64,000 nt of DNA from Streptomyces sp. NBC_01707 (GTDB lineage: Bacteria; Actinomycetota; Actinomycetes; Streptomycetales; Streptomycetaceae): assembly GCF_041438805.1 (NCBI RefSeq), contig NZ_CP109190.1, forward strand, positions 5,146,001 through 5,210,000, written 5' to 3'. Below the pieces are notes generated by a model. The model made no database searches, was not told the origin of the DNA, and worked only from the letters and a program-made list of their open reading frames with translations. Shown one piece after another: positions 1 to 64,000 of this stretch. The first letter of the stretch is position 1. The number at the start of each line of letters is the position of its first letter. The position numbers and the translations under genes were made by a program.

Positions 1-389
1 GCCGCCACCTTCGTGAAGACCTTCTCGACCACCGTGGCGCTGGTGTCCGAGGAGGCGGTGGCCACCAGCAGTCCGGGGTGCTTCCCCGGCAGGTAGGCGC
101 CGTAACTCTCCTGTGTCTTGAGGTCGTTCACAGCAGTGGCCCGATCGGCGACGGTACGCACGCTCAGTGCCCCGTCGCCCTTGTCCTGCAGTGTCTGTGC
201 GAGCACCTGGGCCGTCGGCCCCGACCCCACCACGTCCACCCGTAGGTCGTGCGGTTCCGGAGCGTGGAACGCCCCCAGGTAGGCGAGCCCCATACCGATA
301 CACATCAGCAGTGGAGTGACGAGATGGCTCAGCACGTGGCGCAGGGCGCCTGCGGTGGAGCCGGCGGCGGCACTCTGGCCTGTGGACAT
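1..389 (-). CDS. YhgE/Pip-like membrane protein, N-terminal part (cut by window edge)
   Basis: This reading frame starts at an ATG (complement 387-389) and stays open to the left edge, giving about 129 residues of a longer protein. A hydrophobic segment lies at about residues 22-40 (HLVTPLLMCIGMGLAYLGA). It is followed by an extracytoplasmic-looking stretch containing DLRVDVVGSGPTAQVLAQTL. A short N-terminus, one membrane helix and then an external domain are typical of the YhgE/Pip or DUF3533 family of ABC-2-like membrane proteins, whose remaining helices would lie outside the window. It is transcribed divergently from a MarR regulator across a 77-bp gap that holds a palindrome, so MarR control is likely. 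Function is inferred from pattern and context only. A different type of exporter subunit is possible. Confidence 0.6.
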   Translation of the reverse strand, partial: MSTGQSAAAGSTAGALRHVLSHLVTPLLMCIGMGLAYLGAFHAPEPHDLRVDVVGSGPTAQVLAQTLQDKGDGALSVRTVADRATAVNDLKTQESYGAYLPGKHPGLLVATASSDTSATVVEKVFTKVA

Positions 390-427
390 CGGAACTCCAA
401 TGGTTGGCTTTTACAACTCCTCAATCC

Positions 428-442
428 GTTGTACTATACAAC
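428..442. promoter_or_regulatory. Palindromic operator for the MarR regulator
   Basis: GTTGTA-CTA-TACAAC is a perfect 6-bp inverted repeat with a 3-bp spacer. It lies between the divergent starts of the membrane protein gene (389) and the MarR gene (467). MarR proteins typically bind TTGTA/TACAA-like palindromes in such divergent promoters. Binding is inferred. Confidence 0.65.
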
Positions 443-466
443 TGCAATTTCAGAAAGGTGAGCTCC

Positions 467-934
467 GTGACAGGCACCCCCCGGGAACGCGAAGAGTCAC
501 TGGATGTCATCCAGCGGGAACTGACCGCGTTCGCACGCCGAGCGCGCGCCGCCGCAGCCCGTCTCCATCCCGAGCTGCCCCTGGTCTCGTACACACTGCT
601 GGCACACATCGACGACCAGCACGGCTGCCGTGCCACCGACCTGGCGGCGCACTACATGCTGGACAAGTCGACGGTCAGCCGACAGATCGGCACCCTGGAG
701 AAGCTCGGCCTGGTGGAGCGCCGCCAGGACCCGGCGGACCACCGCATCCAGGTGCTGCATCCCACCGAAGCCGGGACCCGGGCCCTTGCCTCGACGCAGG
801 CCAGCCGTCGCGCGGCCTATCAGGAACGCCTCGCGGAGTGGACGGCGGACGACCTGGCCCGGTTCGCGGAGTATCTGCTGCGCTACAACTCGTCGGGCGG
901 GACGGCCACCCGGGACGCACCCCGGCAGTCATAG
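467..934 (+). CDS. MarR family transcriptional regulator
   Basis: A 155-residue winged-helix regulator of usual MarR length. The HTH region reads ATDLAAHYMLDKSTVSRQIGTLEKLGLVERR, followed by the MarR wing motif DPADHRIQVLHPTEAG. The GTG at 467 was chosen because AAAGG (454-458) sits eight bases upstream. A GTG at 458 and a start at 404 are in frame, but 404 would place the operator inside the gene. MarR proteins repress a neighbouring transport or detoxification gene until a small phenolic or oxidant ligand binds. The likely target is the divergent YhgE/Pip-like gene and itself. The ligand cannot be read from sequence. Confidence 0.88.
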   Translation: MTGTPREREESLDVIQRELTAFARRARAAAARLHPELPLVSYTLLAHIDDQHGCRATDLAAHYMLDKSTVSRQIGTLEKLGLVERRQDPADHRIQVLHPTEAGTRALASTQASRRAAYQERLAEWTADDLARFAEYLLRYNSSGGTATRDAPRQS

Positions 935-973
935 CCCTGCCCGCAGAGGCTCCAACCGCAGGAGCCTGAGCCG

Positions 974-1318
974 CTAGCAGCCGCCGTCGTCCGCGAGGTA
1001 CGTCTTCGACCAGAGCGCCAGCTCCTTGAGCGCGGGCTCCATCGCGGCGCCCGCCTGCGTGAGGCGGTACGAGACCCGCAGCGGCGGCCCCTCGTCGACC
1101 TCGCGGACCACCAGCCCGGCAGCACCGAGCTCGGACAGCCGGTCCGAGAGCATGCGCTCACTGATGCCCGGAATCGCCCGTCGCAGATCGGCGAAGTGCA
1201 CCGGATGCTGCATGAGCACGGACACGATCGGGCCCGTCCAGCGCTTCCCGAACAGCTCGAAAACGCGCGTGATGCCCACGTCGACCCGCCGACACGCCTG
1301 TTCGCTGTGCTCCGCCAT
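974..1318 (-). CDS. HxlR family transcriptional regulator
   Basis: A 114-residue HxlR protein. The signature CRRVDVGITRVFELFGKRWTGPIV is followed by the winged helix FADLRRAIPGISERMLSDRLSEL. Cys9 is at the N-terminal position that is the redox sensor in HypR/QorR-type members, and another cysteine is the last residue. Such proteins sense quinones, aldehydes or diamide by thiol chemistry. The gene is divergent from a flavin azoreductase, the same pairing as HxlR/YodB-azoreductase loci in Bacillus. It therefore probably represses the azoreductase through the inverted repeats at 1349-1380. Thiol sensing is inferred from the cysteine position. Confidence 0.88.
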   Translation of the reverse strand: MAEHSEQACRRVDVGITRVFELFGKRWTGPIVSVLMQHPVHFADLRRAIPGISERMLSDRLSELGAAGLVVREVDEGPPLRVSYRLTQAGAAMEPALKELALWSKTYLADDGGC

Positions 1319-1348
1319 ACACCCAGACTACTGCGTCGCTGTGCGGGA

Positions 1349-1380
1349 CTTACGAATAGTAAGGGCCTATGCTATTACTA
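1349..1380. promoter_or_regulatory. Overlapping inverted repeats between the HxlR and azoreductase genes
   Basis: CTTAC-GAATA-GTAAG (1349-1363) is a perfect inverted repeat. It overlaps a second, TAGTAA (1357-1362) with TTACTA (1375-1380). This is the most AT-rich stretch of the divergent gap, and HxlR proteins bind such repeats. It is a likely HxlR operator covering both promoters. Confidence 0.6.
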
Positions 1381-1447
1381 GGTACGTACGAAAAGGACGC
1401 CCTCCTGTCAGGTCGGGCGTCATCCCTAGATATCCGTGGAGACCCCC

Positions 1448-2059
1448 ATGGCCACGCTCCTGCACCTCGACTCCGCCGTCTTCCCCCAGGGATCCGCGTC
1501 GCGCGAGGTCACCGCCACCTTCGTCCAGACGTGGCGCGAGCAGCACCCTGACGGTCAGGTCGTCTACCGCGACCTCGCCGCGAACCCGCTGCCCCACCTG
1601 GACGCCGCCGCGGCCGCCGCCGGCGCCGGGGACCCGCTGCGCAGCGAGCTCGCCGCCGAACTCGCAGCGGCGGACGCCGTACTGATCGGCGCGCCGATGT
1701 ACAACTTCAGCATTCCGTCCACCCTGAAGGCCTGGCTCGACCAGGTGATCATCGTCGGCCACAACGCAGGCCCCGACAGCCCGGTGACCGGCACCCCCGT
1801 CACCGTCGTCGCCAGCCGCGGCGGTTCATACGCTCCCGGCACGCCGCGCGCGGACTCCGAGTTCGTCCAGAACTACCTGGAGAAGCTGCTGACGAGCATG
1901 TTCGGCGCCGAGGTCGACTTCATCGTTCCGGAGCTGACGATGGCCCACTCCCAGCCGGCGATGGCCGAGCTCATCCCCCTTGCCGAGGCTTCCCGCGCCA
2001 AGGCGTTCACCGATGCCGCGGAGAAGGCCAAGGCCCTCGCCGCCCGCCTCGCGGCCTGA
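1448..2059 (+). CDS. FMN-dependent NADH azoreductase / quinone reductase
   Basis: A 203-residue flavodoxin-fold protein. The N-terminal segment LLHLDSAVFPQGSASREVTATF matches the FMN-phosphate binding start of AzoR. The motif APMYNFSIPSTLKAWLDQV (about residues 83-101) is the AzoR signature, followed by the glycine-rich SRGGSY loop. The family reduces azo dyes and quinones with NADH in the cytoplasm and protects against quinone stress. The ATG at 1448 was chosen because GGAG sits about seven bases upstream; an in-frame GTG at 1436 is less likely. A strong hairpin follows the stop. The divergent HxlR gene suggests induction by electrophiles. Confidence 0.9.
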   Translation: MATLLHLDSAVFPQGSASREVTATFVQTWREQHPDGQVVYRDLAANPLPHLDAAAAAAGAGDPLRSELAAELAAADAVLIGAPMYNFSIPSTLKAWLDQVIIVGHNAGPDSPVTGTPVTVVASRGGSYAPGTPRADSEFVQNYLEKLLTSMFGAEVDFIVPELTMAHSQPAMAELIPLAEASRAKAFTDAAEKAKALAARLAA

Positions 2060-2068
2060 GCCATGCAA

Positions 2069-2126
2069 TGACGAAGGGCCGGTGCCCGCGGAGTAGTCGA
2101 CCTCCGCGGGCGCCGGCCCTTCGTCA
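2069..2126 (+). terminator. Long hairpin terminator after the azoreductase gene
   Basis: TGACGAAGGGCCGG... pairs with the matching sequence ending CTTCGTCA, with an inner arm CCGCGGAG/CTCCGCGG and an 8-base loop. It begins nine bases after the stop codon. Confidence 0.8.
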
Positions 2127-2176
2127 CGCTCGTACACATCGGAACACCCACTCACCCGGAACACCCCGAATCGGGC

Positions 2177-2190
2177 GTTTCACGTGAAAC
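2177..2190. other. parS centromere site 1
   Basis: A perfect GTTTCACGTGAAAC palindrome, the ParB binding site of Streptomyces. It is intergenic, about 41 kb from oriC on the gyrase side, and the outermost site in this window. Confidence 0.93.
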
Positions 2191-2217
2191 AACGCGCCGA
2201 ATCCACCGGGGAACGGA

Positions 2218-2250
2218 GAAGCCCCACAGGCCGTTGGCCTGTGGGGCTTC
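2218..2250 (-). terminator. Hairpin downstream of tRNA-Leu
   Basis: GAAGCCCCACAGGCC and GGCCTGTGGGGCTTC form a perfect 15-bp stem with a 3-base loop. It lies just past the 3' end of the minus-strand tRNA. Confidence 0.8.
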
Positions 2251-2257
2251 TCTCTTG

Positions 2258-2340
2258 TGCGCGAGGGGGGATTTGAACCCCCACGTCCCTAAGGACACTG
2301 GCACCTGAAGCCAGCGCGTCTGCCGTTCCGCCACTCGCGC
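2258..2340 (-). tRNA. tRNA-Leu (anticodon CAG)
   Basis: On the minus strand the acceptor arms are GCGCGAG and CTCGCGC. The anticodon stem CTGGC/GCCAG encloses the loop TTCAGGT, giving anticodon CAG, which reads the common leucine codon CUG. A variable arm with the short stem GTCCTTAGGGAC marks a class II tRNA. The T arm reads GGGGGTTCAAATCCCCC. CCA is not encoded. Confidence 0.95.
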
Positions 2341-2666
2341 ATGAGTGGTGTTTTCAGACTCTCTCACCTGTTGGTGTGAGCGCCTGGCGACATCCGGAAG
2401 ATTAGCACGCTGGACAGGGTGGATTCACATCCGTTGTTTCGCGGACGGATGCAGAACGAATGACGGACAGCGGGAACGCGCGACCACCGCCCCCCACTCC
2501 TCCTCAGCACACCCGAGGTGCGGGACACTGTCAGGACACCACCTCTACGATCCGTGTGAGAGGTGACACTCATCCACAGGGCAGAGAAGGGGAACCAGCC
2601 GATTTCCCGACGCGTGGATACGATCAGTAAGCAGTACAGGGACGAGAACACCGGAGGAGGTGCCCC
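2341..2666. other. Non-coding gap holding tRNA-Leu and fhaA promoters
   Basis: About 325 bases without a convincing gene. It must carry the promoter of tRNA-Leu (leftward) and of the fhaA operon (rightward). A TACGAT -10-like hexamer lies near 2619, about 45 bases before fhaA, with no clear -35. Nothing else was recognised. Confidence 0.5.
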
Positions 2667-3542
2667 ATGGGAGTCATGAAGCGTTTCGAGCAGCGTCTCG
2701 AAGGTCTGGTCAACGGCACCTTCGCCAAGGTGTTCAAGTCCGAGGTCCAGCCGGTCGAGATCGCGGGTGCCCTCCAGCGCGAGTGCGACAACAACGCAAC
2801 GATCTGGAACCGCGAGCGAACCGTCGTCCCCAATGACTTCATCGTCGAGCTCAGCGCCCCGGACTACGAGCGCCTCAGCCCGTACTCCGGCCAACTCGGC
2901 GACGAGCTCTCCGGTCTGGTCCGGGACTACGCCAAGCAGCAGCGCTACACCTTCATGGGACCCATCAAGGTCCACCTGGAGAAGGCCGACGATCTCGACA
3001 CCGGGCTCTACCGCGTACGGAGCCGCACGCTTGCGTCGAGTTCGTCACAGCAGGGCCAGCAGGCCGCTCAGGGCCACCTGGGACAGTCCGGCCACCCGGG
3101 CCAGGGGCGGCCCGCCGCCCCTCAGCCCACCGGCGGCTACGGCTACCCTCCCAGCTCCGTCCCGCCCATGCCCGCGGCCCCGCCGCCGGGCGGCGGCCGT
3201 CCCGGAGCACCCACCACCGACCGGCGACCGCCGGCCGCGCCCGGCGTCATGCCGAGCGCGCAGGTGCGACGCTGGATCGAGATCAACGGCACCCGCCATC
3301 AGATCTCCCGCCCGACGCTGGTGCTGGGACGCAGCACCGAAGCCGACGTGCGGATCGACGACCCCGGCGTATCGCGCCGGCACTGTGAGATCCGGACCGG
3401 AACGCCCTCGACGATCCAGGATCTCGGGTCTACCAACGGCATCGTGGTAGACGGGCAGCACACAACCCGCGCTACGCTCCGCGACGGCTCGCGGATCGTC
3501 GTGGGTAGCACCACCATCGTTTACCGGCAAGCCGAAGGGTGA
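2667..3542 (+). CDS. fhaA: FhaA: DUF3662 and FHA-domain protein
   Basis: A 291-residue protein. The N-terminal DUF3662 domain (about 1-120) begins MGVMKRFEQRLEGLVNGTFAKVFKSEVQPVEIA. A Pro/Gly/Gln-rich linker follows, then a C-terminal FHA domain (about 205-290) with the phosphothreonine-binding motifs LGRSTEADVRIDDPGVSRRHCEI and STNG. In mycobacteria FhaA is a PknB substrate whose FHA domain binds the phosphorylated pseudokinase domain of MviN/MurJ, slowing peptidoglycan precursor flipping. Here it heads the operon that ends with pknB, and a pseudokinase plus murJ lie at 56-60 kb. GGAGG lies seven bases before the ATG. Confidence 0.95.
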   Translation: MGVMKRFEQRLEGLVNGTFAKVFKSEVQPVEIAGALQRECDNNATIWNRERTVVPNDFIVELSAPDYERLSPYSGQLGDELSGLVRDYAKQQRYTFMGPIKVHLEKADDLDTGLYRVRSRTLASSSSQQGQQAAQGHLGQSGHPGQGRPAAPQPTGGYGYPPSSVPPMPAAPPPGGGRPGAPTTDRRPPAAPGVMPSAQVRRWIEINGTRHQISRPTLVLGRSTEADVRIDDPGVSRRHCEIRTGTPSTIQDLGSTNGIVVDGQHTTRATLRDGSRIVVGSTTIVYRQAEG

Positions 3543-3552
3543 AGCGGGGGCA

Positions 3553-4068
3553 ATGTCAGAGCTGACCCTGACGGTCATGCGGCTAGGTTTCCTGGCCGTT
3601 CTGTGGCTGTTCGTGATCGTGGCCGTCCAGGTCATCCGCAGCGACCTGTTCGGAACGCGCGTCACGCAACGCGGCTCACGCCGCAGTGCGAGCGACGCAC
3701 GTCCGCAACAGGCACGCCAATCTGCCGCGGCACCACCGCAGCAACGCCAGCAGCCCGGCCGCCAGCGCCGGGGGGCACCGACAAAGCTGGTCGTCTCCGA
3801 GGGCACCCTCACCGGCACCACGGTGGCGCTCCAGGGGCAGACCATCACCCTGGGACGGGCCCACGACTCAACGATCGTGCTGGACGACGACTACGCGTCC
3901 AGCAGGCATGCCAGGATCTACCCCGACCGTGACGGCCAGTGGATCGTCGAGGATCTCGGGTCCACCAACGGCACGTATCTCGACCGGACCCGTCTCACCA
4001 CCCCGACGCCTGTTCCGCTGGGCGCGCCGATCCGGATCGGCAAGACCGTCATCGAGCTGCGGAAGTAG
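3553..4068 (+). CDS. fhaB: FhaB (FipA-type) membrane-anchored FHA protein
   Basis: A 171-residue protein. One N-terminal membrane helix (about residues 8-28, LRLGFLAVLWLFVIVAVQVI-like) is followed by an Arg/Gln-rich linker. A C-terminal FHA domain (about 80-170) has TLGRAHDSTIVLDDDYASSRHARI and STNGTYLD. FHA domains bind phosphothreonine, so this protein is probably recruited by PknB-phosphorylated partners at division or growth sites. It starts 10 bases after the fhaA stop, consistent with co-transcription. The mycobacterial counterpart FhaB/FipA links FtsZ and FtsQ under oxidative stress; whether that role holds here is unknown. Confidence 0.93.
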   Translation: MSELTLTVMRLGFLAVLWLFVIVAVQVIRSDLFGTRVTQRGSRRSASDARPQQARQSAAAPPQQRQQPGRQRRGAPTKLVVSEGTLTGTTVALQGQTITLGRAHDSTIVLDDDYASSRHARIYPDRDGQWIVEDLGSTNGTYLDRTRLTTPTPVPLGAPIRIGKTVIELRK

Positions 4069-4152
4069 TACGACAATGAGCGAGCGGAGCGAGCGAGCCG
4101 CGGCCGTCCGGGCAACGGACCCGGCCCGGCTCCCGACCGGAGGGTGGGCAGT

Positions 4153-5703
4153 GTGGCTCGAGACCGGCTGTACCCCGAGCCGACGGGCGAGGTGCGCATG
4201 AGTCTGTCCCTGCGCTTCGCCGCCGGATCGCACAAGGGCATGATCCGGGAGGGCAACGAGGACTCCGGCTATGCCGGTCCACGCCTTCTCGCCATCGCCG
4301 ACGGCATGGGCGGTCAGGCGGCCGGTGAGGTCGCCAGCTCCGAGGTGATCTCCACGCTCGTCCAGCTCGACGACGACGTGCCTGGTTCGGACATCCTCAC
4401 CTCGCTCGGCACGGCGGTCCAGCGTGCCAACGACCAACTGCGCATGATGGTCGAGGAGGACCCCCAGCTGGAGGGCATGGGCACCACGCTCACCGCCCTG
4501 CTCTGGACCGGTCAGCGCCTGGGCCTGGTCCACGTCGGCGACTCCCGCGCGTACCTCCTGCGCGACGGCGTACTCACCCAGATCACCCAGGACCACACCT
4601 GGGTGCAGCGGCTGGTCGACGAGGGCCGGATCACCGAGGAAGAGGCCACCACCCACCCGCAGCGCTCCCTGCTGATGCGCGCGCTGGGCAGCGGCGACCA
4701 CGTCGAACCCGACCTCTCCATCCGTGAAGTCCGGGCCGGCGACCGCTATTTGATCTGCTCCGACGGGCTCTCCGGCGTCGTCTCGCACCAGACGATGGAA
4801 GAGACCCTCGCCAGCTACCAGGGCCCGCAGGAGACGATCCAGGAGCTCATCCAACTCGCCCTGCGCGGCGGTGGCCCGGACAACATCACCTGCATCGTCG
4901 CCGACGTCCTCGACGTCGACAGCAACGACACCCTGGCCGGGCGGCTCAACGACACCCCGGTCATCGTCGGCGCGGTCGCCGAGAACCAGGCCGCCCAGCT
5001 CAACGACGGCGGCGCGATGGAGACCCCCGCCGGACGCGCGGCCGGCCTCGGCCGTCCCGTCCCACCCCCCGCGGGCGGCTTCGGGCCACCCGGAAGCGGT
5101 GACGGCCTCGGCTACGGCGGAATGCCGAACGGCTCCTTCGACGCCTACACCGACGACGACTTCGTCAAGCCCGGTGGCGGCCGCAGGTGGCTGAAGAGGT
5201 CCCTCTACATCGTGCTCGCGCTGGCCGTCATCGGCGGTGGTGCGTACGGCGGTTACCGCTGGACCCAGAACCAGTTCTACGTGGGCGCCAAGAACGAACA
5301 CGTCGCACTGTTCCGCGGCATCAGCCAGGACCTCGCGTGGGTCTCGCTCTCGAAGGTCGAGAAGGACCACCCCGAGATCGAACTCAAGTACCTCCCGCCC
5401 TACCAGCGCAAGCAGGTCGAGGCGACCATCGCCGAGGGCAACCTGACGGACGCCCGCGAGAAGATCAGTGAGCTCTCGACCCAGGCATCCGCCTGCAAGA
5501 AGGACGCGCAACGCCGCGCGGCCGAGGCGGAGAGCAGCGCCCGCACCGGCGAGGGCGAAGCCGGCGGCACGGGCTCGGAGGTCACCAAGACGTCCGCCCG
5601 GTCCGACGCCACCAAGACCAAGCCGACCACAGCGACTCCCACTCCCGGCCCCAGCCTCTCGGAGGAAGAGCAGAGGCTGGTCCCGCAGTGCGGTAAGCAG
5701 TAA
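4153..5703 (+). CDS. pstP: PP2C-family Ser/Thr protein phosphatase (PstP)
   Basis: A 516-residue protein. The cytoplasmic PP2C domain (about 20-255) has the metal-binding motifs GNEDSGYAG, ADGMGGQAAGE, GDSRAYLLRDG, SDGLSG and GPDNITCIV. A Gly/Pro-rich linker, a membrane helix (about 355-375, LYIVLALAVIGGGAYGGY) and an extracytoplasmic tail of about 140 residues with two cysteines follow. It removes phosphates from PknB and its targets. GTG 4153 was preferred because GGAGGG (4139-4144) is eight bases upstream, and the YPEPTGEVRM stretch before the later ATG 4198 looks protein-like. ATG 4198 also has a GAGG and is a real alternative. Confidence 0.93.
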   Translation: MARDRLYPEPTGEVRMSLSLRFAAGSHKGMIREGNEDSGYAGPRLLAIADGMGGQAAGEVASSEVISTLVQLDDDVPGSDILTSLGTAVQRANDQLRMMVEEDPQLEGMGTTLTALLWTGQRLGLVHVGDSRAYLLRDGVLTQITQDHTWVQRLVDEGRITEEEATTHPQRSLLMRALGSGDHVEPDLSIREVRAGDRYLICSDGLSGVVSHQTMEETLASYQGPQETIQELIQLALRGGGPDNITCIVADVLDVDSNDTLAGRLNDTPVIVGAVAENQAAQLNDGGAMETPAGRAAGLGRPVPPPAGGFGPPGSGDGLGYGGMPNGSFDAYTDDDFVKPGGGRRWLKRSLYIVLALAVIGGGAYGGYRWTQNQFYVGAKNEHVALFRGISQDLAWVSLSKVEKDHPEIELKYLPPYQRKQVEATIAEGNLTDAREKISELSTQASACKKDAQRRAAEAESSARTGEGEAGGTGSEVTKTSARSDATKTKPTTATPTPGPSLSEEEQRLVPQCGKQ

Positions 5704-5726
5704 GCCGTAGGGGAGCCTTCAGCACC

Positions 5727-7145
5727 ATGAGCGTTGTCACCAATACGACCACGATCGGCGCGATCGACGCGCCGAGCCGTCGCAACACCGAGCTGGGCCT
5801 GATGGCTTTCGCCATCGGCATCTCGGTGTTCGCGTACGCCAATGTGGGCCTTGCCATGGACGGCAAGCTGCCCTCGGGCATGCTCGGATACGGGCTCGGC
5901 CTGATCCTGCTCGGCGGCGTCGCCCACCTCGTGGTGCGCAAGTTCGCTCCGTACGCGGATCCGCTGCTGCTGCCACTGGCGACCCTGCTCAACGGGCTGG
6001 GGCTGGTGCTGATCTGGCGCCTGGACCAGTCGCCGCGGCTGATTCAGCGAGCCAAGACGCTGTTCGGCGCCTTCAGCCCCGACGCGCCCAAGCAGTTGAT
6101 GTACTCCGCGATCGGCGTCGCCCTGTTCGTAGCCGTACTGATGGTGCTCAAGGACCATCGCATCCTGCAGCGCTACACGTACATCTCCATGGCCCTGGCA
6201 CTGGTACTGCTGATCCTGCCGATGTTCTTCCCGGCGGTGAACGGCGCCAAGATCTGGATCAGCCTCGGCCCGTTCTCCATCCAGCCCGGCGAGTTCGCCA
6301 AGATCATCATCGCGGTGTTCTTCTCCGGCTATCTGATGGTGAAGCGTGACGCCCTGGCCCTCGCCAGCCGCCGCTTCATGGGCCTGTACCTGCCCCGCGG
6401 CCGTGACCTCGGCCCGATCCTCGTGATCTGGGGACTGTCGATCCTGATCCTGGTCTTCGAGACCGACCTCGGTACGTCTCTGCTGTTCTTCGGCCTGTTC
6501 GTGATCATGCTGTACGTCGCCACGGAACGAACCAGCTGGATCGTCTTCGGTCTGCTGATGTCCGCAGCCGGCGCAGTCGGCGTTGCCACCTTTGAGCCGC
6601 ACGTCCAGTCCCGCGTGAACGCCTGGATGGACCCGTTCGCCTGCTACACCACCGATACGAGCGGCGCCTGCGAGCAGATCGCCAACGCCATCATGTCCTT
6701 CGGGTCGGGCGGCACCCTCGGCACCGGCTGGGGCCAGGGCAACTCCGACCTGATCGGCTTCGCCGCCAACGCCGACTTCGTTCTCTCCACCGTCGGCGAA
6801 GAGCTCGGCCTCGCCGGAATGATGGCCGTCCTGCTGATCTACGGTCTGATCGTCGAGCGCGGTGTGCGCACCGCACTCGCCGCCCGCGACCCGTTCGGCA
6901 AGCTCCTCGCGATCGGCCTCTCCGGCGCCTTCGCGATCCAGGTCTTCGTCGTCGCCGGCGGTGTCATGGGGCTCATCCCGCTGACCGGTATGACGATGCC
7001 GTTCCTCGCCGCCGGTGGTTCGTCCGTGATCGCCAACTGGGCTCTGATCGGCATCCTGATCCGGATCAGCGACACCGCCCGCCGCCCCGCACCGGCCCCC
7101 GCCCCTTCCTCCGATGCCGAGATGACCCAGGTGGTCCGACCGTGA
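5727..7145 (+). CDS. rodA: RodA-type SEDS peptidoglycan glycosyltransferase
   Basis: A 472-residue polytopic membrane protein of the SEDS (FtsW/RodA) family. Visible family segments are NGAKIWISLGPFSIQPGEFAKI, FETDLGTSLLFFGLF, NSDLIGFAANADFVLSTVGEELGL and the C-terminal PLTGMTMPFLAAGGSSVIANW. SEDS proteins polymerise lipid II into glycan strands with a class B PBP partner, here PbpA encoded next with a 4-base overlap. The position in the fha-pstP-pknB operon matches the actinobacterial RodA locus, and FtsW is normally in the dcw cluster. The start ATG at 5727 has GGGGAG upstream. The FtsW label sometimes used for this locus is less likely. Confidence 0.93.
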   Translation: MSVVTNTTTIGAIDAPSRRNTELGLMAFAIGISVFAYANVGLAMDGKLPSGMLGYGLGLILLGGVAHLVVRKFAPYADPLLLPLATLLNGLGLVLIWRLDQSPRLIQRAKTLFGAFSPDAPKQLMYSAIGVALFVAVLMVLKDHRILQRYTYISMALALVLLILPMFFPAVNGAKIWISLGPFSIQPGEFAKIIIAVFFSGYLMVKRDALALASRRFMGLYLPRGRDLGPILVIWGLSILILVFETDLGTSLLFFGLFVIMLYVATERTSWIVFGLLMSAAGAVGVATFEPHVQSRVNAWMDPFACYTTDTSGACEQIANAIMSFGSGGTLGTGWGQGNSDLIGFAANADFVLSTVGEELGLAGMMAVLLIYGLIVERGVRTALAARDPFGKLLAIGLSGAFAIQVFVVAGGVMGLIPLTGMTMPFLAAGGSSVIANWALIGILIRISDTARRPAPAPAPSSDAEMTQVVRP

Positions 7146-8596
7146 ACAAGCCCCTGCGCCGGATCGCGATCTTCTGCGGTGTCCTCATCCTCGCCCTGCT
7201 CGTGCGGACCAACTACCTGCAGTACGTCCGCGCCGACGAGTTGAACACCCGCGACGAGAACCGCCGCGTCCGCATCGAGCGGTACGCCCATGAGCGGGGC
7301 AACATCATCGTCGACGGCAACCCCGTGACCAGCTCGGTCGAGACCAAGGGCAGCGACTTCAAGTACAAGCGGGTCTGGAAGGACGGCCCCATGTGGGCGC
7401 CGGTCACCGGGTACTCCTCGCAGGCTTTTGACGCCAACTTCCTCGAAAAGATCGAGGACGGCATCCTCACCGGCAACGACGACCAGCTCTTCTTCGACCG
7501 GACACTGTCGATGTTCACCGGCGAGAAGAAGCAGGGCGGCAACATCGTCACGACGCTCAACGCCGCCGCCCAGAAGGCCGCCTTCGAGGGACTGGGCGAC
7601 AAGAAGGGCGCCGTCGCCGCGCTCGACCCGCAGACCGGTGCCATCCTGGCCCTCGCCAGCACCCCCTCGTACGACCCCTCGACTTTCGCAGGCAACTCCG
7701 ACACGGACACCAAGGCCTGGCAGAAGCTCCTGAAGGACAAGGACAAGCCGATGCTCAACCGGGCATTGCGCGAGACCTACCCGCCCGGCTCGACCTTCAA
7801 GGTCGTCACCGCCGCCGCGGCCCTGGAGAACGGCCTCTACACCGACATCGACGGCAAGACGGACTCCCCGCTGCCCTACCGGCTCCCGCAGGTGAGCACC
7901 GTCCTGCAGAACGAGGGCAACATCCCGTGCGAGAACGCCTCTCTCCGGGAAGCGCTGCGGATGTCCTGCAACACCGTCTTCGGCAAGATCAGTGATGACC
8001 TGGGCAACCAGAAGATGATGGACGAAGCCGGCAAGTTCGGCTTCAACAAGGAGATCTTCACCCCGGTCCGCACCGACGCGAGCATCTACCCGAAGGACAA
8101 CCGGCCGCAGAACGCCATGGCAGGCATCGGCCAGGCGTCCAACCGGGCCACTCCGCTGCAGATGGCCATGGTCGCCGCCGCGGTCGCCAACGACGGCAAG
8201 CTCATGCAGCCGTACATGGTCGCCGAGCGGCAGGCTCCTAACCTCGACGTGATCTACACCCACGAGAAGGAGCAGCTCAGCCAGCCCCTGTCGGGTGAGA
8301 ACGCGCAGAAGCTTCAGCAGATGATGGAGACCGTCGTCAAGAGCGGCACGGGAAAGAACGCCCTCATAGACGGCGTCACTGTCGGCGGCAAGACCGGTAC
8401 CGCCCAGCACGGTCTGAACAACAGCGAGAAGCCGTACGCCTGGTTCATCTCGTACGCGAAGACCGCCAGTGGCTCCCCGGTCGCAGTGGCCGTAGTGGTC
8501 GAGGACAGCCAGGCCAACAGGGACGACGTCTCCGGTGGCGGCCTCGCCGCTCCGATCGCCCGGGATGTGATGAAGGCGGTCATCGACAACAAGTAG
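7142..8596 (+). CDS. pbpA: Class B penicillin-binding protein PbpA (transpeptidase)
   Basis: A 484-residue protein with an N-terminal membrane anchor (about 5-21, IAIFCGVLILALLVRT). A PBP dimerisation region is followed by the transpeptidase domain. The catalytic motifs are Ser217-x-x-Lys220 (PPGSTFK), Ser275-Cys-Asn (MSCNT) and Lys417-Thr-Gly (KTGTA). It cross-links peptidoglycan outside the membrane and is the target of beta-lactams. The GTG start overlaps the rodA stop (GTGA), consistent with translational coupling to its SEDS partner. Homologues in this operon affect growth and sporulation septation. Confidence 0.95.
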   Translation: MNKPLRRIAIFCGVLILALLVRTNYLQYVRADELNTRDENRRVRIERYAHERGNIIVDGNPVTSSVETKGSDFKYKRVWKDGPMWAPVTGYSSQAFDANFLEKIEDGILTGNDDQLFFDRTLSMFTGEKKQGGNIVTTLNAAAQKAAFEGLGDKKGAVAALDPQTGAILALASTPSYDPSTFAGNSDTDTKAWQKLLKDKDKPMLNRALRETYPPGSTFKVVTAAAALENGLYTDIDGKTDSPLPYRLPQVSTVLQNEGNIPCENASLREALRMSCNTVFGKISDDLGNQKMMDEAGKFGFNKEIFTPVRTDASIYPKDNRPQNAMAGIGQASNRATPLQMAMVAAAVANDGKLMQPYMVAERQAPNLDVIYTHEKEQLSQPLSGENAQKLQQMMETVVKSGTGKNALIDGVTVGGKTGTAQHGLNNSEKPYAWFISYAKTASGSPVAVAVVVEDSQANRDDVSGGGLAAPIARDVMKAVIDNK

Positions 8597-8766
8597 TGAC
8601 GCCCATCACATGGGGCGCCATATCTGCACATTGGGATACCGGTCAGATATCAGGTGACGGCTCTGGGCCGATCAGGTAGTGCGTGGCCGGTAGCGTATGC
8701 GCGAGCAGCACACCGCCGGACCACACACCGGTGTGGTCGGGACTGACGGAGAGGGCTGGAACAGTT

Positions 8767-10764
8767 ATGGAAGAGCCGCGTCGCCTCGGCGGCCGGTACG
8801 AGCTGGGCTCGGTGCTCGGCCGTGGTGGCATGGCCGAGGTCTACCTCGCTCACGACACCCGGCTCGGCCGCACCGTCGCTGTGAAGACGCTGCGGACCGA
8901 TCTCGCCCGCGACCCGTCCTTCCAGGCCCGGTTCCGCCGTGAGGCCCAGTCCGCCGCCTCGCTCAACCACCCGGCGATCGTTGCCGTCTACGACACCGGC
9001 GAGGACTACGTCGACGGGGTCTCCATCCCGTACATCGTGATGGAGTACGTCGACGGGTCGACGCTCAGAGAACTTCTGCACTCCGGCCGCAGACTGCTAC
9101 CCGAGCGCACGCTCGAAATGACGGTCGGGATCCTCCAGGCGCTGGAGTACTCGCACCGGGCAGGCATCGTCCACCGCGACATCAAACCGGCGAACGTCAT
9201 GCTGACGCGCACCGGCCAGGTCAAGGTCATGGACTTCGGCATCGCCCGTGCCATGGGTGACTCCGGCATGACGATGACCCAGACGTCGGCCGTCATCGGC
9301 ACCGCCCAGTACCTCTCCCCGGAGCAGGCCAAGGGGGAGCAGGTCGACGCGCGTTCCGACCTGTATTCGACGGGCTGTCTGCTCTACGAGCTGCTGACGG
9401 TCCGGCCGCCGTTCATCGGCGACTCACCCGTCGCGGTTGCCTACCAGCACGTACGGGAAGAGCCGCAGCCCCCCAGCAACTTCGACCCCGAGATCACGCC
9501 CGAAATGGACGCGATCGTGTTGAAGGCACTGGTCAAGGACCCGGACTACCGCTACCAGTCGGCCGATGAGATGCGCGCCGACATCGAGGCCTGCCTCGAC
9601 GGACGTCCGGTCGCCGCCACTGCGGCCATGGGCGCGGCCGGCTACGGCGGCTACGACGGTTACGGGCAGGACCAGCCGACCACAGCGCTGCGCGCTGCCG
9701 ACCAGCACGGCGCCCAGACCTCCATGCTGCCCCCGGTCAACCCGGACGACGGCGGCTACGGACACGACGACCGCCCGGACCGCCGACGCCAGAAGAAGAG
9801 CAACACCTCGACGATCCTGCTGATCGCCGCGGGCATTCTGGTGCTGATCGGCGCGATCCTGATCGGCAGATCCGTCTTCGGCGGCGACAACAGCGACAAC
9901 GGCAAGGTCGACGTGCCGAACATGGTCGGGTCGAGCGTGGACGAGGCGAGGGATCTCGCGACGAACGCCGGCGTCCTCCTCAAGGTCGGCTCGCGGGAAC
10001 CCTGCGACGACCAGCCCAAGGGGAAGATCTGCAGCCAGACCCCCAAGGACGGCCAGATGCGGGAGAACGAGACCGTCACGGTCGTCGTCTCCACCGGTGC
10101 GCCGAAGGTCGAGGTCCCGGACGTCACGGAGAAGTCCGAGGAGAACGCCCGTAAGAACCTGGAGGACAAGGGCTTCAAGGTGACGGTCGTAGCGACCGAA
10201 TCGTCCACCGCGGAGCCCGGCACCGTACTCGACCAGGACCCCAAGGGCGGCACGAAGGCCGAGCCGGAGTCCGAGGTCAAGATCACGGTCGCCAGGCAGG
10301 CCACCCAGAACGTCCCCGATGTCAGGACCAAGCAGTACGACGCCGCGGTGGCCCAGCTCAACGGTGTCGGCTTCAAGAATGTCTCGCGAAGCGACGTCGA
10401 CTCGGACAAGCCCGCGGGCGAGGTCATCGACCAGACCCCGGCACCGGACGGCAAGAAGCCGCTGGACACGCAGATCGTCCTGAAGGTCTCCAAGGGCCCG
10501 ACGCAGCCTGCGACGAAGCCGATCCCCGAGGTCAGGTTCAAGACGGTGGGCGAAGCCAAGCAGCTCCTGGCCGCACAGGGCTTCACCCAGATCCAGTTCA
10601 CGCCAGGCAGCGCCACGGACGACAACGCTCGGGTCATCAGCATCGATCCGGCACCTGGCACCCAGGCCGACCCGGCAACCACCGTCGTCACCCTCACCAC
10701 TGGCGGCGGCAACGGTAACGGGAACGGCAACATCTTCGGCGGCCCGTCCGGCTCACAGGACTGA
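8767..10764 (+). CDS. pknB: PASTA-domain Ser/Thr protein kinase PknB
   Basis: A 665-residue receptor kinase. The kinase domain (about 11-275) has a GRGGMAEV loop, Lys40, the HRD motif with Asp138, DFG with Asp156 and GTAQYLSPEQA, so it should be active. A juxtamembrane linker with Gly/Tyr and Gln repeats, one membrane helix (about 349-372) and four extracellular PASTA domains (from about 382) follow. PASTA domains bind muropeptides and lipid II, so the kinase couples wall synthesis to phosphorylation of FhaA and division proteins, opposed by PstP. The ATG at 8767 was chosen because it precedes EEPRRLGGRYELG; the in-frame extension to 8683 adds no domain. A 170-base gap after pbpA could hold a secondary promoter. 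Confidence 0.95.
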   Translation: MEEPRRLGGRYELGSVLGRGGMAEVYLAHDTRLGRTVAVKTLRTDLARDPSFQARFRREAQSAASLNHPAIVAVYDTGEDYVDGVSIPYIVMEYVDGSTLRELLHSGRRLLPERTLEMTVGILQALEYSHRAGIVHRDIKPANVMLTRTGQVKVMDFGIARAMGDSGMTMTQTSAVIGTAQYLSPEQAKGEQVDARSDLYSTGCLLYELLTVRPPFIGDSPVAVAYQHVREEPQPPSNFDPEITPEMDAIVLKALVKDPDYRYQSADEMRADIEACLDGRPVAATAAMGAAGYGGYDGYGQDQPTTALRAADQHGAQTSMLPPVNPDDGGYGHDDRPDRRRQKKSNTSTILLIAAGILVLIGAILIGRSVFGGDNSDNGKVDVPNMVGSSVDEARDLATNAGVLLKVGSREPCDDQPKGKICSQTPKDGQMRENETVTVVVSTGAPKVEVPDVTEKSEENARKNLEDKGFKVTVVATESSTAEPGTVLDQDPKGGTKAEPESEVKITVARQATQNVPDVRTKQYDAAVAQLNGVGFKNVSRSDVDSDKPAGEVIDQTPAPDGKKPLDTQIVLKVSKGPTQPATKPIPEVRFKTVGEAKQLLAAQGFTQIQFTPGSATDDNARVISIDPAPGTQADPATTVVTLTTGGGNGNGNGNIFGGPSGSQD

Positions 10765-10785
10765 CCCCGAACCGCACCACCCATC

Positions 10786-10817
10786 GGGCCCCGGCACCTC
10801 AACGGTGACCGGGGCCC
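10786..10817 (+). terminator. Terminator of the fhaA-pknB operon
   Basis: GGGCCCCGG and CCGGGGCCC form a perfect 9-bp stem followed by TTTGC. It lies 21 bases after the pknB stop. Confidence 0.85.
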
Positions 10818-10966
10818 TTTGCTGTGCCTGCCACGACGCCTCCTGACCGGCATACCGCACATGCAGTCGTAAACCGATCGTGTCTTCATATGTGCTGATT
10901 CGTTGAATCGATGGGGCGGGGTATCGAGCTCTTGCCTCACTTCTGCACACATAGGAGGTCGGGAGC

Positions 10967-11983
10967 ATGATCAACGAAACGGCTCTGCTGGAGTCGAGGG
11001 CATTGCGTGATGGCGTGGTGAGCCGGACGGACGTCATCGACAAGGTCAAGACCTTGTCTCTTCTTCCGGACGGCATGCACGTGACGACGGCGATGGTCGC
11101 CTCGTACTTCGAAGTGACCGAAACCGTCATTCGGGCCATGGTGTTCGACCATCGCGAAGAGCTCGAAAGCAACGGCTATCGCGTCCTCGCTGGATCGGAA
11201 CTGAGTTACTTCAAGCAACTCAGTGGGATCCAGTCACGCACGGCGTCGCTTGCGCTCTTCCCCCGGCGAGCTGTCCTCAACGTAGCCATGCTGCTCCGCG
11301 ACAGCGAAGTCGCACGTCAGGTGCGTACGTACCTCCTCGACACGGAGTACGCCGCACGGACTCATCCTGTGGATAACTCTGTCCACAGCTCCTCCGCCGC
11401 CCTCGACGACCGCATCACCCACATCCTCGGCAAGACCGTCGTCCCCATGCTCAACGCCCTCATCGAGGCCTCGGGCGAGCAGCGTCGGGATCTCATCTCG
11501 GCGCGCGCGGACATCCACCGCGTACAGCGCAAGCTGGCCCAGCACGAACAGCGGCTGCACCGACTGGAGCGCACCCGAGAGCAGCGCCCCCTAGCCGGAG
11601 TCATGGCCTCCATCGACGCCATGAACTGGCGGGAGTTCGAGCAGCACATCGCAAGCCTGCTGCGTCGGGACGGCTGCACCGACGTCGAGATCCACGGCGG
11701 CAGTGGCGACCGCGGTGCCGACATCACGGCGTACACGGCCGACGGGCGGCGTCTCGTCGTCCAGTGCAAGAACTTCGCGCCCTACCGCTCGGTGTGGAGC
11801 GGCGAGATGCAGAAGTTCGTCGGTACCAAGACGCTGCACCAGGCAGACGTGGCCGTGTACGTGGCGACCTGCCCGTTCTCTCGTGAGGCGCTCGACATCG
11901 CGCTGCAGGTCGGCGTCACTGCCGTACACCGCGGCCTGCTGGAGGCCTGGAGCGCGGGCGCGACACTTCAGGTTCTCAGGTAG
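10967..11983 (+). CDS. Mrr-type restriction endonuclease with antirepressor-like N-terminus
   Basis: A 338-residue protein of unusual build. Residues 1-125 resemble a phage-antirepressor-like DNA-associated domain (LLPDGMHVTTAMVASYFEV, then RRAVLNVAMLLRDSEVARQVRTYLL). Residues 150-205 are rich in Arg, Gln and Glu and probably form a coiled coil. Residues 215-338 carry a PD-(D/E)xK nuclease core of the Mrr family: NWREFEQHIASLL, then Asp252 (GADITAY) and Gln266-Cys-Lys268 (VQCKN). Mrr enzymes cut modified or foreign DNA. The gene stands alone between pknB and the sortase cluster, bounded by two terminators, with no methylase nearby. The start ATG has GGAGG seven to ten bases upstream. The N-terminal assignment is by pattern only. 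Confidence 0.8.
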   Translation: MINETALLESRALRDGVVSRTDVIDKVKTLSLLPDGMHVTTAMVASYFEVTETVIRAMVFDHREELESNGYRVLAGSELSYFKQLSGIQSRTASLALFPRRAVLNVAMLLRDSEVARQVRTYLLDTEYAARTHPVDNSVHSSSAALDDRITHILGKTVVPMLNALIEASGEQRRDLISARADIHRVQRKLAQHEQRLHRLERTREQRPLAGVMASIDAMNWREFEQHIASLLRRDGCTDVEIHGGSGDRGADITAYTADGRRLVVQCKNFAPYRSVWSGEMQKFVGTKTLHQADVAVYVATCPFSREALDIALQVGVTAVHRGLLEAWSAGATLQVLR

Positions 11984-11998
11984 TAGCCACACCGCAGA

Positions 11999-12037
11999 AG
12001 GCCCGAAGTCGCAAAGGATAGTTGCGACTTCGGGCCT
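11999..12037. terminator. Bidirectional terminator between the Mrr gene and srtE2
   Basis: AGGCCCGAAGTCGCAA and TTGCGACTTCGGGCCT form a perfect 16-bp stem with a 7-base loop, 16 bases from each of the two convergent stops. Confidence 0.9.
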
Positions 12038-12052
12038 GACTCATCGTAACGG

Positions 12053-12784
12053 CTAACGCAGCTCAACCGGTTTCGTACGGTCCTTGTCGACCTTCTCCGT
12101 ACGCACCAACTCGCCCCACACGATGTACCGGTACCTCGACGTGTAGACCGGTGTGCACGTCGTCAGCGTGATGTAGCGGCCGGGCTTCTTCACACCCGCT
12201 TCCTTCGGGACCGGCTGGAGCACCTTGACGTTGTACTTCGTGGTCTCGGGGAGCTCCTTGAAGACCTTGTAGACGTACCAGGTGTCCTTGGTCTCGAAGA
12301 CGACCGCGTCGCCCGTCTTCACCTTGTCGATGTTGTGGAACTTCGCCCCGTGCCCGTCGCGGTGCGCCGCCAGCGTGAAGTTGCCCTGCTTGTCCCAGGG
12401 AAGAGCGGACTTCACCGGGTCCGTGTAATAGCCGGCGATGCCGTCGTTGAGGTTCTCGGTGTCGGTGCCCTTCTTGACCAGCACCTCGCCGTTCTTCATC
12501 GCGGGTACGTGCAGGAAGCCGATGCCGTCCTTGGTGTCGAGGGCGCCGGGTCCGTCGGCCCAGTGGTTGCGGACGGTGTGCCCCTGCTTCTCGGCCTCGC
12601 GGTCCGCGAGCACATTGGTCCACCACAAGGAGTAGACGACGAACAGGCCCAGCACCAGGCCCGCAGTGATCAGCAACTCACCGAAGAGACTGACCGCGGT
12701 CGCCACGGGGTGGCGGTCCCTGCTCCGCACCGGGGGCGCGGACACGTCGGTCTGTTCTTCCTGCTGCTGGGTCCTCGCTGCCAC
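12053..12784 (-). CDS. srtE2: Class E sortase (SrtE2 position)
   Basis: A 243-residue membrane transpeptidase with a short cytoplasmic tail and one helix (about 31-55, VSLFGELLITAGLVLGLFVVYSLWW). The extracellular sortase barrel has catalytic His141 (AAHRDGH), Cys210 (TLTTCTP) and an Arg at 217 or 219. Class E sortases cleave LAxTG sorting signals and attach surface proteins to the peptidoglycan stem peptide. In S. coelicolor SrtE1 and SrtE2 anchor the long chaplins needed for aerial hyphae, and the pair sits next to pknB as here. GTG 12784 has AGGGACGGG upstream, and further extension would run into the upstream gene. Confidence 0.88.
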   Translation of the reverse strand: MAARTQQQEEQTDVSAPPVRSRDRHPVATAVSLFGELLITAGLVLGLFVVYSLWWTNVLADREAEKQGHTVRNHWADGPGALDTKDGIGFLHVPAMKNGEVLVKKGTDTENLNDGIAGYYTDPVKSALPWDKQGNFTLAAHRDGHGAKFHNIDKVKTGDAVVFETKDTWYVYKVFKELPETTKYNVKVLQPVPKEAGVKKPGRYITLTTCTPVYTSRYRYIVWGELVRTEKVDKDRTKPVELR

Positions 12785-12810
12785 CGCACCCGTCCCTGTT
12801 GTGATGATGT

Positions 12811-14178
12811 TCAGCCGACGAGCGCGTCGGGCTTCCCCTTGCTGCGTGGCCGTTCGTCGACCATCTTGCCCCACACGATCAACCGGTACGTACTTGTGAA
12901 TTCGGGCGTGCAGGTCGTCAGAGTGATGTAGCGGCCGGGCTTTGTGAACCCCGATCCGGGTGGCACCGGCCCGATCACCGAGACGTTGGACGGTGACGTC
13001 TGCGGAAGCACGCTGGTCATCTCGTACGTGTAGTACGCGTCCTGCGTCTCGACCACGATCGAGTCACCCTTGCGCAGCCTGTTGATGTAGCGGAACGGTT
13101 CACCGTGCGTGTTGCGGTGACCGGCCAGCGCGAAGTTGCCCTGCGCGGCCGACGGCATCGCCGTACGGAGTGCGCCGTCGCCGTAGTGACCGACCATCCC
13201 GCGGTCGAGGACCTTCTCCTTGCTGGTGCCCTCGGCGATCGGCGCGACCACGTCGAGTTTCGGGATGTGGATGATGGCGAAGCCCTGCCCCGGCTCGAAC
13301 GCCCCGGGCTTGCGGTCGCCCTTTGCCCAGTCGTCCTGGATCTTGTGCGTCTCGTTGCCGGCGATCTGGTCCGCACGCACATTCGTCCACCACAGCTGGT
13401 ACGTGACGAACAGCAGCATCAGCACACCGAGCGAGATGAACAGCTCGCCCACGACCCGGCTGGCGACGACGGCAGGGCTGTCCTTGGCCGCGCGGGCGGC
13501 GCGCCTCGCCTCGACGCGCGTCAGCGGTCTTCCGTCCGCAGCCGTTGATTCCGACCGGGCTTCCGACCGCGGGTCGGCGCGTCGGCGGCCGCGCCCCTTG
13601 GCGGCGCGCCGACGCTCTGCGCGGCCGCCGGCCGGTGAATCCGTCCGCGGTCCGGGTTCGGCAGACTCCGGGCGGGAATCGGCGGCCGCCGCCGTGCTGT
13701 CCACGTCGGGCTCCGGTGCGTACTCGGGCACGTACGCCGTCTCCGACTCCGGTCGCGGCGCCGGTGCGGGTGGAGTCACCGCACGATCGGCCATGCGCCG
13801 GGTGTCGGCCGACCGCAGACCGACCGTCTCGTCATGGAGGGAAAGCGGCTGAGGCGAAGACGCCGTGACGGGCTCCTGCTGCCCGTACCAGTCCCGTTCG
13901 TACCCCTCGGGGTCATACCACTCGCGCGGCGCCCCCTGGGGCTCTTGAGCCCCTTGTGACGCCTGTGCCTGCCCGCCCTGCGCCACCCCGGTGGCCGCCC
14001 CCTGCGCCGGAGGGTCCTCCGCCGGGAACCACGGCGAGGCGTGCTGCCCCGGCAGCGGATCGTTCAGCGGATCCGCCAACTGCTCGACTGCCGCCTCGAA
14101 CGCACCCGTGGCCTCGTACGCATGGTGCTCGTACGGGCCGTCCTGTCCGGGGTCGTGCTCGGGACGGAGTGCGGTCAC
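12811..14178 (-). CDS. srtE1: Class E sortase with long cytoplasmic N-terminus (SrtE1 position)
   Basis: A 455-residue protein. The first roughly 230 residues are low-complexity, rich in Pro, Ala, Gln and Glu and then Arg, and should lie in the cytoplasm. A membrane helix (about 240-262, VVGELFISLGVLMLLFVTYQLWW) precedes the sortase domain with His354 (LAGHRNTHGE), Cys423 (TLTTCTP) and Arg432. Its catalytic domain is close to that of the adjacent 243-residue sortase, suggesting tandem duplication. The start (GTG 14178) overlaps the pabA stop. The tail is much longer than in typical class E sortases and might serve for localisation. The symbol follows the order reported for S. coelicolor. Confidence 0.87.
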   Translation of the reverse strand: MTALRPEHDPGQDGPYEHHAYEATGAFEAAVEQLADPLNDPLPGQHASPWFPAEDPPAQGAATGVAQGGQAQASQGAQEPQGAPREWYDPEGYERDWYGQQEPVTASSPQPLSLHDETVGLRSADTRRMADRAVTPPAPAPRPESETAYVPEYAPEPDVDSTAAAADSRPESAEPGPRTDSPAGGRAERRRAAKGRGRRRADPRSEARSESTAADGRPLTRVEARRAARAAKDSPAVVASRVVGELFISLGVLMLLFVTYQLWWTNVRADQIAGNETHKIQDDWAKGDRKPGAFEPGQGFAIIHIPKLDVVAPIAEGTSKEKVLDRGMVGHYGDGALRTAMPSAAQGNFALAGHRNTHGEPFRYINRLRKGDSIVVETQDAYYTYEMTSVLPQTSPSNVSVIGPVPPGSGFTKPGRYITLTTCTPEFTSTYRLIVWGKMVDERPRSKGKPDALVG

Positions 14179-14813
14179 GCGACGGCCTTGCCCACCACCG
14201 GCGCGAGCCCCACCGACCTCGCGACAGCGCCCGCATCACCGCACTGCGTCAGCCAGTTGGCCAGCATCAGATGGCCGTACTCCGTCAGCACCGACTCCGG
14301 ATGGAACTGCACGCCCTCCACCGCCAGGTCCCGGTGGCGCAGGCCCATGATGATGCCGTCGGCCGTGCGCGCCGTGACCTCCAACTCCTGCGGGATCGTG
14401 TCCGGTTCGGCGGCCAGCGAGTGGTAGCGGGTCGCGGTGAACGGCGACGGCAGTCCGGCGAAGACTCCCTTGCCCTCGTGGGTCACCGGCGACGTCTTGC
14501 CGTGCAGCAGCTCCGGGGCCCGGTCCACCACACCGCCGTACGCCACGGCCATCGACTGCATGCCGAGGCAGACACCGAAGACCGGAACGCCGGTCGCAGC
14601 ACAGTGGCGCACCATGTCGACGCAGACACCGGCCTGCTCGGGGGTGCCGGGGCCGGGCGAGAGCAGGACGCCGTCGAAGCCGTCCTGGGCATGGGCCGTG
14701 GTCACCTCGTCGTTGCGCAGTACTTCGCACTGGGCGCCGAGCTGGTAGAGGTACTGAACGAGGTTGAAGACAAAACTGTCGTAGTTGTCGACGACAAGGA
14801 TGCGGGCGCTCAC
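14175..14813 (-). CDS. pabA: Glutamine amidotransferase subunit (PabA/TrpG)
   Basis: A 212-residue class I glutamine amidotransferase. It has an N-terminal ILVVDNYDSFVFNLVQYL segment, the oxyanion motif SPGPGTPEQAG, the nucleophile Cys in PVFGVCLGMQS, and the His-Glu dyad in GVQFHPES. Such subunits hydrolyse glutamine and pass ammonia to a chorismate-using partner (anthranilate or aminodeoxychorismate synthase). No chorismate-binding partner is in the window, so folate versus tryptophan use is open. The GTG start overlaps the stop of the small membrane protein, and its stop overlaps srtE1, so it is embedded in the sortase operon as in other actinobacteria. Confidence 0.92.
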   Translation of the reverse strand: MSARILVVDNYDSFVFNLVQYLYQLGAQCEVLRNDEVTTAHAQDGFDGVLLSPGPGTPEQAGVCVDMVRHCAATGVPVFGVCLGMQSMAVAYGGVVDRAPELLHGKTSPVTHEGKGVFAGLPSPFTATRYHSLAAEPDTIPQELEVTARTADGIIMGLRHRDLAVEGVQFHPESVLTEYGHLMLANWLTQCGDAGAVARSVGLAPVVGKAVA

Positions 14814-14992
14814 TGTCCGGCCCCCGTTCCGCTCGTGCCGTCGACCGTCACGTCCCCGAACGGAAGCAGCGGCTCGGCCCACGGGAAGACGTACTGGAAA
14901 AGCACATAGACGACGGCGAGCGCCAGGACGAGCGAGATGAGCCCGCGCACCCACACATTGCCCGGCAGATGCTTCCAGATCCAGCCGTACAT
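14810..14992 (-). CDS. Small single-span membrane protein
   Basis: A 60-residue protein: MYGWIWKHLPGNVWVRGLI, then one membrane helix (about 15-36, VRGLISLVLALAVVYVLFQYVF), then a short acidic tail. It overlaps the pabA start by GTGA and lies between pabA and a third sortase. The sequence is conserved in streptomycetes as far as I recall, but no function is known. Its place in a sortase operon hints at a role in surface assembly. Confidence 0.8.
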   Translation of the reverse strand: MYGWIWKHLPGNVWVRGLISLVLALAVVYVLFQYVFPWAEPLLPFGDVTVDGTSGTGAGQ

Positions 14993-15048
14993 GCTGTCCC
15001 CTCCATTCGGTACGGGACCAGACTAAAGGGCCGGGGCCGGAGCGTGGG

Positions 15049-15774
15049 TCAGCTGTGGAAAGCCGCGGGCCTGCCGTCGGTCACAGGCTGGGTCGCGTCG
15101 AGGTGCGCCCAGGCGATCAGCCGGTGGCTGCTGCCCCATTCGGGGTCGCAGGTCGTCAGCGTCAGATAGCGTCCGGGACCGTCGAAGCCGGACTTGCGGG
15201 GGACGGGGTCGATCACACCCGTGTCGCTCGGCACGGTCCGGTAGGGCTTCTTGTCGATGCGGTACGTGAACCATGTCGTCCCGTCCGTGACGATCACCGC
15301 GTCGCCGGGGCGCAGTTCCGGGAAATCCTTGAAGGGATCCCCGTACGTGCGCCGGTGTCCGGCCACGGCAAAGTTGCCCGTCGCGCCGAGGGAGGCGGTT
15401 CCCCGGTAGTGACCGAGGCCCTTCTGCAACGTCCTGACCTCGGTGTTCTCCAGGATGGGCCACTGCCAGCCCTTGCCGAGACGGGGGATGTACAGCATCG
15501 CGAACGCCTTCCCGTCCGGGTACACGACGGATGTGGGCGGCACGGACGCGGTGGAGGCGGGCGCATCGGTGGTGGGCGAGGGCGACACGGCCGGCGCGGG
15601 TGCGGACACGGCCCCGCGGGCCCACCGGTCCTGAAGGCCGTCGATCTGCCCCTCGGTCGCGCCGGCGGCCTTCACTCCGGTCCAGAACAACACGTAGACC
15701 ACAAAGAGGATGATCAGGGCGCCAACGGTGATGCACAGTTCGCTGAACGTCCTGACGATCAGTCGCACCGACAC
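15049..15774 (-). CDS. Third class E/D-type sortase
   Basis: A 241-residue sortase. A membrane helix at about 9-32 (TFSELCITVGALIILFVVYVLFWTG) is followed by a Ser/Pro/Thr-rich stalk (55-82). The catalytic domain has His140 (VAGHRRTYGDP), Cys209 (TLTTCDP) and Arg218. The TLTTCDP motif and the stalk separate it from the two tandem sortases at 12-14 kb, suggesting a different substrate or timing. It is transcribed in the same direction as the small membrane protein and pabA, after a DUF881 gene. No LPxTG or LAxTG substrate gene was seen nearby. Confidence 0.88.
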   Translation of the reverse strand: MSVRLIVRTFSELCITVGALIILFVVYVLFWTGVKAAGATEGQIDGLQDRWARGAVSAPAPAVSPSPTTDAPASTASVPPTSVVYPDGKAFAMLYIPRLGKGWQWPILENTEVRTLQKGLGHYRGTASLGATGNFAVAGHRRTYGDPFKDFPELRPGDAVIVTDGTTWFTYRIDKKPYRTVPSDTGVIDPVPRKSGFDGPGRYLTLTTCDPEWGSSHRLIAWAHLDATQPVTDGRPAAFHS

Positions 15775-15799
15775 CGGTCGGCCTCCCCGGAACTGCTCG

Positions 15800-16567
15800 C
15801 TACTTCACCGGCTTCGCGTAGTGGAGATCCACTGTGCCCGAGTAGCCGGGAAGAGTCACCGCCTCGCGCTCGTCGACTTTCCAGCCCAGCCCGTACGCCT
15901 TCACGTACAGCAGGTAGTTCTGGATCGCCGGGGAGTTGTCGAGGGCCTTCTTGAGACTGTCCGGGCTGCCGACCGCGGTGATCTTGTACGGGGGCGAGTA
16001 CACCCGGCCCTGCAGGATCAGGGTGTTGCCGACGCAGCGCACGGCACTGGTGGAGATCAGCCGCTGGTCCATGACCCGGATACCGCGAGCGCCCCCCTGC
16101 CAGAGAGCGTTGACCACCGCCTGCAGATCCTGCTGGTGAATGACCAGGTCATTGGGTTGCGGGTCGGGGTAGCCAGGCTTCGCGGTGGCGTCCGGCGGGG
16201 CGTCGTCGAGGGTGACCGCGACGGCCCGGCCGGAGAGCTTCGTGGTGCCCGCCTCCCGCTCCAGCGCCTTGAGCCTCGCGTCCTCCGCCTTCGTGCTGCC
16301 GTCGTCGCGCTGGGCGAGGGAGTCGATGTCGTCACGCAGGGATGCGTTGGAGTCGTCGAGCGCCGCGTTCTTCCCGCTGCGCTGCTGGATCAGGTCGGAG
16401 AGCTTCAGCAGCGAGGAGTCGGTGCGGATGTTGGTGCCCTTGGCCGTGTTGGCGCTGGTGACGAAGATCAGTCCGGCGAGGGCGAAGACAGCAGCGGTGA
16501 GCACCCGGACCGGGTGCCTGAAGGGGCGCCGGACCGGCTCTTGGGGAGAGTCGGCAGAATTGCTCAA
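15800..16567 (-). CDS. DUF881 family protein (YlxW-like)
   Basis: A 255-residue membrane-anchored protein. A helix at about 21-39 (RVLTAAVFALAGLIFVTSA) is followed by a coiled coil at about 55-105 and the DUF881 domain with VNALWQGGARGIRVMDQRLI and TALR-like SAVRCVGNTLILQGRVYSPPY. DUF881 proteins are widespread in Gram-positives near division genes but have no proven activity. The gene precedes the third sortase by 26 bases and is divergent from crgA, linking it to division and envelope control by context. The start ATG is at 16567. Confidence 0.88.
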   Translation of the reverse strand: MSNSADSPQEPVRRPFRHPVRVLTAAVFALAGLIFVTSANTAKGTNIRTDSSLLKLSDLIQQRSGKNAALDDSNASLRDDIDSLAQRDDGSTKAEDARLKALEREAGTTKLSGRAVAVTLDDAPPDATAKPGYPDPQPNDLVIHQQDLQAVVNALWQGGARGIRVMDQRLISTSAVRCVGNTLILQGRVYSPPYKITAVGSPDSLKKALDNSPAIQNYLLYVKAYGLGWKVDEREAVTLPGYSGTVDLHYAKPVK

Positions 16568-16703
16568 CGTACCCTTATCTCCTTCGGCGCCACGGAAGCA
16601 CTACGCTAACGGACGCCCGGGGGAGGCAGCATTCCCCCTCGCGCCCCGGCGCCAGCCATAGTTCCCTGCGCGGTCACGCAGCGCATCGACAGGAGAGTTC
16701 CTC

Positions 16704-16958
16704 GTGCCGAAGTCACGTATCCGCAAGAAGGCCGACTTCACGCCGCCCCCGGCGAAGCAGGCAACCAACATAAAGCTGACCAATCGCAGTTGGGTGGCGC
16801 CGGTGATGCTGGCGTTCTTCCTGATCGGTCTGGCCTGGATCGTCGTTTTCTACGTGACCGACGGCGATCTGCCGATCGACGCGCTCGGGAACTGGAACAT
16901 CGTCGTCGGCTTCGGCTTCATCGCCGGTGGCTTCGGCGTCTCCACCCAGTGGAAGTAG
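16704..16958 (+). CDS. crgA: Cell division protein CrgA
   Basis: An 84-residue protein beginning [14 protein letters not shown], with two membrane helices (about 31-53 and 65-81) separated by [14 protein letters not shown]. Length and motifs match CrgA. In Streptomyces CrgA delays FtsZ ring formation and coordinates sporulation septation; in mycobacteria it bridges FtsZ, FtsQ, FtsI and Wag31. The GTG start has AGGAGA eight bases upstream. A DnaA-box cluster starts 56 bases after its stop. Confidence 0.95.
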
Positions 16959-17013
16959 CTCCACCTCGTACCCGGCACCACAGCTGACCCCGTAGCGCAA
17001 CCCTTGCCCTGAG

Positions 17014-17215
17014 TTACCCACAGCGTTATCCACAGGCAGGGGAAAAGGTCAGACGATCTGTGGATAACTCCCTGGATGTTGACGCCGGTGTGACTGCAGC
17101 CTCCCCCGTCGAGGGGTGGCACGCCCCTTGTCCGGACTGGAAAAACCCAGCTCAGCGGCAAGGGGCACAGTTGTACCCACAGAAATGCACAAGATCACAT
17201 CCCCGCTGTGGACAA
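17014..17215. other. DnaA-box cluster between crgA and the rhomboid gene
   Basis: Three perfect boxes lie in a 301-bp non-coding gap: TTATCCACA at 17026-17034, TGTGGATAA at 17059-17067 (inverted) and TGTGGACAA at 17207-17215 (inverted). A one-mismatch box TTACCCACA is at 17014-17022. The cluster is about 26 kb from oriC. S. coelicolor has known DnaA-box clusters outside oriC that titrate DnaA, so this may be an equivalent. The box matches are direct observation; the titration role is inferred. Confidence 0.7.
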
Positions 17216-17259
17216 CTGCACGAAGGGCGACCTCGGCCGGTCTGCGATCACCCCTGCGA

Positions 17260-18156
17260 TCAGGTCAGTGCGGCCGTTCTGGCGACCACGACGAGGATCA
17301 CCGCCGCCAGGACCAGCGCACAGGTGCCGTACTGCACCAGCGCGCGCCGCCCGCGCGGCGCATGGACCATGGCGATGGCGATCACCGTGCCCGCGATCAG
17401 ACCGCCGACATGCGCCTGCCAGGCGATTCCGCCCCAGGTGAAGGTGAAGAGCAGGTTCAGCGCGAGGAGCACGAGGACCGGCCGCATGTCGTAGTTCAGG
17501 CGGCGCATGAGCACGGCGGTGGCGCCCAGCAGGCCGAAGATGGCTCCGGAGGCACCGAGCGAGGGTTGATTCGGTGCGGCGAGCCAGTAGGTGAGAGCGC
17601 TGCCCGCCAGGCCGGAGAGCAGATAGAGCGCGAGGTAGCGGGCGCGCCCGAGCGCCGCCTCCAGGGGGCCGCCGAGCCACCACAGTCCCAGCATGTTGAA
17701 CGCGATGTGCCACACCTCCTGGTGCAGGAACATCGCCGTGACCAGCCGGTACCACTGGCCCTCGGCGACACCTTCCGGCGGGCCGCCGTAGTAGAGGTTG
17801 GCCCGGCCGAAGAGCGTCAGGTCCTGGAGCAGCGCCCCCTTCACGTGCACCACGATGAACAGGGCGACATTGAGAGCGAGCAGGATCTTGGTGACCAGCC
17901 GGGGGTCGGCCGCGATGGTGCCGCCGGCGAGGGTGCGTGGCTGATTGGCCGCCGGTCCGTGCCCCGTGCCGGATCCCTGACGGACGCAGTCCGGACACTG
18001 GAAGCCGACCGAGGCGCTGACCATGCATTCGGTGCAGATCGGGCGGTCGCAGCGGGTGCAGCGGATCCCTGTCTCACGGCCCGGGTGGCGGTAGCAGCCG
18101 AGCGGGCCGTCGGTGGCGCCGGACTGGTCGCGGGTGCCGGGTGGCTGCTCGTCCAT
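17260..18156 (-). CDS. Rhomboid family intramembrane serine protease with zinc ribbon
   Basis: A 298-residue protein. The N-terminus (about 19-60) has a B-box-like zinc motif (CYRHPGRETGIRCTRCDRPICTECM, then CPDC). The membrane rhomboid domain of about six or seven helices carries HIAFNMLGLW, the catalytic Ser in GASGAIFG, and the partner His in QAHVGGLIAG. Rhomboids cut membrane-tethered substrates within the bilayer; no substrate is evident. The ATG at 18156 (GAAGGGA just upstream) was preferred to an in-frame GTG at 18168. The DnaA-box cluster lies beyond its 3' end. Confidence 0.92.
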   Translation of the reverse strand: MDEQPPGTRDQSGATDGPLGCYRHPGRETGIRCTRCDRPICTECMVSASVGFQCPDCVRQGSGTGHGPAANQPRTLAGGTIAADPRLVTKILLALNVALFIVVHVKGALLQDLTLFGRANLYYGGPPEGVAEGQWYRLVTAMFLHQEVWHIAFNMLGLWWLGGPLEAALGRARYLALYLLSGLAGSALTYWLAAPNQPSLGASGAIFGLLGATAVLMRRLNYDMRPVLVLLALNLLFTFTWGGIAWQAHVGGLIAGTVIAIAMVHAPRGRRALVQYGTCALVLAAVILVVVARTAALT

Positions 18157-18213
18157 CGGTCCCTTCACTTCCTGGTCCCCTCGGTATCTCGTGAGCGGCC
18201 AGCGCGCACAAAG

Positions 18214-18259
18214 CCGCCCTGCTCATCCGCTATGTATGCAGTACGGACAAGCAGGGCGG
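18214..18259 (-). terminator. Weak hairpin between ppiA and the rhomboid gene
   Basis: CCGCCCTGCT pairs with AGCAGGGCGG across a 26-base loop. It probably attenuates read-through from ppiA. Confidence 0.5.
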
Positions 18260-18310
18260 TTGGTTCCCGGCGAAGGAATCAGAGAGTGATCATCCGGTGA
18301 CCACTGGAGA

Positions 18311-18838
18311 TCATCGGGTCTCGACGACGACCGATTCGATCACCACGTCCTGCACCGGACGGTCGGTGCGGGCGTTGGTCTGGGTGCCTGCGATGGCGTC
18401 CACGACCTTCTTGCTGGCTTCGTCCGTCACCTCACCGAAGATGGTGTGCTTGCCGGTCAGCCACGCGGTGGGCGAGACGGTCACGAAGAACTGCGAGCCG
18501 TTGGTGCCCGGGCCGGCGTTGGCCATGGCCAGCAGGTACGGCTTGTTGAAGCTGAGGTCCGGGTGGAACTCGTCACCGAACTCGTAGCCCGGGCCACCGG
18601 TGCCGTTGCCCAGCGGGTCGCCGCCCTGGATCATGAAGCCGCTGATGACACGGTGGAAGACGGTGCCGTCGTACAGCCGGTCCTTGGACTTCTTGCCGGT
18701 CGCGGGGTGAGTCCACTCGCGCTCGCCCGTGGCGAGCTCGACGAAGTTCTTGACCGTCTTGGGCGCGTGGTTCGGCAGAAGCCGGATCTCGATGTCGCCT
18801 TGGTTGGTCTTCAAGGTGGCGTAAAGCTGCTCGGCCAC
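18311..18838 (-). CDS. ppiA: Cytoplasmic cyclophilin-type peptidyl-prolyl isomerase
   Basis: A 175-residue single-domain cyclophilin. The motifs FHRVISGFMIQGGDPLGNGTGGPGYEF, NGSQFFVTV and HTIFGEV are all present, including the catalytic Arg of FHRV. It speeds cis-trans isomerisation of X-Pro bonds. No signal peptide is seen, so it is cytoplasmic. The GTG at 18838 (VAEQLYATL) was chosen for GGAAGG six bases upstream; the longer frame from 18928 lacks such a site. It stands alone with a divergent gap of 376 bases upstream. Confidence 0.93.
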   Translation of the reverse strand: MAEQLYATLKTNQGDIEIRLLPNHAPKTVKNFVELATGEREWTHPATGKKSKDRLYDGTVFHRVISGFMIQGGDPLGNGTGGPGYEFGDEFHPDLSFNKPYLLAMANAGPGTNGSQFFVTVSPTAWLTGKHTIFGEVTDEASKKVVDAIAGTQTNARTDRPVQDVVIESVVVETR

Positions 18839-19214
18839 GATCTGCCTTCCGTAAGTCTTCGCTGACGTCCACCGATCCTTGCATGGACGCTCCCTCAGGT
18901 CGCCCGACCGCCACCCGCGAACGGACATCCCTCACCTTCTTGCCTGATTCCACACCGCTCGCCTGCCGCTTCCCGCAGGAACAAATGAGGCCAAGCGCGT
19001 GACGAACCGGCGCGTACTGAGCTGAACCGTGGCATTGTCGTCGGCAAGCTCCCCTTGCACCGCATTGCCCGAGGACGTCTCTCACGACCGTCCCTCACGA
19101 CCGTCGCTCATGACCCGGATGCCCGCCCCACATGCCAGTTGGGCCACCGGCAGGCATGATCTCGAAATGGGTGGAAAGGCGGAGTACCTACCCGCCACCA
19201 AGGAGGAGGATCCC
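18839..19214. other. Divergent non-coding gap with three tandem 13-bp repeats
   Basis: The gap holds the promoters of ppiA (leftward) and the DUF5324 gene (rightward). Near-identical units begin at 19081, 19094 and 19107: CTCACGACCGTCC, CTCACGACCGTCG and CTCATGACCCGG. No gene was recognised. Confidence 0.5.
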
Positions 19215-19931
19215 GTGACCCGCATCGACAGCGTGCGCGCCGCAACCGACTCGGCGAAGGAGAGCGTGCAGCACGCCGCGGAAGTGGTGGCGCCCTACGC
19301 CGAGACGGCCAAGGACCAGGCCGCACGCTATGCGCACGAGGCCCGTACGCGGCTCGCGCCGAAGGCGTCGAAAGCAGCCCAACAGGCCCGTGTCCAGTAC
19401 GACGCCTATCTCGCACCGCACATCGAACTGGCCCGCTCTCATGTGCCGCCCAAGGTCGACGAGGCCGCGCAGCGTGCCGCGCTCCGCACCCGCCAGGCCA
19501 CGAAGTACGCCGCGGAGTACACCGTGCCCCGCGTCGGGTCCGCGGTGGCCGCTGCCCAGCCCGTCGCCGAGGAGGCCACGTCCCGCAGCATCGCGGCCCT
19601 GGCAGCCCTGCGCGGGCAGGTCACTCCGAAGGAGATCCAGCAGCTGGTCAGGAGGAACAGGAGGCGGGCCAAGGCCGGCCGCGCGCTGAAGGGCTTCGCC
19701 GCGGTCTCCCTGGTGGCGGCCGGTTCCTATGCCGCCTGGCGGTGGTGGGACAAGCAGGCCAACCCGGATTGGCTGGTCGAACCCCCCGCCCCCACGGAGG
19801 TCTCCGACCGCGCACCGCTGACCTCGGTCGACGGCAGCGGCCCGACGGTCCTCGACCCCGAGGTCCGTGCCAAGCAGGACGACGCCGGCCCTGACGAGGT
19901 GGACGGAACGGACCTCGACGACCGCCGCTGA
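19215..19931 (+). CDS. DUF5324 family protein
   Basis: A 238-residue protein beginning TRIDSVRAATDSAKESVQHAAEVVAPYAE. The first 165 residues are Ala-rich amphipathic helices with many Arg/Lys and Glu, resembling apolipoprotein-like or YtxH-like repeats. A single hydrophobic segment (about 172-190, KGFAAVSLVAAGSYAAWRW) follows, with a short acidic C-terminus. The family is found in streptomycetes and has no known function. The membrane-edge helices suggest membrane or cell-wall association. The GTG start has AGGAGGAGGA five bases upstream, one of the strongest ribosome sites in the window. Confidence 0.82.
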   Translation: MTRIDSVRAATDSAKESVQHAAEVVAPYAETAKDQAARYAHEARTRLAPKASKAAQQARVQYDAYLAPHIELARSHVPPKVDEAAQRAALRTRQATKYAAEYTVPRVGSAVAAAQPVAEEATSRSIAALAALRGQVTPKEIQQLVRRNRRRAKAGRALKGFAAVSLVAAGSYAAWRWWDKQANPDWLVEPPAPTEVSDRAPLTSVDGSGPTVLDPEVRAKQDDAGPDEVDGTDLDDRR

Positions 19932-19947
19932 GCAACCGGCCCGACAG

Positions 19948-19988
19948 AACGGGCGCCGGGAAGACCCTGAGGTTTTCCGGCGCCCGTT
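19948..19988 (+). terminator. Rho-independent terminator after the DUF5324 gene
   Basis: AACGGGCGCCGG and CCGGCGCCCGTT form a 12-bp stem, followed by GCGTTTTT. Confidence 0.88.
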
Positions 19989-20034
19989 GCGTTTTTCATG
20001 GAGGGCCATCGGCGGAGGAGAAGTGTGCGCGTAG

Positions 20035-20065
20035 AGAGGCGGTACGGAAGATCCGTACCGCCTCT
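20035..20065 (-). terminator. Terminator of the amino-acid ABC transporter operon
   Basis: AGAGGCGGTACGGA and TCCGTACCGCCTCT form a perfect 14-bp stem with a 3-base loop, 29 bases past the stop of the ATP-binding gene. Confidence 0.85.
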
Positions 20066-20093
20066 TCGCACCTCGGCATGCGCCGAGATCCGC

Positions 20094-20855
20094 TCACAAG
20101 ACCTTGGAGAGGAAGGTCCTGGTGCGGTCGTGCTGCGGGTTGGTGAGGACGTCCCGGGGGTTGCCGGCTTCGACGACCACGCCGTCGTCCATGAAGACGA
20201 GGGAGTCGCCGACTTCGCGTGCGAAGCCCATTTCATGGGTGACGACGACCATGGTCATGCCGTCTTCGGCGAGGCCGCGCATGACGTCGAGGACGTCGCC
20301 GACGAGTTCGGGGTCGAGGGCGGAGGTGGGCTCGTCGAACAGCATCAGCTTGGGTTCCATCGCCAGGGCGCGGGCGATGGCGACGCGCTGTTGCTGCCCA
20401 CCGGAGAGCTGGGAGGGGTAGTTGCCGGCCTTGTCGGCCAGGCCGACGCGGTCCAGCAGTCTTCCGGCGCGTTCGCGGGCGACGGCTTTGGTTTCGCCCT
20501 TGACCTGGACGGGGGCTTCCATGACGTTCTCGAGGGCGGTCATGTGCGGGAAGAGGTTGAAGCGCTGGAAGACCATGCCGATGTCCCGGCGCTTCAGAGC
20601 GACCTCGCTGTCCTTGAGCTCGTGAAGCTTGTTGCCGTTCTGCCGGTACCCGACGAGGTCGCCGTCGACGTAGAGGCGGCCTGCATTGAGTTTCTCCAGG
20701 TGGTTGATGCAGCGCAGGAAGGTCGACTTGCCGGAGCCGGAGGGGCCGATGAGGCAGAACACCTCGCGGGGGGCGACTTCGAGGTCGATGCCCTTGAGGA
20801 CCTCGATCGGGCCGAAGGACTTGTGGACGCCCTCGGCCTTCACCATCGCGTTCAT
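20094..20855 (-). CDS. Polar amino-acid ABC transporter, ATP-binding protein
   Basis: A 253-residue ATPase. It has Walker [10 protein letters not shown], a Q-loop in [13 protein letters not shown], signature [16 protein letters not shown], Walker [15 protein letters not shown] and the switch His in VVVTHEM. The [16 protein letters not shown] stretch is typical of the GlnQ/HisP/GluA subgroup for polar amino acids. It lacks any C-terminal regulatory domain. Its ATG overlaps the permease stop (ATGA), so the two are coupled. The extra [13 protein letters not shown] segment is seen in members linked to basic or acidic amino acids. Substrate is not provable from sequence. Confidence 0.93.
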
Positions 20856-21769
20856 GCCGTGACTCCCTTCGGGCGGCGCACGGAAAGCAGGGTGGCGCTG
20901 AGCTTCTGCAGCGGAGTCGGCGGGAGGCTGCGGCTGGAGCCGCGGGCGTAGTGGCGTTCCAGGCAGTACTGGCCGACGCTGAGGATCGAGGTGAGGACGA
21001 GGTACCAGACGGCTGCCAGGAACAGCATCTCCACCGGTGCACCGGAGGTCTGGCCGATGTCCTGGGCCTGGCGGAGGAGTTCGTCGTACTGCACTGCGGC
21101 TACCAGGGAGGTCGTCTTGAGCATGTTGATGACCTCGTTGCCCGTGGGGGGCACGATGACGCGCATGGCCTGGGGTATGACGACGCGGCGCAGCGTCTTG
21201 CCGTGGCTCATGCCGAGGGCGTGGGAGGCCTCGGTCTGGCCCTCCTCGACCGAGAGCAGACCGGCGCGGCAGATCTCGGCCATGTACGCGGCTTCATTCA
21301 GTCCCAGCCCCAGGAGTGCCGTGAGGAACGGTGTCATGAAGTCGGACCATTCGTCCTTGTAGAACGGGCCCAGGTCGATGTACTCGAAGACGAGGCCGAG
21401 GTTGAACCAGACGAAGAGCTGGACCAGGACCGGGGTGCCGCGGAAGAACCAGATGTAGAACCAGGAGATCGATGAGGTCACCGGGTTCTTCGACAGGCGC
21501 ATGATCGCGAGGATGATGCCGCCGGTGATGCCGATGGCCATCGACAGGACGGTCAGGATCAGCGTCTGGCCGACGCCGTCGAGGATGCGCCGGTCGAGGA
21601 AGTAGTCGGGGACGGCGCCCCAGTTGATCTTTCCTTGTGAGAAGGCGTAGACGACCGCGGCGAACAGTGCGATGGCGATGACGGCGGCGATGTACCGGCC
21701 GTGGTGCCGGACCGGAACGGCCTTGACTGTCTCCCGCTCGCGGGGCGGGGCTGTGGTCTCAACAGACAT
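20852..21769 (-). CDS. Polar amino-acid ABC transporter, permease
   Basis: A 305-residue membrane protein of the HisMQ/GluC type. The family core [30 protein letters not shown] and the EAA loop [59 protein letters not shown] segment are both clear. About six helices are predicted, one N-terminal at about 28-45. Only one permease is encoded, so it probably forms a homodimer. The ATG at 21769 ([12 protein letters not shown]) is preferred over the longer frame because that would overlap the binding-protein gene by 11 codons. Confidence 0.92.
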
Positions 21770-21812
21770 GGGGGTGTGGCCTCTCAACGGCTCGATGACT
21801 TTTCTTCGCCGG

Positions 21813-22760
21813 TCATGTGCCACCGTTGATCTTTGCCTCGGTCACCGCGCCGGCCTCGACACGCCACTTGGCGACGATCTTCTTGTACTCGCCGTTCTTG
21901 ATGACGGCGTCGAGCGCGGCCTGAATCGCTTCGCGGAGCTGGGTGTTGCCCTTCGCGACGGCGATGCCGTACGGGGCGGCCTCGACCTGATCGCCGACGA
22001 TCCGGAAGTCGTTCCCGCCGCCCGAGGTCTTGGCCGCGTACGCCGCCACCGGGAAGTCGGACACCCCGGCGTCCGCGCCGCCGGACCGCAGCCGGGTCTG
22101 GGCCTGCTGGTCGTTGTCGAAGGCCTCGATCGCGATCTTGCCCTTCTTGGCCTTCAGGCACTTGGTGTTCTCGAGCTCGGCAAGGTCCTCGGAGACCGTG
22201 CCGCGCTGGACGACGATCTTCTTGCCGCACAGGTCGGCCCAGGTCCTGATGCCCTGGTCGTCACCCTTCCTGGTGTAGATCGAGACACCGGCGGTGAAGT
22301 AGTCGACGAAGTCGACGCCCTCGCCGACCTTCTTCCCGGTCTCCGGGTCGACACCGTTCTGCCGGTCCTTGGTATCCGTCATGGCCGACATGGCGAGGTC
22401 GTACCGCTTCGCGCGCAGACCTGTGATCAGCGTGTCGAAGGTGCCGTTCTCGAACTCGAACTTCACACCGAGCTGCTTGCCGAGAGCGTCCGCGATGTCC
22501 GGGTCGATCCCGACGACCTTGCCGGAGCTGTCCTTGAACTCGACCGGCGGGTACGCGATGTCCGAACCGACCTTGATGACGCCCTTGTCGCGGATCGCCC
22601 GGGGAAGCTTGTCCGCGAGCGGGGCCGCGGAGGTGGCGCTGGGGACGCCGTCGTCGGCCTCGTCCTTCGTCTGGTTGCCGCATGAGGCAAGGAGGGAGAG
22701 AAGTCCTGTCGCGGCGACGGTTGCCACGACGGCTCGGCGTGTGGCCATGTATCTGGTCAT
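21813..22760 (-). CDS. Polar amino-acid ABC transporter, substrate-binding lipoprotein
   Basis: A 315-residue lipoprotein. The signal peptide ends LLSLLASCG, with the lipidated cysteine near residue 27. The SBP_bac_3 fold shows DKGVIKVGSDIAYPPVEFKDSSGKVVGIDPDIADALG, MSAMTDTKDRQ (the ligand carboxylate region) and the C-terminal GIAVAKGNTQLREAIQAALDAVI. It captures an amino acid outside the cell. GGAG lies eight bases before the ATG. It follows the decarboxylase gene by 60 bases on the same strand and may share its promoter. A substrate for the decarboxylase (Lys, Orn or Arg) is an attractive inference. Confidence 0.92.
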   Translation of the reverse strand: MTRYMATRRAVVATVAATGLLSLLASCGNQTKDEADDGVPSATSAAPLADKLPRAIRDKGVIKVGSDIAYPPVEFKDSSGKVVGIDPDIADALGKQLGVKFEFENGTFDTLITGLRAKRYDLAMSAMTDTKDRQNGVDPETGKKVGEGVDFVDYFTAGVSIYTRKGDDQGIRTWADLCGKKIVVQRGTVSEDLAELENTKCLKAKKGKIAIEAFDNDQQAQTRLRSGGADAGVSDFPVAAYAAKTSGGGNDFRIVGDQVEAAPYGIAVAKGNTQLREAIQAALDAVIKNGEYKKIVAKWRVEAGAVTEAKINGGT

Positions 22761-22819
22761 GGTGGTTTCTCCGTGGGTTCGGGCAGGTCCGGCAGGGAGG
22801 GCAGGGGGAGGAGGCCGGC

Positions 22820-24343
22820 TCAGTGCGAGAGCTGTGCGTCGGGGGCGACGACACGAAGGCGCGAGACGGCGGGGTCGAGCGCTCCGCGTACATGACCGCT
22901 GGGAGCGGCAGCGGTGCGCTGGAGGAAATCGATCACTTCTGCCGTGATGACCTCGCCCGGCAGCACGTTGGGGATGCCCGGGGGGTAGGCCGCCAGGGTG
23001 TCCGCAGAGATCATGCCGACCGCGTCCGAGGCCGGCACGGACCGGGAGGGGCTGAGAAAGGCATCGCGGGCGGTGAGCAGGGCCGGCCCGGGGGACGGCA
23101 GCCGCAGGCGGGACCGGTCGTCCTCGCCACTGCCGACCAGGGGGGAGGGAAGGCAGTGGAGGGCTTCGATGAAGCGGTCCATGTCGGGCACGGCGCCTGC
23201 GCCCACCACGGCGACGATCGCGGAATCGGTCGCCACCTCCACCATGACCTGGTGGTCGCGTGACAGGAGCCTGCGCGCTTCGTGCCCGGATATGCCGCCG
23301 CTGCGGGTGTCGACGGCGATCCGCAGCGGATCGGCGGCGACGATGTCCGGGAACAGCGGGAAGGTGTCGCTGACGATCGCGTACCGGCCGAGTCTCCGGA
23401 TCACCCGGCGTGCGTTCTCCGCCGCCTCCACCGATGCGCCGACGCCTTCACGATTGGTCATCAGGCTCGCCCGCGCCACGTCGAGCGAGGCCATGAGCAG
23501 CGCGCTCGCGCTCGTCGACTGCACCATGCGGAAGGCACGCTCCACGAGCGGCTCCAGCCGGTCGGCGAACGGGCCGTGGCCGAGATGGAGCATCGCCGAC
23601 TGGGTGAGGCTGCCTGCCAGCTTGTGTGTGCTGGAGGTGACCAGGTCGGCGCCCTGGGAGAGCGCGTTGTCGGGGAGGGCCGGGTGGAAGCCGAAGTGCG
23701 AGCCCCATGCCTCGTCCACGATCAGTGGAACGCCGGCGGCATGGGCCGTGTCGGCCAGGGCACGGACGTCGGCGACCGCGCCGAAGTAGCTGGGGCTGAC
23801 GACGTACGCGGCCGCCGCGTCCGGCTGTTCGGCGAGGGCCTTGGCCAGGTCCTCGGCGGTGACTCCATGGGCGATGCCCTGGTCGGTGTCGACCGACGGC
23901 TCTACGAAGGCGGCGTCCAGCCCCGACAGCACGAGCCCGTCGATGACGCTGGAGTGGACGCTTCGCTGCACGACCAGGACGGGGCCGAGTGCCGGCGCCA
24001 CGAGGGACGCGATCTGGTTGCCCTGCGAGGCGCCGTTGGTCAGGAACCAGGTGCGCCGGGCGCCCCAGGCGTCCGCGGCCAGGGCGAGCGCCTCGTGCAG
24101 CGGAGCGTCGGAGCCGAGATCGATCCCGTCGAGGAGCGGCGGAAAGTCCAGCCGGAGCGGCTCGGGCCCGAGCAGGGAGGTCAGGGGTTCGAAGCTGAGC
24201 GTGTCCGCCGCGTGCCCGGGGACGTTCAGCCGAACCCAGCTGCGGCGCGCGTGGGCCCGCAGGGCTTCGGCGTACGGAGCGCGGTGCTGTCCGGATCCGG
24301 TCGACCGTCGCGCATCAGTGGATGCGGTGGTTGTGCTGTTCAC
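22820..24343 (-). CDS. PLP-dependent Orn/Lys/Arg decarboxylase family protein
   Basis: A 507-residue fold-type I PLP enzyme. Motifs include NGASQGNQ (cofactor phosphate region), VDEAWGSHFGFHP with the PLP-binding Asp, and the Schiff-base Lys241 in SSTHKLAGS. The C-terminal part with AYPPGIPNVLPGE is diagnostic for the Orn/Lys/Arg decarboxylase family. It would convert a basic amino acid to putrescine, cadaverine or agmatine plus CO2 in the cytoplasm. It lacks the wing domain of the inducible E. coli enzymes, being close to the shorter SpeA/YaaO type. It is divergent from a LysR gene and upstream of an amino-acid importer, suggesting a regulated uptake-and-decarboxylation unit. Confidence 0.9.
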   Translation of the reverse strand: MNSTTTASTDARRSTGSGQHRAPYAEALRAHARRSWVRLNVPGHAADTLSFEPLTSLLGPEPLRLDFPPLLDGIDLGSDAPLHEALALAADAWGARRTWFLTNGASQGNQIASLVAPALGPVLVVQRSVHSSVIDGLVLSGLDAAFVEPSVDTDQGIAHGVTAEDLAKALAEQPDAAAAYVVSPSYFGAVADVRALADTAHAAGVPLIVDEAWGSHFGFHPALPDNALSQGADLVTSSTHKLAGSLTQSAMLHLGHGPFADRLEPLVERAFRMVQSTSASALLMASLDVARASLMTNREGVGASVEAAENARRVIRRLGRYAIVSDTFPLFPDIVAADPLRIAVDTRSGGISGHEARRLLSRDHQVMVEVATDSAIVAVVGAGAVPDMDRFIEALHCLPSPLVGSGEDDRSRLRLPSPGPALLTARDAFLSPSRSVPASDAVGMISADTLAAYPPGIPNVLPGEVITAEVIDFLQRTAAAPSGHVRGALDPAVSRLRVVAPDAQLSH

Positions 24344-24402
24344 GCCGGTGAGCGTCGCACCGCCTGAGCTATCGAGGAATACATGAGTTCCCTGCCACCC
24401 TC

Positions 24403-24419
24403 CATATAATGTCTATATG
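24403..24419 (+). promoter_or_regulatory. Consensus -10 and LysR-type palindrome at the LysR gene start
   Basis: TATAAT (24405-24410) is a perfect -10 hexamer ending six bases before the ATG at 24417, so transcription should start at or next to the start codon. It lies inside CATATA-ATGTC-TATATG, a 6-bp inverted repeat with a T-N11-A spacing as used by LysR proteins. No Shine-Dalgarno site is present. A leaderless, autorepressed mRNA is inferred. Confidence 0.72.
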
Positions 24420-25355
24420 CTTGAGCTCCGTCAGCTGCACGTACTGAAGGCGATCGCGCAAGAGGGCTCCCTGGCCGCAGCAGCCCGTGCCCTCCACTAC
24501 ACCCAGCCGACAATCACCCACCACCTCGCGGTGCTGGAGTCCCATTTCGACGCGCGCCTCGTGCAACGCGGGCCGCGCGGGGCCGCACTGACCGAGCTCG
24601 GCGCGGCACTCCTGCCGCACGTGGAGGCAGTGATCGAACGGCTGAGACTCGCCGAGCGGGAGGTCCGGGACCTCGCCGAACGGGGTGCGCACACCCTGCA
24701 CATCGGCACGTTCCCCACGGCCGGCGCGCTGCTGCTGCCGCCCGCCGTGAAGGCTCTCCGTCACGCCGGGGTGCACATCTCACTCACCGAAGGCGAACTG
24801 CCGACCCTGCTGCGGGGACTGCGCGCACGGGAGCTCCACGCCGCCCTGGTCTTCTCCCAGCCGGGTGATCGTCTCGATCTCGACGACGACTTCGAGCTGT
24901 ATCCGCTGCTGCACGATCCACTGCAGCTGGTCCTGCCCGAGGACCACCGGTGCGCCGGCCAGGCGTACGTGCCTCTCGAAGAACTCAGGGACGACGACTG
25001 GATCGGCGCGGCGGACCCCCGTGACCCGTGCGACCGCCTTTTGTCCTGGGCCTGCGCCCAGCACTCCTTCGAACCCGTCCACACCCTGCGTACGGACGAC
25101 TACGCGGTCGTCCAGGGATTCGTCGCAGCGGGCGCCGGCGTGGCCCTCATCCCGCGGCTCGCCCTCGGCCCACCGCGCGAGGACGTCGCCGTACGACAGC
25201 TCGAGGGCGCCCCGCTGGCACGGGAGATCAGCGTTGCCGTTCTCCGCACCACCGCCGCGCGCAGTATTCGCGAGCTGGTGGAGGCCCTCACGGAACAGGC
25301 CAAGCTGATCCAGCGGCGCTGGAGCGACGCGGACGAGGACGCCGGACTCGCGTAG
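24417..25355 (+). CDS. LysR family transcriptional regulator
   Basis: A 312-residue LysR protein. The N-terminal HTH reads LRQLHVLKAIAQEGSLAAAARALHYTQPTITHHLAVLE, with the family LELRQL start. The effector domain begins near residue 90 (HTLHIGTFPTAGALLLPPAV) and has the usual two-lobe pattern through residue 290. The gene is divergent from the basic amino-acid decarboxylase and probably controls it and the transporter below. A palindrome covering the -10 box and start codon suggests autoregulation. The effector is unknown; an amino acid or polyamine is inferred from context. Confidence 0.92.
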   Translation: MLELRQLHVLKAIAQEGSLAAAARALHYTQPTITHHLAVLESHFDARLVQRGPRGAALTELGAALLPHVEAVIERLRLAEREVRDLAERGAHTLHIGTFPTAGALLLPPAVKALRHAGVHISLTEGELPTLLRGLRARELHAALVFSQPGDRLDLDDDFELYPLLHDPLQLVLPEDHRCAGQAYVPLEELRDDDWIGAADPRDPCDRLLSWACAQHSFEPVHTLRTDDYAVVQGFVAAGAGVALIPRLALGPPREDVAVRQLEGAPLAREISVAVLRTTAARSIRELVEALTEQAKLIQRRWSDADEDAGLA

Positions 25356-25502
25356 CCGTCCTCGTGCGGTCCTCGTCAGCCGTTGCCGCGGACTCACTGC
25401 TGTCCCGATTGCCGAGGGATGCCAGAAGATGCCATACGGCGGCGCTCAGCAGACCTGCACCGACACGGCACCGGCGCCCACAAACGCCGACGTCAGAAAC
25501 AC

Positions 25503-25546
25503 AGAGACTCCCCCGGCCTGCGCTTCCACAGGCCGGGGGAGTCTCT
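25503..25546 (-). terminator. Terminator downstream of tRNA-Ala
   Basis: AGAGACTCCCCCGGCCTG and CAGGCCGGGGGAGTCTCT form a perfect 18-bp stem with an 8-base loop, 7 bases past the tRNA end. Confidence 0.85.
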
Positions 25547-25553
25547 ACAGATG

Positions 25554-25626
25554 TGGAGCCTAGGAGATTCGAACTCCTGACATCTGCCTTGCAAAGGCAG
25601 CGCTCTACCAACTGAGCTAAGGCCCC
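25554..25626 (-). tRNA. tRNA-Ala (anticodon TGC)
   Basis: On the minus strand it reads GGGGCCTTAGCTCAGTTGG, with anticodon stem CTGCC/GGCAG around the loop TTTGCAA, giving anticodon TGC. The T loop is GTTCGAATC and the discriminator base is A, with no encoded CCA. The 73-nt length is normal. Confidence 0.96.
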
Positions 25627-25796
25627 GAAAAGCGGACAGCACCGGACGCATCAGCGTCTCGGTCACCGCCGCAGACCAGAGTACCGGGTGACCCCCTGAA
25701 TCTTCCAAAAAGATTGGGGCTCCCGGTCAGGAACCACTCTCCGTAAGATGCTCGTCGAGGTTCGCAGCAGCGAAGCCGCAGCGAAGGGGAGACGCA

Positions 25797-26345
25797 ATGG
25801 ACGCAGCTCAGCAAGAGGCAACGGCAAGAGCCAGGGAGCTTCAGCGCAGTTGGTACGGAGAGCCACTGGGGGCGCTCTTCCGTCGGCTGATCGATGATCT
25901 CGGCCTGAATCAGGCCCGGCTCGCCGCCGTACTCGGGCTGTCCGCCCCCATGCTCTCCCAGCTGATGAGCGGCCAGCGGGCGAAGATCGGGAACCCGGCG
26001 GTCGTCCAGCGTGTCCAGGCCCTGCAGGAACTGGCCGGCCACGTCGCCGACGGCAGCGTCAGCGCGGGAGAGGCCACCGACCGCATGGAAGAGATCAAGA
26101 AGTCCCAGGGCGGCTCCGTCCTCACCGGCACCGGTCAGACCTCGACCACCGGCGGGGCGCCCACCGTCCGGCGCGTGGTCCGCGAGATCCAGTCGCTGCT
26201 GCGGTCGGTCGCGGCCGCCGGGGACATCATCGATGCCGCCGACTCCCTCGCCCCGACCCACCCGGAACTGGCAGAGTTCCTCAAGGTGTACGGGGCAGGG
26301 CGCACCGCGGACGCGGTCGCGCACTACGAGGGACACCAGGGCTAG
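25797..26345 (+). CDS. HTH DNA-binding protein
   Basis: A 182-residue protein. An XRE-like helix-turn-helix (about 25-60) reads LFRRLIDDLGLNQARLAAVLGLSAPMLSQLMSGQRAKIGNP. The rest is helical, with a Gly/Thr linker at about 108-122 and a C-terminal helical domain (VRRVVREIQSLLRSVAAAGDII). The function is unknown. It lies 82 bases upstream of a membrane Ser/Thr kinase on the same strand, so it may be the kinase's regulator or target. The ATG has GGGGAG five bases upstream. It follows tRNA-Ala divergently. Confidence 0.85.
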   Translation: MDAAQQEATARARELQRSWYGEPLGALFRRLIDDLGLNQARLAAVLGLSAPMLSQLMSGQRAKIGNPAVVQRVQALQELAGHVADGSVSAGEATDRMEEIKKSQGGSVLTGTGQTSTTGGAPTVRRVVREIQSLLRSVAAAGDIIDAADSLAPTHPELAEFLKVYGAGRTADAVAHYEGHQG

Positions 26346-26426
26346 GGCCTGTCCGACAAGTCCTAGGGCACTAACTCCGAGAGCCGGGCACGAGCCGGAA
26401 CAGGAACTGGGAGCGGGCGCAGCGCA

Positions 26427-27836
26427 ATGGGTGAGGTCTTCGCGGGTCGGTACGAGCTGATCGATCCGATCGGACGTGGTGGCGTCGGCGCCGTCTGGCG
26501 TGCCTGGGACCACCGGCGTCGCCGGTACGTGGCGGCCAAGGTGCTCCAGCAGAGCGACGCGCACACACTGCTGCGCTTCGTCCGCGAGCAGGCACTGCGG
26601 ATCGAGCATCCGCATGTGCTCGCCCCGGCCAGTTGGGCCGCGGACGACGACAAGGTCCTGTTCACCATGGATCTGGTCAGCGGTGGCTCGCTGGCGCATG
26701 TCATCGGCGACTACGGCCCGCTGCCCCCGCGCTTCGTCTGCACGCTGCTGGACCAGTTGTTGTCCGGGCTGTCGACGGTGCACGCCGAGGGTGTCGTGCA
26801 CCGCGACATCAAGCCCGCCAACATCCTGATGGAGGCCACCGGCACCGGTCGGCCGCATCTGCGGCTCTCCGACTTCGGCATCTCCATGCGCAAGGGCGAG
26901 CCCCGCCTCACCGAGACCAACTATGTGGTGGGAACGCCGGGTTACTTCGCGCCCGAGCAGATGATGGGTGCGGAGCCCGACTTCCCCGCGGACCTCTTCG
27001 CCGTCGGTCTCGTGGCGCTCTATCTGTTGCAGGGTCAGAAGCCCGACTCCAGGGCTCTCGTCGAGCATTTCGCGTCGCACGGCACACCCGGCGCCCCACA
27101 GGGCATCCCGGAACCGCTGTGGCAGGTCCTCGCAGGCCTGCTCCAGCCGGATCCCCAGGCCCGGTTCCGGACGGCCACGGGCGCACGCAAGGCGCTGACC
27201 GCCGCTGTCGAGATGCTGCCGGAGCCCGGCGTCGACGACGAACCGGTGGAGGTCTTCGATCAGATCGGCCCGCTGCCCGCCGGATTCGGTCCCGCAGGCC
27301 CCCTCGCCGCCCCCCGGACCCCCGCCGGACCCGCGCACGCCGTGCGGCCACAGATCGAACCCACGGGCCAGCCACTCCAGCAGGACGCCCACCTGTCCGG
27401 ACAGGTGCCCGTACAGCCGTCCGTGCAGCAGCAGCCGCACACCCCGTCGCCCTCCCCGATGTCGGAGACGGGTAGCTTCCACCTCGCCCCGCCCCCGCAG
27501 CAGCCGCCCACCCCCCAGCCACAGGCCCAGACTCAGGCCCGGCCACAGCCGGTGCAGCCGGCCGCTTTTCCCCCTCCGCTCCCGGCGCATACAGGTTCCC
27601 CCTTCCCTGCCGCCGCACCGGATCCCTCCCAGGCCCCGACAGCGGCGGTGCAGCACGAACAAGCTCTCACTCGTGCTTACACCGCTCAGCAGCCGCAGGT
27701 TCCCCATCCCGCAGCGGGAGTTGCCACGCACGTTCCTCAGAAGCGACCGGGACCGCCCCCGAAGGTGGCGGTCCCGGTCCTGCTGATGGCGCTGATCTGT
27801 TTCGCCGTAGGTATCTGGGCGCTGACCCAGACCTGA
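26427..27836 (+). CDS. Membrane-anchored Ser/Thr protein kinase
   Basis: A 469-residue kinase. The N-terminal kinase domain (about 8-265) has GRGGVGAVW, the Lys of AAKVLQQ, HRDIKPANIL, DFGIS and GTPGYFAPE, so it should be active. A Pro/Gln-rich linker of about 165 residues follows. The protein ends in one membrane helix (about 447-465, VAVPVLLMALICFAVGIWAL) with only a few residues outside. It therefore lacks a sensor domain of its own and must respond to a partner. Its neighbours are the HTH gene upstream and two convergent surface-protein genes. It is distinct from PknB, having no PASTA domains. Confidence 0.92.
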   Translation: MGEVFAGRYELIDPIGRGGVGAVWRAWDHRRRRYVAAKVLQQSDAHTLLRFVREQALRIEHPHVLAPASWAADDDKVLFTMDLVSGGSLAHVIGDYGPLPPRFVCTLLDQLLSGLSTVHAEGVVHRDIKPANILMEATGTGRPHLRLSDFGISMRKGEPRLTETNYVVGTPGYFAPEQMMGAEPDFPADLFAVGLVALYLLQGQKPDSRALVEHFASHGTPGAPQGIPEPLWQVLAGLLQPDPQARFRTATGARKALTAAVEMLPEPGVDDEPVEVFDQIGPLPAGFGPAGPLAAPRTPAGPAHAVRPQIEPTGQPLQQDAHLSGQVPVQPSVQQQPHTPSPSPMSETGSFHLAPPPQQPPTPQPQAQTQARPQPVQPAAFPPPLPAHTGSPFPAAAPDPSQAPTAAVQHEQALTRAYTAQQPQVPHPAAGVATHVPQKRPGPPPKVAVPVLLMALICFAVGIWALTQT

Positions 27837-27890
27837 GCTCACCGGGTCTCAGCCCGCTGACGTCTCCGGCCTGCGGCCCCATCCCCGGAA

Positions 27891-29243
27891 TCACCAGGCC
27901 TGCGGCGGTCCTCCGTACGGCGGCTGCCCCGCCGTGCCCACGGCTGCCTGCCCGCCCGCGACGGTCGCCGCGCGTCGCCGAGCGAGCAGCGTCCACGCCC
28001 CGAGCACGAGCACGAGCACGGCGCCCGCGCCGATCCCGGCGGCGGCAACCATCTTCATGGTGTCGCTCTTGGCGGCCTGCGGGGCACTCTGCCCGTTCCT
28101 GGCCATGTCCTTGTCGTCCTGTGTGACACCGAAGACCCCGGCGGAACCCTCGTACGGCGACGGACCCGCGGAGTTCTCGACCTTCACCTTGAGGGTCATC
28201 GGGATCGCCTTCCTGCCGTACGCCTTCTCGACCTCCGGGCTCAGCGTCACCGACAGGTAGTACCAGCCCGCGAACCGCATGGCGCTGACATCTGCGCTGG
28301 AGGCGAACCGGTTCTCGTACGCCACCGGGGGCAGCGGATCGAGTGACACGGAGGCCGGCTTACCCGAGTACGACAGCGGTGAGGCATCGTCGACATGGCC
28401 GTGCGCGGGATTGTCCAGGGACAGTGCGAGCGCGCTGCCCACGTATTCGTCCGAGCCGTCGACGCTGTTGCCGAGATCGACGGTGGCGAAGATCTGCTGT
28501 CCCCAGTCCACGGGCACCTGGTAGAAGCGGGTCTGCCCCGGCTCGATGCTGTCATCCCACTCGCCGGTCTCCAGGCTGGTGGCGTCGTAGTAGCTGGTGC
28601 CGCCCGGCCGCTTCTGCGCGGCCTGGGTGGGCGGTGACGGCGACGCCGACGGCCAGTTCTCCGGCGCCTCGGTCGGTACCGACCCGCCCTGCTTCAGCTT
28701 CGGCTCCGACTCGTAACGGATCTCCAGATCCCACTCCGCCGGGGTCGATGTCTCCTTGCCCTCCCGCTCGACCAGCACGTTGTACGTACCGGCGTCGTCG
28801 CAGGTGGTGCTGTTCTTCTCGGGGACCCGGTAGGCGTACGCGGCGATCGGACGGGGGTACTCCGCCGACTCGAACCTGGCATCCTCCGAGCTGCACTGCA
28901 GGTCCGTGCTGTCCCGGATACTGACCTTGATGCCGTCCCCGTACGCGACCTGGCCGCCGAGCTCGGGCACCGCCACCGCCGAGACATACGCATTCGTGTC
29001 GGCATCGAGGTCGAGGCGGTAGTAGAGCTTCTCGCCCGGCTTGATCGAGCTCTTGTACACGGATCCGGCGCTCAGCGCAGACGCGTCGGTGCTGATCTCC
29101 GCGCCCTGGATCGACTTGGCCTCGGGGTCGAAGGTGTACGGAGCAGGCTCCCCGGCCGCGTACGCCTGACCCGGCAGCGCCGCCACCGCGCACATCGCCG
29201 CGAACGCGGCCAGCGTCGCCCGGCCCCTGTTGCGCTGCCTCAT
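27891..29243 (-). CDS. Secreted membrane-anchored protein, paralogue of the VWA protein
   Basis: A 450-residue protein with a signal peptide (TLAAFAAMCAVAALPGQAYAA, cleavage near 29). A large extracytoplasmic part is followed by a C-terminal helix (about 400-422, AGIGAGAVLVLVLGAWTLLARRR) and a short cytoplasmic tail. Two stretches echo the preceding gene: KPGEKLYYRLDLDADTNAYVSAVAV, and EPGQTRFYQVPVDWGQQIFATVDLG. It looks like that protein without the VWA domain. The ATG overlaps the stop of the VWA gene (TGATG), so the two are co-translated. Function is unknown; a surface complex of the two is plausible. Confidence 0.82.
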   Translation of the reverse strand: MRQRNRGRATLAAFAAMCAVAALPGQAYAAGEPAPYTFDPEAKSIQGAEISTDASALSAGSVYKSSIKPGEKLYYRLDLDADTNAYVSAVAVPELGGQVAYGDGIKVSIRDSTDLQCSSEDARFESAEYPRPIAAYAYRVPEKNSTTCDDAGTYNVLVEREGKETSTPAEWDLEIRYESEPKLKQGGSVPTEAPENWPSASPSPPTQAAQKRPGGTSYYDATSLETGEWDDSIEPGQTRFYQVPVDWGQQIFATVDLGNSVDGSDEYVGSALALSLDNPAHGHVDDASPLSYSGKPASVSLDPLPPVAYENRFASSADVSAMRFAGWYYLSVTLSPEVEKAYGRKAIPMTLKVKVENSAGPSPYEGSAGVFGVTQDDKDMARNGQSAPQAAKSDTMKMVAAAGIGAGAVLVLVLGAWTLLARRRAATVAGGQAAVGTAGQPPYGGPPQAW

Positions 29244-31195
29244 CACGCGCTTCCCCTCGTCGTCTGGGTGGCCGCCCTGCGGCGGCTGCGCACGAACACC
29301 AGCCCCGCGATCACAACCACCACGGCGCCCGCCCCGGCAGCGGCCGCGATGCCGGTCCATCCTGCCCCGCCCGTACCGTCGCTGTCTGCGGCCGAAGGTG
29401 AATTGCCCCTCTTGTCCGCCCCGTCGCCCGTCTTCTTCCCGAGGGCGGGCGCACCGTACTCCGGTCCGGCCCGCTCGTCGCCGAGCACCGATACCCGAAG
29501 CACCACACCGATCTGCGGGTTCTCGGCGATCTCGGCGGCCCGCGCGCCCAGCGTCACGGAGATGTAGAACTCGCCCCCGGTGTGCACCGGCTGGACCGTG
29601 GGGCGGAACTCGTAGCGGTTGGTCCAGGAGACCGGAACCGACCCCATCCTGATTGCGGCCGGACGGCCGCTGTACACGGCCGTCGACGTGAACTCGCCGC
29701 CACCGCCGACCGGGAAGCGGCCCGGCGTGAACAGCTGCGTAGCCCCGTACGAGTACGAGGAGGTTTGCTCCACGGTCGGCTCGTTGGCGAACTCGACGTC
29801 GTAGCGCACCTGCTGGCCCCAGCCGACCGGAACCTTGTACCAGAGCGTCTGCGACGGAAGGATCCGGTCGCGCCACACGCCCCGGCCGAGCTCCTCGGCA
29901 TCGTTGAATCCGGTGCCGCCCCGCGCATCACGGGGGTCGCCGGAGGGCAGCGCCGCACTCCTGCCACCCACGCCGTACTCCGGCTCCGACGCGGCGGGCG
30001 TGACCCCCTTCTTCAGCGGTGCCTCCACCCCGTGGACGAGCTCCAGCGGCCAACGCGCGGCATCGGAGCCCTTCTTGCTCTCCCGCTCCACCACCAACCG
30101 GTAGCGGCCCGCCCTGTCGCAGACACGGGTTCCCTCCGGGGCGGGGATGCGGGCAACCGCCGAGGTCAGCGGGGTCGCACCCTCCTTCTGGTAGAAGCGC
30201 TCGGTGTTCGTCGCGCAGAAACTGTCGGTGCCGTACTCAAGGCTGGTACGCAGCGCGTCGAAGGTATCGACAGCCGCCCCGGGCTGCGGCACAGCCGTCG
30301 CAGAGAAGTCCGCCGTGGACACCGCGTCCAGATCGACGGCGTAGTACCGCTTCTCACCGGGGCCGATGGTGTCCAGATACTGCCCGGGGGCGAGCAGCGG
30401 TGCCCGGTCGCCGGTAGCGGCGCCCTCGACCCGCTTGCCGCGGAACCGGTAGCCGTCCGCGGAGAGTTGCGATGCCCGCTGCAACTGCCTGGCCAGCGCC
30501 TTGGCGTCCGGTGCGTCGTAGTAGCGGCCGTTGCCCGCCGCCGCGATGCATTCGAGCTGCTCCCGAGCCCTGCCCTTCACCTGGAAACCGACGGTGTCGA
30601 TCCGCAGCCCGGCCCCCTCCTTGCCGAGCTGCTCGGCCACCTCGCAGGGCTGCGGCGTGCCGCAGTTGTCCTCGCCGTCGGAGATCAGCAGGATCGTGCG
30701 CGTCCCCATGGCGCCGTCGGCGGGCCCGGGAAGGTCCTTCGCGGCCTTCTGCAGGGACAGGCCGATGGGTGTGTCACCCCTGGGCCGCACGGCCGCCACG
30801 GCCTGTTTCACGGCGGCGCGGTCGAGCGGTTGCACCGGCCGTACCAGCCGGGTGTCCGCGCATCCCCGGGAGTGATCGGCGCCGTACACGCGCAGCCCTG
30901 TCGGATAGTGGTCGGGAAGACCGTCCACGACCGTGCCCACGGCCCTACGTGCGGTCTCCATCCGGGTCCGGCCGGTGCCGTCGTCGTCCGCCATGGATCC
31001 GGAGGAGTCGAGCACCATGACAAGGCTGCTGTCGTCCGGAGCAGCCGTGCCCGGCGCGGCAGCTGCACCATGGTCTCCGTGGGCTCCAGGTCCGGCCGCC
31101 GCGACCGGCAGCGCTCCCGCCATCAAGGCGAGTAACGCCCCGCCCGCCAATGCCCCCACCGCTGTTGCAGTCCGACGGTGATTGAGTCCCCTCAC
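29243..31195 (-). CDS. VWA-domain surface protein, membrane-anchored
   Basis: A 650-residue protein. The signal peptide VGALAGGALLALMAGALPVAAA is followed by a von Willebrand factor A domain (about 55-230) with the MIDAS motif DSSGS near residue 62 and ISDGEDN. Two beta-rich modules (GEKRYYAVDLDAVSTADFSATAV and PSQTLWYKVPVGWGQQVRYDVEF) precede a C-terminal helix (about 617-640) and an Arg-rich tail. VWA domains bind protein ligands through a divalent metal. GTG 31195 has GAGGGGG upstream; an in-frame GTG at 31234 would place the start inside the inverted repeat at 31230. Ligand and function are unknown. Confidence 0.85.
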   Translation of the reverse strand: MRGLNHRRTATAVGALAGGALLALMAGALPVAAAGPGAHGDHGAAAAPGTAAPDDSSLVMVLDSSGSMADDDGTGRTRMETARRAVGTVVDGLPDHYPTGLRVYGADHSRGCADTRLVRPVQPLDRAAVKQAVAAVRPRGDTPIGLSLQKAAKDLPGPADGAMGTRTILLISDGEDNCGTPQPCEVAEQLGKEGAGLRIDTVGFQVKGRAREQLECIAAAGNGRYYDAPDAKALARQLQRASQLSADGYRFRGKRVEGAATGDRAPLLAPGQYLDTIGPGEKRYYAVDLDAVSTADFSATAVPQPGAAVDTFDALRTSLEYGTDSFCATNTERFYQKEGATPLTSAVARIPAPEGTRVCDRAGRYRLVVERESKKGSDAARWPLELVHGVEAPLKKGVTPAASEPEYGVGGRSAALPSGDPRDARGGTGFNDAEELGRGVWRDRILPSQTLWYKVPVGWGQQVRYDVEFANEPTVEQTSSYSYGATQLFTPGRFPVGGGGEFTSTAVYSGRPAAIRMGSVPVSWTNRYEFRPTVQPVHTGGEFYISVTLGARAAEIAENPQIGVVLRVSVLGDERAGPEYGAPALGKKTGDGADKRGNSPSAADSDGTGGAGWTGIAAAAGAGAVVVVIAGLVFVRSRRRAATQTTRGSA

Positions 31196-31229
31196 CCGTG
31201 CCCCCTCGACCGAGATACCGGCTTCTTTG

Positions 31230-31256
31230 CTCACGCAACTTATTGATTTGCGTGAG
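31230..31256. promoter_or_regulatory. Inverted repeat upstream of the VWA gene
   Basis: CTCACGCAA and TTGCGTGAG form a perfect 9-bp inverted repeat with a 9-bp AT-rich spacer. It lies 35 bases upstream of the chosen start. The spacing fits a dimeric repressor or response regulator. Confidence 0.6.
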
Positions 31257-31299
31257 CGAACTCAAGAGCACAGGTGTCACGGTCCCGCAACAGCACGAA

Positions 31300-31324
31300 G
31301 CCCCGGCCGCTCAGCGACCGGGGC
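31300..31324 (-). terminator. Hairpin downstream of the DLW-39 gene
   Basis: GCCCCGG and CCGGGGC form a 7-bp stem with an 11-base loop, 21 bases beyond the DLW-39 stop. Confidence 0.6.
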
Positions 31325-31344
31325 CCGCAAAAGGCTGTTCTGTC

Positions 31345-31479
31345 TCACACACCCGAACCTGCGGGCACGGAGTCAGTCGCCTCCGTCCACAGATCCTGCT
31401 CGGCGCGATCCGCCTGGATCTGGCGGTACACGAGGAGCCCGCCGATGGCGGCCAGTGCGACCAGGAGAAGCTTCTTCAC
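31345..31479 (-). CDS. DLW-39 family small protein
   Basis: A 44-residue protein starting VKKLLLVALAAIGGLLVYRQIQADRAEQDLWTEATD. A short N-terminal membrane helix (3-18) is followed by a charged stretch holding the invariant DLW with a conserved Trp at residue 31. DLW-39 proteins are restricted to actinobacteria, are encoded near gyrA and tRNA genes, and have no known role. GTG 31479 has GAGG upstream. Its position about 2 kb from gyrA agrees with the family's usual neighbourhood. Confidence 0.85.
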   Translation of the reverse strand: MKKLLLVALAAIGGLLVYRQIQADRAEQDLWTEATDSVPAGSGV

Positions 31480-31753
31480 CGCGCGACCTCGTCTTTCCTT
31501 GACGTAGGAGACTTCTGCCGCCCGACTATACACACCGGCCGATATCGATCGGTTACCTCCCCGCGACCCAGCCGGCGCCCGGGCAAATCCGACCATCCCG
31601 GCCGGCCCGCGCCGACCCGTCCAGCCCGGTTGAACCATACGAGTGGTGTTCATCTGAAGATCGGCGGATCCCCGGCGTCGATCCCTGAAATCGCGAGCCG
31701 GATCCACATCATCAGAAAGGTAAGCAAACCGGACCACCCGAAAGCGAGGGGCC

Positions 31754-32122
31754 ATGAGCACCTTCAAGGTCAAGAGCATCTGGACCGCCTTCATCACCGC
31801 CTTCTTCGCGCTCCTCGCGTCGATGGGGCTCATCAGTGCCCCCGCCGCGAACGCGCAGCAGCCGACGGCCACGAACCAGGAGCACACGGCTGCTGCCCCC
31901 GCAACCGCGACCACTCCGTCGGTGCGATGGACCCTTCCGCGTGACAGGGCGCTGCCACCCACGATGAAGCAGCGCATCCGCGCCGAGGCGCACGGCTCGT
32001 CACCGGCCACCAGAAACCTGACCGTGGACACGAGGAACACCCTGGGCGCCACAGGCACCACAGGTGCCGCCCGCATCGCTCACGGCGCCCCGGCGGGGAA
32101 GGCCTCACTTCTTCCGCCCTGA
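31754..32122 (+). CDS. Small secreted or membrane protein (DUF6344-like)
   Basis: A 122-residue protein with one hydrophobic segment at about 9-31 (IWTAFITAFFALLASMGLISAPAANA), either a signal peptide or an anchor. A low-complexity Thr/Ala/Pro tail with RDRALPPTMKQRIRAEAHGSSP follows. It resembles the DUF6344 family of streptomycetes. AGGGG lies two to six bases before the ATG, and a terminator follows. The function is unknown. It is divergent from DLW-39 across 274 bases. Confidence 0.7.
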   Translation: MSTFKVKSIWTAFITAFFALLASMGLISAPAANAQQPTATNQEHTAAAPATATTPSVRWTLPRDRALPPTMKQRIRAEAHGSSPATRNLTVDTRNTLGATGTTGAARIAHGAPAGKASLLPP

Positions 32123-32142
32123 GAGCGGCGCACCTGACACAC

Positions 32143-32179
32143 AGGGCCCCTGGTCCGGTTCACACCGGGCGGGGGCCTT
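32143..32179 (+). terminator. Terminator after the small secreted protein gene, in a 311-base non-coding stretch
   Basis: AGGGCCCC and GGGGGCCT form the outer stem and CCGGT/ACCGG the inner, followed by TTTTC. The rest of 32123-32433 shows low-complexity GC sequence and no convincing gene. Confidence 0.75.
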
Positions 32180-32433
32180 TTCGTGCGCCCGCGCACCTGT
32201 CGGAAAGAGCCAGGCGCCGGGTGCAACCTCCCGCCGCACCCCGGCCCGTACACCGCCACGCGCCAACCGCCGCGCAGTACGGCGCCACATACAACCGCCA
32301 CGCACACACCCGCGCGTACAGCGCGCCACCTACGACCCGCCGCACGCGCCCTCGCGACGTCGCACCGCCCCGCACGGCCATCGGCTGATATCCGCCGACA
32401 ATCGCAAGCACCCAGCCATGACCGGCGAGAGGG

Positions 32434-32595
32434 CTAAGGGTTCCGCTGAGCGAAGGCCCAGCTGAACCACGCCACGCCGATCACGCAGATCACGAACCCC
32501 GCGAGAAGGATCCACCGCACAAACGCCCAATCCGGCTTCCCGCGTTCGAAGGGGTCTTCGTCATCGCTGCCGTCGGACCAACCGCGATCAGTCAT
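32434..32595 (-). CDS. Small membrane protein
   Basis: A 53-residue protein beginning MTDRGWSDGSDDEDPFERGKPDWAFVRWI. It has an acidic N-terminus and one C-terminal membrane helix (about 27-47, VRWILLAGFVICVIGVAWFSW). No family was recognised with certainty, but short proteins of this build occur beside the gyrA/tRNA region of streptomycetes. The ATG at 32595 was chosen over the longer frame to 32652, which adds an unlikely leader. Function unknown. Confidence 0.65.
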   Translation of the reverse strand: MTDRGWSDGSDDEDPFERGKPDWAFVRWILLAGFVICVIGVAWFSWAFAQRNP

Positions 32596-32702
32596 GGCGC
32601 CCCCGCCGGCCCTATGGTGTGAGCCTCGGCACAGCGGTCGAAGCCACTGCACTCGGGACTGCTGACAGACCTACTCATCGGCTGATGTCAGCCGGAGATG
32701 TC

Positions 32703-32736
32703 AAAGACCCCCAACCATGATCGATTGGAGGTCTTT
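32703..32736 (-). terminator. Terminator downstream of tRNA-Ile
   Basis: AAAGACCCCCAA pairs with TTGGAGGTCTTT, with one mismatch and a 10-base loop. It lies 8 bases past the tRNA end. Confidence 0.75.
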
Positions 32737-32743
32737 GTACTGG

Positions 32744-32817
32744 TGGGGCTAACAGGATTTGAACCTGTGGCCTCATCCTTATCAGGGATGCGCTCTAACC
32801 AACTGAGCTATAGCCCC
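32744..32817 (-). tRNA. tRNA-Ile (anticodon GAT)
   Basis: On the minus strand it begins GGGGCTATAGCTCAGTTGG. The anticodon stem CATCC/GGATG encloses CTGATAA, giving anticodon GAT. The T arm is ACAGGTTCAAATCCTGT and the discriminator is A. Length is 74 nt with no encoded CCA. Confidence 0.96.
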
Positions 32818-32887
32818 GCCGCGCTGTGCGCTGACTTCTGAAGATTAGCGCACGTCGGGGCCAGTCCCAAAATCGATACCCGAAGCC

Positions 32888-33601
32888 CTACTCGTCCTCG
32901 GCCAGCGTGAGCTCCACGCCGCCCACGAAGCCCGCCGACAAGTTGTAGATGAAGGCGCCCAGCGTCGCCAACGCGGTGGCCAGCACCACGTCGATCACCG
33001 CGATGACCGACGTGAAGACGAGAACGCGCGGAAGCGACAGGAACGACTGCAGATCGAAGCCGTTGCTCTCGTTGGAACCGGTCGCCTCGCTGATCGTGCC
33101 GCCCACGGTGGAGAAGACGCCCATGGCGTCCATCACCATCCACAGCACCGCGGCCGCCACGACCGTGCAGATGCCGAGCGCGATGGAGAGTAGGAAGCTG
33201 ACCTTCATCACCGACCACGGGTCGGCCTTCGCCACCCGCAGTCGCGCCTTACGGATACGCGGAGTTGTCCGCGCCCCCGTCCGGGGCAGACGGGTCGCCT
33301 GAGTACCGCCGCCGTCCTGTCCACCGCCCTGTGTGCCGTGCTGCTGCGCTCCTTGGGGCCGGCCGCCCTGCGTCCCGCCCGCGGGCGAGGGGTACGCCTG
33401 CGGCGGGTGGTAAGGCCCGCCTGCCTGCCCCGGTGCGGGCTCGCGCTCACCGGGCAACGGCCCGGTCGCGTATCCCTCGTACTGGGGCTGAGGCCCCCGG
33501 GTGTCTGTCACAGTGCCCCCTTGGGAGTCCGTGGCAGGGCCACGGGCACCGTTCGCTCCAGCTCCGGAAGCGGCCGAACCGGCGCCCGTGGCTCCACTCA
33601 C
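32888..33601 (-). CDS. DUF3566 membrane protein
   Basis: A 237-residue protein. The first 110 residues are a Gly/Gln/Pro-rich cytoplasmic tail. The DUF3566 domain (about 115-237) starts RKARLRVAKADPWSVMKVSFLLSIALGICTVVAAAVLW and has two membrane helices (about 131-153 and 190-220) flanking an extracytoplasmic loop. The family is actinobacterial and adjacent to gyrA in many genomes. No activity is known, though the mycobacterial relative CwsA interacts with Wag31 and CrgA. GTG 33601 lies just after the gyrA stop (33605), consistent with one transcript; a later GTG at 33511 is possible. Confidence 0.87.
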   Translation of the reverse strand: MSGATGAGSAASGAGANGARGPATDSQGGTVTDTRGPQPQYEGYATGPLPGEREPAPGQAGGPYHPPQAYPSPAGGTQGGRPQGAQQHGTQGGGQDGGGTQATRLPRTGARTTPRIRKARLRVAKADPWSVMKVSFLLSIALGICTVVAAAVLWMVMDAMGVFSTVGGTISEATGSNESNGFDLQSFLSLPRVLVFTSVIAVIDVVLATALATLGAFIYNLSAGFVGGVELTLAEDE

Positions 33602-33604
33602 GCT

Positions 33605-36247
33605 CTACTCCTCGTGCTCCCCGGCCGAAGGCGACGTGCCTTCGACAGTGCCCTCGACAGTCGACTCGGCTGTCGTCACCTCGGCAGTCGTCTCAGCCGT
33701 CTCGCCATCGGCGTCATCGGCTCCGTCGACCTCTTCGGCCTCGCGGCCGGCCTCGGCGTTACGAGCGATACCGACGACGGCATCGCGCTTGCCCAGATTG
33801 ATCAGTTGGACGCCCATGGTGTCACGGCCCGTCTCCCTGACTTCATTGACTCGCGTGCGAATCACACCACCGCCGAGCGTGATGGCAAGGATCTCATCCG
33901 TCTCCTCGACCACCAGCGCGCCGACCAGCGAGCCCCTGTCTTCCACGATCTTGGCGGCCTTGATACCGAGGCCGCCGCGACCCTGAACGCGGTACTCGTC
34001 GACGGGGGTCCGCTTCGCGTACCCGCCATCGGTGGCAGTGAAGACGAACGTACCTGGCCGGACGACATTCATCGAGAGCAGTTCGTCGCCCTCGCGGAAA
34101 CTCATCCCCTTGACACCCGAAGTGGCGCGGCCCATCGGGCGCAGCGCTTCGTCCGTCGCAGTGAACCTGATCGACTGGGCCTTCTTGCTGATGAGCAGCA
34201 GATCGTCATCGGCCGACACCAGCTCCGCACCGATCAGCTCGTCGTCGCTGCCGTCCTCCGTCTCACGGAGGTTGATCGCGATGACACCGCCCGAGCGCGG
34301 CGAGTCGTAGTCCTTCAGCGCGGTCTTCTTCACCAGGCCGCCCTTGGTGGCCAGGATCAGATACGGCGCGGCCTCGTAGTCGCGGATCGCCAGGATCTCG
34401 GCGATCTGCTCGTCCGGCTGGAAGGCCAGCAGGTTGGCGACATGCTGCCCGCGCGCATCACGGCCGGCGTCCGGAAGCTCGTACGCCTTGGCCCGGTAGA
34501 CCCGGCCCTTGTTGGTGAAGAACAGCAGCCAGTGGTGGGTCGTCGACACGAAGAAGTGGTCGACGATGTCGTCTTCCTTGAGCTTCGTGCCGCGTACGCC
34601 CTTGCCGCCGCGCTTCTGCGAGCGGTAGTCGTCCGTCTTCGTGCGCTTCACATAGCCGCCGCGCGAGATCGTGACGACGATGTCCTCCTCGGCGATCAGG
34701 TCCTCGATGGACATGTCACCGTCGAAGGGCACCAGCTTGGAGCGTCGGTCGTCGCCGAACTTGTCGACGATCGCCGCCAGCTCCTCGCTGACGATCTGCC
34801 GCTGCCGCTCGGGCGACGCCAGGATCTGGTTGTACTCGTTGATCTTCGCCTGGAGCTCGTCGTGCTCGGCCGTGATCTTCTGGTGCTCCAGCGCGGCCAG
34901 TCGGCGCAGCTGCATCTCCAGGATCGCGTTCGCCTGGATCTCGTCGATCTCCAGGAGGCCCATCAGGCCCTCACGCGCGATCTCGACCGTCTGGCTGCGC
35001 CGGATGAGGGCGATGACCTCGTCGATAGCGTCGAGGGCCTTCAGCAGACCGCGCAGGATGTGCGCCCGCTCCTCCGCCTTACGCAGGCGGAACCTCGTAC
35101 GCCGGACGATGACCTCGATCTGGTGCGTCACCCAGTGGCGGATGAACGCGTCGATCGACAGCGTGCGCGGCACCCCGTCGACCAGGGCCAGCATGTTCGC
35201 GCCGAAGTTCGTCTGCAGGTCGGTGTGCTTGTACAGGTTGTTCAGTACGACCTTGGCGACCGCGTCCCTCTTCAGCACGACCACAAGACGCTGACCGGTG
35301 CGCGAGGACGTCTCGTCACGGACGTCCGCGATCCCGCCGACCTTGCCGTCCTTGACCAGGTCGGCGATCTTCTGCGCGAGGTTGTCGGGGTTGGTCTGGT
35401 ACGGAAGCTCCGTGACGACCAGGCACTGACGGTTCTGGATCTCCTCGACCGCGACGACCGCGCGCATCGTGATGGAACCACGGCCCGTGCGGTACGCCTC
35501 CTCGATGCCCTTGCGGCCCACCACGAGCGCACCGGTCGGGAAGTCCGGGCCCTTGATCCGCTCGATCAGGGCGTCCAGCAGCTCCTCGTGCGAGGCCTCC
35601 GGGTGCTCCAGGTACCACTGCGCACCCGACGCGACCTCACGCAGGTTGTGCGGCGGGATGTTGGTCGCCATACCGACCGCGATGCCCGCGGAACCGTTGA
35701 CCAACAGGTTCGGGAAGCGCGCCGGCAGGACCGTCGGCTCCTGATTACGGCCGTCGTAGTTGTCCTGGAAGTCGACGGTCTCCTCGTCGATGTCCCGGAC
35801 CATCTCCATGGACAGCGGCATCATCTTGCACTCGGTGTACCGCATGGCGGCAGCCGGGTCGTTGCCCGGAGAACCGAAGTTGCCGTTGGAGTCCACCAGC
35901 GGCATCCGCATCGACCACGGCTGCGCCAGTCGCACCAGTGCGTCGTAGATCGACGAGTCACCGTGCGGGTGGTACGTACCCATGACGTCACCGACGACAC
36001 GGGCGCACTTGTAGAAGCCCTTCTCGGGCCGGTAGCCGCCGTCGTACATCGCGTACAGCACGCGGCGGTGGACGGGCTTGAGACCGTCCCGTACGTCGGG
36101 CAGCGCACGCGACACGATGACGGACATCGCGTAGTCGAGGTAGGAGCGCTGCATCTCCGTCTCGAGCCCGACGGGCTCGACACGCATTCCCACACCCGCG
36201 GCTGCGGGTTCTTCTTCGGGCGTCACAGGGGTGTTCTCGTCGGCCAT
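33605..36247 (-). CDS. gyrA: DNA gyrase subunit A
   Basis: An 880-residue type IIA topoisomerase subunit. [31 protein letters not shown] opens the winged-helix domain. The catalytic Tyr137 is in [10 protein letters not shown]. The C-terminal beta-pinwheel carries the GyrA-box motif QKRGGKG. The quinolone region [19 protein letters not shown] keeps the Ser and Asp of sensitive enzymes. With GyrB it introduces negative supercoils using ATP. The gene lies 46 bases after gyrB. A low-complexity Glu/Thr tail of about 45 residues ends the protein. Long frames on the opposite strand are codon-bias shadows. Confidence 0.98.
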
Positions 36248-36293
36248 TGCTGGTCAAAGTCCTTTCGAGCGGCGGCTTGCTGGTACGGCCGAC

Positions 36294-38778
<2,485 letters not shown>

Positions 38779-39372
38779 TCAGCCGTACGTGTCGCCCGGA
38801 CCGGTGCTCCCCGGCGCGCGCAGCGGACCGTACCTGTGCTGCGGACCGCCCGGCCCCAACACCTTGATCAACTTCACTGTGCCGTGCCCCAGATCCGCGT
38901 TCAGCCGCGCCACCAGCTGCGGCGCCAGCAGCCGCAGCTGCGTCGCCCACGCCGTCGAGTCGCACTGCACCGTGAGCACCCGCTCCTCGGGGTCCTCGTC
39001 ATAGCGCAACGGCACACAATGATTTGCCAGATCCTCACCGACGATCTGCGGCCAGCGCCCCATCACCCCACCCACCGCAGCAGGCGTCTCCCAGCCACGC
39101 TCGGTGATCAGACGATTGATCGCAGCACCCAACGGCAACGGATCACGGCCGTCCGCCCGCGCTCCGGAACGCAGCCCGCCGCCCCGTCTGGCCTGCTTCT
39201 TCTGCTGGGCCGCAGCGCCCCGCGCCCGAGCCTGCTCCTTCGCCGCACGCAACGCCACCCGCGCCAGATCGACGCCCGAAGCCTCCGACTGCTTCACCTC
39301 GCGCGCCGGTTCCTCCGAGCCCGAGCCGCCGGCACCGCCCATGCCCTTCGCCGCACCACCGGAGCCGCTCAT
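38779..39372 (-). CDS. dciA: DciA-family (DUF721) protein
   Basis: A 197-residue protein. The first 70 residues are basic and disordered ([34 protein letters not shown]). The DUF721 domain (about 80-170) has [32 protein letters not shown], and a [35 protein letters not shown] core. DciA binds the replicative helicase DnaB and helps load or operate it in bacteria lacking DnaC. The ATG overlaps the recF stop (ATGA), and the recF-dciA-gyrB order is conserved in actinobacteria. Confidence 0.9.
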
Positions 39373-40499
39373 ACGCGCTCCACCTCGCCCGCCGACACCG
39401 TGTACCGCGTACCCGCCAGCACACCCGGAACGTCATCGTCCACCGCGGCCGTCACCAGCACCTGCTCACCCGGAGCCACCAGCTCCGCCAACCGCTCCCT
39501 ACGCCGCGCATCCAGCTCGGCAAAGACATCGTCCAGAACGAGCACCGGCTCATTGCCCTCGCTGCGCAGCAGATCGTACGAAGCCAGCCGCAGCGCCAAC
39601 GCGTACGACCAGGACTCGCCATGGCTCGCGTACCCCTTGGCGGGCATACCGCGCAACCCGAGCAGCAGATCGTCACGGTGCGGGCCGACCAGCGTCACGC
39701 CCCGCTCGATCTCCTGCTTACGCACCTCCGCGAGGGCGACGATCAGCTGCTCGTACAGCTCGTCCCGGGTACGGGCCGGCTCCACCCCCGCACCGACCGA
39801 ACTGCGGTACTCCAAAGTCACGGGGCCACCGCCGGGCGCGACATCCGCGTACGCCTTGTCCGCCAGCGGCTGCAGAGTCGCGATCAGATCGAGCCGCTGT
39901 GCCAGCAGCTCCGCGCCCACCCGGCCCAGATGCTGGTCCCACACATCGAGGGTGGACAGATCCATCGACCGGCCACCGTGCCTACGCGCCATCGCCGCGG
40001 ACTTCAGCAAAGTGTTGCGCTGCTTCAGCACCCTTTCGTAGTCCGAGCGGACCCCCGCCATCCGCGGCGAACGGGCCGTTATCAGCTCGTCGAGAAAGCG
40101 CCGACGCTCCCCGGGATCGCCCTTGACCAGCGCCAGATCCTCCGGCGCGAACAGCACCGTGCGTACGATCCCCAGCACATCACGCGGCCTGACCTGTGAC
40201 GACCTGTTGATCCGAGCACGATTGGCCTTGCCCGGGTTGAGCTCCAGCTCGATCAGCTGGGAGCGCTCGCCCTGCGCGACAGCGGCCCGGATGACAGCCC
40301 GGTCCGCGCCCATCCGCACCAGCGGCGCATCTGAGGAGACACGATGGCTGCCGAGCGTCGCGAGGTAGCCGACGGCCTCGACGAGATTCGTCTTGCCCTG
40401 GCCGTTGGCACCCACGAACGCGGTGACGCCCGGATCGAGAGGTACCTCGACCCGGGCGTACGAGCGGAAGTCGGCCAGCGAGAGATGCGTGACATGCAT
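39369..40499 (-). CDS. recF: DNA replication and repair protein RecF
   Basis: A 376-residue SMC-like ATPase. It starts [19 protein letters not shown], has Walker A at 30-37 (GANGQGKT), the RecF motif [11 protein letters not shown], Walker B-type [19 protein letters not shown] and the signature near [15 protein letters not shown]. RecF guides RecA loading at stalled forks and gaps through RecFOR. ATG 40499 is followed by a second in-frame site, but only this gives the family N-terminus. The gene lies between gnd and dciA. Confidence 0.97.
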
Positions 40500-40545
40500 G
40501 GGGTGTACGCCGACCTTCCCGGCTTCCTGCTCCGTGCTCCGTAGC

Positions 40546-40573
40546 GCGGGCCGGAGATGCTGGTCCGGCCCGC
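40546..40573 (-). terminator. Terminator of gnd
   Basis: GCGGGCCGGA and TCCGGCCCGC form a 10-bp stem with an 8-base loop, 13 bases after the gnd stop. Confidence 0.8.
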
Positions 40574-40585
40574 CTTGCGTTGCGG

Positions 40586-41464
40586 TTACTTCTTGTTCTC
40601 GACCGCGTGGCCACCGAACTGGTTGCGCAGCGCGGCGATCATCTTCATCTGCGGGGAGTCGTCCTGACGCGAGGCGAATCGCGCGAAGAGCGACGCGGTG
40701 ATCGCAGGCAGCGGCACCGCGTTGTCGATCGCCGCCTCCACCGTCCACCGGCCCTCACCCGAGTCGGCGGCGAAGCCACGCAGCTTCTCGAGGTGCTCGT
40801 CGTCGTCCAGCGCGTTGACCGCCAGGTCGAGCAGCCAGGAACGGATGACCGTGCCCTCCTGCCAGGAGCGGAAGACCTCGCGCACATCGGTGACGGAGTC
40901 GACCTTCTCCAGCAGCTCCCAGCCCTCGGCGTAGGCCTGCATCATGGCGTACTCGATGCCGTTGTGAACCATCTTCGCGAAGTGGCCGGCGCCGACCTTG
41001 CCCGCGTGGACGGAACCGAAGTCGCCCTCCGGCTTCAGGGCGTCGAAGATCGGCTGGACCCTCGCCACATGGTCGGCGTCGCCGCCGTACATCAGCGCGT
41101 AGCCGTTCTCCAGGCCCCAGACGCCACCGGAGACACCGCAGTCGACGAAACCGATGCCCTTGATGCCCAGCTCGACCGCGTGCTTCTCGTCGTCGGTCCA
41201 GCGGGAGTTCCCGCCGTCCACGACGATGTCGCCGGGCGACAGCAGCGCGGCCAGCTCGTCGATCGTGGACTGCGTCGCCGCACCGGCCGGGACCATCACC
41301 CAGATGACCCGCGGGCCCTTCAGCTTGCCCACAAGCTCTTCGAGACTGTGGACATCGGAGACGTCCGGATTGCGGTCGTAACCCAGGACGGTGTGGCCTG
41401 CGCGGCGGATGCGCTCGCGCATGTTGCCGCCCATCTTGCCGAGGCCGACGAGACCGAGCTCCAT
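40586..41464 (-). CDS. gnd: 6-phosphogluconate dehydrogenase, short (decarboxylating) type
   Basis: A 292-residue enzyme. The Rossmann start is [30 protein letters not shown]. The substrate motifs [34 protein letters not shown] and the catalytic Lys in [18 protein letters not shown] are clear. It converts 6-phosphogluconate to ribulose 5-phosphate with NAD(P)H, providing reducing power and pentose. At about 290 residues it is the short GndA/YqeC type, not the 470-residue E. coli form. AAGGAA lies six bases before the ATG. Placement between dnaN and recF is a conserved Streptomyces feature. Confidence 0.94.
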
Positions 41465-41533
41465 CAGAGATTCCTTAAGCGTTGTGCCGATTCGTACCCA
41501 ATAGCCGAGCCTACGCCCGGCCGGGGACAGGCC

Positions 41534-41565
41534 GACGGGCATGCTCGGCGCTGAGCGTGCCCGTC
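41534..41565 (-). terminator. Terminator of dnaN
   Basis: GACGGGCA..GCTC pairs with GAGC..TGCCCGTC, with one bulged position, 29 bases past the dnaN stop. Confidence 0.7.
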
Positions 41566-41594
41566 AGATCTGCCGTGACGGACCGGCGGTCGTA

Positions 41595-42725
41595 TCAGCC
41601 GGAGAGGCGGACCGGCATGATCAGGTACTTGTACGCGTCATCCGCCTCGGCATCCACCGCGGGCCGGCCGCTGAGCAGCGCGGGCTTGGTGGACGTCGTG
41701 AACGAGAGCTGGGCGACCGGTGAGTCGATCGCGCTCAGCCCGTCGAGCAGGAACGTCGGGTTGAAGGCGATCGAGATGTCATCGCCGTCCAGCACGGCGT
41801 CGACACGCTCCACAGCCTGTGCATCGTCGCTGGAACCGGCTTCCAGGATCAGCACACCCTGCTCGAAGCTGAGCCGCACCGGGGTGTTCCGCTCGGCAAC
41901 GAGGGCCACACGCTTGACGGCCTCGACGAACGGGGCGGTCTCGATGACCGCGACCGAGTTGAACTCGGTGGGGAACAGCGTCCGGTACTTCGGCAGGTCG
42001 CCTTCGAGCAGTCGCGTGGTGGTTCGCCGGCCCGCGCCCTCGAAACCGATGAGGCCCTCACCGGCACCCGAGCCGGACAGGGCCAGAGTCACAGTGTCAC
42101 CGCTGGTCAGCGCCTTGGCGGTGTCCAGCAGCGTCTTGGCGGGCACCAGGGCGACGGCCGAGGCGTCCGGGTTCTCCGGCTTCCACAGGAACTCGCGGAC
42201 CGCGAAGCGGTAGCGGTCGGTGGAGGCCAGGGTGACCGTGTCGCCCTCGATCTCGATCCGCACGCCGGTCAGGACCGGCAGCGTGTCGTCGCGGCCCGCC
42301 GCGATGGCGACCTGGGCGGCCGCGGAGGCGAAGACCTCGCCGGGGACCGTGCCCGTCGCGGTCGGCATCTGCGGCAGCGCCGGGTACTCCTCCACAGGAA
42401 GGGTGTGGAGTGTGAATCGCGAGGAGCCGCAGACCACGGTGGCCCGCACACCATCGGTGGAAATCTCCACCGGACGGTTGGGAAGGGCGCGGCAGATGTC
42501 GGCGAGCAGTCGGCCGGAGACCAGCACCGTGCCGTCCTCCTCGACCTCGGCATCCACCGAGACCCGGGCCGAGACCTCGTAGTCGAAGCTCGAGAAGCTG
42601 AGGGCCCCGTCCTCAGCCTTCAGCAGAAGGCCCGCAAGAACGGGCGCCGGCGGACGGGCCGGAAGGCTGCGAGCCACCCAGGCCACCGCCTCCGCGAGTA
42701 CATCGCGCTCCACCCGGATCTTCAC
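41595..42725 (-). CDS. dnaN: DNA polymerase III sliding clamp (beta subunit)
   Basis: A 376-residue beta clamp with three similar domains. It begins MKIRVERDVLAEAVAWVARSLPARPPAPVLAGLLL, has the central segment VLTGVRIEIEGDTVTLASTDRYRFAVREF, and ends KYLIMPVRLSG. The C-terminal MPVRL is the conserved hydrophobic-pocket strand. The dimer encircles DNA and tethers polymerase III. The GTG start at 42725 borders oriC, and the gene reads away from it. Confidence 0.98.
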   Translation of the reverse strand: MKIRVERDVLAEAVAWVARSLPARPPAPVLAGLLLKAEDGALSFSSFDYEVSARVSVDAEVEEDGTVLVSGRLLADICRALPNRPVEISTDGVRATVVCGSSRFTLHTLPVEEYPALPQMPTATGTVPGEVFASAAAQVAIAAGRDDTLPVLTGVRIEIEGDTVTLASTDRYRFAVREFLWKPENPDASAVALVPAKTLLDTAKALTSGDTVTLALSGSGAGEGLIGFEGAGRRTTTRLLEGDLPKYRTLFPTEFNSVAVIETAPFVEAVKRVALVAERNTPVRLSFEQGVLILEAGSSDDAQAVERVDAVLDGDDISIAFNPTFLLDGLSAIDSPVAQLSFTTSTKPALLSGRPAVDAEADDAYKYLIMPVRLSG

Positions 42726-43751
42726 CGGAACCGCCTCCTGCTGTTGCTCGCTCGCCCTGCTGGCCTTCGTCGTCTGGTCGGGTCACTCCGCCGATGGCAG
42801 GAGGAGGACGCCGGGGACCAGTCTGACGTACGGCACCGACACTCGGTGCTGCTCGGGGTCAAGTCGCGACAAGAGGTTCGGGGAGCTCCGGCATCAAGTT
42901 GTGCACAGGCCCCACTTCGAAGCGGATTCCCAGCTAACTCTAAGTGGCAGTAGTAGTAGGGGCTGTGGAAACCGTGGATAACGTCGTTTCCGCAGGTCAG
43001 GCCCCATTTTTTGTCCACCGACCCTGTGGGTGGCACCGGTGGACAACCCGGTGTTTCTGTGGACACACGAAAGTTCTGCACACCCGATGCACAGGGTGGG
43101 GGTGTTTCTCCCCAGGGCTGTCCCCAGCTTTACCCAGGTTCCCCACAGCCCAACCGGCCTCCTTGGTGTGACGCCTTTCACTCTGTGCGGTGAAAGGCGG
43201 TGTCGCGTTGCCGAACAGTGGACAGGGGTGTGGAGAAGCTGGGGACAACATGGCCCTGCCTGTGGGCCGCCAGTGGACAACATCGAATGCCCCTTGTGGA
43301 CGAATATTCTGTCCACAGGCTGTGGATCACTGTTGGCCACAAATCCCCAGGCTCTTGACCAGGCCTGATGAAGTATCGGCTGTCGCCCCTGTGGAAGCAG
43401 TATGGACAACTTCGTGGTCCCCAGGCTGTGGAGGGGGAATTCTCCCCAGATCTGTGGAGAACCCCAGGTCGGCGGCGTGTATTCGAACACCGGGGTTGCG
43501 ACGGAGACGCACGGAAGCCTTCCGAAGAGGGCTCGGACCTGTTCCGGACACCCTTCGGAGGCGCTCATGAGGCCCGTCGAGCCGGCGCAGTGGTCCGTGG
43601 CGAGGTCTCAGAAGCCTCCTGAGAGAAGCCCAGGAGACCTTCGCGGGCGTCCTGGAACGACGAAGGGCGCCCCGAGGACTGTGTGAGAGTCCGTCCGGGG
43701 CGCCCGTCAGGCGCCGTACAGAGAACGTGACAGATGCCGTCCGGCGCTGCG
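42726..43751. other. oriC: Chromosomal replication origin oriC
   Basis: About 1 kb of non-coding DNA between dnaN and dnaA with at least a dozen DnaA boxes in both orientations. One-mismatch matches to TTGTCCACA or its complement include 42899-42907, 43011-43019, 43038-43046, 43058-43066, 43229-43237, 43240-43248, 43272-43280, 43295-43303, 43309-43317, 43333-43341, 43401-43409 and 43453-43461; CGTGGATAA at 42973-42981 is one off the TTATCCACA form. Most first and last bases vary, as reported for the weak boxes of Streptomyces oriC. The densest part is 43217-43461. No long AT-rich unwinding block stands out. Size and position match the S. coelicolor and S. lividans oriC. Confidence 0.95.
43665..43705 (-). 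terminator. Terminator of dnaA at the oriC edge
   Basis: GGGCGCCCCG and CGGGGCGCCC form a 10-bp outer stem with an inner GGACT/AGTCC pair, 47 bases past the dnaA stop. Confidence 0.8.
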
Positions 43752-45551
43752 TCAGCCGTTCTTGATGCGGTTGGTGAGTTCGGTGACCTGGTTGTAGATG
43801 GAGCGCCGCTCCGCCATCAGCGCACGGATCTTGCGGTCCGCGTGCATCACGGTCGTGTGGTCGCGACCACCGAACTGCGCGCCGATCTTGGGCAGCGAGA
43901 GATCCGTCAGCTCGCGGCAGAGGTACATCGCGATCTGGCGAGCTGTCACCAGTACCCGGCTGCGCGAGGATCCGCAGAGATCCTCCACCGTCAGACCGAA
44001 GTAGTCCGCGGTCGCCGCCATGATGGCCGATGCCGTGATTTCCGGCGCCGAGTCCTCGCCGCCCGGGATCAGGTCCTTGAGCACGATCTCGGTCAGCCCG
44101 AGGTCCACCGGCTGCCGGTTGAGGCTGGCGAAGGCCGTCACCCGGATCAGAGCGCCCTCCAGCTCGCGGATGTTGCGCGAGATACGGGAGGCGATGAACT
44201 CCAGGACCTCCGGCGGAGCGTTGAGCTGCTCCTGCACCGCCTTCTTGCGGAGGATCGCGATCCGCGTCTCCAGCTCCGGCGGCTGCACGTCGGTGGTCAG
44301 CCCCCACTCGAAGCGGTTCCGCAGCCGGTCCTCCAGGGTGACCAGCTGCTTGGGCGGCCGGTCCGAGGACAGCACGATCTGCTTGTTGGCGTTGTGGAGC
44401 GTATTGAAGGTGTGGAAGAACTCCTCCTGCGTCGACTCCTTGCTCGCCAGGAACTGGATGTCGTCGACCAGGAGGATGTCCACGTCGCGGTACCGCTTGC
44501 GGAAGGTGTCGCCCTTGCCGTCGCGGATCGAGTTGATGAACTCGTTGGTGAACTCCTCGGAGCTCACGTAGCGCACCCGGGTGCCCGGGTAGAGGCTGCG
44601 CGCGTAGTGCCCGATGGCATGCAGCAGATGGGTCTTGCCGAGCCCTGACTCCCCGTAGATGAAGAGGGGGTTGTACGCCTTCGCGGGTGCCTCGGCGACG
44701 GCGACGGCAGCCGCGTGCGCGAACCGGTTGGACGCGCCGATGACGAAGGTGTCGAAGAGGTACTTCGGGTTCAGCCGGGCATGCGGCTCGCCGGGGCCCG
44801 GTGCGGGTGCGGGCTGTGCGCCCATCGGCCCGGTGACGCCGCCGGGGCGTCCGGTGCCGGGACCGCCCTGCCGGTGCTGGGGCTCCGGCATGTCGTGGCG
44901 CTCGGGGCGCTGCTGCTCGTAGCCCTGGCGCTCGGGCGGCTGCGACCGGTAGTCGTGCTGCGGCTGTTGCGGACGGTAGTCGTGCTGCTCACGCCACTGT
45001 TCCGCGGACGTGTCGCGTTCCTGGAAACCGCCGAGCCGGGGCTGCTGCCAGGAAAGATCCTCAGGGGTGCGTGGCCAGGCGCCCGGCTCGGGGCGCTGCT
45101 GCTGGTAGTCGGGGTAGGCCGGCCGGGCCGTCGGCATGCCGTCGTCGGTGGGCCGGTGGCCGTAACCCTCGTACGCGTCGTTGTGCTGCCGCTCGTCGTG
45201 CTGCGGTCCCTGGTAGCGGTGCTGCTGCGGCTGCTGGGACTGGTGCATCGGGGGTGCCGGCGGGTTCGGCGGTTCGCCCGCGGAGTCGTCGACGGTGATC
45301 GCGATCCGGATCGGGCGGCCGCACTCCCGGCTGAGCGTTTCGCTGATGAGCGGCGCGAGCCGGCCCTCCAGGACACGCTTGCCCCATTCGTTGGGTACGG
45401 CGAGCAGCGCAGTGTCGGCGACGAGTGCGAGCGGCTGGCAGCGCTCGATCCACTGCTTGTCCTTCGGCTCGATGCCCTGCTGGCCCTCCCCGAGGAGCTG
45501 TTCCAGCACTCGTGGCCACACTGCGGCAAGATCGGCAGGTACGTCAGCCAC
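43752..45551 (-). CDS. dnaA: Chromosomal replication initiator DnaA
   Basis: A 599-residue AAA+ protein. Domain I (about 1-90) is followed by a long Gln/Pro/His-rich domain II (about 95-255), which is characteristic of Streptomyces DnaA. Domain III has Walker A at 300-307 (GESGLGKT) and Walker [12 protein letters not shown]. Domain IV ends with the box-binding signature [11 protein letters not shown]. It binds DnaA boxes in oriC and unwinds DNA. GTG 45551 gives the family start [15 protein letters not shown] perfect DnaA box lies 131 bases upstream, fitting autoregulation. Confidence 0.98.
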
Positions 45552-45943
45552 AAGGCACGCTCTCTCGCTGGTCCCACGAATGTGTGGTTCTCGGGACGGG
45601 ATGGGTAAGGCCCGGCAGGCGGGAAGAAAAAGAACCGGAGTTCAGCCACGGTAGTCAGGCCGACCCGCGTCGTTCAAGTTGTTGTCCACAGGCTGTGTAC
45701 AGCGTGGGTCGTGGTAAGGCCGTCGCAGGGCCACCGCGGAGCCGGTTTGACCGGATGGCGTAGCCGCGCGTACCGTGACCAGGTCGAGTTGTCGATGGCT
45801 GCTGCCGCCTGCCTCCGATGGGCAAAGATCACGATCAGTGATTGTGAAGCGGTGCACTAAGGCGTTTACGCGAGTCTCTCGTGGGCGCACGGTGACAGCC
45901 AGGCGATGTCCCGCCAACACACGATCATTTCTGGAGCCCCCGA
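45552..45943. promoter_or_regulatory. Divergent dnaA/rpmH promoter region with a perfect DnaA box
   Basis: A 392-base non-coding gap. TTGTCCACA at 45682-45690 is an exact consensus DnaA box, closely followed by a half-matching CTGTGTACA. It should lie near the dnaA promoter, where DnaA represses its own gene in Streptomyces. The rpmH promoter must lie in the right part (about 45800-45930). No further motif was assigned. Confidence 0.75.
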
Positions 45944-46081
45944 GTGAGCAAGCGCACCTTCCAGCCGAACAACCGTCGTCGCGCGAAGACCCACGGCTTC
46001 CGGCTGCGTATGCGCACCCGTGCCGGCCGCGCGATTCTCGCGTCCCGCCGTGGCAAGGGTCGCGCCAACCTGTCCGCCTGA
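45944..46081 (+). CDS. rpmH: 50S ribosomal protein L34
   Basis: A 45-residue, very basic protein starting [28 protein letters not shown] and ending [10 protein letters not shown], the L34 family pattern. The GTG at 45944 has GGAG seven to ten bases upstream. It heads the rpmH-rnpA-yidD-yidC-jag-rsmG run, conserved next to dnaA across bacteria. It is a component of the large ribosomal subunit. Confidence 0.97.
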
Positions 46082-46099
46082 TCGCGTACAGGTCATGAC

Positions 46100-46471
46100 G
46101 TGCTGCCTACCGAGAATCGGCTGAGGCGGCGCGAGGACTTCGCGACCGCAGTACGCCGAGGACGCCGGGCCGGCCGCCCGCTACTCGTCGTCCATCTACG
46201 CAGCGGTGCAACGGACCCGCACGTGACTGGGGAGAGTGCTCCCCCGCCGCGTGCGGGTTTCGTTGTCAGCAAAGCCGTGGGTGGAGCGGTCGTCCGCACA
46301 GCGGTGAAGCGCAAGCTTCGCCATCTGGTCCGCGAACGACTGACCCTGCTGCCCCCCGGTAGCCTGGTTGTCGTACGAGCGCTGCCCGGATCGGGCGACG
46401 CCGACCATGAACAGCTGGCCCGAGACCTGGATGCCGCCCTTCAGCGGCTGCTGGGAGGGGGCGCGCGATGA
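46100..46471 (+). CDS. rnpA: Ribonuclease P protein component
   Basis: A 123-residue basic protein with the RnpA signature [20 protein letters not shown] (KRKLR helix) and the N-terminal [27 protein letters not shown]. It binds RNase P RNA and helps cut the 5' leader of tRNA precursors. The GTG start lies 18 bases after rpmH. Its stop overlaps the yidD start (ATGA). The rnpB RNA gene is not in the window. Confidence 0.97.
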
Positions 46472-46827
46472 AGTACCCGCTGCTGGCTCTTATCAAGCTG
46501 TATCAGTGGACGATCAGCCCACTACTCGGGCCTGTCTGCCGTTACTACCCGTCGTGTTCCCACTATGGATATACGGCGATCGACCGGCACGGAGCGATCA
46601 AGGGAACGGCGCTGACCGCATGGCGCATCCTGCGATGCAATCCGTGGTCACCCGGCGGCGTGGATCACGTTCCGCCACGCAAACGCCCGCGTTGGCACGA
46701 ACTGCTGCGTAACGCAATACGTGGCAGCAAGGGCGGGGACTCCGCCGCTGATGTGCCTCCTGGGGGGACGGTCTCCGAACCCCCTGGCCCGGCCTCAGAG
46801 ACCTCGCCCAAAGCTCAAGGAGCCTGA
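46468..46827 (+). CDS. yidD: Membrane protein insertion efficiency factor YidD
   Basis: A 119-residue protein. The conserved core (1-75) reads [31 protein letters not shown] and [14 protein letters not shown], with the conserved cysteines of the CRYxPSCS and RCNP motifs. It assists YidC-mediated insertion at the membrane. The tail (80-119) is a low-complexity Pro/Gly/Ser extension. It overlaps rnpA and sits immediately upstream of yidC. Confidence 0.96.
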
Positions 46828-46830
46828 TTA

Positions 46831-48099
46831 GTGGACACGATTGCCAGTCTGTTCAGCTTTATCACCTACCCCGTTTCGTGGGTCATCGTCCAGTTCCACA
46901 AGCTGTACGGAGCGATCTTCGGCGATGACACGGGTTGGGCCTGGGGCCTGTCCATCGTGTCCCTGGTGGTGCTGATCCGGATCTGTCTGATCCCGCTTTT
47001 TGTTAAGCAGATCAAGTCGACCCGGAACATGCAGGTGCTCCAGCCGAAGATGAAGGCGATCCAGGAGCGCTACAAGAGCGACAAGCAGCGTCAGTCCGAA
47101 GAGATGATGAAGCTGTACAAGGAGACGGGTACCAACCCGCTCTCCTCGTGCCTTCCCATCCTGGCGCAGTCGCCGTTCTTCTTCGCCCTGTATCACGTGC
47201 TGTCGGCCATCGCCTCGGGCAAGACGATCGGTGTCATCGACCAGCCGCTGCTCGACAGCGCTCGTCAGGCGCACATCTTCGGTGCACCGCTCGCTGCCAA
47301 GTTCATGGACAGCGCGGACAAGGTCGAGGCGCTCGGTGCCTCGCTGACCGACGTCCGCGTCGTCACCGCGGTCATGATCGTGATGATGTCGGCTTCGCAG
47401 TTCTTCACCCAGCGCCAGCTGATGACGAAGAACGTCGACCTGACGGTCAAGACGCCGTACATGCAGCAGCAGAAGATGCTCATGTACGTCTTCCCCCTGA
47501 TCTTCGCCGTCATGGGCATCAACTTCCCCGTCGGCGTCCTCGTCTACTGGCTGACCACCAACGTCTGGACCATGGGTCAGCAGATGTACGTGATCAACCA
47601 GAACCCGACCCCGGGCAGCAAGGCGCAGGACCACTACCTGGGACGTCTGCTGAAGAGTGTCACCGCTCACGGTGAGGTGCGGGGCAGGACGAAGCGCAAC
47701 ACCGTCAAGCGGATCGTTGCCAAGGGTGCGGACCGCAACGACATCGAGCGGAAGTTCATCACCGGGCTGGCCAAGCTGGGCCTCGCCGCCCAGGCGGACG
47801 GCACGGTGACCAAGAGCGACACCGCTGTGGCCGAGGCCGAGGGCGGAGCCGCGCAGAAGCGTCAGCAGCCCAAGCGCCAGACCAAGGCGAAGCGTCAGAG
47901 CGGTGCCACCCAGCCGGGCGGGGTGAAGGAGGCCGATTCCACCGAGTCGGAGCCCAAGACCTCGCTGGAGAAGCAGGACGCACCGCAGGACGACAAGCCC
48001 AAGCCGGCGGGCGGCAAGCCCGCGTCCGGCTCCTCACGCCAAGCCAAGTCCGGACAGCGCAAGGGTCCGCAGCGGCCCAAGCACCCGTCCAAGAAGTAA
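46831..48099 (+). CDS. yidC: Membrane protein insertase YidC
   Basis: A 422-residue Oxa1-family insertase of the short Gram-positive type without the large periplasmic domain. An N-terminal helix is followed by the core with the hydrophilic groove Arg in [35 protein letters not shown], then [17 protein letters not shown] and the C-terminal helices with [21 protein letters not shown] basic, Lys/Gln-rich tail of about 120 residues can contact the ribosome. AAGGAG lies seven bases before the GTG. Ends at 48099 with jag 14 bases later. Confidence 0.97.
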
Positions 48100-48113
48100 G
48101 AAGGAGTCCATCC

Positions 48114-48623
48114 GTGACGGAAGGCACCACCTCCACGGCCGCTGAGGGCAGCGACACCTTGACCCGCCTCGAGCAGGAAGGGGAGATCGCAGCCGACTAC
48201 CTCGAGGGTCTGCTCGACATCGCCGACCTCGACGGTGACATCGACATGGATGTCGAGGCGGACCGGGCCGCGGTCTCGATCATCAGCGACTCGGCACGTG
48301 AACTGCAGAAGCTCGTGGGCCGCGACGGTGAGGTGCTGGAGGCACTCCAGGAGCTGACGCGTCTGGCCGTGCACCGGGAGACCGGTGACCGCAGTCGGCT
48401 GATGCTGGACATCGCGGGTTTCCGGGCCAAGAAGCGCGCGGTCCTCGCGGAGCTGGGTGCCAAGGCCGCGGACGAGGTCAAGAAGACCGGTGAGCCGGTC
48501 AAGCTGGACCCGATGACGCCGTTCGAGCGCAAGGTTGTGCACGATGCGGTTGCGGCCGCAGGTCTGCGCAGTGAGTCGGAGGGCGAGGAGCCGCAGCGCT
48601 TCGTCGTCGTTCTCCCGGCCTGA
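48114..48623 (+). CDS. jag: Jag/KhpB family RNA-binding protein
   Basis: A 169-residue protein with an acidic N-terminus, a KH domain (about 30-110, with VSIISDSARELQKLVGRDGEVLEALQELTRLAV) and a C-terminal R3H domain (DIAGFRAKKRAVLAELGAKAADEVKKTGEPVKLDPMTPFERKVVHDAV). It binds RNA, and in Firmicutes the KhpA/KhpB pair affects division and elongation. The usual N-terminal Jag domain is absent, as in other actinobacterial homologues. AAGGAG lies seven bases before the GTG. Confidence 0.94.
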   Translation: MTEGTTSTAAEGSDTLTRLEQEGEIAADYLEGLLDIADLDGDIDMDVEADRAAVSIISDSARELQKLVGRDGEVLEALQELTRLAVHRETGDRSRLMLDIAGFRAKKRAVLAELGAKAADEVKKTGEPVKLDPMTPFERKVVHDAVAAAGLRSESEGEEPQRFVVVLPA

Positions 48624-48639
48624 CCGGACCCCTGTTCTG

Positions 48640-48669
48640 TCGGCCCCGTCTGTTCGCAGGCGGGGCCGA
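48640..48669 (+). terminator. Terminator after jag
   Basis: TCGGCCCCG and CGGGGCCGA form a 9-bp stem with a short inner CTG/CAG pair and a TTCG loop, followed by TCTTTGT. Confidence 0.85.
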
Positions 48670-48732
48670 TCTTTGTCAGCCTGATAGTCAGCCACCCACA
48701 GTGCGGTAATGCGGTACGGAAGGACGGTTCCC

Positions 48733-49449
48733 GTGACGGCGGAGGTAGAACTTCCCCAGGCGCCCGAAGGGGCGCGGGCGGTTTTCGGTGAGTTCTTCCC
48801 GGAGGCTGTCCGGTACGCGGAACTGCTTGCCGATGCCGGGGTCAAGCGAGGGCTGATCGGCCCTCGTGAGGTGCCGCGGCTGTGGGAGCGGCACCTGCTG
48901 AACTGTGCGGTGCTCTCCGAGGTCGTGCCCGAGGGGGTCACGGTCTGCGATGTGGGTTCCGGTGCCGGTCTCCCGGGTATTCCGTTGGCGCTGGTACGTC
49001 CGGATCTGAAGATCACGCTGCTGGAACCGCTGCTTCGGCGGACGAATTTCCTCCAGGAAGTGGTCGAGCTGCTGGGGCTGGACCACGTGACGGTCGTCCG
49101 CGGCCGCGCGGAGGAGGTCCTGGGGACGCTGCAGCCGGTCCATGTCGTGACCGCTCGCGCCGTGGCGCCCCTCGATCGGCTGGCGGGCTGGGGCGTGCCA
49201 CTGCTGCGTCCGTACGGAGAGATGCTCGCGCTCAAGGGCGATACCGCCGAGGAGGAGATCAGCGGAGCGCGTGCGGCCTTGAGCAAGCTCGGAGTGGTGG
49301 ACACCGAGGTGCTGCATGTCGGCGAGGGCGTGGTCGAACCGATGTCCACTGTGGTGCGAGTGGTGGTCGGTGAGAGCCCGGGCGGTGTGAGGTTCGCCGC
49401 AAAGAGGGCGAAGGCTGCCAGGGTCAGCCGTACGCGACGGCGTCGCTGA
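48733..49449 (+). CDS. rsmG: 16S rRNA (guanine-N7) methyltransferase RsmG
   Basis: A 238-residue SAM-dependent methyltransferase. SAM motif [37 protein letters not shown] and [29 protein letters not shown] are typical. It methylates G527 (E. coli numbering) of 16S rRNA. Loss gives low-level streptomycin resistance and can activate antibiotic production in Streptomyces. GTG 48733 was chosen for AAGGACGG upstream and the absence of family features further out. A basic tail ends the protein. Confidence 0.96.
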
Positions 49450-49582
49450 GGCCGTGCCGTAACGGAGCGACATGGCCCGTTACATGCGGTTCGCGCCGTT
49501 TACCAGTGATGCTCCGCGCAAGCGGCCATATGTACCGCACGCGGAGTGTCGTGCCCCTGTAGCTACGCTGCAGGGGCATCGT

Positions 49583-49596
49583 GTTTCACGTGAAAC
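49583..49596. other. parS centromere site 2
   Basis: A perfect GTTTCACGTGAAAC palindrome between rsmG and parA, 208 bases before the chosen parA start. Confidence 0.93.
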
Positions 49597-49679
49597 GTCG
49601 CTCTCTGCTGCATGGAATCATCAGTCGCGGTCGTGCGGCTGCCGCGCCGCGGCATCGCAAGCCCGATAGGGCTACGGGG

Positions 49680-49706
49680 TTGTCCACAGAAGTGGATTCA
49701 TCCACA
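49680..49706. other. Pair of DnaA boxes upstream of parA
   Basis: TTGTCCACA (49680-49688) is an exact DnaA box, and TCATCCACA (49698-49706) is one mismatch from TTATCCACA. Both lie in the 341-base rsmG-parA gap, which also holds a parS site and the parAB promoter region. Confidence 0.65.
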
Positions 49707-49790
49707 GAAGAGTGGGCCTCGCTGGTTCGCGACCCCGAAAGCATGGCAGGCTCTGCTCATTGCGAGCCTGAAGTCGAGGAGAGTGAATCC

Positions 49791-50819
49791 GTGCGGTCCG
49801 ACGCCAACATCGCGGGACCGATGACCGATCCGGTCCCCGGTCCCCGAACCGAATCGGCGGGGGACGGTGTTTCACGTGAAACACCGCCGCCGATGGATGA
49901 CACACCCATCGGTCGTGCGGCCCAGCTGGCCGTCGAGGCCCTCGGCCGTGCCGGCGAGGGGCTGCCTCGTCCTGACCAGACGCGCGTCATGGTGGTGGCC
50001 AACCAGAAGGGCGGAGTGGGTAAGACCACTACGACGGTCAACCTTGCCGCCTCGCTGGCCCTTCACGGAGCACGCGTTCTCGTGGTCGACCTCGACCCGC
50101 AGGGCAACGCCTCCACGGCGCTGGGCATTGATCACCATGCCGAAGTCCCCTCCATCTATGACGTCCTGGTCGAGAGCAAGCCGCTCTCCGACGTGGTTCA
50201 GCCCGTCCCGGACGTCGAAGGCCTCTTCTGCGCCCCCGCCACCATCGATCTCGCCGGTGCGGAGATCGAGCTGGTGTCGCTGGTGGCGCGGGAGAGTCGA
50301 CTGCAGCGGGCGATTCAGGCGTATGAGCAGCCGTTGGACTACATCCTCATCGACTGCCCGCCTTCGCTCGGTCTGCTGACGGTCAATGCCCTGGTCGCCG
50401 GCGCCGAGGTGCTGATTCCTATCCAGTGCGAGTACTACGCGCTGGAGGGACTGGGGCAGCTGCTGAGGAACGTCGACCTCGTTCGGGGGCACCTCAACCC
50501 CGATCTGCATGTGTCGACGATCCTGCTCACCATGTACGACGGCAGGACCAGGCTCGCTTCCCAGGTGGCGGAGGAGGTGCGCAGCCACTTCGGTAAGGAG
50601 GTGCTGCGTACAAGCATTCCTCGGTCCGTGCGGATCTCGGAGGCACCGAGCTACGGGCAGACTGTCTTGACCTACGACCCGGGTTCGAGTGGGTCCCTGT
50701 CGTATCTTGAAGCCGCTCGTGAGATCGCCTTTCGGGGGGTCGGGGTGCATTACGAGGCTCAGCATGCCCAGACGGGCAGCCAGAACAGCCAGCAGAACAT
50801 TTCGGAGGGGATCCAGTGA
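49791..50819 (+). CDS. parA: Chromosome partitioning ATPase ParA
   Basis: A 342-residue ParA-type ATPase. The deviant Walker A motif KGGVGKTT is at 73-80, with [14 protein letters not shown] and [18 protein letters not shown] next. It ends in [24 protein letters not shown]. It forms filaments or gradients that move ParB-parS complexes and are needed for regular septation during sporulation. GTG 49791 was chosen because GGAG is nine bases upstream; the frame remains open to 49581. A parS site (49869-49882) is embedded in the gene and encodes residues 27-31, VSRET. Confidence 0.96.
49869..49882. other. parS centromere site 3, inside parA
   Basis: A perfect GTTTCACGTGAAAC palindrome 286 bases from parS site 2. 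It lies in frame in parA and encodes the start of VSRET. Confidence 0.93.
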
Positions 50820-51913
50820 GTGAGCGTCGTAGAGGGTTGGGGCGTGGGCTCGGTGCACTGATTCCCGCTGCCCCGCAGGAACGTCAGGTGCCGGCTACCG
50901 GAGCGGGTTCGGACTCGTCGGGCGTGATCCCGGTGATGACCACCGAGCGAGGCGTGGCCGCCGCGAAGGTGACCACACTCACGGCTGCTCCCGTGGTGCC
51001 GGAGCCGAGTGCACCCGCGGAGTCCGAGTCGTCCGCGGAGCCGACGGGTGCCGCTGGGGCGTACTTCGCCGAGGTCCCTATCGGATCCATCACCCCGAAC
51101 CCCCGTCAGCCGCGTGAGGTGTTCGACGAGGACGCGCTCGCGGAGCTGGTCACCTCCATCAGGGAGGTCGGCCTGCTCCAGCCCGTAGTCGTGCGGAAGC
51201 TGGGCCCCGAACGCTACGAGCTCATCATGGGCGAGCGGCGCTGGAGGGCCTGCCGCGAGGCCGGTCTGGAGCGGATCCCTGCCATTGTCCGGGCCACGGA
51301 CGATGAGAAGCTGCTTCTGGACGCGCTCCTGGAGAACCTGCACCGGGCTCAACTGAACCCGCTGGAGGAGGCGGCCGCGTACGACCAGCTGCTCAAGGAC
51401 TTCAAGTGCACGCATGACCAGCTGGCCGACCGGATCGGGCGCTCCCGTCCGCAGGTGTCCAACACGCTGCGGCTGCTGCGGCTGTCTCCGCCGGTGCAGC
51501 GCAGGGTCGCTGCCGGAGTGCTGTCCGCCGGCCACGCGAGGGCGTTGCTGTCCGTGGATGACTCCGAGGAGCAGGACCGGCTGGCCCATCGCATCGTGGC
51601 CGAGGGGCTCTCAGTGCGAGCGGTCGAGGAGATCGTGACGCTGATGAGCTCCCGCCCCAGCAGCGCTCCCAAGTCCAAGGGGCCGCGGGCCGGCGGCCGA
51701 CTGTCGCCCGCACTCTCCGACCTTGCATCCCGGCTCTCTGACCGTTTCGAGACCCGGGTGAAGGTCGACCTCGGACAGAAGAAGGGAAAGATCGTCGTCG
51801 AGTTCGCCTCGATGGAAGATCTGGACCGCATTCTCGGCAGCCTGGCGCCGGGCGAGGGCCGCGTGCTGGAGCGGGGTCTCGCCGACGAGACTGCCGAGGA
51901 CAGCGAGAGCTGA
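50816..51913 (+). CDS. parB: Chromosome partitioning protein ParB
   Basis: A 365-residue CTP-dependent DNA clamp. It begins [14 protein letters not shown], the ParA-interaction motif. The CTP-binding region has [22 protein letters not shown] and [13 protein letters not shown]. The HTH for parS reads [24 protein letters not shown], and a C-terminal dimer domain follows. It loads at parS and spreads to organise the origin. The GTG overlaps the parA stop (GTGA), giving coupled translation. Confidence 0.98.
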
Positions 51914-51929
51914 CGTCGGCGGAACGTCG

Positions 51930-51971
51930 GGGCGGGCTGCATTCCGGATCATGCCGGAATACAGCCCGCCC
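51930..51971 (+). terminator. Terminator of parAB
   Basis: GGGCGGGCTGCATTCCGG pairs with CCGGAATACAGCCCGCCC with one mismatch, then CTTTGCTTTC. Confidence 0.88.
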
Positions 51972-52065
51972 TTTGCTTTCTCACGGTATCGACTTCATCT
52001 CCGGGTGGATACGATTCGTTCTGGTATGGCACATCAGCTTGATCCACCTCGGCGGAGGGAGGGCC

Positions 52066-52323
52066 ATGCGATCAGTGAGCCGCAGCCAACTGGTGACAGT
52101 GGGGCTGGGCCTGGGGGCTGTCGGAGGATTTGTCGGCGGCCTGCTCCGTGAACGGAGCGCATTGGCCGCCGCACGCGATGCGGCGGGCGAAGGAAGCGAG
52201 GAACAGCCTTCATGGGACGGCGGCTCGTACCGCTCACACTGGATAACCTTCCCGATCTCCCCAAGCGGTGCCGCTCGTGTGTCTTCTGGGAGCTTGATCC
52301 GGTCAGTGGGGAAGCTGCGATAA
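52066..52323 (+). CDS. Small putative membrane protein overlapping the GNAT gene
   Basis: An 85-residue frame starting MRSVSRSQLVTVGLGLGAVGGFVGGLLRERSALAAARDAAGEG. It has one Gly-rich hydrophobic segment (about 9-27). GGAGGGAGGG sits just before the ATG, an excellent ribosome site. The last 112 bases overlap the GNAT gene in another frame, so the C-terminal half may be a shadow and the true product uncertain. A small anchored protein translated ahead of the acetyltransferase is plausible, but I do not recognise a family. Confidence 0.45.
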   Translation: MRSVSRSQLVTVGLGLGAVGGFVGGLLRERSALAAARDAAGEGSEEQPSWDGGSYRSHWITFPISPSGAARVSSGSLIRSVGKLR

Positions 52324-52829
52324 AGGCAGGTACCCCGGAGCTGGAGAAGGAAGCCTGGATCTCCGCAGTCCTTCTGGAATGGGGATCCTGCGGCCGTGTC
52401 GTCTATGTGGATGACATCCCGGTCGGCTTCGTTCTCTATGCGCCACCGGCGTATGTGCCGCGCTCGACCGCCTTTCCCACAAGCCCGGTCTCCCCCGATG
52501 CCGTGCAGTTGATGACTGCTTGGATCACGCCCGGCTACCAGGGGCAGGGGCTGGGGCGGGTCATGGTGCAGACCGTCGCCAAGGACCTGCTGCGACGGGG
52601 ATTCAAGGCGATCGAAGCGTTCGGCGATGCCCGGTGGAAGGAGCCGGCGTGCGTGCTCCCGGCGGACCATCTGCTGGCGGTGGGCTTCAAGACCGTACGT
52701 CCGCATCCGGTGCATCCACGGCTGCGACTGGAGTTGCGCACGACGCTCTCATGGAAGGAAGACGTCGAACTGGCACTGGATCGGCTGCTCGGTGCCGTAC
52801 AGAAGGAACCGGCGCTGCGGCCGCTGTGA
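52212..52829 (+). CDS. GNAT family N-acetyltransferase
   Basis: A 205-residue acetyltransferase. The acetyl-CoA loop is PGYQGQGLGRVMVQTVAKDLLRRGFKAIEAFG, preceded by VGFVLYAPPAYVPR. The N-terminal CRSCVFWELDP holds conserved cysteines. Its homologue in mycobacteria lies at the same place beside parB and the thioredoxin genes, but no substrate is known. AGGA is eight bases before the ATG. The gene is convergent with trxA, with a shared terminator between. Confidence 0.9.
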   Translation: MGRRLVPLTLDNLPDLPKRCRSCVFWELDPVSGEAAIKAGTPELEKEAWISAVLLEWGSCGRVVYVDDIPVGFVLYAPPAYVPRSTAFPTSPVSPDAVQLMTAWITPGYQGQGLGRVMVQTVAKDLLRRGFKAIEAFGDARWKEPACVLPADHLLAVGFKTVRPHPVHPRLRLELRTTLSWKEDVELALDRLLGAVQKEPALRPL

Positions 52830-52846
52830 TCGGAGACCCTACGAGA

Positions 52847-52889
52847 ACGTGAAACGGGTCCATCCCTTGGGGATGGACCCGTTTCACGT
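52847..52889. terminator. Bidirectional terminator whose right arm contains most of a parS site
   Basis: ACGTGAAACGGGTCCATCC and GGATGGACCCGTTTCACGT form a perfect 19-bp stem (extendable to 20) with a CTTGG loop. It lies between the convergent GNAT and trxA genes. Thirteen or fewer bases of each arm end belong to a parS-like half: the right arm ends inside parS 52881-52894. Confidence 0.88.
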
Positions 52890-52894
52890 GAAAC
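52881..52894. other. parS centromere site 4, overlapping a terminator
   Basis: A perfect GTTTCACGTGAAAC palindrome whose first nine bases are the end of the right terminator arm. The left arm carries the complementary ACGTGAAAC at 52847-52855. Confidence 0.93.
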
Positions 52895-52908
52895 AGCGGA
52901 CCGCGGTG

Positions 52909-53241
52909 CTACTCGGCGATAAAGCCTTCGAGGTCGCGGAGGATGGCGGCCTTCGGCTTGGCGCCGACGATGGTCTTGGCGACCTCGCCGCCCTGGTACA
53001 CGTTCAGCGTCGGGATGGACATCACGCCGTACTTGGCAGCGGTGGCCGGGTTCTCGTCGATGTTGAGCTTGACGATTTCGATCTTGTCGCCGTGCTCGGC
53101 TGCGATTGCCTCCAGCGACGGGGCGATCTGGCGGCACGGACCGCACCATGCGGCCCAGAAGTCCACCAGGACGGGCTTCTCGCTCTTCAGGACGTCCTCG
53201 TCAAAGGAGTCGTCAGTCACGTTCTTCAGGGCGCCGGCCAC
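52909..53241 (-). CDS. trxA: Thioredoxin
   Basis: A 110-residue thioredoxin. The active site reads FWAAWCGPCRQIAPSLEAIA, with the cis-Pro in MSIPTLNVYQGGE. It reduces protein disulfides with electrons from TrxB. It follows trxB by 44 bases on the same strand and probably shares its SigR-type promoter. The start is a GTG at 53241. A bidirectional terminator holding parS follows. Confidence 0.97.
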   Translation of the reverse strand: MAGALKNVTDDSFDEDVLKSEKPVLVDFWAAWCGPCRQIAPSLEAIAAEHGDKIEIVKLNIDENPATAAKYGVMSIPTLNVYQGGEVAKTIVGAKPKAAILRDLEGFIAE

Positions 53242-53285
53242 GGCGGCCTCCTTAACTTTGCGGGGTGTGGGGTGAGAGGCGTGGA

Positions 53286-54248
53286 TCAGACGGCGGCCGC
53301 GGCGGCCTTCTCCTCGTCGGCGAGCGCAGAAAGGAAGCGCTCGGCGTCGAGGGCGGCGGAGCAGCCGGTACCGGCAGCGGTAATGGCCTGCCGGTAGGTG
53401 TGGTCTACGACGTCGCCGGCGCCGAAGACACCGGTCAGGTTGGTGCGCGTCGAAGGAGCACTGACCTTGAGGTAGCCCTCGTCATCGAGGTCGAGCTGCC
53501 CCTTGAAGAGCTCCGTACGCGGGTCGTGGCCGACAGCGATGAAAAGGCCGGTGACCGGGAGCTCGGACGTCTCGCCGGTCTTTGTGTTGCGCAGCGTCAG
53601 ACCGGAGAGCTTCTGCTCGCCGTGGACACCGGCAACCTCGCTGTCCCAGGCGAACTTGATCTTCGGGTCGGCGAAGGCCCGCTCCTGCATGGCCTTGGAG
53701 GCCCGCAGCGAGTCGCGGCGGTGGACGATCGTGACCGACTTGGCGAAGCGGGAGAGGAACGTTGCCTCCTCCATGGCCGTGTCGCCACCGCCGACCACGG
53801 CGATGTCCTGGTCCTTGAAGAAGAAGCCGTCGCAGGTCGCGCACCAGGAGACGCCACGTCCGGAGAGGGCGTCCTCGTTCGGCAGGCCGAGCTTTCGGTG
53901 CTGAGAGCCGGTGGTGACGATGACGGCCTTGGCGCGGTGAACCGTGCCTGCCGTGTCGGTGACGGTCTTGATGTCACCGGCCAGATCGACGGCAACGACA
54001 TCGTCCGGGATGAGCTCGGCGCCGAACCGCTCCGCTTGGGCGCGCATGTTGTCCATGAGCTCGGGGCCCATGATCCCGTCCTGGAAGCCCGGGAAGTTCT
54101 CCACGTCGGTGGTGTTCATCAGAGCGCCACCAGCGGTCACGGCGCCCTCGAACACCAGGGGCTTCAGCGACGCACGCGCGGTATAGAGGGCCGCGGTGTA
54201 GCCCGCAGGGCCGGAGCCGATGATGATCACATTACGGACGTCGCTCAC
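53286..54248 (-). CDS. trxB: Thioredoxin reductase
   Basis: A 320-residue flavoprotein. The FAD motif is [19 protein letters not shown], the redox-active site WCATCDG (CATC), the NADPH motif [12 protein letters not shown] and the C-terminal FAD motif [23 protein letters not shown]. It reduces thioredoxin using NADPH. GTG 54248 ([13 protein letters not shown]) has AGGAAG upstream. A GGAAT-N18-GTT SigR promoter lies 77-102 bases before the start, as for trxBA in S. coelicolor, where SigR responds to disulfide stress. Confidence 0.97.
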
Positions 54249-54324
54249 GGGTTTCTTCCTCGTCTCTGCAGACTGCCTACTGTCCACGCCTAATGGGGTC
54301 GGTTCAACGACTCACACCCCACCC

Positions 54325-54350
54325 AACGGATCCTACGGGGGATGCATTCC
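54325..54350 (-). promoter_or_regulatory. SigR-type promoter of trxBA
   Basis: On the minus strand GGAAT (complement 54346-54350) is followed after exactly 18 bases by GTT (complement 54325-54327). GGAAT-N18/19-GTT is the SigR consensus in Streptomyces. trxBA is a founding SigR target. Confidence 0.88.
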
Positions 54351-54381
54351 CGACGTGCCGGAGCGGCGCTCGGCACGCTTC

Positions 54382-55362
54382 TCAGGGGCGGGCGTAGCTG
54401 TGGGTCAGGAGTAGCTTGCCCTTGCCCGTGGGGTCTGTGTCGACACAGCCGGCGTCCATGACATAGGCCTGGACGAGCGTCGCGTCGGTCTGGTGCGGCA
54501 GGACTACGAGGTAGGCGTGAGTTCCCTCGTAGGCGCCTTCCTCGATCGCGAGAGCGGGAGTCCTTCGTCCGATGCCCTGCTGGATGCAGGTAGGGACTGT
54601 CACGGCGGGCGTGCGCAGCGGCGTCTTGGGCGAGGGGGGCGCGGGGGACTCGGAATCGGGCGTCGACTGCATCTCGACGGACGGCGCTCGCTTCTCGTCC
54701 GATTCCCCTGAGGCGGGCATGCCGGTGCTGTTCAGAAGCGCTTCCACGCGTTGGCTGAGCGGAGAACCCGAGAACGTGTTCACCCCGTCTCCGGGGGCGC
54801 TCACGCCGCTGTCCGCGGCCTTGCTGGCCCCTGCGGAGTCCGTGGCATTCTGGACCGTCTGCAGCATCAGGACGCTCAGGCCGACCATGGCTGCACCGAG
54901 GGCTGTGCCGAGAACGATGCGGCGGCGTCGTCGTGCGGGTCGGCGACCGGGGCCGGTTGTGGCCCGCGGGTGCCCCGTAGGACGGTCCGCGAGGGTCGGC
55001 TGTATCTCCCGGCCCCCTGTCTCCTGGCCCTCTGTCTCTTGATCTCCGGCTTCCTGAGCGTGTTCCACGAGAGCGGCTGTTTCACGTGAAACATCTGCCG
55101 CGTCGTCCGAGGCACGAAGTGGTTCGGCGGCCAGTGCGGCATCGATGCGGTCTGCGATGTCATCGGGCATGCGCTCAGGAGCAGGCAGGGCGCCAAGAAG
55201 CCCACGGATCTCTTCGAGAGAGACCAGGACCTCTGCGCAGATGCCGCACTCGTCGACGTGACGGCGTACTTCCGTCGTGCGGGACGGAGACAGCAGTCCT
55301 TCGGTGAGATCGGCGATCTCCGAGACGTCCGGGTGCTGGGTCGTGTCGGCCGTTGATGTCAT
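54382..55362 (-). CDS. Zinc-finger anti-sigma factor, membrane protein
   Basis: A 326-residue protein. The N-terminal ZAS domain has His35-x3-Cys39-x2-Cys42 (RRHVDECGICAE), as in redox-sensitive anti-sigma factors. A linker, a basic stretch, one membrane helix (about 146-168, RIVLGTALGAAMVGLSVLML) and an external domain follow. The external part has two widely spaced cysteines (TCIQQG and DAGCVD). It overlaps the sigma gene start-to-stop (ATGA), so it is the likely partner of that factor. A parS site (55079-55092) encodes VSRET at 91-95. Whether it senses thiols is inferred. Confidence 0.85.
   Translation of the reverse strand: MTSTADTTQHPDVSEIADLTEGLLSPSRTTEVRRHVDECGICAEVLVSLEEIRGLLGALPAPERMPDDIADRIDAALAAEPLRASDDAADVSRETAALVEHAQEAGDQETEGQETGGREIQPTLADRPTGHPRATTGPGRRPARRRRRIVLGTALGAAMVGLSVLMLQTVQNATDSAGASKAADSGVSAPGDGVNTFSGSPLSQRVEALLNSTGMPASGESDEKRAPSVEMQSTPDSESPAPPSPKTPLRTPAVTVPTCIQQGIGRRTPALAIEEGAYEGTHAYLVVLPHQTDATLVQAYVMDAGCVDTDPTGKGKLLLTHSYARP
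55079..55092. other. parS centromere site 5, inside the anti-sigma gene
   Basis: A perfect GTTTCACGTGAAAC palindrome, coding in frame for the start of VSRET at residues 91-95 on the minus strand. Confidence 0.93.
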
Positions 55363-56063
55363 GCGTGTCCACCTCCGCCCTTCACTCCGGCAGGATCACT
55401 GGTTCCTGTGTCGCTCGGCTCCGACGCGGGTGGGACGGATGCTCTCTGCGTCCGGTTCCTTCCGGGGCTGAGATCATCGGTCTCTCTGCCGTCGCTGCGC
55501 AGATGGACGAGCAGCGGAGCGAGCCGGGCCCGGCCCCGCGCGCAGCGGCTCTTCACCGTGCCGGTCGGCACGTCGAGGATGCGGGCGGCCTCGGCGACGG
55601 GGTAGCCCTGCATGTCCACGAGGACAAGCGCGGCGCGCTGTTCGGCGGGAAGGGTGCCGAGCGCTGCCAGAAGTTCACGGTGCAGATCCTGGCGTTCGGC
55701 CGGCGCCTCGGCGGATTCGTGAGGCTCGAGAAGCTGCTCGAGCCGCTCGGTGTCGTCGACCGGTGAGGTCTTGCGTGTAGCGGCTTTACGCACCCGGTCG
55801 AGGCATGCGTTGACAGTGATGCGGTGCAGCCAGGTGGTGACGGCCGACTGACCGCGGAAGGTGTGGGCGGCCCGGAAGGCGGAGACCAGGGCGTCCTGGA
55901 CCGCATCGGCCGCTTCCTCGCGGTCCCCCAGGGTCCGTAGTGCCACGGCCCACAGGCGGTCTCGGTGGCGTCGGACGAGCTCACCGAAAGCATCCGGTTC
56001 ACCGGCTACATGGCGAGCGAGGAGGTCTGAGTCGCTGAGTGGCTCTGACGGCTCGGAGGCCAC
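55359..56063 (-). CDS. sigM: ECF RNA polymerase sigma factor (SigM-type)
   Basis: A 234-residue ECF sigma factor. Region 2 reads DAFGELVRRHRDRLWAVALRTLGDREEAADAVQDALVSAFRAAHTFRGQSAVTTWLHRI and region 4 GTLPAEQRAALVLVDMQGYPVAEAARILDVPTGTVKSRCARGRARL. A C-terminal low-complexity tail of about 50 residues follows. The GTG at 56063 follows a GGGAGG run. The sigM/anti-sigma/trxB/trxA order equals the mycobacterial sigM locus, which is the basis of the symbol; S. coelicolor has a different gene also called sigM. A TATGCC-CTGC-GGCATA hairpin lies 50 bases upstream, of unknown role. Confidence 0.9.
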   Translation of the reverse strand: MASEPSEPLSDSDLLARHVAGEPDAFGELVRRHRDRLWAVALRTLGDREEAADAVQDALVSAFRAAHTFRGQSAVTTWLHRITVNACLDRVRKAATRKTSPVDDTERLEQLLEPHESAEAPAERQDLHRELLAALGTLPAEQRAALVLVDMQGYPVAEAARILDVPTGTVKSRCARGRARLAPLLVHLRSDGRETDDLSPGRNRTQRASVPPASEPSDTGTSDPAGVKGGGGHA

Positions 56064-56185
56064 CTCCCCTCCCTCCCTCTGTGCGTCGGGGCCGTCTGTC
56101 TATCACGATTCATATGCCCTGCGGCATAGAGATGAGGAAGATCAGTTCAGCGAGGGCTGTGGTCACCAGCAGCCGGACATGCAGC

Positions 56186-56216
56186 AGGCCGGCAGGGAAG
56201 AGGTCCCTGCCGGCCT
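56186..56216 (-). terminator. Terminator of the pseudokinase gene
   Basis: AGGCCGGCAGGGA and TCCCTGCCGGCCT form a perfect 13-bp stem with a 5-base loop, 7 bases past the stop at 56223. Confidence 0.85.
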
Positions 56217-56222
56217 GACCGG

Positions 56223-57944
56223 TCAGCCGAGTACGGAGATCTCCGAGATTCCGCCACGGAAGGAACCTGCCGACCCGTCCGGTGGGAGTTCGGTGACATG
56301 GATCAGCACGTAGCGGGTGCGTACGGGCTTGGTGAACGTCTCCTCCAGGCTGCTTCCTGCCTTGGTCAGCTTGGTGAGGCGCTGCGGGAAATCCGAAAGC
56401 GACGACGGGGCGGAGGCATCCTCGGCAGCTGCGAGCACTTCGGTCTTCTGACCGCTGCGGTACAGCTGGACCTTGATGCCTCTGACGTTCTGGACACTGC
56501 CCAGGTCAACGACTATGCCGCTGCCGTCTCTGCGGGGCGCGAGGTTCCCGAAATTCGGGTAGCCGTCGTACCTGGGGGTGATCCAGGCGGTGTCGGACTT
56601 GCCGTCGACGGCGTTCGGTGCGTCCTGCTGCTTGATTCCCGACCCGCTGGGCATGAACTCTGTCGCACCGCTGAGCCGCAGCGGCTTGGTGGGGGCGGGA
56701 GAAGCCTTGTCACCGTTCTCCGGATCCGTCTGTGTAGTTCCGGGGTCGTCCTTCTCCTTGCCGCGGTCGAGGAGCGTCTCCGCGAGCTGCCAGCTGCCGA
56801 GGCCCAGGGCCGCGATGAGGAGGGCTGACACGGCCCACTTGAGCGCCTTGCCGGTGCGACTCTCGAGCGGGGCCGGCGGTGTGGACAGCACAGGCTGTGT
56901 CACGGGGACACCGGGGCCGGCGGGCGGACGCCCGTAGCTGCCCTGCTGATAGGTCGTGCGCTGGTATTCCGGCGGAGCCGTGAAGGTGGGCTCCGGCGGC
57001 CGGATGCGGGGCATCGCCGCGACCGCCTTGGCCAGCTCGTCCGGTGTGGTGCACGGCTGCTCCTGCCGGGAGGCGGTGGCCCCGTCGTTGACGAGGGCGC
57101 GCATGGCGAGTTCGGAGAGGCCGCGGTGGACTCCCGCCCGCACCTGGTCGGGCGCGATCAGCCCCACACCCTTGGGGAGCCCGGTGAGACCGTAGGCATC
57201 GATCTCGTAGGGCCAGCGCTGCGTCAATGCGGCATAGAGCAGGGCGCCGATTGCCTCGGTGTCGGCGCGCTGCGGCCCGTCGGCGGTGATGCCGCGCAAG
57301 GCGGCGTTCACGGCGAGGCCGCGGATCCGGTACTGGCCGGTCGAGCTCCGCAGCACCGCGCCCGGTGTGAGCCTCAGATGCGCGAGGCCCTCGCGGTGCG
57401 CGGCCGCCATGGCCTGGGATACCTGGCTGACCAGCTGGTAGGCATCGTGAGCGTCCATCGGACCGGCGGCCAGCAGAGCCGTGAGCTCGGTGGCATCGGG
57501 GAGCCATTCGTGGACGACATAGACGAGGTCGTCCTCCTCGACCGCGTCGAGGACCTGCACGAAACGCGGGTCCCCGAGCAGCGCGGAGGACCGGGCCGCG
57601 GCCAGCACGGAACGGGCTCGTGGATGGTCCGCAGGGAGCAGATGTACACCCACTGCGCGGCGCAGTTTCTCGTCGACAGCACGCCAGCTGCTGAATCCGT
57701 CCAGACGGGTGACGCACTCCTCCAGCCGGTAGCGTCTCGCCAGTTTGTGACCGCTGTGCAGGTCCGGGGTCGCTGCGGCGGCTTCAGAGCTGCTTCGCTC
57801 ACCGTCCGCGTCCTGGGGGCTTACGCCCTCCGTGTCCTGGGCTTCTGTCGTCCCGTCGGTCGTGGCCTCGTCCGCCTTGGCGGTCAGCGGTTCATCACCG
57901 CTGTTGTCGGCCACGTCGACGGCAGCCGTGCTACGTTCCGCCAC
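56223..57944 (-). CDS. Membrane pseudokinase with C-terminal discoidin-like domain
   Basis: A 573-residue protein. A 70-residue acidic tail precedes a kinase-like domain (about 70-330). Key residues are missing: no Gly loop, the VAIK Lys region reads RAVGVHLL, the HRD loop is HLRLTPGAVL and DFG reads RGLAVN. One membrane helix (about 365-388, LKWAVSALLIAALGLGSWQL) and an external beta-rich module like a discoidin/F5-F8 C domain follow (SGTEF... VVDLGSVQNVRGIKVQLY). In mycobacteria the same kinase-like domain is fused to MurJ and, when phosphorylated, recruits FhaA. Here it is a separate gene downstream of murJ, with fhaA at 2.7 kb. Confidence 0.87.
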   Translation of the reverse strand: MAERSTAAVDVADNSGDEPLTAKADEATTDGTTEAQDTEGVSPQDADGERSSSEAAAATPDLHSGHKLARRYRLEECVTRLDGFSSWRAVDEKLRRAVGVHLLPADHPRARSVLAAARSSALLGDPRFVQVLDAVEEDDLVYVVHEWLPDATELTALLAAGPMDAHDAYQLVSQVSQAMAAAHREGLAHLRLTPGAVLRSSTGQYRIRGLAVNAALRGITADGPQRADTEAIGALLYAALTQRWPYEIDAYGLTGLPKGVGLIAPDQVRAGVHRGLSELAMRALVNDGATASRQEQPCTTPDELAKAVAAMPRIRPPEPTFTAPPEYQRTTYQQGSYGRPPAGPGVPVTQPVLSTPPAPLESRTGKALKWAVSALLIAALGLGSWQLAETLLDRGKEKDDPGTTQTDPENGDKASPAPTKPLRLSGATEFMPSGSGIKQQDAPNAVDGKSDTAWITPRYDGYPNFGNLAPRRDGSGIVVDLGSVQNVRGIKVQLYRSGQKTEVLAAAEDASAPSSLSDFPQRLTKLTKAGSSLEETFTKPVRTRYVLIHVTELPPDGSAGSFRGGISEISVLG

Positions 57945-58072
57945 CGTCGTTCCTGCCTCCCCATCCGTTGCGCGATGCCAGCCAGCTCTGCACAGTCACG
58001 CCAATTGTGCCCACACTCCAGCGCTATGCACGACACACAGAGACCGGCGATGGTTGTGCGGGCCGTCGGTCC

Positions 58073-60229
58073 TCAGCGTCCGAGCCGTCCGCGGACCATA
58101 CCGACCATGCCGTTGATCTCTTCGATCCGCATGCGCTTCGCAGCCACGAAGAAGACCCCCATGAGCGCGGCCCCGCCGAAGATCAACGCGACCAGCGAAC
58201 CGAGGGCACCCTCGCCCAGGCCCAGCAGGAGGGCGAAGCCCACGCCACCGCCGATGACCGCTGCGGGGATCGCCGCCAGGCACAGGCGGGCGTACGTACG
58301 CACGACATGGGCGCCGTCCAGGTCGCCGCCCAGCCGGTTGCGCAGTCGACGCCAGGCGATGCCCACGCCGACGGCGTAGGCCAGCCCGTACGAGGCCGCC
58401 ATGCCGACGACCGCCCACTGGGCCGGAAGGACCACGTAGCAGAGAGCGGAGACGGCAGCGTTGACCCCGGCGACGATGACCGTGTTGTAGAACGGCGTGC
58501 GGGTGTCCTCGTACGCGTAGAAGCCGCGCAGCACGACGTACTGCACGGAGTACGGGATGAGGCCGAGTCCGAACGCCATCAGGATGAAGCCCATGGACCG
58601 GGCCGCCTCGGTGCCGCTGGACGAGTACAGCAGGGTGCACATCGGGACGCCGAGCGCGAGAAACGCGAAAGCCACCGGAACGATGGCCACGGCGGAGTTG
58701 CGGAGCCCCTGGGAGATGTCGTCACGGACCGCGCCGGGGTCGTTGTCGTGGGCGGCACGGGAGATACGGGGCAGCAGGGCCGCCATGACCGAGACGGTGA
58801 TGATCGCCTGCGGCATTCCCCAGATCAGCTGGGCGTTGGAGTAGGCGAGGAAACCCGCGCCATTCCTGCCGGAAGCCTTCCCGGCCGCTGTCGCCAGCTG
58901 CGTGACGACCAGGACACCGGCCTGGTTGGCGAAGACGAACAGGACGGTCCACTTGGCCAGCTTGACCGTCTTACCGAGGCCGTGGCCCTTCCAGTCGAAG
59001 CGCGGACGGAAGCGGAAGCCGGCCTCGCGCAGATACGGAATCATCGCCAGGGCCTGGACGACCAGACCGAGCAGCGTGCCGATACCCAGCAGCCGGATGC
59101 CCTCCGGCGGAATCGTCTGCACACCCATGTGGGATTCGGCCGAGGTGCCGTAGACCCAGATGAACATGCCGAACGTGAAGATCATGACGATGTTGTTGAG
59201 GACCGGGGTCCACATCATCGCGCCGAACCTGCCGCGTGCGTTCAGGATCTGGCCCATCACCACATGCACGCCCATGAAGAAGATGGTGGGCAGGCAGTAC
59301 CGGGCAAACGTGGTGGCGACGTTGTCGGCCGCAGGATCGTTCGCGATCGTGCTCGACATCAGGTGGATCAACAGAGGGGCGGCGAAGACGGCGATCGCCA
59401 CGATCACGCCGAGCGCGACCATCACAAGGGTCAGCAGACGGTTGGCGTAGGCCTCGCCACCGTCCTCGTCGTCCTTCATGGAACGGACGAGCTGTGGAAC
59501 GAAGACCGAGTTGAGTCCGCCGCCGACGGTGAGGATGTAGATCATTGTCGGCAGCGTGTACGCGATGGTGAAACTGTCACCGAGCAGCGCCGCACCCAGC
59601 GCAGCGGTGATCACCAGGCTGCGTACGAATCCGGTGAGTCGGGACACCAGGGTGCCGGCCGCCATCACCGCGCTGGACTTCAACAGGCTGGAGGCCCGGC
59701 CGCCGGACTTCGGCGGGGCGGGCGCCGGATCCGGTTCGGGCTCGGGCGGAACGGGGGGCCCGGCCGGCCCCTCCTGGTCCCGGAACAGGTGCGCGAACGC
59801 GTCCGGTCCCTCGTGGCCCTCGGACGCCTGGGTGACGAGGTCGTCGACGCCGACGAACTGGGTGGTTGCCGCGTCTTCGCCGTACGGCAGGTGCCGGGAC
59901 GGACCGGCGGGCTCGGGCGGCGGGGTCTGCGCCCAGATGCGCGGATCGGGGGCGTACTGCGCCGCGGGCGGCTGCTGGTAGAGCGGCTGCGGTTGCTGGT
60001 ATGTGCCCGGGGGCGGGGGCGGGTGTGCGGCGCGGTCGTACAGCACCTCCGCCACCGGGTCCTGGGCGGAGAGGTCCTGGGCGCGGTAGGGATCGCGGTT
60101 GTACGCGTCCTGGAGGTACGGGTCCGGCGCGGGATCCACCCGCCTCGGGTCCGAAGGCGTCGCGGATCCATCGGAGGGCCCGGCTCCGCCCGCACCCTGA
60201 CCGCGGTCACCGTCGTACGGCGCGTTCAT
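58073..60229 (-). CDS. murJ: Lipid II flippase MurJ (MviN)
   Basis: A 718-residue MOP-superfamily membrane protein. A Pro/Gln/Tyr-rich cytoplasmic tail of about 175 residues precedes the roughly 14-helix core, starting SSAVMAAGTLVSRLTGFVRSLVITAALGAALLGDSFTIAYTLPTMIYILTVGGGLNSVFVPQL-type sequence. ILNARGRFGAMMWTPVLNNIVMI and AVIPVAFAFLALGVPM also fit. MurJ exports lipid II across the membrane. The long N-terminal tail may be a phosphorylation target of PknB. The ATG is at 60229; the pseudokinase gene follows after 128 bases. Confidence 0.95.
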   Translation of the reverse strand: MNAPYDGDRGQGAGGAGPSDGSATPSDPRRVDPAPDPYLQDAYNRDPYRAQDLSAQDPVAEVLYDRAAHPPPPPGTYQQPQPLYQQPPAAQYAPDPRIWAQTPPPEPAGPSRHLPYGEDAATTQFVGVDDLVTQASEGHEGPDAFAHLFRDQEGPAGPPVPPEPEPDPAPAPPKSGGRASSLLKSSAVMAAGTLVSRLTGFVRSLVITAALGAALLGDSFTIAYTLPTMIYILTVGGGLNSVFVPQLVRSMKDDEDGGEAYANRLLTLVMVALGVIVAIAVFAAPLLIHLMSSTIANDPAADNVATTFARYCLPTIFFMGVHVVMGQILNARGRFGAMMWTPVLNNIVMIFTFGMFIWVYGTSAESHMGVQTIPPEGIRLLGIGTLLGLVVQALAMIPYLREAGFRFRPRFDWKGHGLGKTVKLAKWTVLFVFANQAGVLVVTQLATAAGKASGRNGAGFLAYSNAQLIWGMPQAIITVSVMAALLPRISRAAHDNDPGAVRDDISQGLRNSAVAIVPVAFAFLALGVPMCTLLYSSSGTEAARSMGFILMAFGLGLIPYSVQYVVLRGFYAYEDTRTPFYNTVIVAGVNAAVSALCYVVLPAQWAVVGMAASYGLAYAVGVGIAWRRLRNRLGGDLDGAHVVRTYARLCLAAIPAAVIGGGVGFALLLGLGEGALGSLVALIFGGAALMGVFFVAAKRMRIEEINGMVGMVRGRLGR

Positions 60230-60278
60230 CGATACCCCACCTCATTGTCCCCGGCCGACCGGCCACGACAGACATCGC

Positions 60279-62576
60279 TCAACGGTCCACTTTCTCACCC
60301 GTGCCCGAAGGCTCCCCGCTTTCCGGACCGGTGTCCGGCGTCGGGTCACTCGGCTGCTCGGGTTCACCGCCGTCGCCTCCGGACGGGCCGTCCGCGTTGG
60401 CACGCTTGCGATGGGTGTACATCCTGATGCCCGCGAGGACCAGCAGCAACAGTCCGCCCGCGATCACCAGCAGCACGGTCGGTGTGACCTCGGAGACCTT
60501 CACCGTGAAGGTCATCTCCTCGCCGTACGGCGTGCCGTCCTCGGTGTAGAGCTGCGCCCTCACCTGCACCTGGCCGTTGGCGTTTGCCGAGGCGTCGAAC
60601 TTCACGGACTGGCTGTGGCCGCCCGCGATGCGGATCGGCTTCTCCGCCACCGCGCTGCCGTCGTTCAGCCTGAGCCGAGTCGCGTTGTCCGACTTCAGCC
60701 GGAGAACAAGATGATCGACACCCTGCACCAGCTTGTTCTGCACCGTCACCGGGATGGTGGCGCTGCGGCCGGACAGGGTGACGTCCGACTTGGAGATGAG
60801 TTGCACCTCGTTGGTGAGGCCGTGCAGATACGTGCGAACCGCGTCCCGGTACTGCTGTGCTTCCAGCGGCCTGCCACGCCACGAGGTCGACATGGACCGG
60901 TTGATCGCGTTGCCGAAGGGGGTTACGACCCGCTCGGGCTGGGTGAGGATGACCCGGAAGCTGTCGAGCGAGGCCTGGGTGGCCTTGATGTCCTGGAAGG
61001 CCTGGGTGGGCAGCTCCTGGCTGCGGAGCTTCCTCGGGTACTGGGAAGTCCCGGGAACCCTCGTCGTCGCGTCGGCGTCCGGCTTCGCCTCGGCCGCGTC
61101 CACCAGGTCGAGGGGCTGAGTCCACCGTTCGTCGTCGAGGGCGTGCAGGGCGCGCGCCATCGACTGTGCCTGAGCGGCGGTCGGCATCCTCTGCGGTGCC
61201 ACGACGATGCTGCGCTCGTCGTCCGTGTCCTGGTCGTTCAGCGCCAGGGTCGTGGCGAGGAACTTCTGAACGGCGAGGGTGGAATTCCCCGCATTCGACA
61301 TGTCGCCCTCGAAGGCCCTGGAGAGCCGGTAGTCGGCGACGACAGCGGTGGTGCCGCCACCGATCGGCCGGGCCGCACTCGGCGTGTACGGCAGCCCTCC
61401 GGTCTCCTGGAGGCTGTCGCTGCGGGCGATCACGTTGTGCGCACCGGCCGATGTGGCGACATCGACGATCGACGGATCGATGGCGCCTTCGACCGGCCAC
61501 GCGAAGTCCGTGGACGGCTTCACGTGCAGGACGGTCTCCACCGTCGGGCTGGCCACCTCGGTGGCGTTCTGCAGGTGGCTGAGGCTTCCCGAGACGTTCT
61601 TTCCGCGGTGGGCGAGGGATGCCAGATCCGGGTCGGCGAACGGCAGCGCGACGACCTTGTCGTCCGCCACGGCTGACTCCAGCTGGGTGAGCCACTGCTT
61701 GGCGACGACCTGGTTCTTTCCGGCGATGGTGGTGTCACCGACTCTGACGCGGTAGCTCTTCGTCATCGCGTCGACGCCGGCCAGCAGGTCCGGGTCGATC
61801 ACCCAGGTCACGGGCAGCTGCCTGCCCAGCGAGACCATCTGCTCGAGGCGCCCGCCCGGAGCGAGCTCCGCGGCGAGGTCGTCGTCCGCGAAAACCGGGG
61901 TCTGTTGCTCGTCGGAACCCGTCTCGGCAGTGAGGTGGGCCGACGCGATCAGCGGCCAGAGATAGGTGATCCGGGTCCTGGAATCACTCTCGTTCTGCTG
62001 CCAGGGAAGAAAGGTGCGCTCGATGCCGAGCACCTGCTCGTACGGGACACGGGAGGTCTGTCCGGACAGCGAGACACCGAACTGGTAGACACCGGCGTCG
62101 TCGAGCCCCAGTTTTCCGACGGGCACGGACAGCGTGAAGTTCTGCGTGATCCCGGACGGGAGCTTCGCGATCTTCAGTGTGTACTTGCCGCCGATCGCCG
62201 CCGGATCGCTTCCGGGGACATACCCGGTGCGTTCTGCTGCCGTGTCGATGGATGTCCTGCCGAACAGTCGCGGCCCCACCCGCAGGTCGACCCGGGCATC
62301 GGTGACCGTTTCCTTGCTCCTGTTGGTCAACGTGCCGGAGACAGTGAGTGTGTCCCCCTTCACCGGCGCGCTGGGGGCCAGGGAGTCCAGGGTCACGTCA
62401 ACGGTGCTGGAGCCGGACGGAGCCTTGCTCGCCTCGTCGGCCTGCGCCCCGGGCACGGCCGGACCGGCGAGCAGAGTGGCGACGAGCGGCGCTCCGAGGA
62501 TCACGGAGGCTGTGCGCCGCAGCCACCGGCGGGCAGGAGAGTGACTGATCCCCTGAATGTCTGCCGCCTCGGCCAC
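60279..62576 (-). CDS. DUF6049 family surface protein
   Basis: A 765-residue secreted, anchored protein. The signal sequence is VILGAPLVATLLAGPAVPGAQA, after a basic leader RRWLRR. The external part has beta-sandwich segments (TLTVSGTLTNRSKETVTDARVDLRVGPRL) and a central domain with WVIDPDLLAGVDAM. A C-terminal helix (about 700-720, VLLVIAGGLLLLVLAGIRMY) and a Pro/Gly/Glu tail follow. The mycobacterial homologue sits next to mviN too. Activity is unknown; context suggests a role in wall assembly. GTG 62576 starts the frame. Confidence 0.88.
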   Translation of the reverse strand: MAEAADIQGISHSPARRWLRRTASVILGAPLVATLLAGPAVPGAQADEASKAPSGSSTVDVTLDSLAPSAPVKGDTLTVSGTLTNRSKETVTDARVDLRVGPRLFGRTSIDTAAERTGYVPGSDPAAIGGKYTLKIAKLPSGITQNFTLSVPVGKLGLDDAGVYQFGVSLSGQTSRVPYEQVLGIERTFLPWQQNESDSRTRITYLWPLIASAHLTAETGSDEQQTPVFADDDLAAELAPGGRLEQMVSLGRQLPVTWVIDPDLLAGVDAMTKSYRVRVGDTTIAGKNQVVAKQWLTQLESAVADDKVVALPFADPDLASLAHRGKNVSGSLSHLQNATEVASPTVETVLHVKPSTDFAWPVEGAIDPSIVDVATSAGAHNVIARSDSLQETGGLPYTPSAARPIGGGTTAVVADYRLSRAFEGDMSNAGNSTLAVQKFLATTLALNDQDTDDERSIVVAPQRMPTAAQAQSMARALHALDDERWTQPLDLVDAAEAKPDADATTRVPGTSQYPRKLRSQELPTQAFQDIKATQASLDSFRVILTQPERVVTPFGNAINRSMSTSWRGRPLEAQQYRDAVRTYLHGLTNEVQLISKSDVTLSGRSATIPVTVQNKLVQGVDHLVLRLKSDNATRLRLNDGSAVAEKPIRIAGGHSQSVKFDASANANGQVQVRAQLYTEDGTPYGEEMTFTVKVSEVTPTVLLVIAGGLLLLVLAGIRMYTHRKRANADGPSGGDGGEPEQPSDPTPDTGPESGEPSGTGEKVDR

Positions 62577-62759
62577 GCGCCCGTCCGTCCCTCGTCGTAG
62601 TCAGCTGCTGTCGATCGTTGTCCGTTGCTGCGTCCCCGCATGGTAACGATGTGCGCGGGGGCCACGTGCTCGGGAGTGCGCTTGATGATCGGGAGAGTCT
62701 TGCAGGGCGAAAAGAAACGATGACGCCCGGGCCGGTCCGGGCACGTACCCTTTTCTGTT

Positions 62760-64000
62760 GTGCCGAACGCCAATGAAGACATTTCCAGTGCCCTGACCCA
62801 GGTGCAGCACCGCGCAGTCAGTGAACTGCTGCGGGTGTCCCCGGTCGCCGACGACCTCGCCCGCCGTTTCCAGGATGCCGGATTCAGTCTCGCCCTGGTT
62901 GGCGGCTCGGTCCGGGACGCGCTTCTCGGCAGGCTGGGGAACGACCTGGACTTCACCACCGATGCCCGCCCCGAGGACGTCCTGAAGATCGTCCGTCCGT
63001 GGGCGGACTCGGTGTGGGAGGTCGGTATCGCCTTCGGCACGGTGGGGTGTCAGAAGAACGGCTACCAGATCGAAGTCACCACATATCGGTCGGAGGCGTA
63101 CGACAGGACCTCGCGCAAGCCGGAGGTTTCCTACGGCGACTCCATCGAGGAAGACCTGGTTCGCCGCGATTTCACGGTCAACGCGATGGCCGTCGCACTG
63201 CCGCAGAAGGAATTCATCGACCCGCACGGCGGCCGCGAGGACCTGGCGGAGCGTGTGCTGCGCACCCCTGGGACGGCCGAGGAGTCGTTTTCCGACGACC
63301 CGCTGCGGATGCTGCGCGCCGCACGCTTCGCCGCGCAGTTGGACTTCGATGTCGCCACCGATGTGGTCACCGCGATGACTGAGATGGCAGGACGCATCGA
63401 GATCGTCTCCGCCGAACGGGTGCGTGAGGAGCTCAACAAGCTGCTGCTCTCCGCTCACCCTCGGAAGGGTCTTGGCTTGCTGGTCTCCACGGGACTGGCG
63501 CAGCAGGTACTGCCGGAGCTGCCCGCACTGCGACTTGAAAGTGACGAGCATCACCGTCACAAGGATGTCTACGAGCACTCGCTGACCGTCCTGGAGCAGG
63601 CGATCGATCTGGAGGAGGACGGACCCGACCTCACTCTGCGCCTCGCGGCGCTGCTCCATGACATCGGCAAGCCGCGGACCCGGCGCTTCGAGAAGGACGG
63701 GCGCGTCTCGTTCCATCACCACGAGGTGGTGGGCGCCAAGATGGTCAAGAAGCGAATGGCTGAGCTCAAGTACTCCAACGACATGATCAAGGATGTCGCG
63801 AAGCTGGTGGAGCTGCATCTGCGCTTCCACGGCTACGGCGACGGGGAGTGGACCGACTCCGCAGTTCGCCGGTATGTGCGTGATGCGGGTCCGCTGCTGG
63901 AGCGGCTCCACAAACTGACCCGCTCTGACTGCACGACGCGGAACAAGCGCAAGGCCGGTGCCCTCTCGCGGACGTATGACGCACTTGAGGAGCGTATTGC
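62760..64000 (+). CDS. cca: CCA tRNA nucleotidyltransferase (cut by window edge)
   Basis: At least 413 residues, open at the right edge. The nucleotidyltransferase head has LVGGSVRDALLGRLGNDLDFTTDA, RRDFTVNAMAV and FSDDPLRMLRAARFAAQLDF. The HD domain follows with HRHKDVYEHSLTVLEQ and LLHDIGKP. It adds or repairs the 3' CCA of tRNAs, needed here because the three tRNA genes in the window encode no CCA. GTG 62760 lacks a Shine-Dalgarno site, while TACCCT (62746-62751) lies eight bases upstream, so a leaderless start is likely. A TTG two bases upstream is out of frame. Confidence 0.93.
   Translation, partial: MPNANEDISSALTQVQHRAVSELLRVSPVADDLARRFQDAGFSLALVGGSVRDALLGRLGNDLDFTTDARPEDVLKIVRPWADSVWEVGIAFGTVGCQKNGYQIEVTTYRSEAYDRTSRKPEVSYGDSIEEDLVRRDFTVNAMAVALPQKEFIDPHGGREDLAERVLRTPGTAEESFSDDPLRMLRAARFAAQLDFDVATDVVTAMTEMAGRIEIVSAERVREELNKLLLSAHPRKGLGLLVSTGLAQQVLPELPALRLESDEHHRHKDVYEHSLTVLEQAIDLEEDGPDLTLRLAALLHDIGKPRTRRFEKDGRVSFHHHEVVGAKMVKKRMAELKYSNDMIKDVAKLVELHLRFHGYGDGEWTDSAVRRYVRDAGPLLERLHKLTRSDCTTRNKRKAGALSRTYDALEERI

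Follow-up and report, generated by a model that had tools for sequence, protein, structure and literature searches.

An exchangeable cassette in the antirepressor-type domain of a chromosomal Mrr-type nuclease of Streptomyces

What a phage antirepressor-type domain does on a Streptomyces chromosome, joined to a restriction-type nuclease and placed between a kinase gene and a sortase gene, is the question raised by this locus. The window, a stretch of 64,000 nucleotides from Streptomyces sp. NBC_01707 (contig NZ_CP109190.1, positions 5,146,001 to 5,210,000), carries the gene at positions 10967–11983 on the plus strand. Its ATG start codon is preceded by AGGAGG, eight bases 5' of it. The product of 338 aa consists of an N-domain homologous to that of phage antirepressors and distantly ORF6N-like (residues 1–130; 10967–11356, plus strand), a linker (residues 131–212; 11357–11602, plus strand) and an Mrr_cat nuclease of the PD-(D/E)xK type (residues 213–338; 11603–11980, plus strand).

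The nuclease domain is real, as a preliminary description made from the DNA alone had held. Residues 216–325 match PF04471 (Mrr_cat) in Pfam (E 3.3e-20; 72.8 bits, cut-off 21). The active-site residues D252, Q266 and K268 stand at the positions that it had given; of 126 non-redundant members of the family, 125, 123 and 124, respectively, retain them. E225 (kept in 122) and D248 (kept in 123) are predicted to be catalytic as well. Ten other Mrr proteins of Streptomyces share 51–63% identity with the nuclease part. Those numbered L162–L169 and L171 begin, by eye, with a TM-like hydrophobic stretch and do not match the N-domain; the tenth, L170, lies near a contig end. The coiled region proposed between the two domains is likely to be present in the linker, where all matches found were weak ones of coiled-coil type.

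Residues 1–150 gave no Pfam match at E-values up to 1. In particular, the protein matched neither ORF6N (PF10543) nor KilAC at this threshold, and Mrr_cat occupies the position of the latter. Sequence searches of solved structures with the N-domain returned nothing significant. PHROGs yielded weak matches of the N-part to phrog_63 (anti-repressor Ant, E 0.0036) and phrog_2286 (function unknown, E 7.3e-6). The PADLOC candidate PDC-M59A aligns at profile positions 25–132 with residues 24–126 (E 5.6e-14), the sole stretch reported from a profile 338 long, and the likeness is limited to that stretch.

The relation of residues 1–130 to phage proteins, also claimed beforehand, was borne out by tblastn and by the Pfam and PHROG assignments of the relatives. 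Matches were obtained in 79 phage records (best E-value listed 3e-33), none of which covered 80% of the query. The 40 listed phage matches run via the N-part with 44–53% identity and are frequently annotated as antirepressors, and the phage relatives match phrog_63. In two of them residues 41–84 align to the ORF6N core (profile 15–57), below the curated cut-off. Eleven stretches around N-part matches were inspected, from ten phages and one plasmid. A repressor, Cro-type or excise gene was located nearby in nine of the ten phage records: among eight Gordonia and Mycobacterium phages an immunity repressor is annotated close by in seven and an excise gene in six, the Mao1 relative has an excise gene and other DNA-binding genes in its vicinity, and that of Pagassa has XRE, Cro/C1-type and excisionase-type genes. 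No such gene was present within 6.4 kb around the relative in an Alicyclobacillus phage. Pfam analysis of five of these proteins revealed a C-terminal KilAC domain in those of the Alicyclobacillus phage and Mao1, one below the cut-off in Yeezy, and none in the Pagassa and plasmid relatives. The Pagassa protein, annotated as 'antirepressor/restriction endonuclease', was considered as the same fusion in a phage and rejected: no nuclease was matched at Pfam E-values up to 5, so its annotated name misleads.

In IMG/VR, 135 viral stretches encode relatives with 36–60% identity. Eighty were kept, and 78 of them were scanned with Pfam (L240, truncated by the end of its contig, and L272 excepted). At E-values up to 0.01 these carry KilAC (34), ORF6N (23), RhuM (4), an F-93 winged helix (3) or HNH (1), and Mrr was found in none of the 78. 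The HNH protein and the four RhuM proteins look like additional replacements of the C-terminus behind this N-domain. A search with the N-domain of the KilAC protein from viral contig L197, which is the same as a Catenuloplanes protein, retrieved 207 proteins; the 120 listed comprise 70 with Mrr_cat, 21 with KilAC (one being the query), two with RhuM, one with ORF6N and 26 without a domain. One database relative among those listed (P0214) carries PF10543. Since the N-domain is common to KilAC and Mrr_cat proteins, these sequences suggest that the Mrr fusion arose by exchange of the C-terminal domain behind an antirepressor head. The resemblance to phage antirepressors composed of this N-domain and KilAC (PF03374; PHROG 63) includes residues 1–130 with a conserved frame and a variable cassette, described below, whereas the C-terminus here is a nuclease and the gene is flanked by pknB and a sortase gene in a host slot, not by the genes of a phage immunity region.

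The upstream flank of this slot is pknB (8683–10764, plus strand), which encodes a kinase with four PASTA stretches; downstream lie two sortase-domain genes (PF04203), the first at 12053–12874 on the minus strand. Both the position and the stated adjacency of the flanks in S. coelicolor were confirmed, the latter by SCO3848 (kinase) beside SCO3849 in a published table, in which the flanks are also adjacent in S. clavuligerus and S. griseus (PMC6273383). The fusion is a family of the Streptomycetaceae found mostly in this one slot. Across 80 loci a sortase gene adjoins the gene in 79 and pknB lies upstream in 76; the other four are two contig ends, L081, which lacks pknB, and L080, which is located elsewhere. 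Two further whole-protein relatives (L178 and L179) reside outside the slot. The gene had been described as lone, which needs correction because it belongs to a large family and N-domain-only proteins occur in many Streptomyces. No methylase partner was recognised in the translations of the neighbouring ORFs, in agreement with what had been stated; of these, pknB and the two sortase genes were also run through Pfam. Nor was any other defence gene recognised in the flanks.

The locus is not universally conserved, which, together with the phage kinship of the N-terminus, removes two of the three grounds for refutation named beforehand. Some match at E-values up to 0.001 occurs in 340 of 392 Streptomyces genomes, in many of them to one part only; strong matches (E up to 1e-92) occur in 57, a slightly low count given that a few genomes hold the parts in separate pieces (e.g. 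G331, G089 and G389), and 54 of the 57 span at least 300 residues in one piece. In 396 genomes of the phylum three strong full-length matches were found, all in Streptomyces and including the window's own. Among 150 genomes of the family ten pass an E-value of 1e-60 (nine Streptomyces and one other genus; one of the ten is nuclease-less), the phylum, family and genus samples being overlapping. In 29 of 30 genomes chosen from those without the full gene there was no trace of it in 1.5 kb beside the sortase gene, a stretch that includes pknB in 25 of the 30; the exception, L133, retains a nuclease remnant in the slot. Where the gene is present, whole alleles have been replaced: measured against the locus in the window, the flanks of L058 are on average 93% identical and its gene 65%, and the corresponding values for L108 are 95% and 71%. 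In L033 flanks and gene are at 76% and 75%, respectively.

Within the N-domain, residues 43–98 or thereabouts (11093–11260, plus strand) behave as an exchangeable cassette, which is new here. In 126 non-redundant proteins the mean entropy is 0.31 for residues 21–48, rises to 1.6 (49–62), 1.24 (63–82) and 1.49 (83–98), and returns to 0.44 for residues 99–130; that of the nuclease is 1.03. In close pairs the nucleotide differences fall mostly in codons 43–84 and reach codon 98. L009 and L049, for instance, differ by 29–31% in three bins of codons 43–84 and by 0–12% elsewhere. The cassette was analysed in 84 unique genes, 15 of 99 intact genes being dropped as duplicates. With a sliding block of 42 codons, 24 of 34 close pairs differ by at least 20% in block 43–84; in blocks clear of codons 29–112 the same holds for none or one of 16–21 close pairs. 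When the backbone was defined without codons 43–98 the count was 30 of 40, against 0–3 of 35–45 in twelve other blocks, and with equal gap patterns it was 26 of 36. Third positions diverge too, by 0.38 in the block versus 0.14 elsewhere, which suggests import of DNA, not rapid evolution of the protein.

The reverse situation, similar cassettes on distant backbones, was encountered in 13 pairs with cassettes at least 88% identical and backbones at most 80% identical. Examples are L020 and L087 (cassette 96%, backbone 73%) and L074 and L075 (96% and 71%). At strict limits (block difference of at most 8%, backbone difference of at least 25%) the cassette gives 4 of 2190 pairs. Each of nine blocks from codon 141 onward, all less variable on average, gives none, and the frame blocks 1–42 and 99–154 give 16–57. 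Such a count of near-identical blocks is not specific to the cassette, as slow blocks of the gene and of control genes yield such pairs; the cassette is singled out by the close-pair analysis together with the absent correlation between block and backbone. This correlation is 0.16–0.17 for the cassette, 0.29–0.33 for the frame blocks 1–42 and 99–154, and 0.67–0.85 from codon 141 onward. Coupling of the frame blocks to the remainder of the gene is thus weak as well; recombination extends beyond the cassette, and the N-domain as a whole seems to be exchanged to some degree independently of the nuclease. In AU tests the backbone rejected the cassette group L020, L087, L074 and L075 (p-AU 2e-66) and the cassette rejected two backbone groups (p 0.0003 and 0.016), these p-values being too small since the groups were picked after the identities were known.

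Local hypervariability alone was rejected as an explanation. Fast blocks do occur in FtsW (codons 85–140 and 295–336) and PbpA, with up to 81 pairs. Six of the fast FtsW and PbpA blocks track their backbones with correlations of 0.59–0.82 versus 0.17–0.29 for the cassette, and none of the six recurs nearly identical on a distant backbone. Control correlations computed with the blocks included in their own backbone are inflated; the values given here avoid this. Positive selection on the cassette was likewise rejected, with pN/pS of 0.33–0.40 (99 sequences, duplicates kept). Neither an Mrr/antirepressor fusion nor a variable antirepressor cassette was recognised among the literature matches listed, in a collection from which subscription journals are mostly missing.

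The 80 viral relatives vary likewise. In 39 of 54 pairs with frames at least 85% identical the cassettes are at most 65% identical, and in L213 and L251 identical frames accompany cassettes that are 40% identical. This organisation into frame and cassette is therefore inherent in the antirepressor domain. The viral proteins L238, L215, L217 and others likewise combine a conserved frame with a swapped stretch of some 56 residues. On our reading of the sequence the cassette may comprise the recognition helix of a helix-turn-helix and a wing. Were it matched to phage operators, cassette similarity would be expected to follow the upstream repressor or Cro genes. On 69 viral contigs, with the frame allowed for, the partial rank correlation between cassette and upstream genes was 0.14 (none of 500 permutations was as high), and that with downstream genes was 0.10, little below. 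In the pairs L221–L230 and L253–L258, which share 98% and 95% of the cassette, no upstream match was detected. A match of the cassette to a neighbouring phage repressor is thus not clearly supported (0.14 versus 0.10), and the simplest operator-matching model in the viral relatives is weakened.

From these features a mechanism can be proposed, in which we place about as much belief as doubt when it is taken as a whole chain: an anti-phage nuclease with the antirepressor head as its aiming part and a recombining cassette as its specificity element. An accessory chromosomal nuclease would have arisen by replacement of the C-terminal part of an antirepressor, often KilAC, by an Mrr-type nuclease akin to the Streptomyces Mrr proteins of membrane-anchored look. 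The frame (residues 21–48 and 99–130) would keep the fold and probably the assembly, and the cassette (43–98) would recognise something that varies among phages: a DNA sequence most probably, failing that a regulatory protein of the phage. Recognition by the cassette would bring the nuclease to the invader for cleavage, and the host would be spared by absence of the target. The system would be retargeted when cassettes or entire alleles recombine at its fixed locus, and disarmed by loss of the nuclease. Cassette exchange fits such directed cleavage. A more specific version remains tentative, and we hold it to be possible rather than probable: Streptomyces would have redirected the recognition part of antirepressors against the phages, as a methylase-free restriction nuclease whose short specificity cassettes, of a type variable in phages too, are swapped by recombination at one slot and provide many alternative targets across the genus, along with disarmed, nuclease-less alleles. 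HsdS (DoMo) is alike in that a specificity segment is swapped among the alleles of a locus by recombination in conserved flanks (PMC3077401); HsdS segments are known recognition domains of restriction-modification systems, whereas the recognition role of the present cassette is deduced. If true, a single gene would suffice for defence and could do without a methylase, since its recognition part derives from phages and could be re-aimed by swapping some 56 codons. Since the viral relatives share the frame-and-cassette build, the seat of specificity would also be known for a broad and little-explored class of antirepressors in phages. The idea is directly testable with natural alleles that have near-equal backbones and different cassettes (L009/L016, L029/L084 and L003/L033); the gene of the window and that of L036 share 72.6% in the cassette and 89.7% in the backbone.

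Rather unlikely, in our estimation, is a modification-dependent type IV enzyme, in which the N-domain would respond broadly to DNA that is modified or foreign, with sequence context tuned by the cassette. Mrr and type IV restriction nucleases have the Mrr_cat domain and the D..QxK site in common with our protein, again with no methylase recognised nearby. In Mrr and MspJI, Mrr_cat is joined to differing recognition domains (PMC3874153), and PADLOC reports mREase_IV with an E-value of 5e-8. However, the latter match covers residues 192–315, the nuclease side, and the Pfam scan of the window protein at E-values up to 1 found neither Mrr_N nor a known modified-base domain, the place of such a reader being taken by the antirepressor N-domain. 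A swapped cassette, moreover, suggests a narrow and changeable specificity.

Improbable in our view is a sensor of the lytic switch, whose frame would co-assemble with phage antirepressors or bind repressors and so free or place the nuclease. It draws on the frame being more conserved than the nuclease (entropies of 0.31 and 0.44 versus 1.03) and common to phage proteins, and other antirepressor families bind and inactivate repressors (PMC3121763). The variation, however, sits in the cassette and not in the frame.

The nuclease-less and broken alleles bear on two further explanations. Translations of 330–360 aa were obtained from 70 of the 80 loci, and ten are not intact, some of them possibly through assembly errors. 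Translation length was used because the open-frame count for the gene (12 of 80 broken) includes over-long frames. In the open-frame test of the flanks, FtsW was intact in 64, broken in none and at an edge in five, and PbpA in 71, none and three, respectively; only these two were used, the 'broken' counts of TrpG and Srt1 being spurious from alignments that cross stops. At the slot, L131 encodes a clean protein of 219 aa with N-domain and linker and without nuclease, L172 and L173 have uninterrupted N-part frames (236 and 233 aa, respectively) with the sortase gene coming next, and the N-part of L177 contains an internal stop. Because alleles lacking the nuclease are maintained there, the N-part may have a separate function. 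Nineteen loci fetched via an N-part match (L112–L130) had no match to pknB, sortase or nuclease in 4.5 kb; their products measure 222–249 aa in 18 and 288 aa, with a different C-terminus, in L116. The own genome of the window contains a decayed-looking N-domain-only paralogue (L002, C1:5271551–5271919) about 115 kb from the gene.

These nuclease-less proteins, outside the slot and in it, agree with a domesticated regulator, in which the N-domain proteins would be host transcription factors and the nuclease form would serve development or DNA turnover, not defence. So does a conserved promoter-like element upstream of the gene, CGTGTC-N16-CGTTGA (10879–10906, plus strand), which resembles an ECF sigma type promoter. 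Compared with the sigma BldN site (CGTAAC-N16-CGTTGA; PMC2375139), it has the same spacing and -10 and a different -35. Of 84 upstream regions, 59 contain a relaxed form of the element, where simple shuffling predicts 0.085. Among 20 N-domain loci it was found only upstream of the slot allele L131, and the strict form was absent from all 30 loci that lack the full gene. The window's genome contains the strict element twice, one of them here, and a longer form once. We nonetheless regard a regulator as distinctly improbable, because the gene is patchy and often broken, its catalytic residues are kept, and cassette exchange would be unusual for a fixed regulator. Cassette-specific autoregulation was rejected, the element being constant across cassettes in the five groups compared, a constancy that speaks against the regulator as well. 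A non-functional relic, in which a prophage antirepressor was fused by chance to a nuclease, would agree with the ten of 80 alleles that are not intact and the remnant in one of 30 slots, and is hardly credible given 70 of 80 intact alleles, a kept active site and pN/pS of 0.07, 0.16 and 0.28 in frame and nuclease (99 sequences, duplicates kept).

A bldN mutant of S. venezuelae exhibited no significant plaque shrinkage (PMC10117723), which is a lead only. The gene had also been placed between two terminators. Strong hairpins are present on both sides, one after pknB (10786–10817, plus strand; -29.9 kcal/mol, z -5.4) and one between the convergent nuclease and sortase genes (11999–12037, no strand assigned; -31.5 kcal/mol, z -6.55). 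They are terminator-like only, and a consensus terminator scan reported neither, probably because they have no T run. At eight loci (L046, L053, L061, L067, L069, L071, L083 and L095) 1.3–4.2 kb separate the end of the pknB match from the gene. By eye, the cargo of these gaps consists of an oxidoreductase with a TetR-type gene, transposase-like ORFs, sortase-like fragments and small proteins. The pair of oxidoreductase and TetR-type genes was seen by eye in L053 and also in L181, a genome without the nuclease gene.
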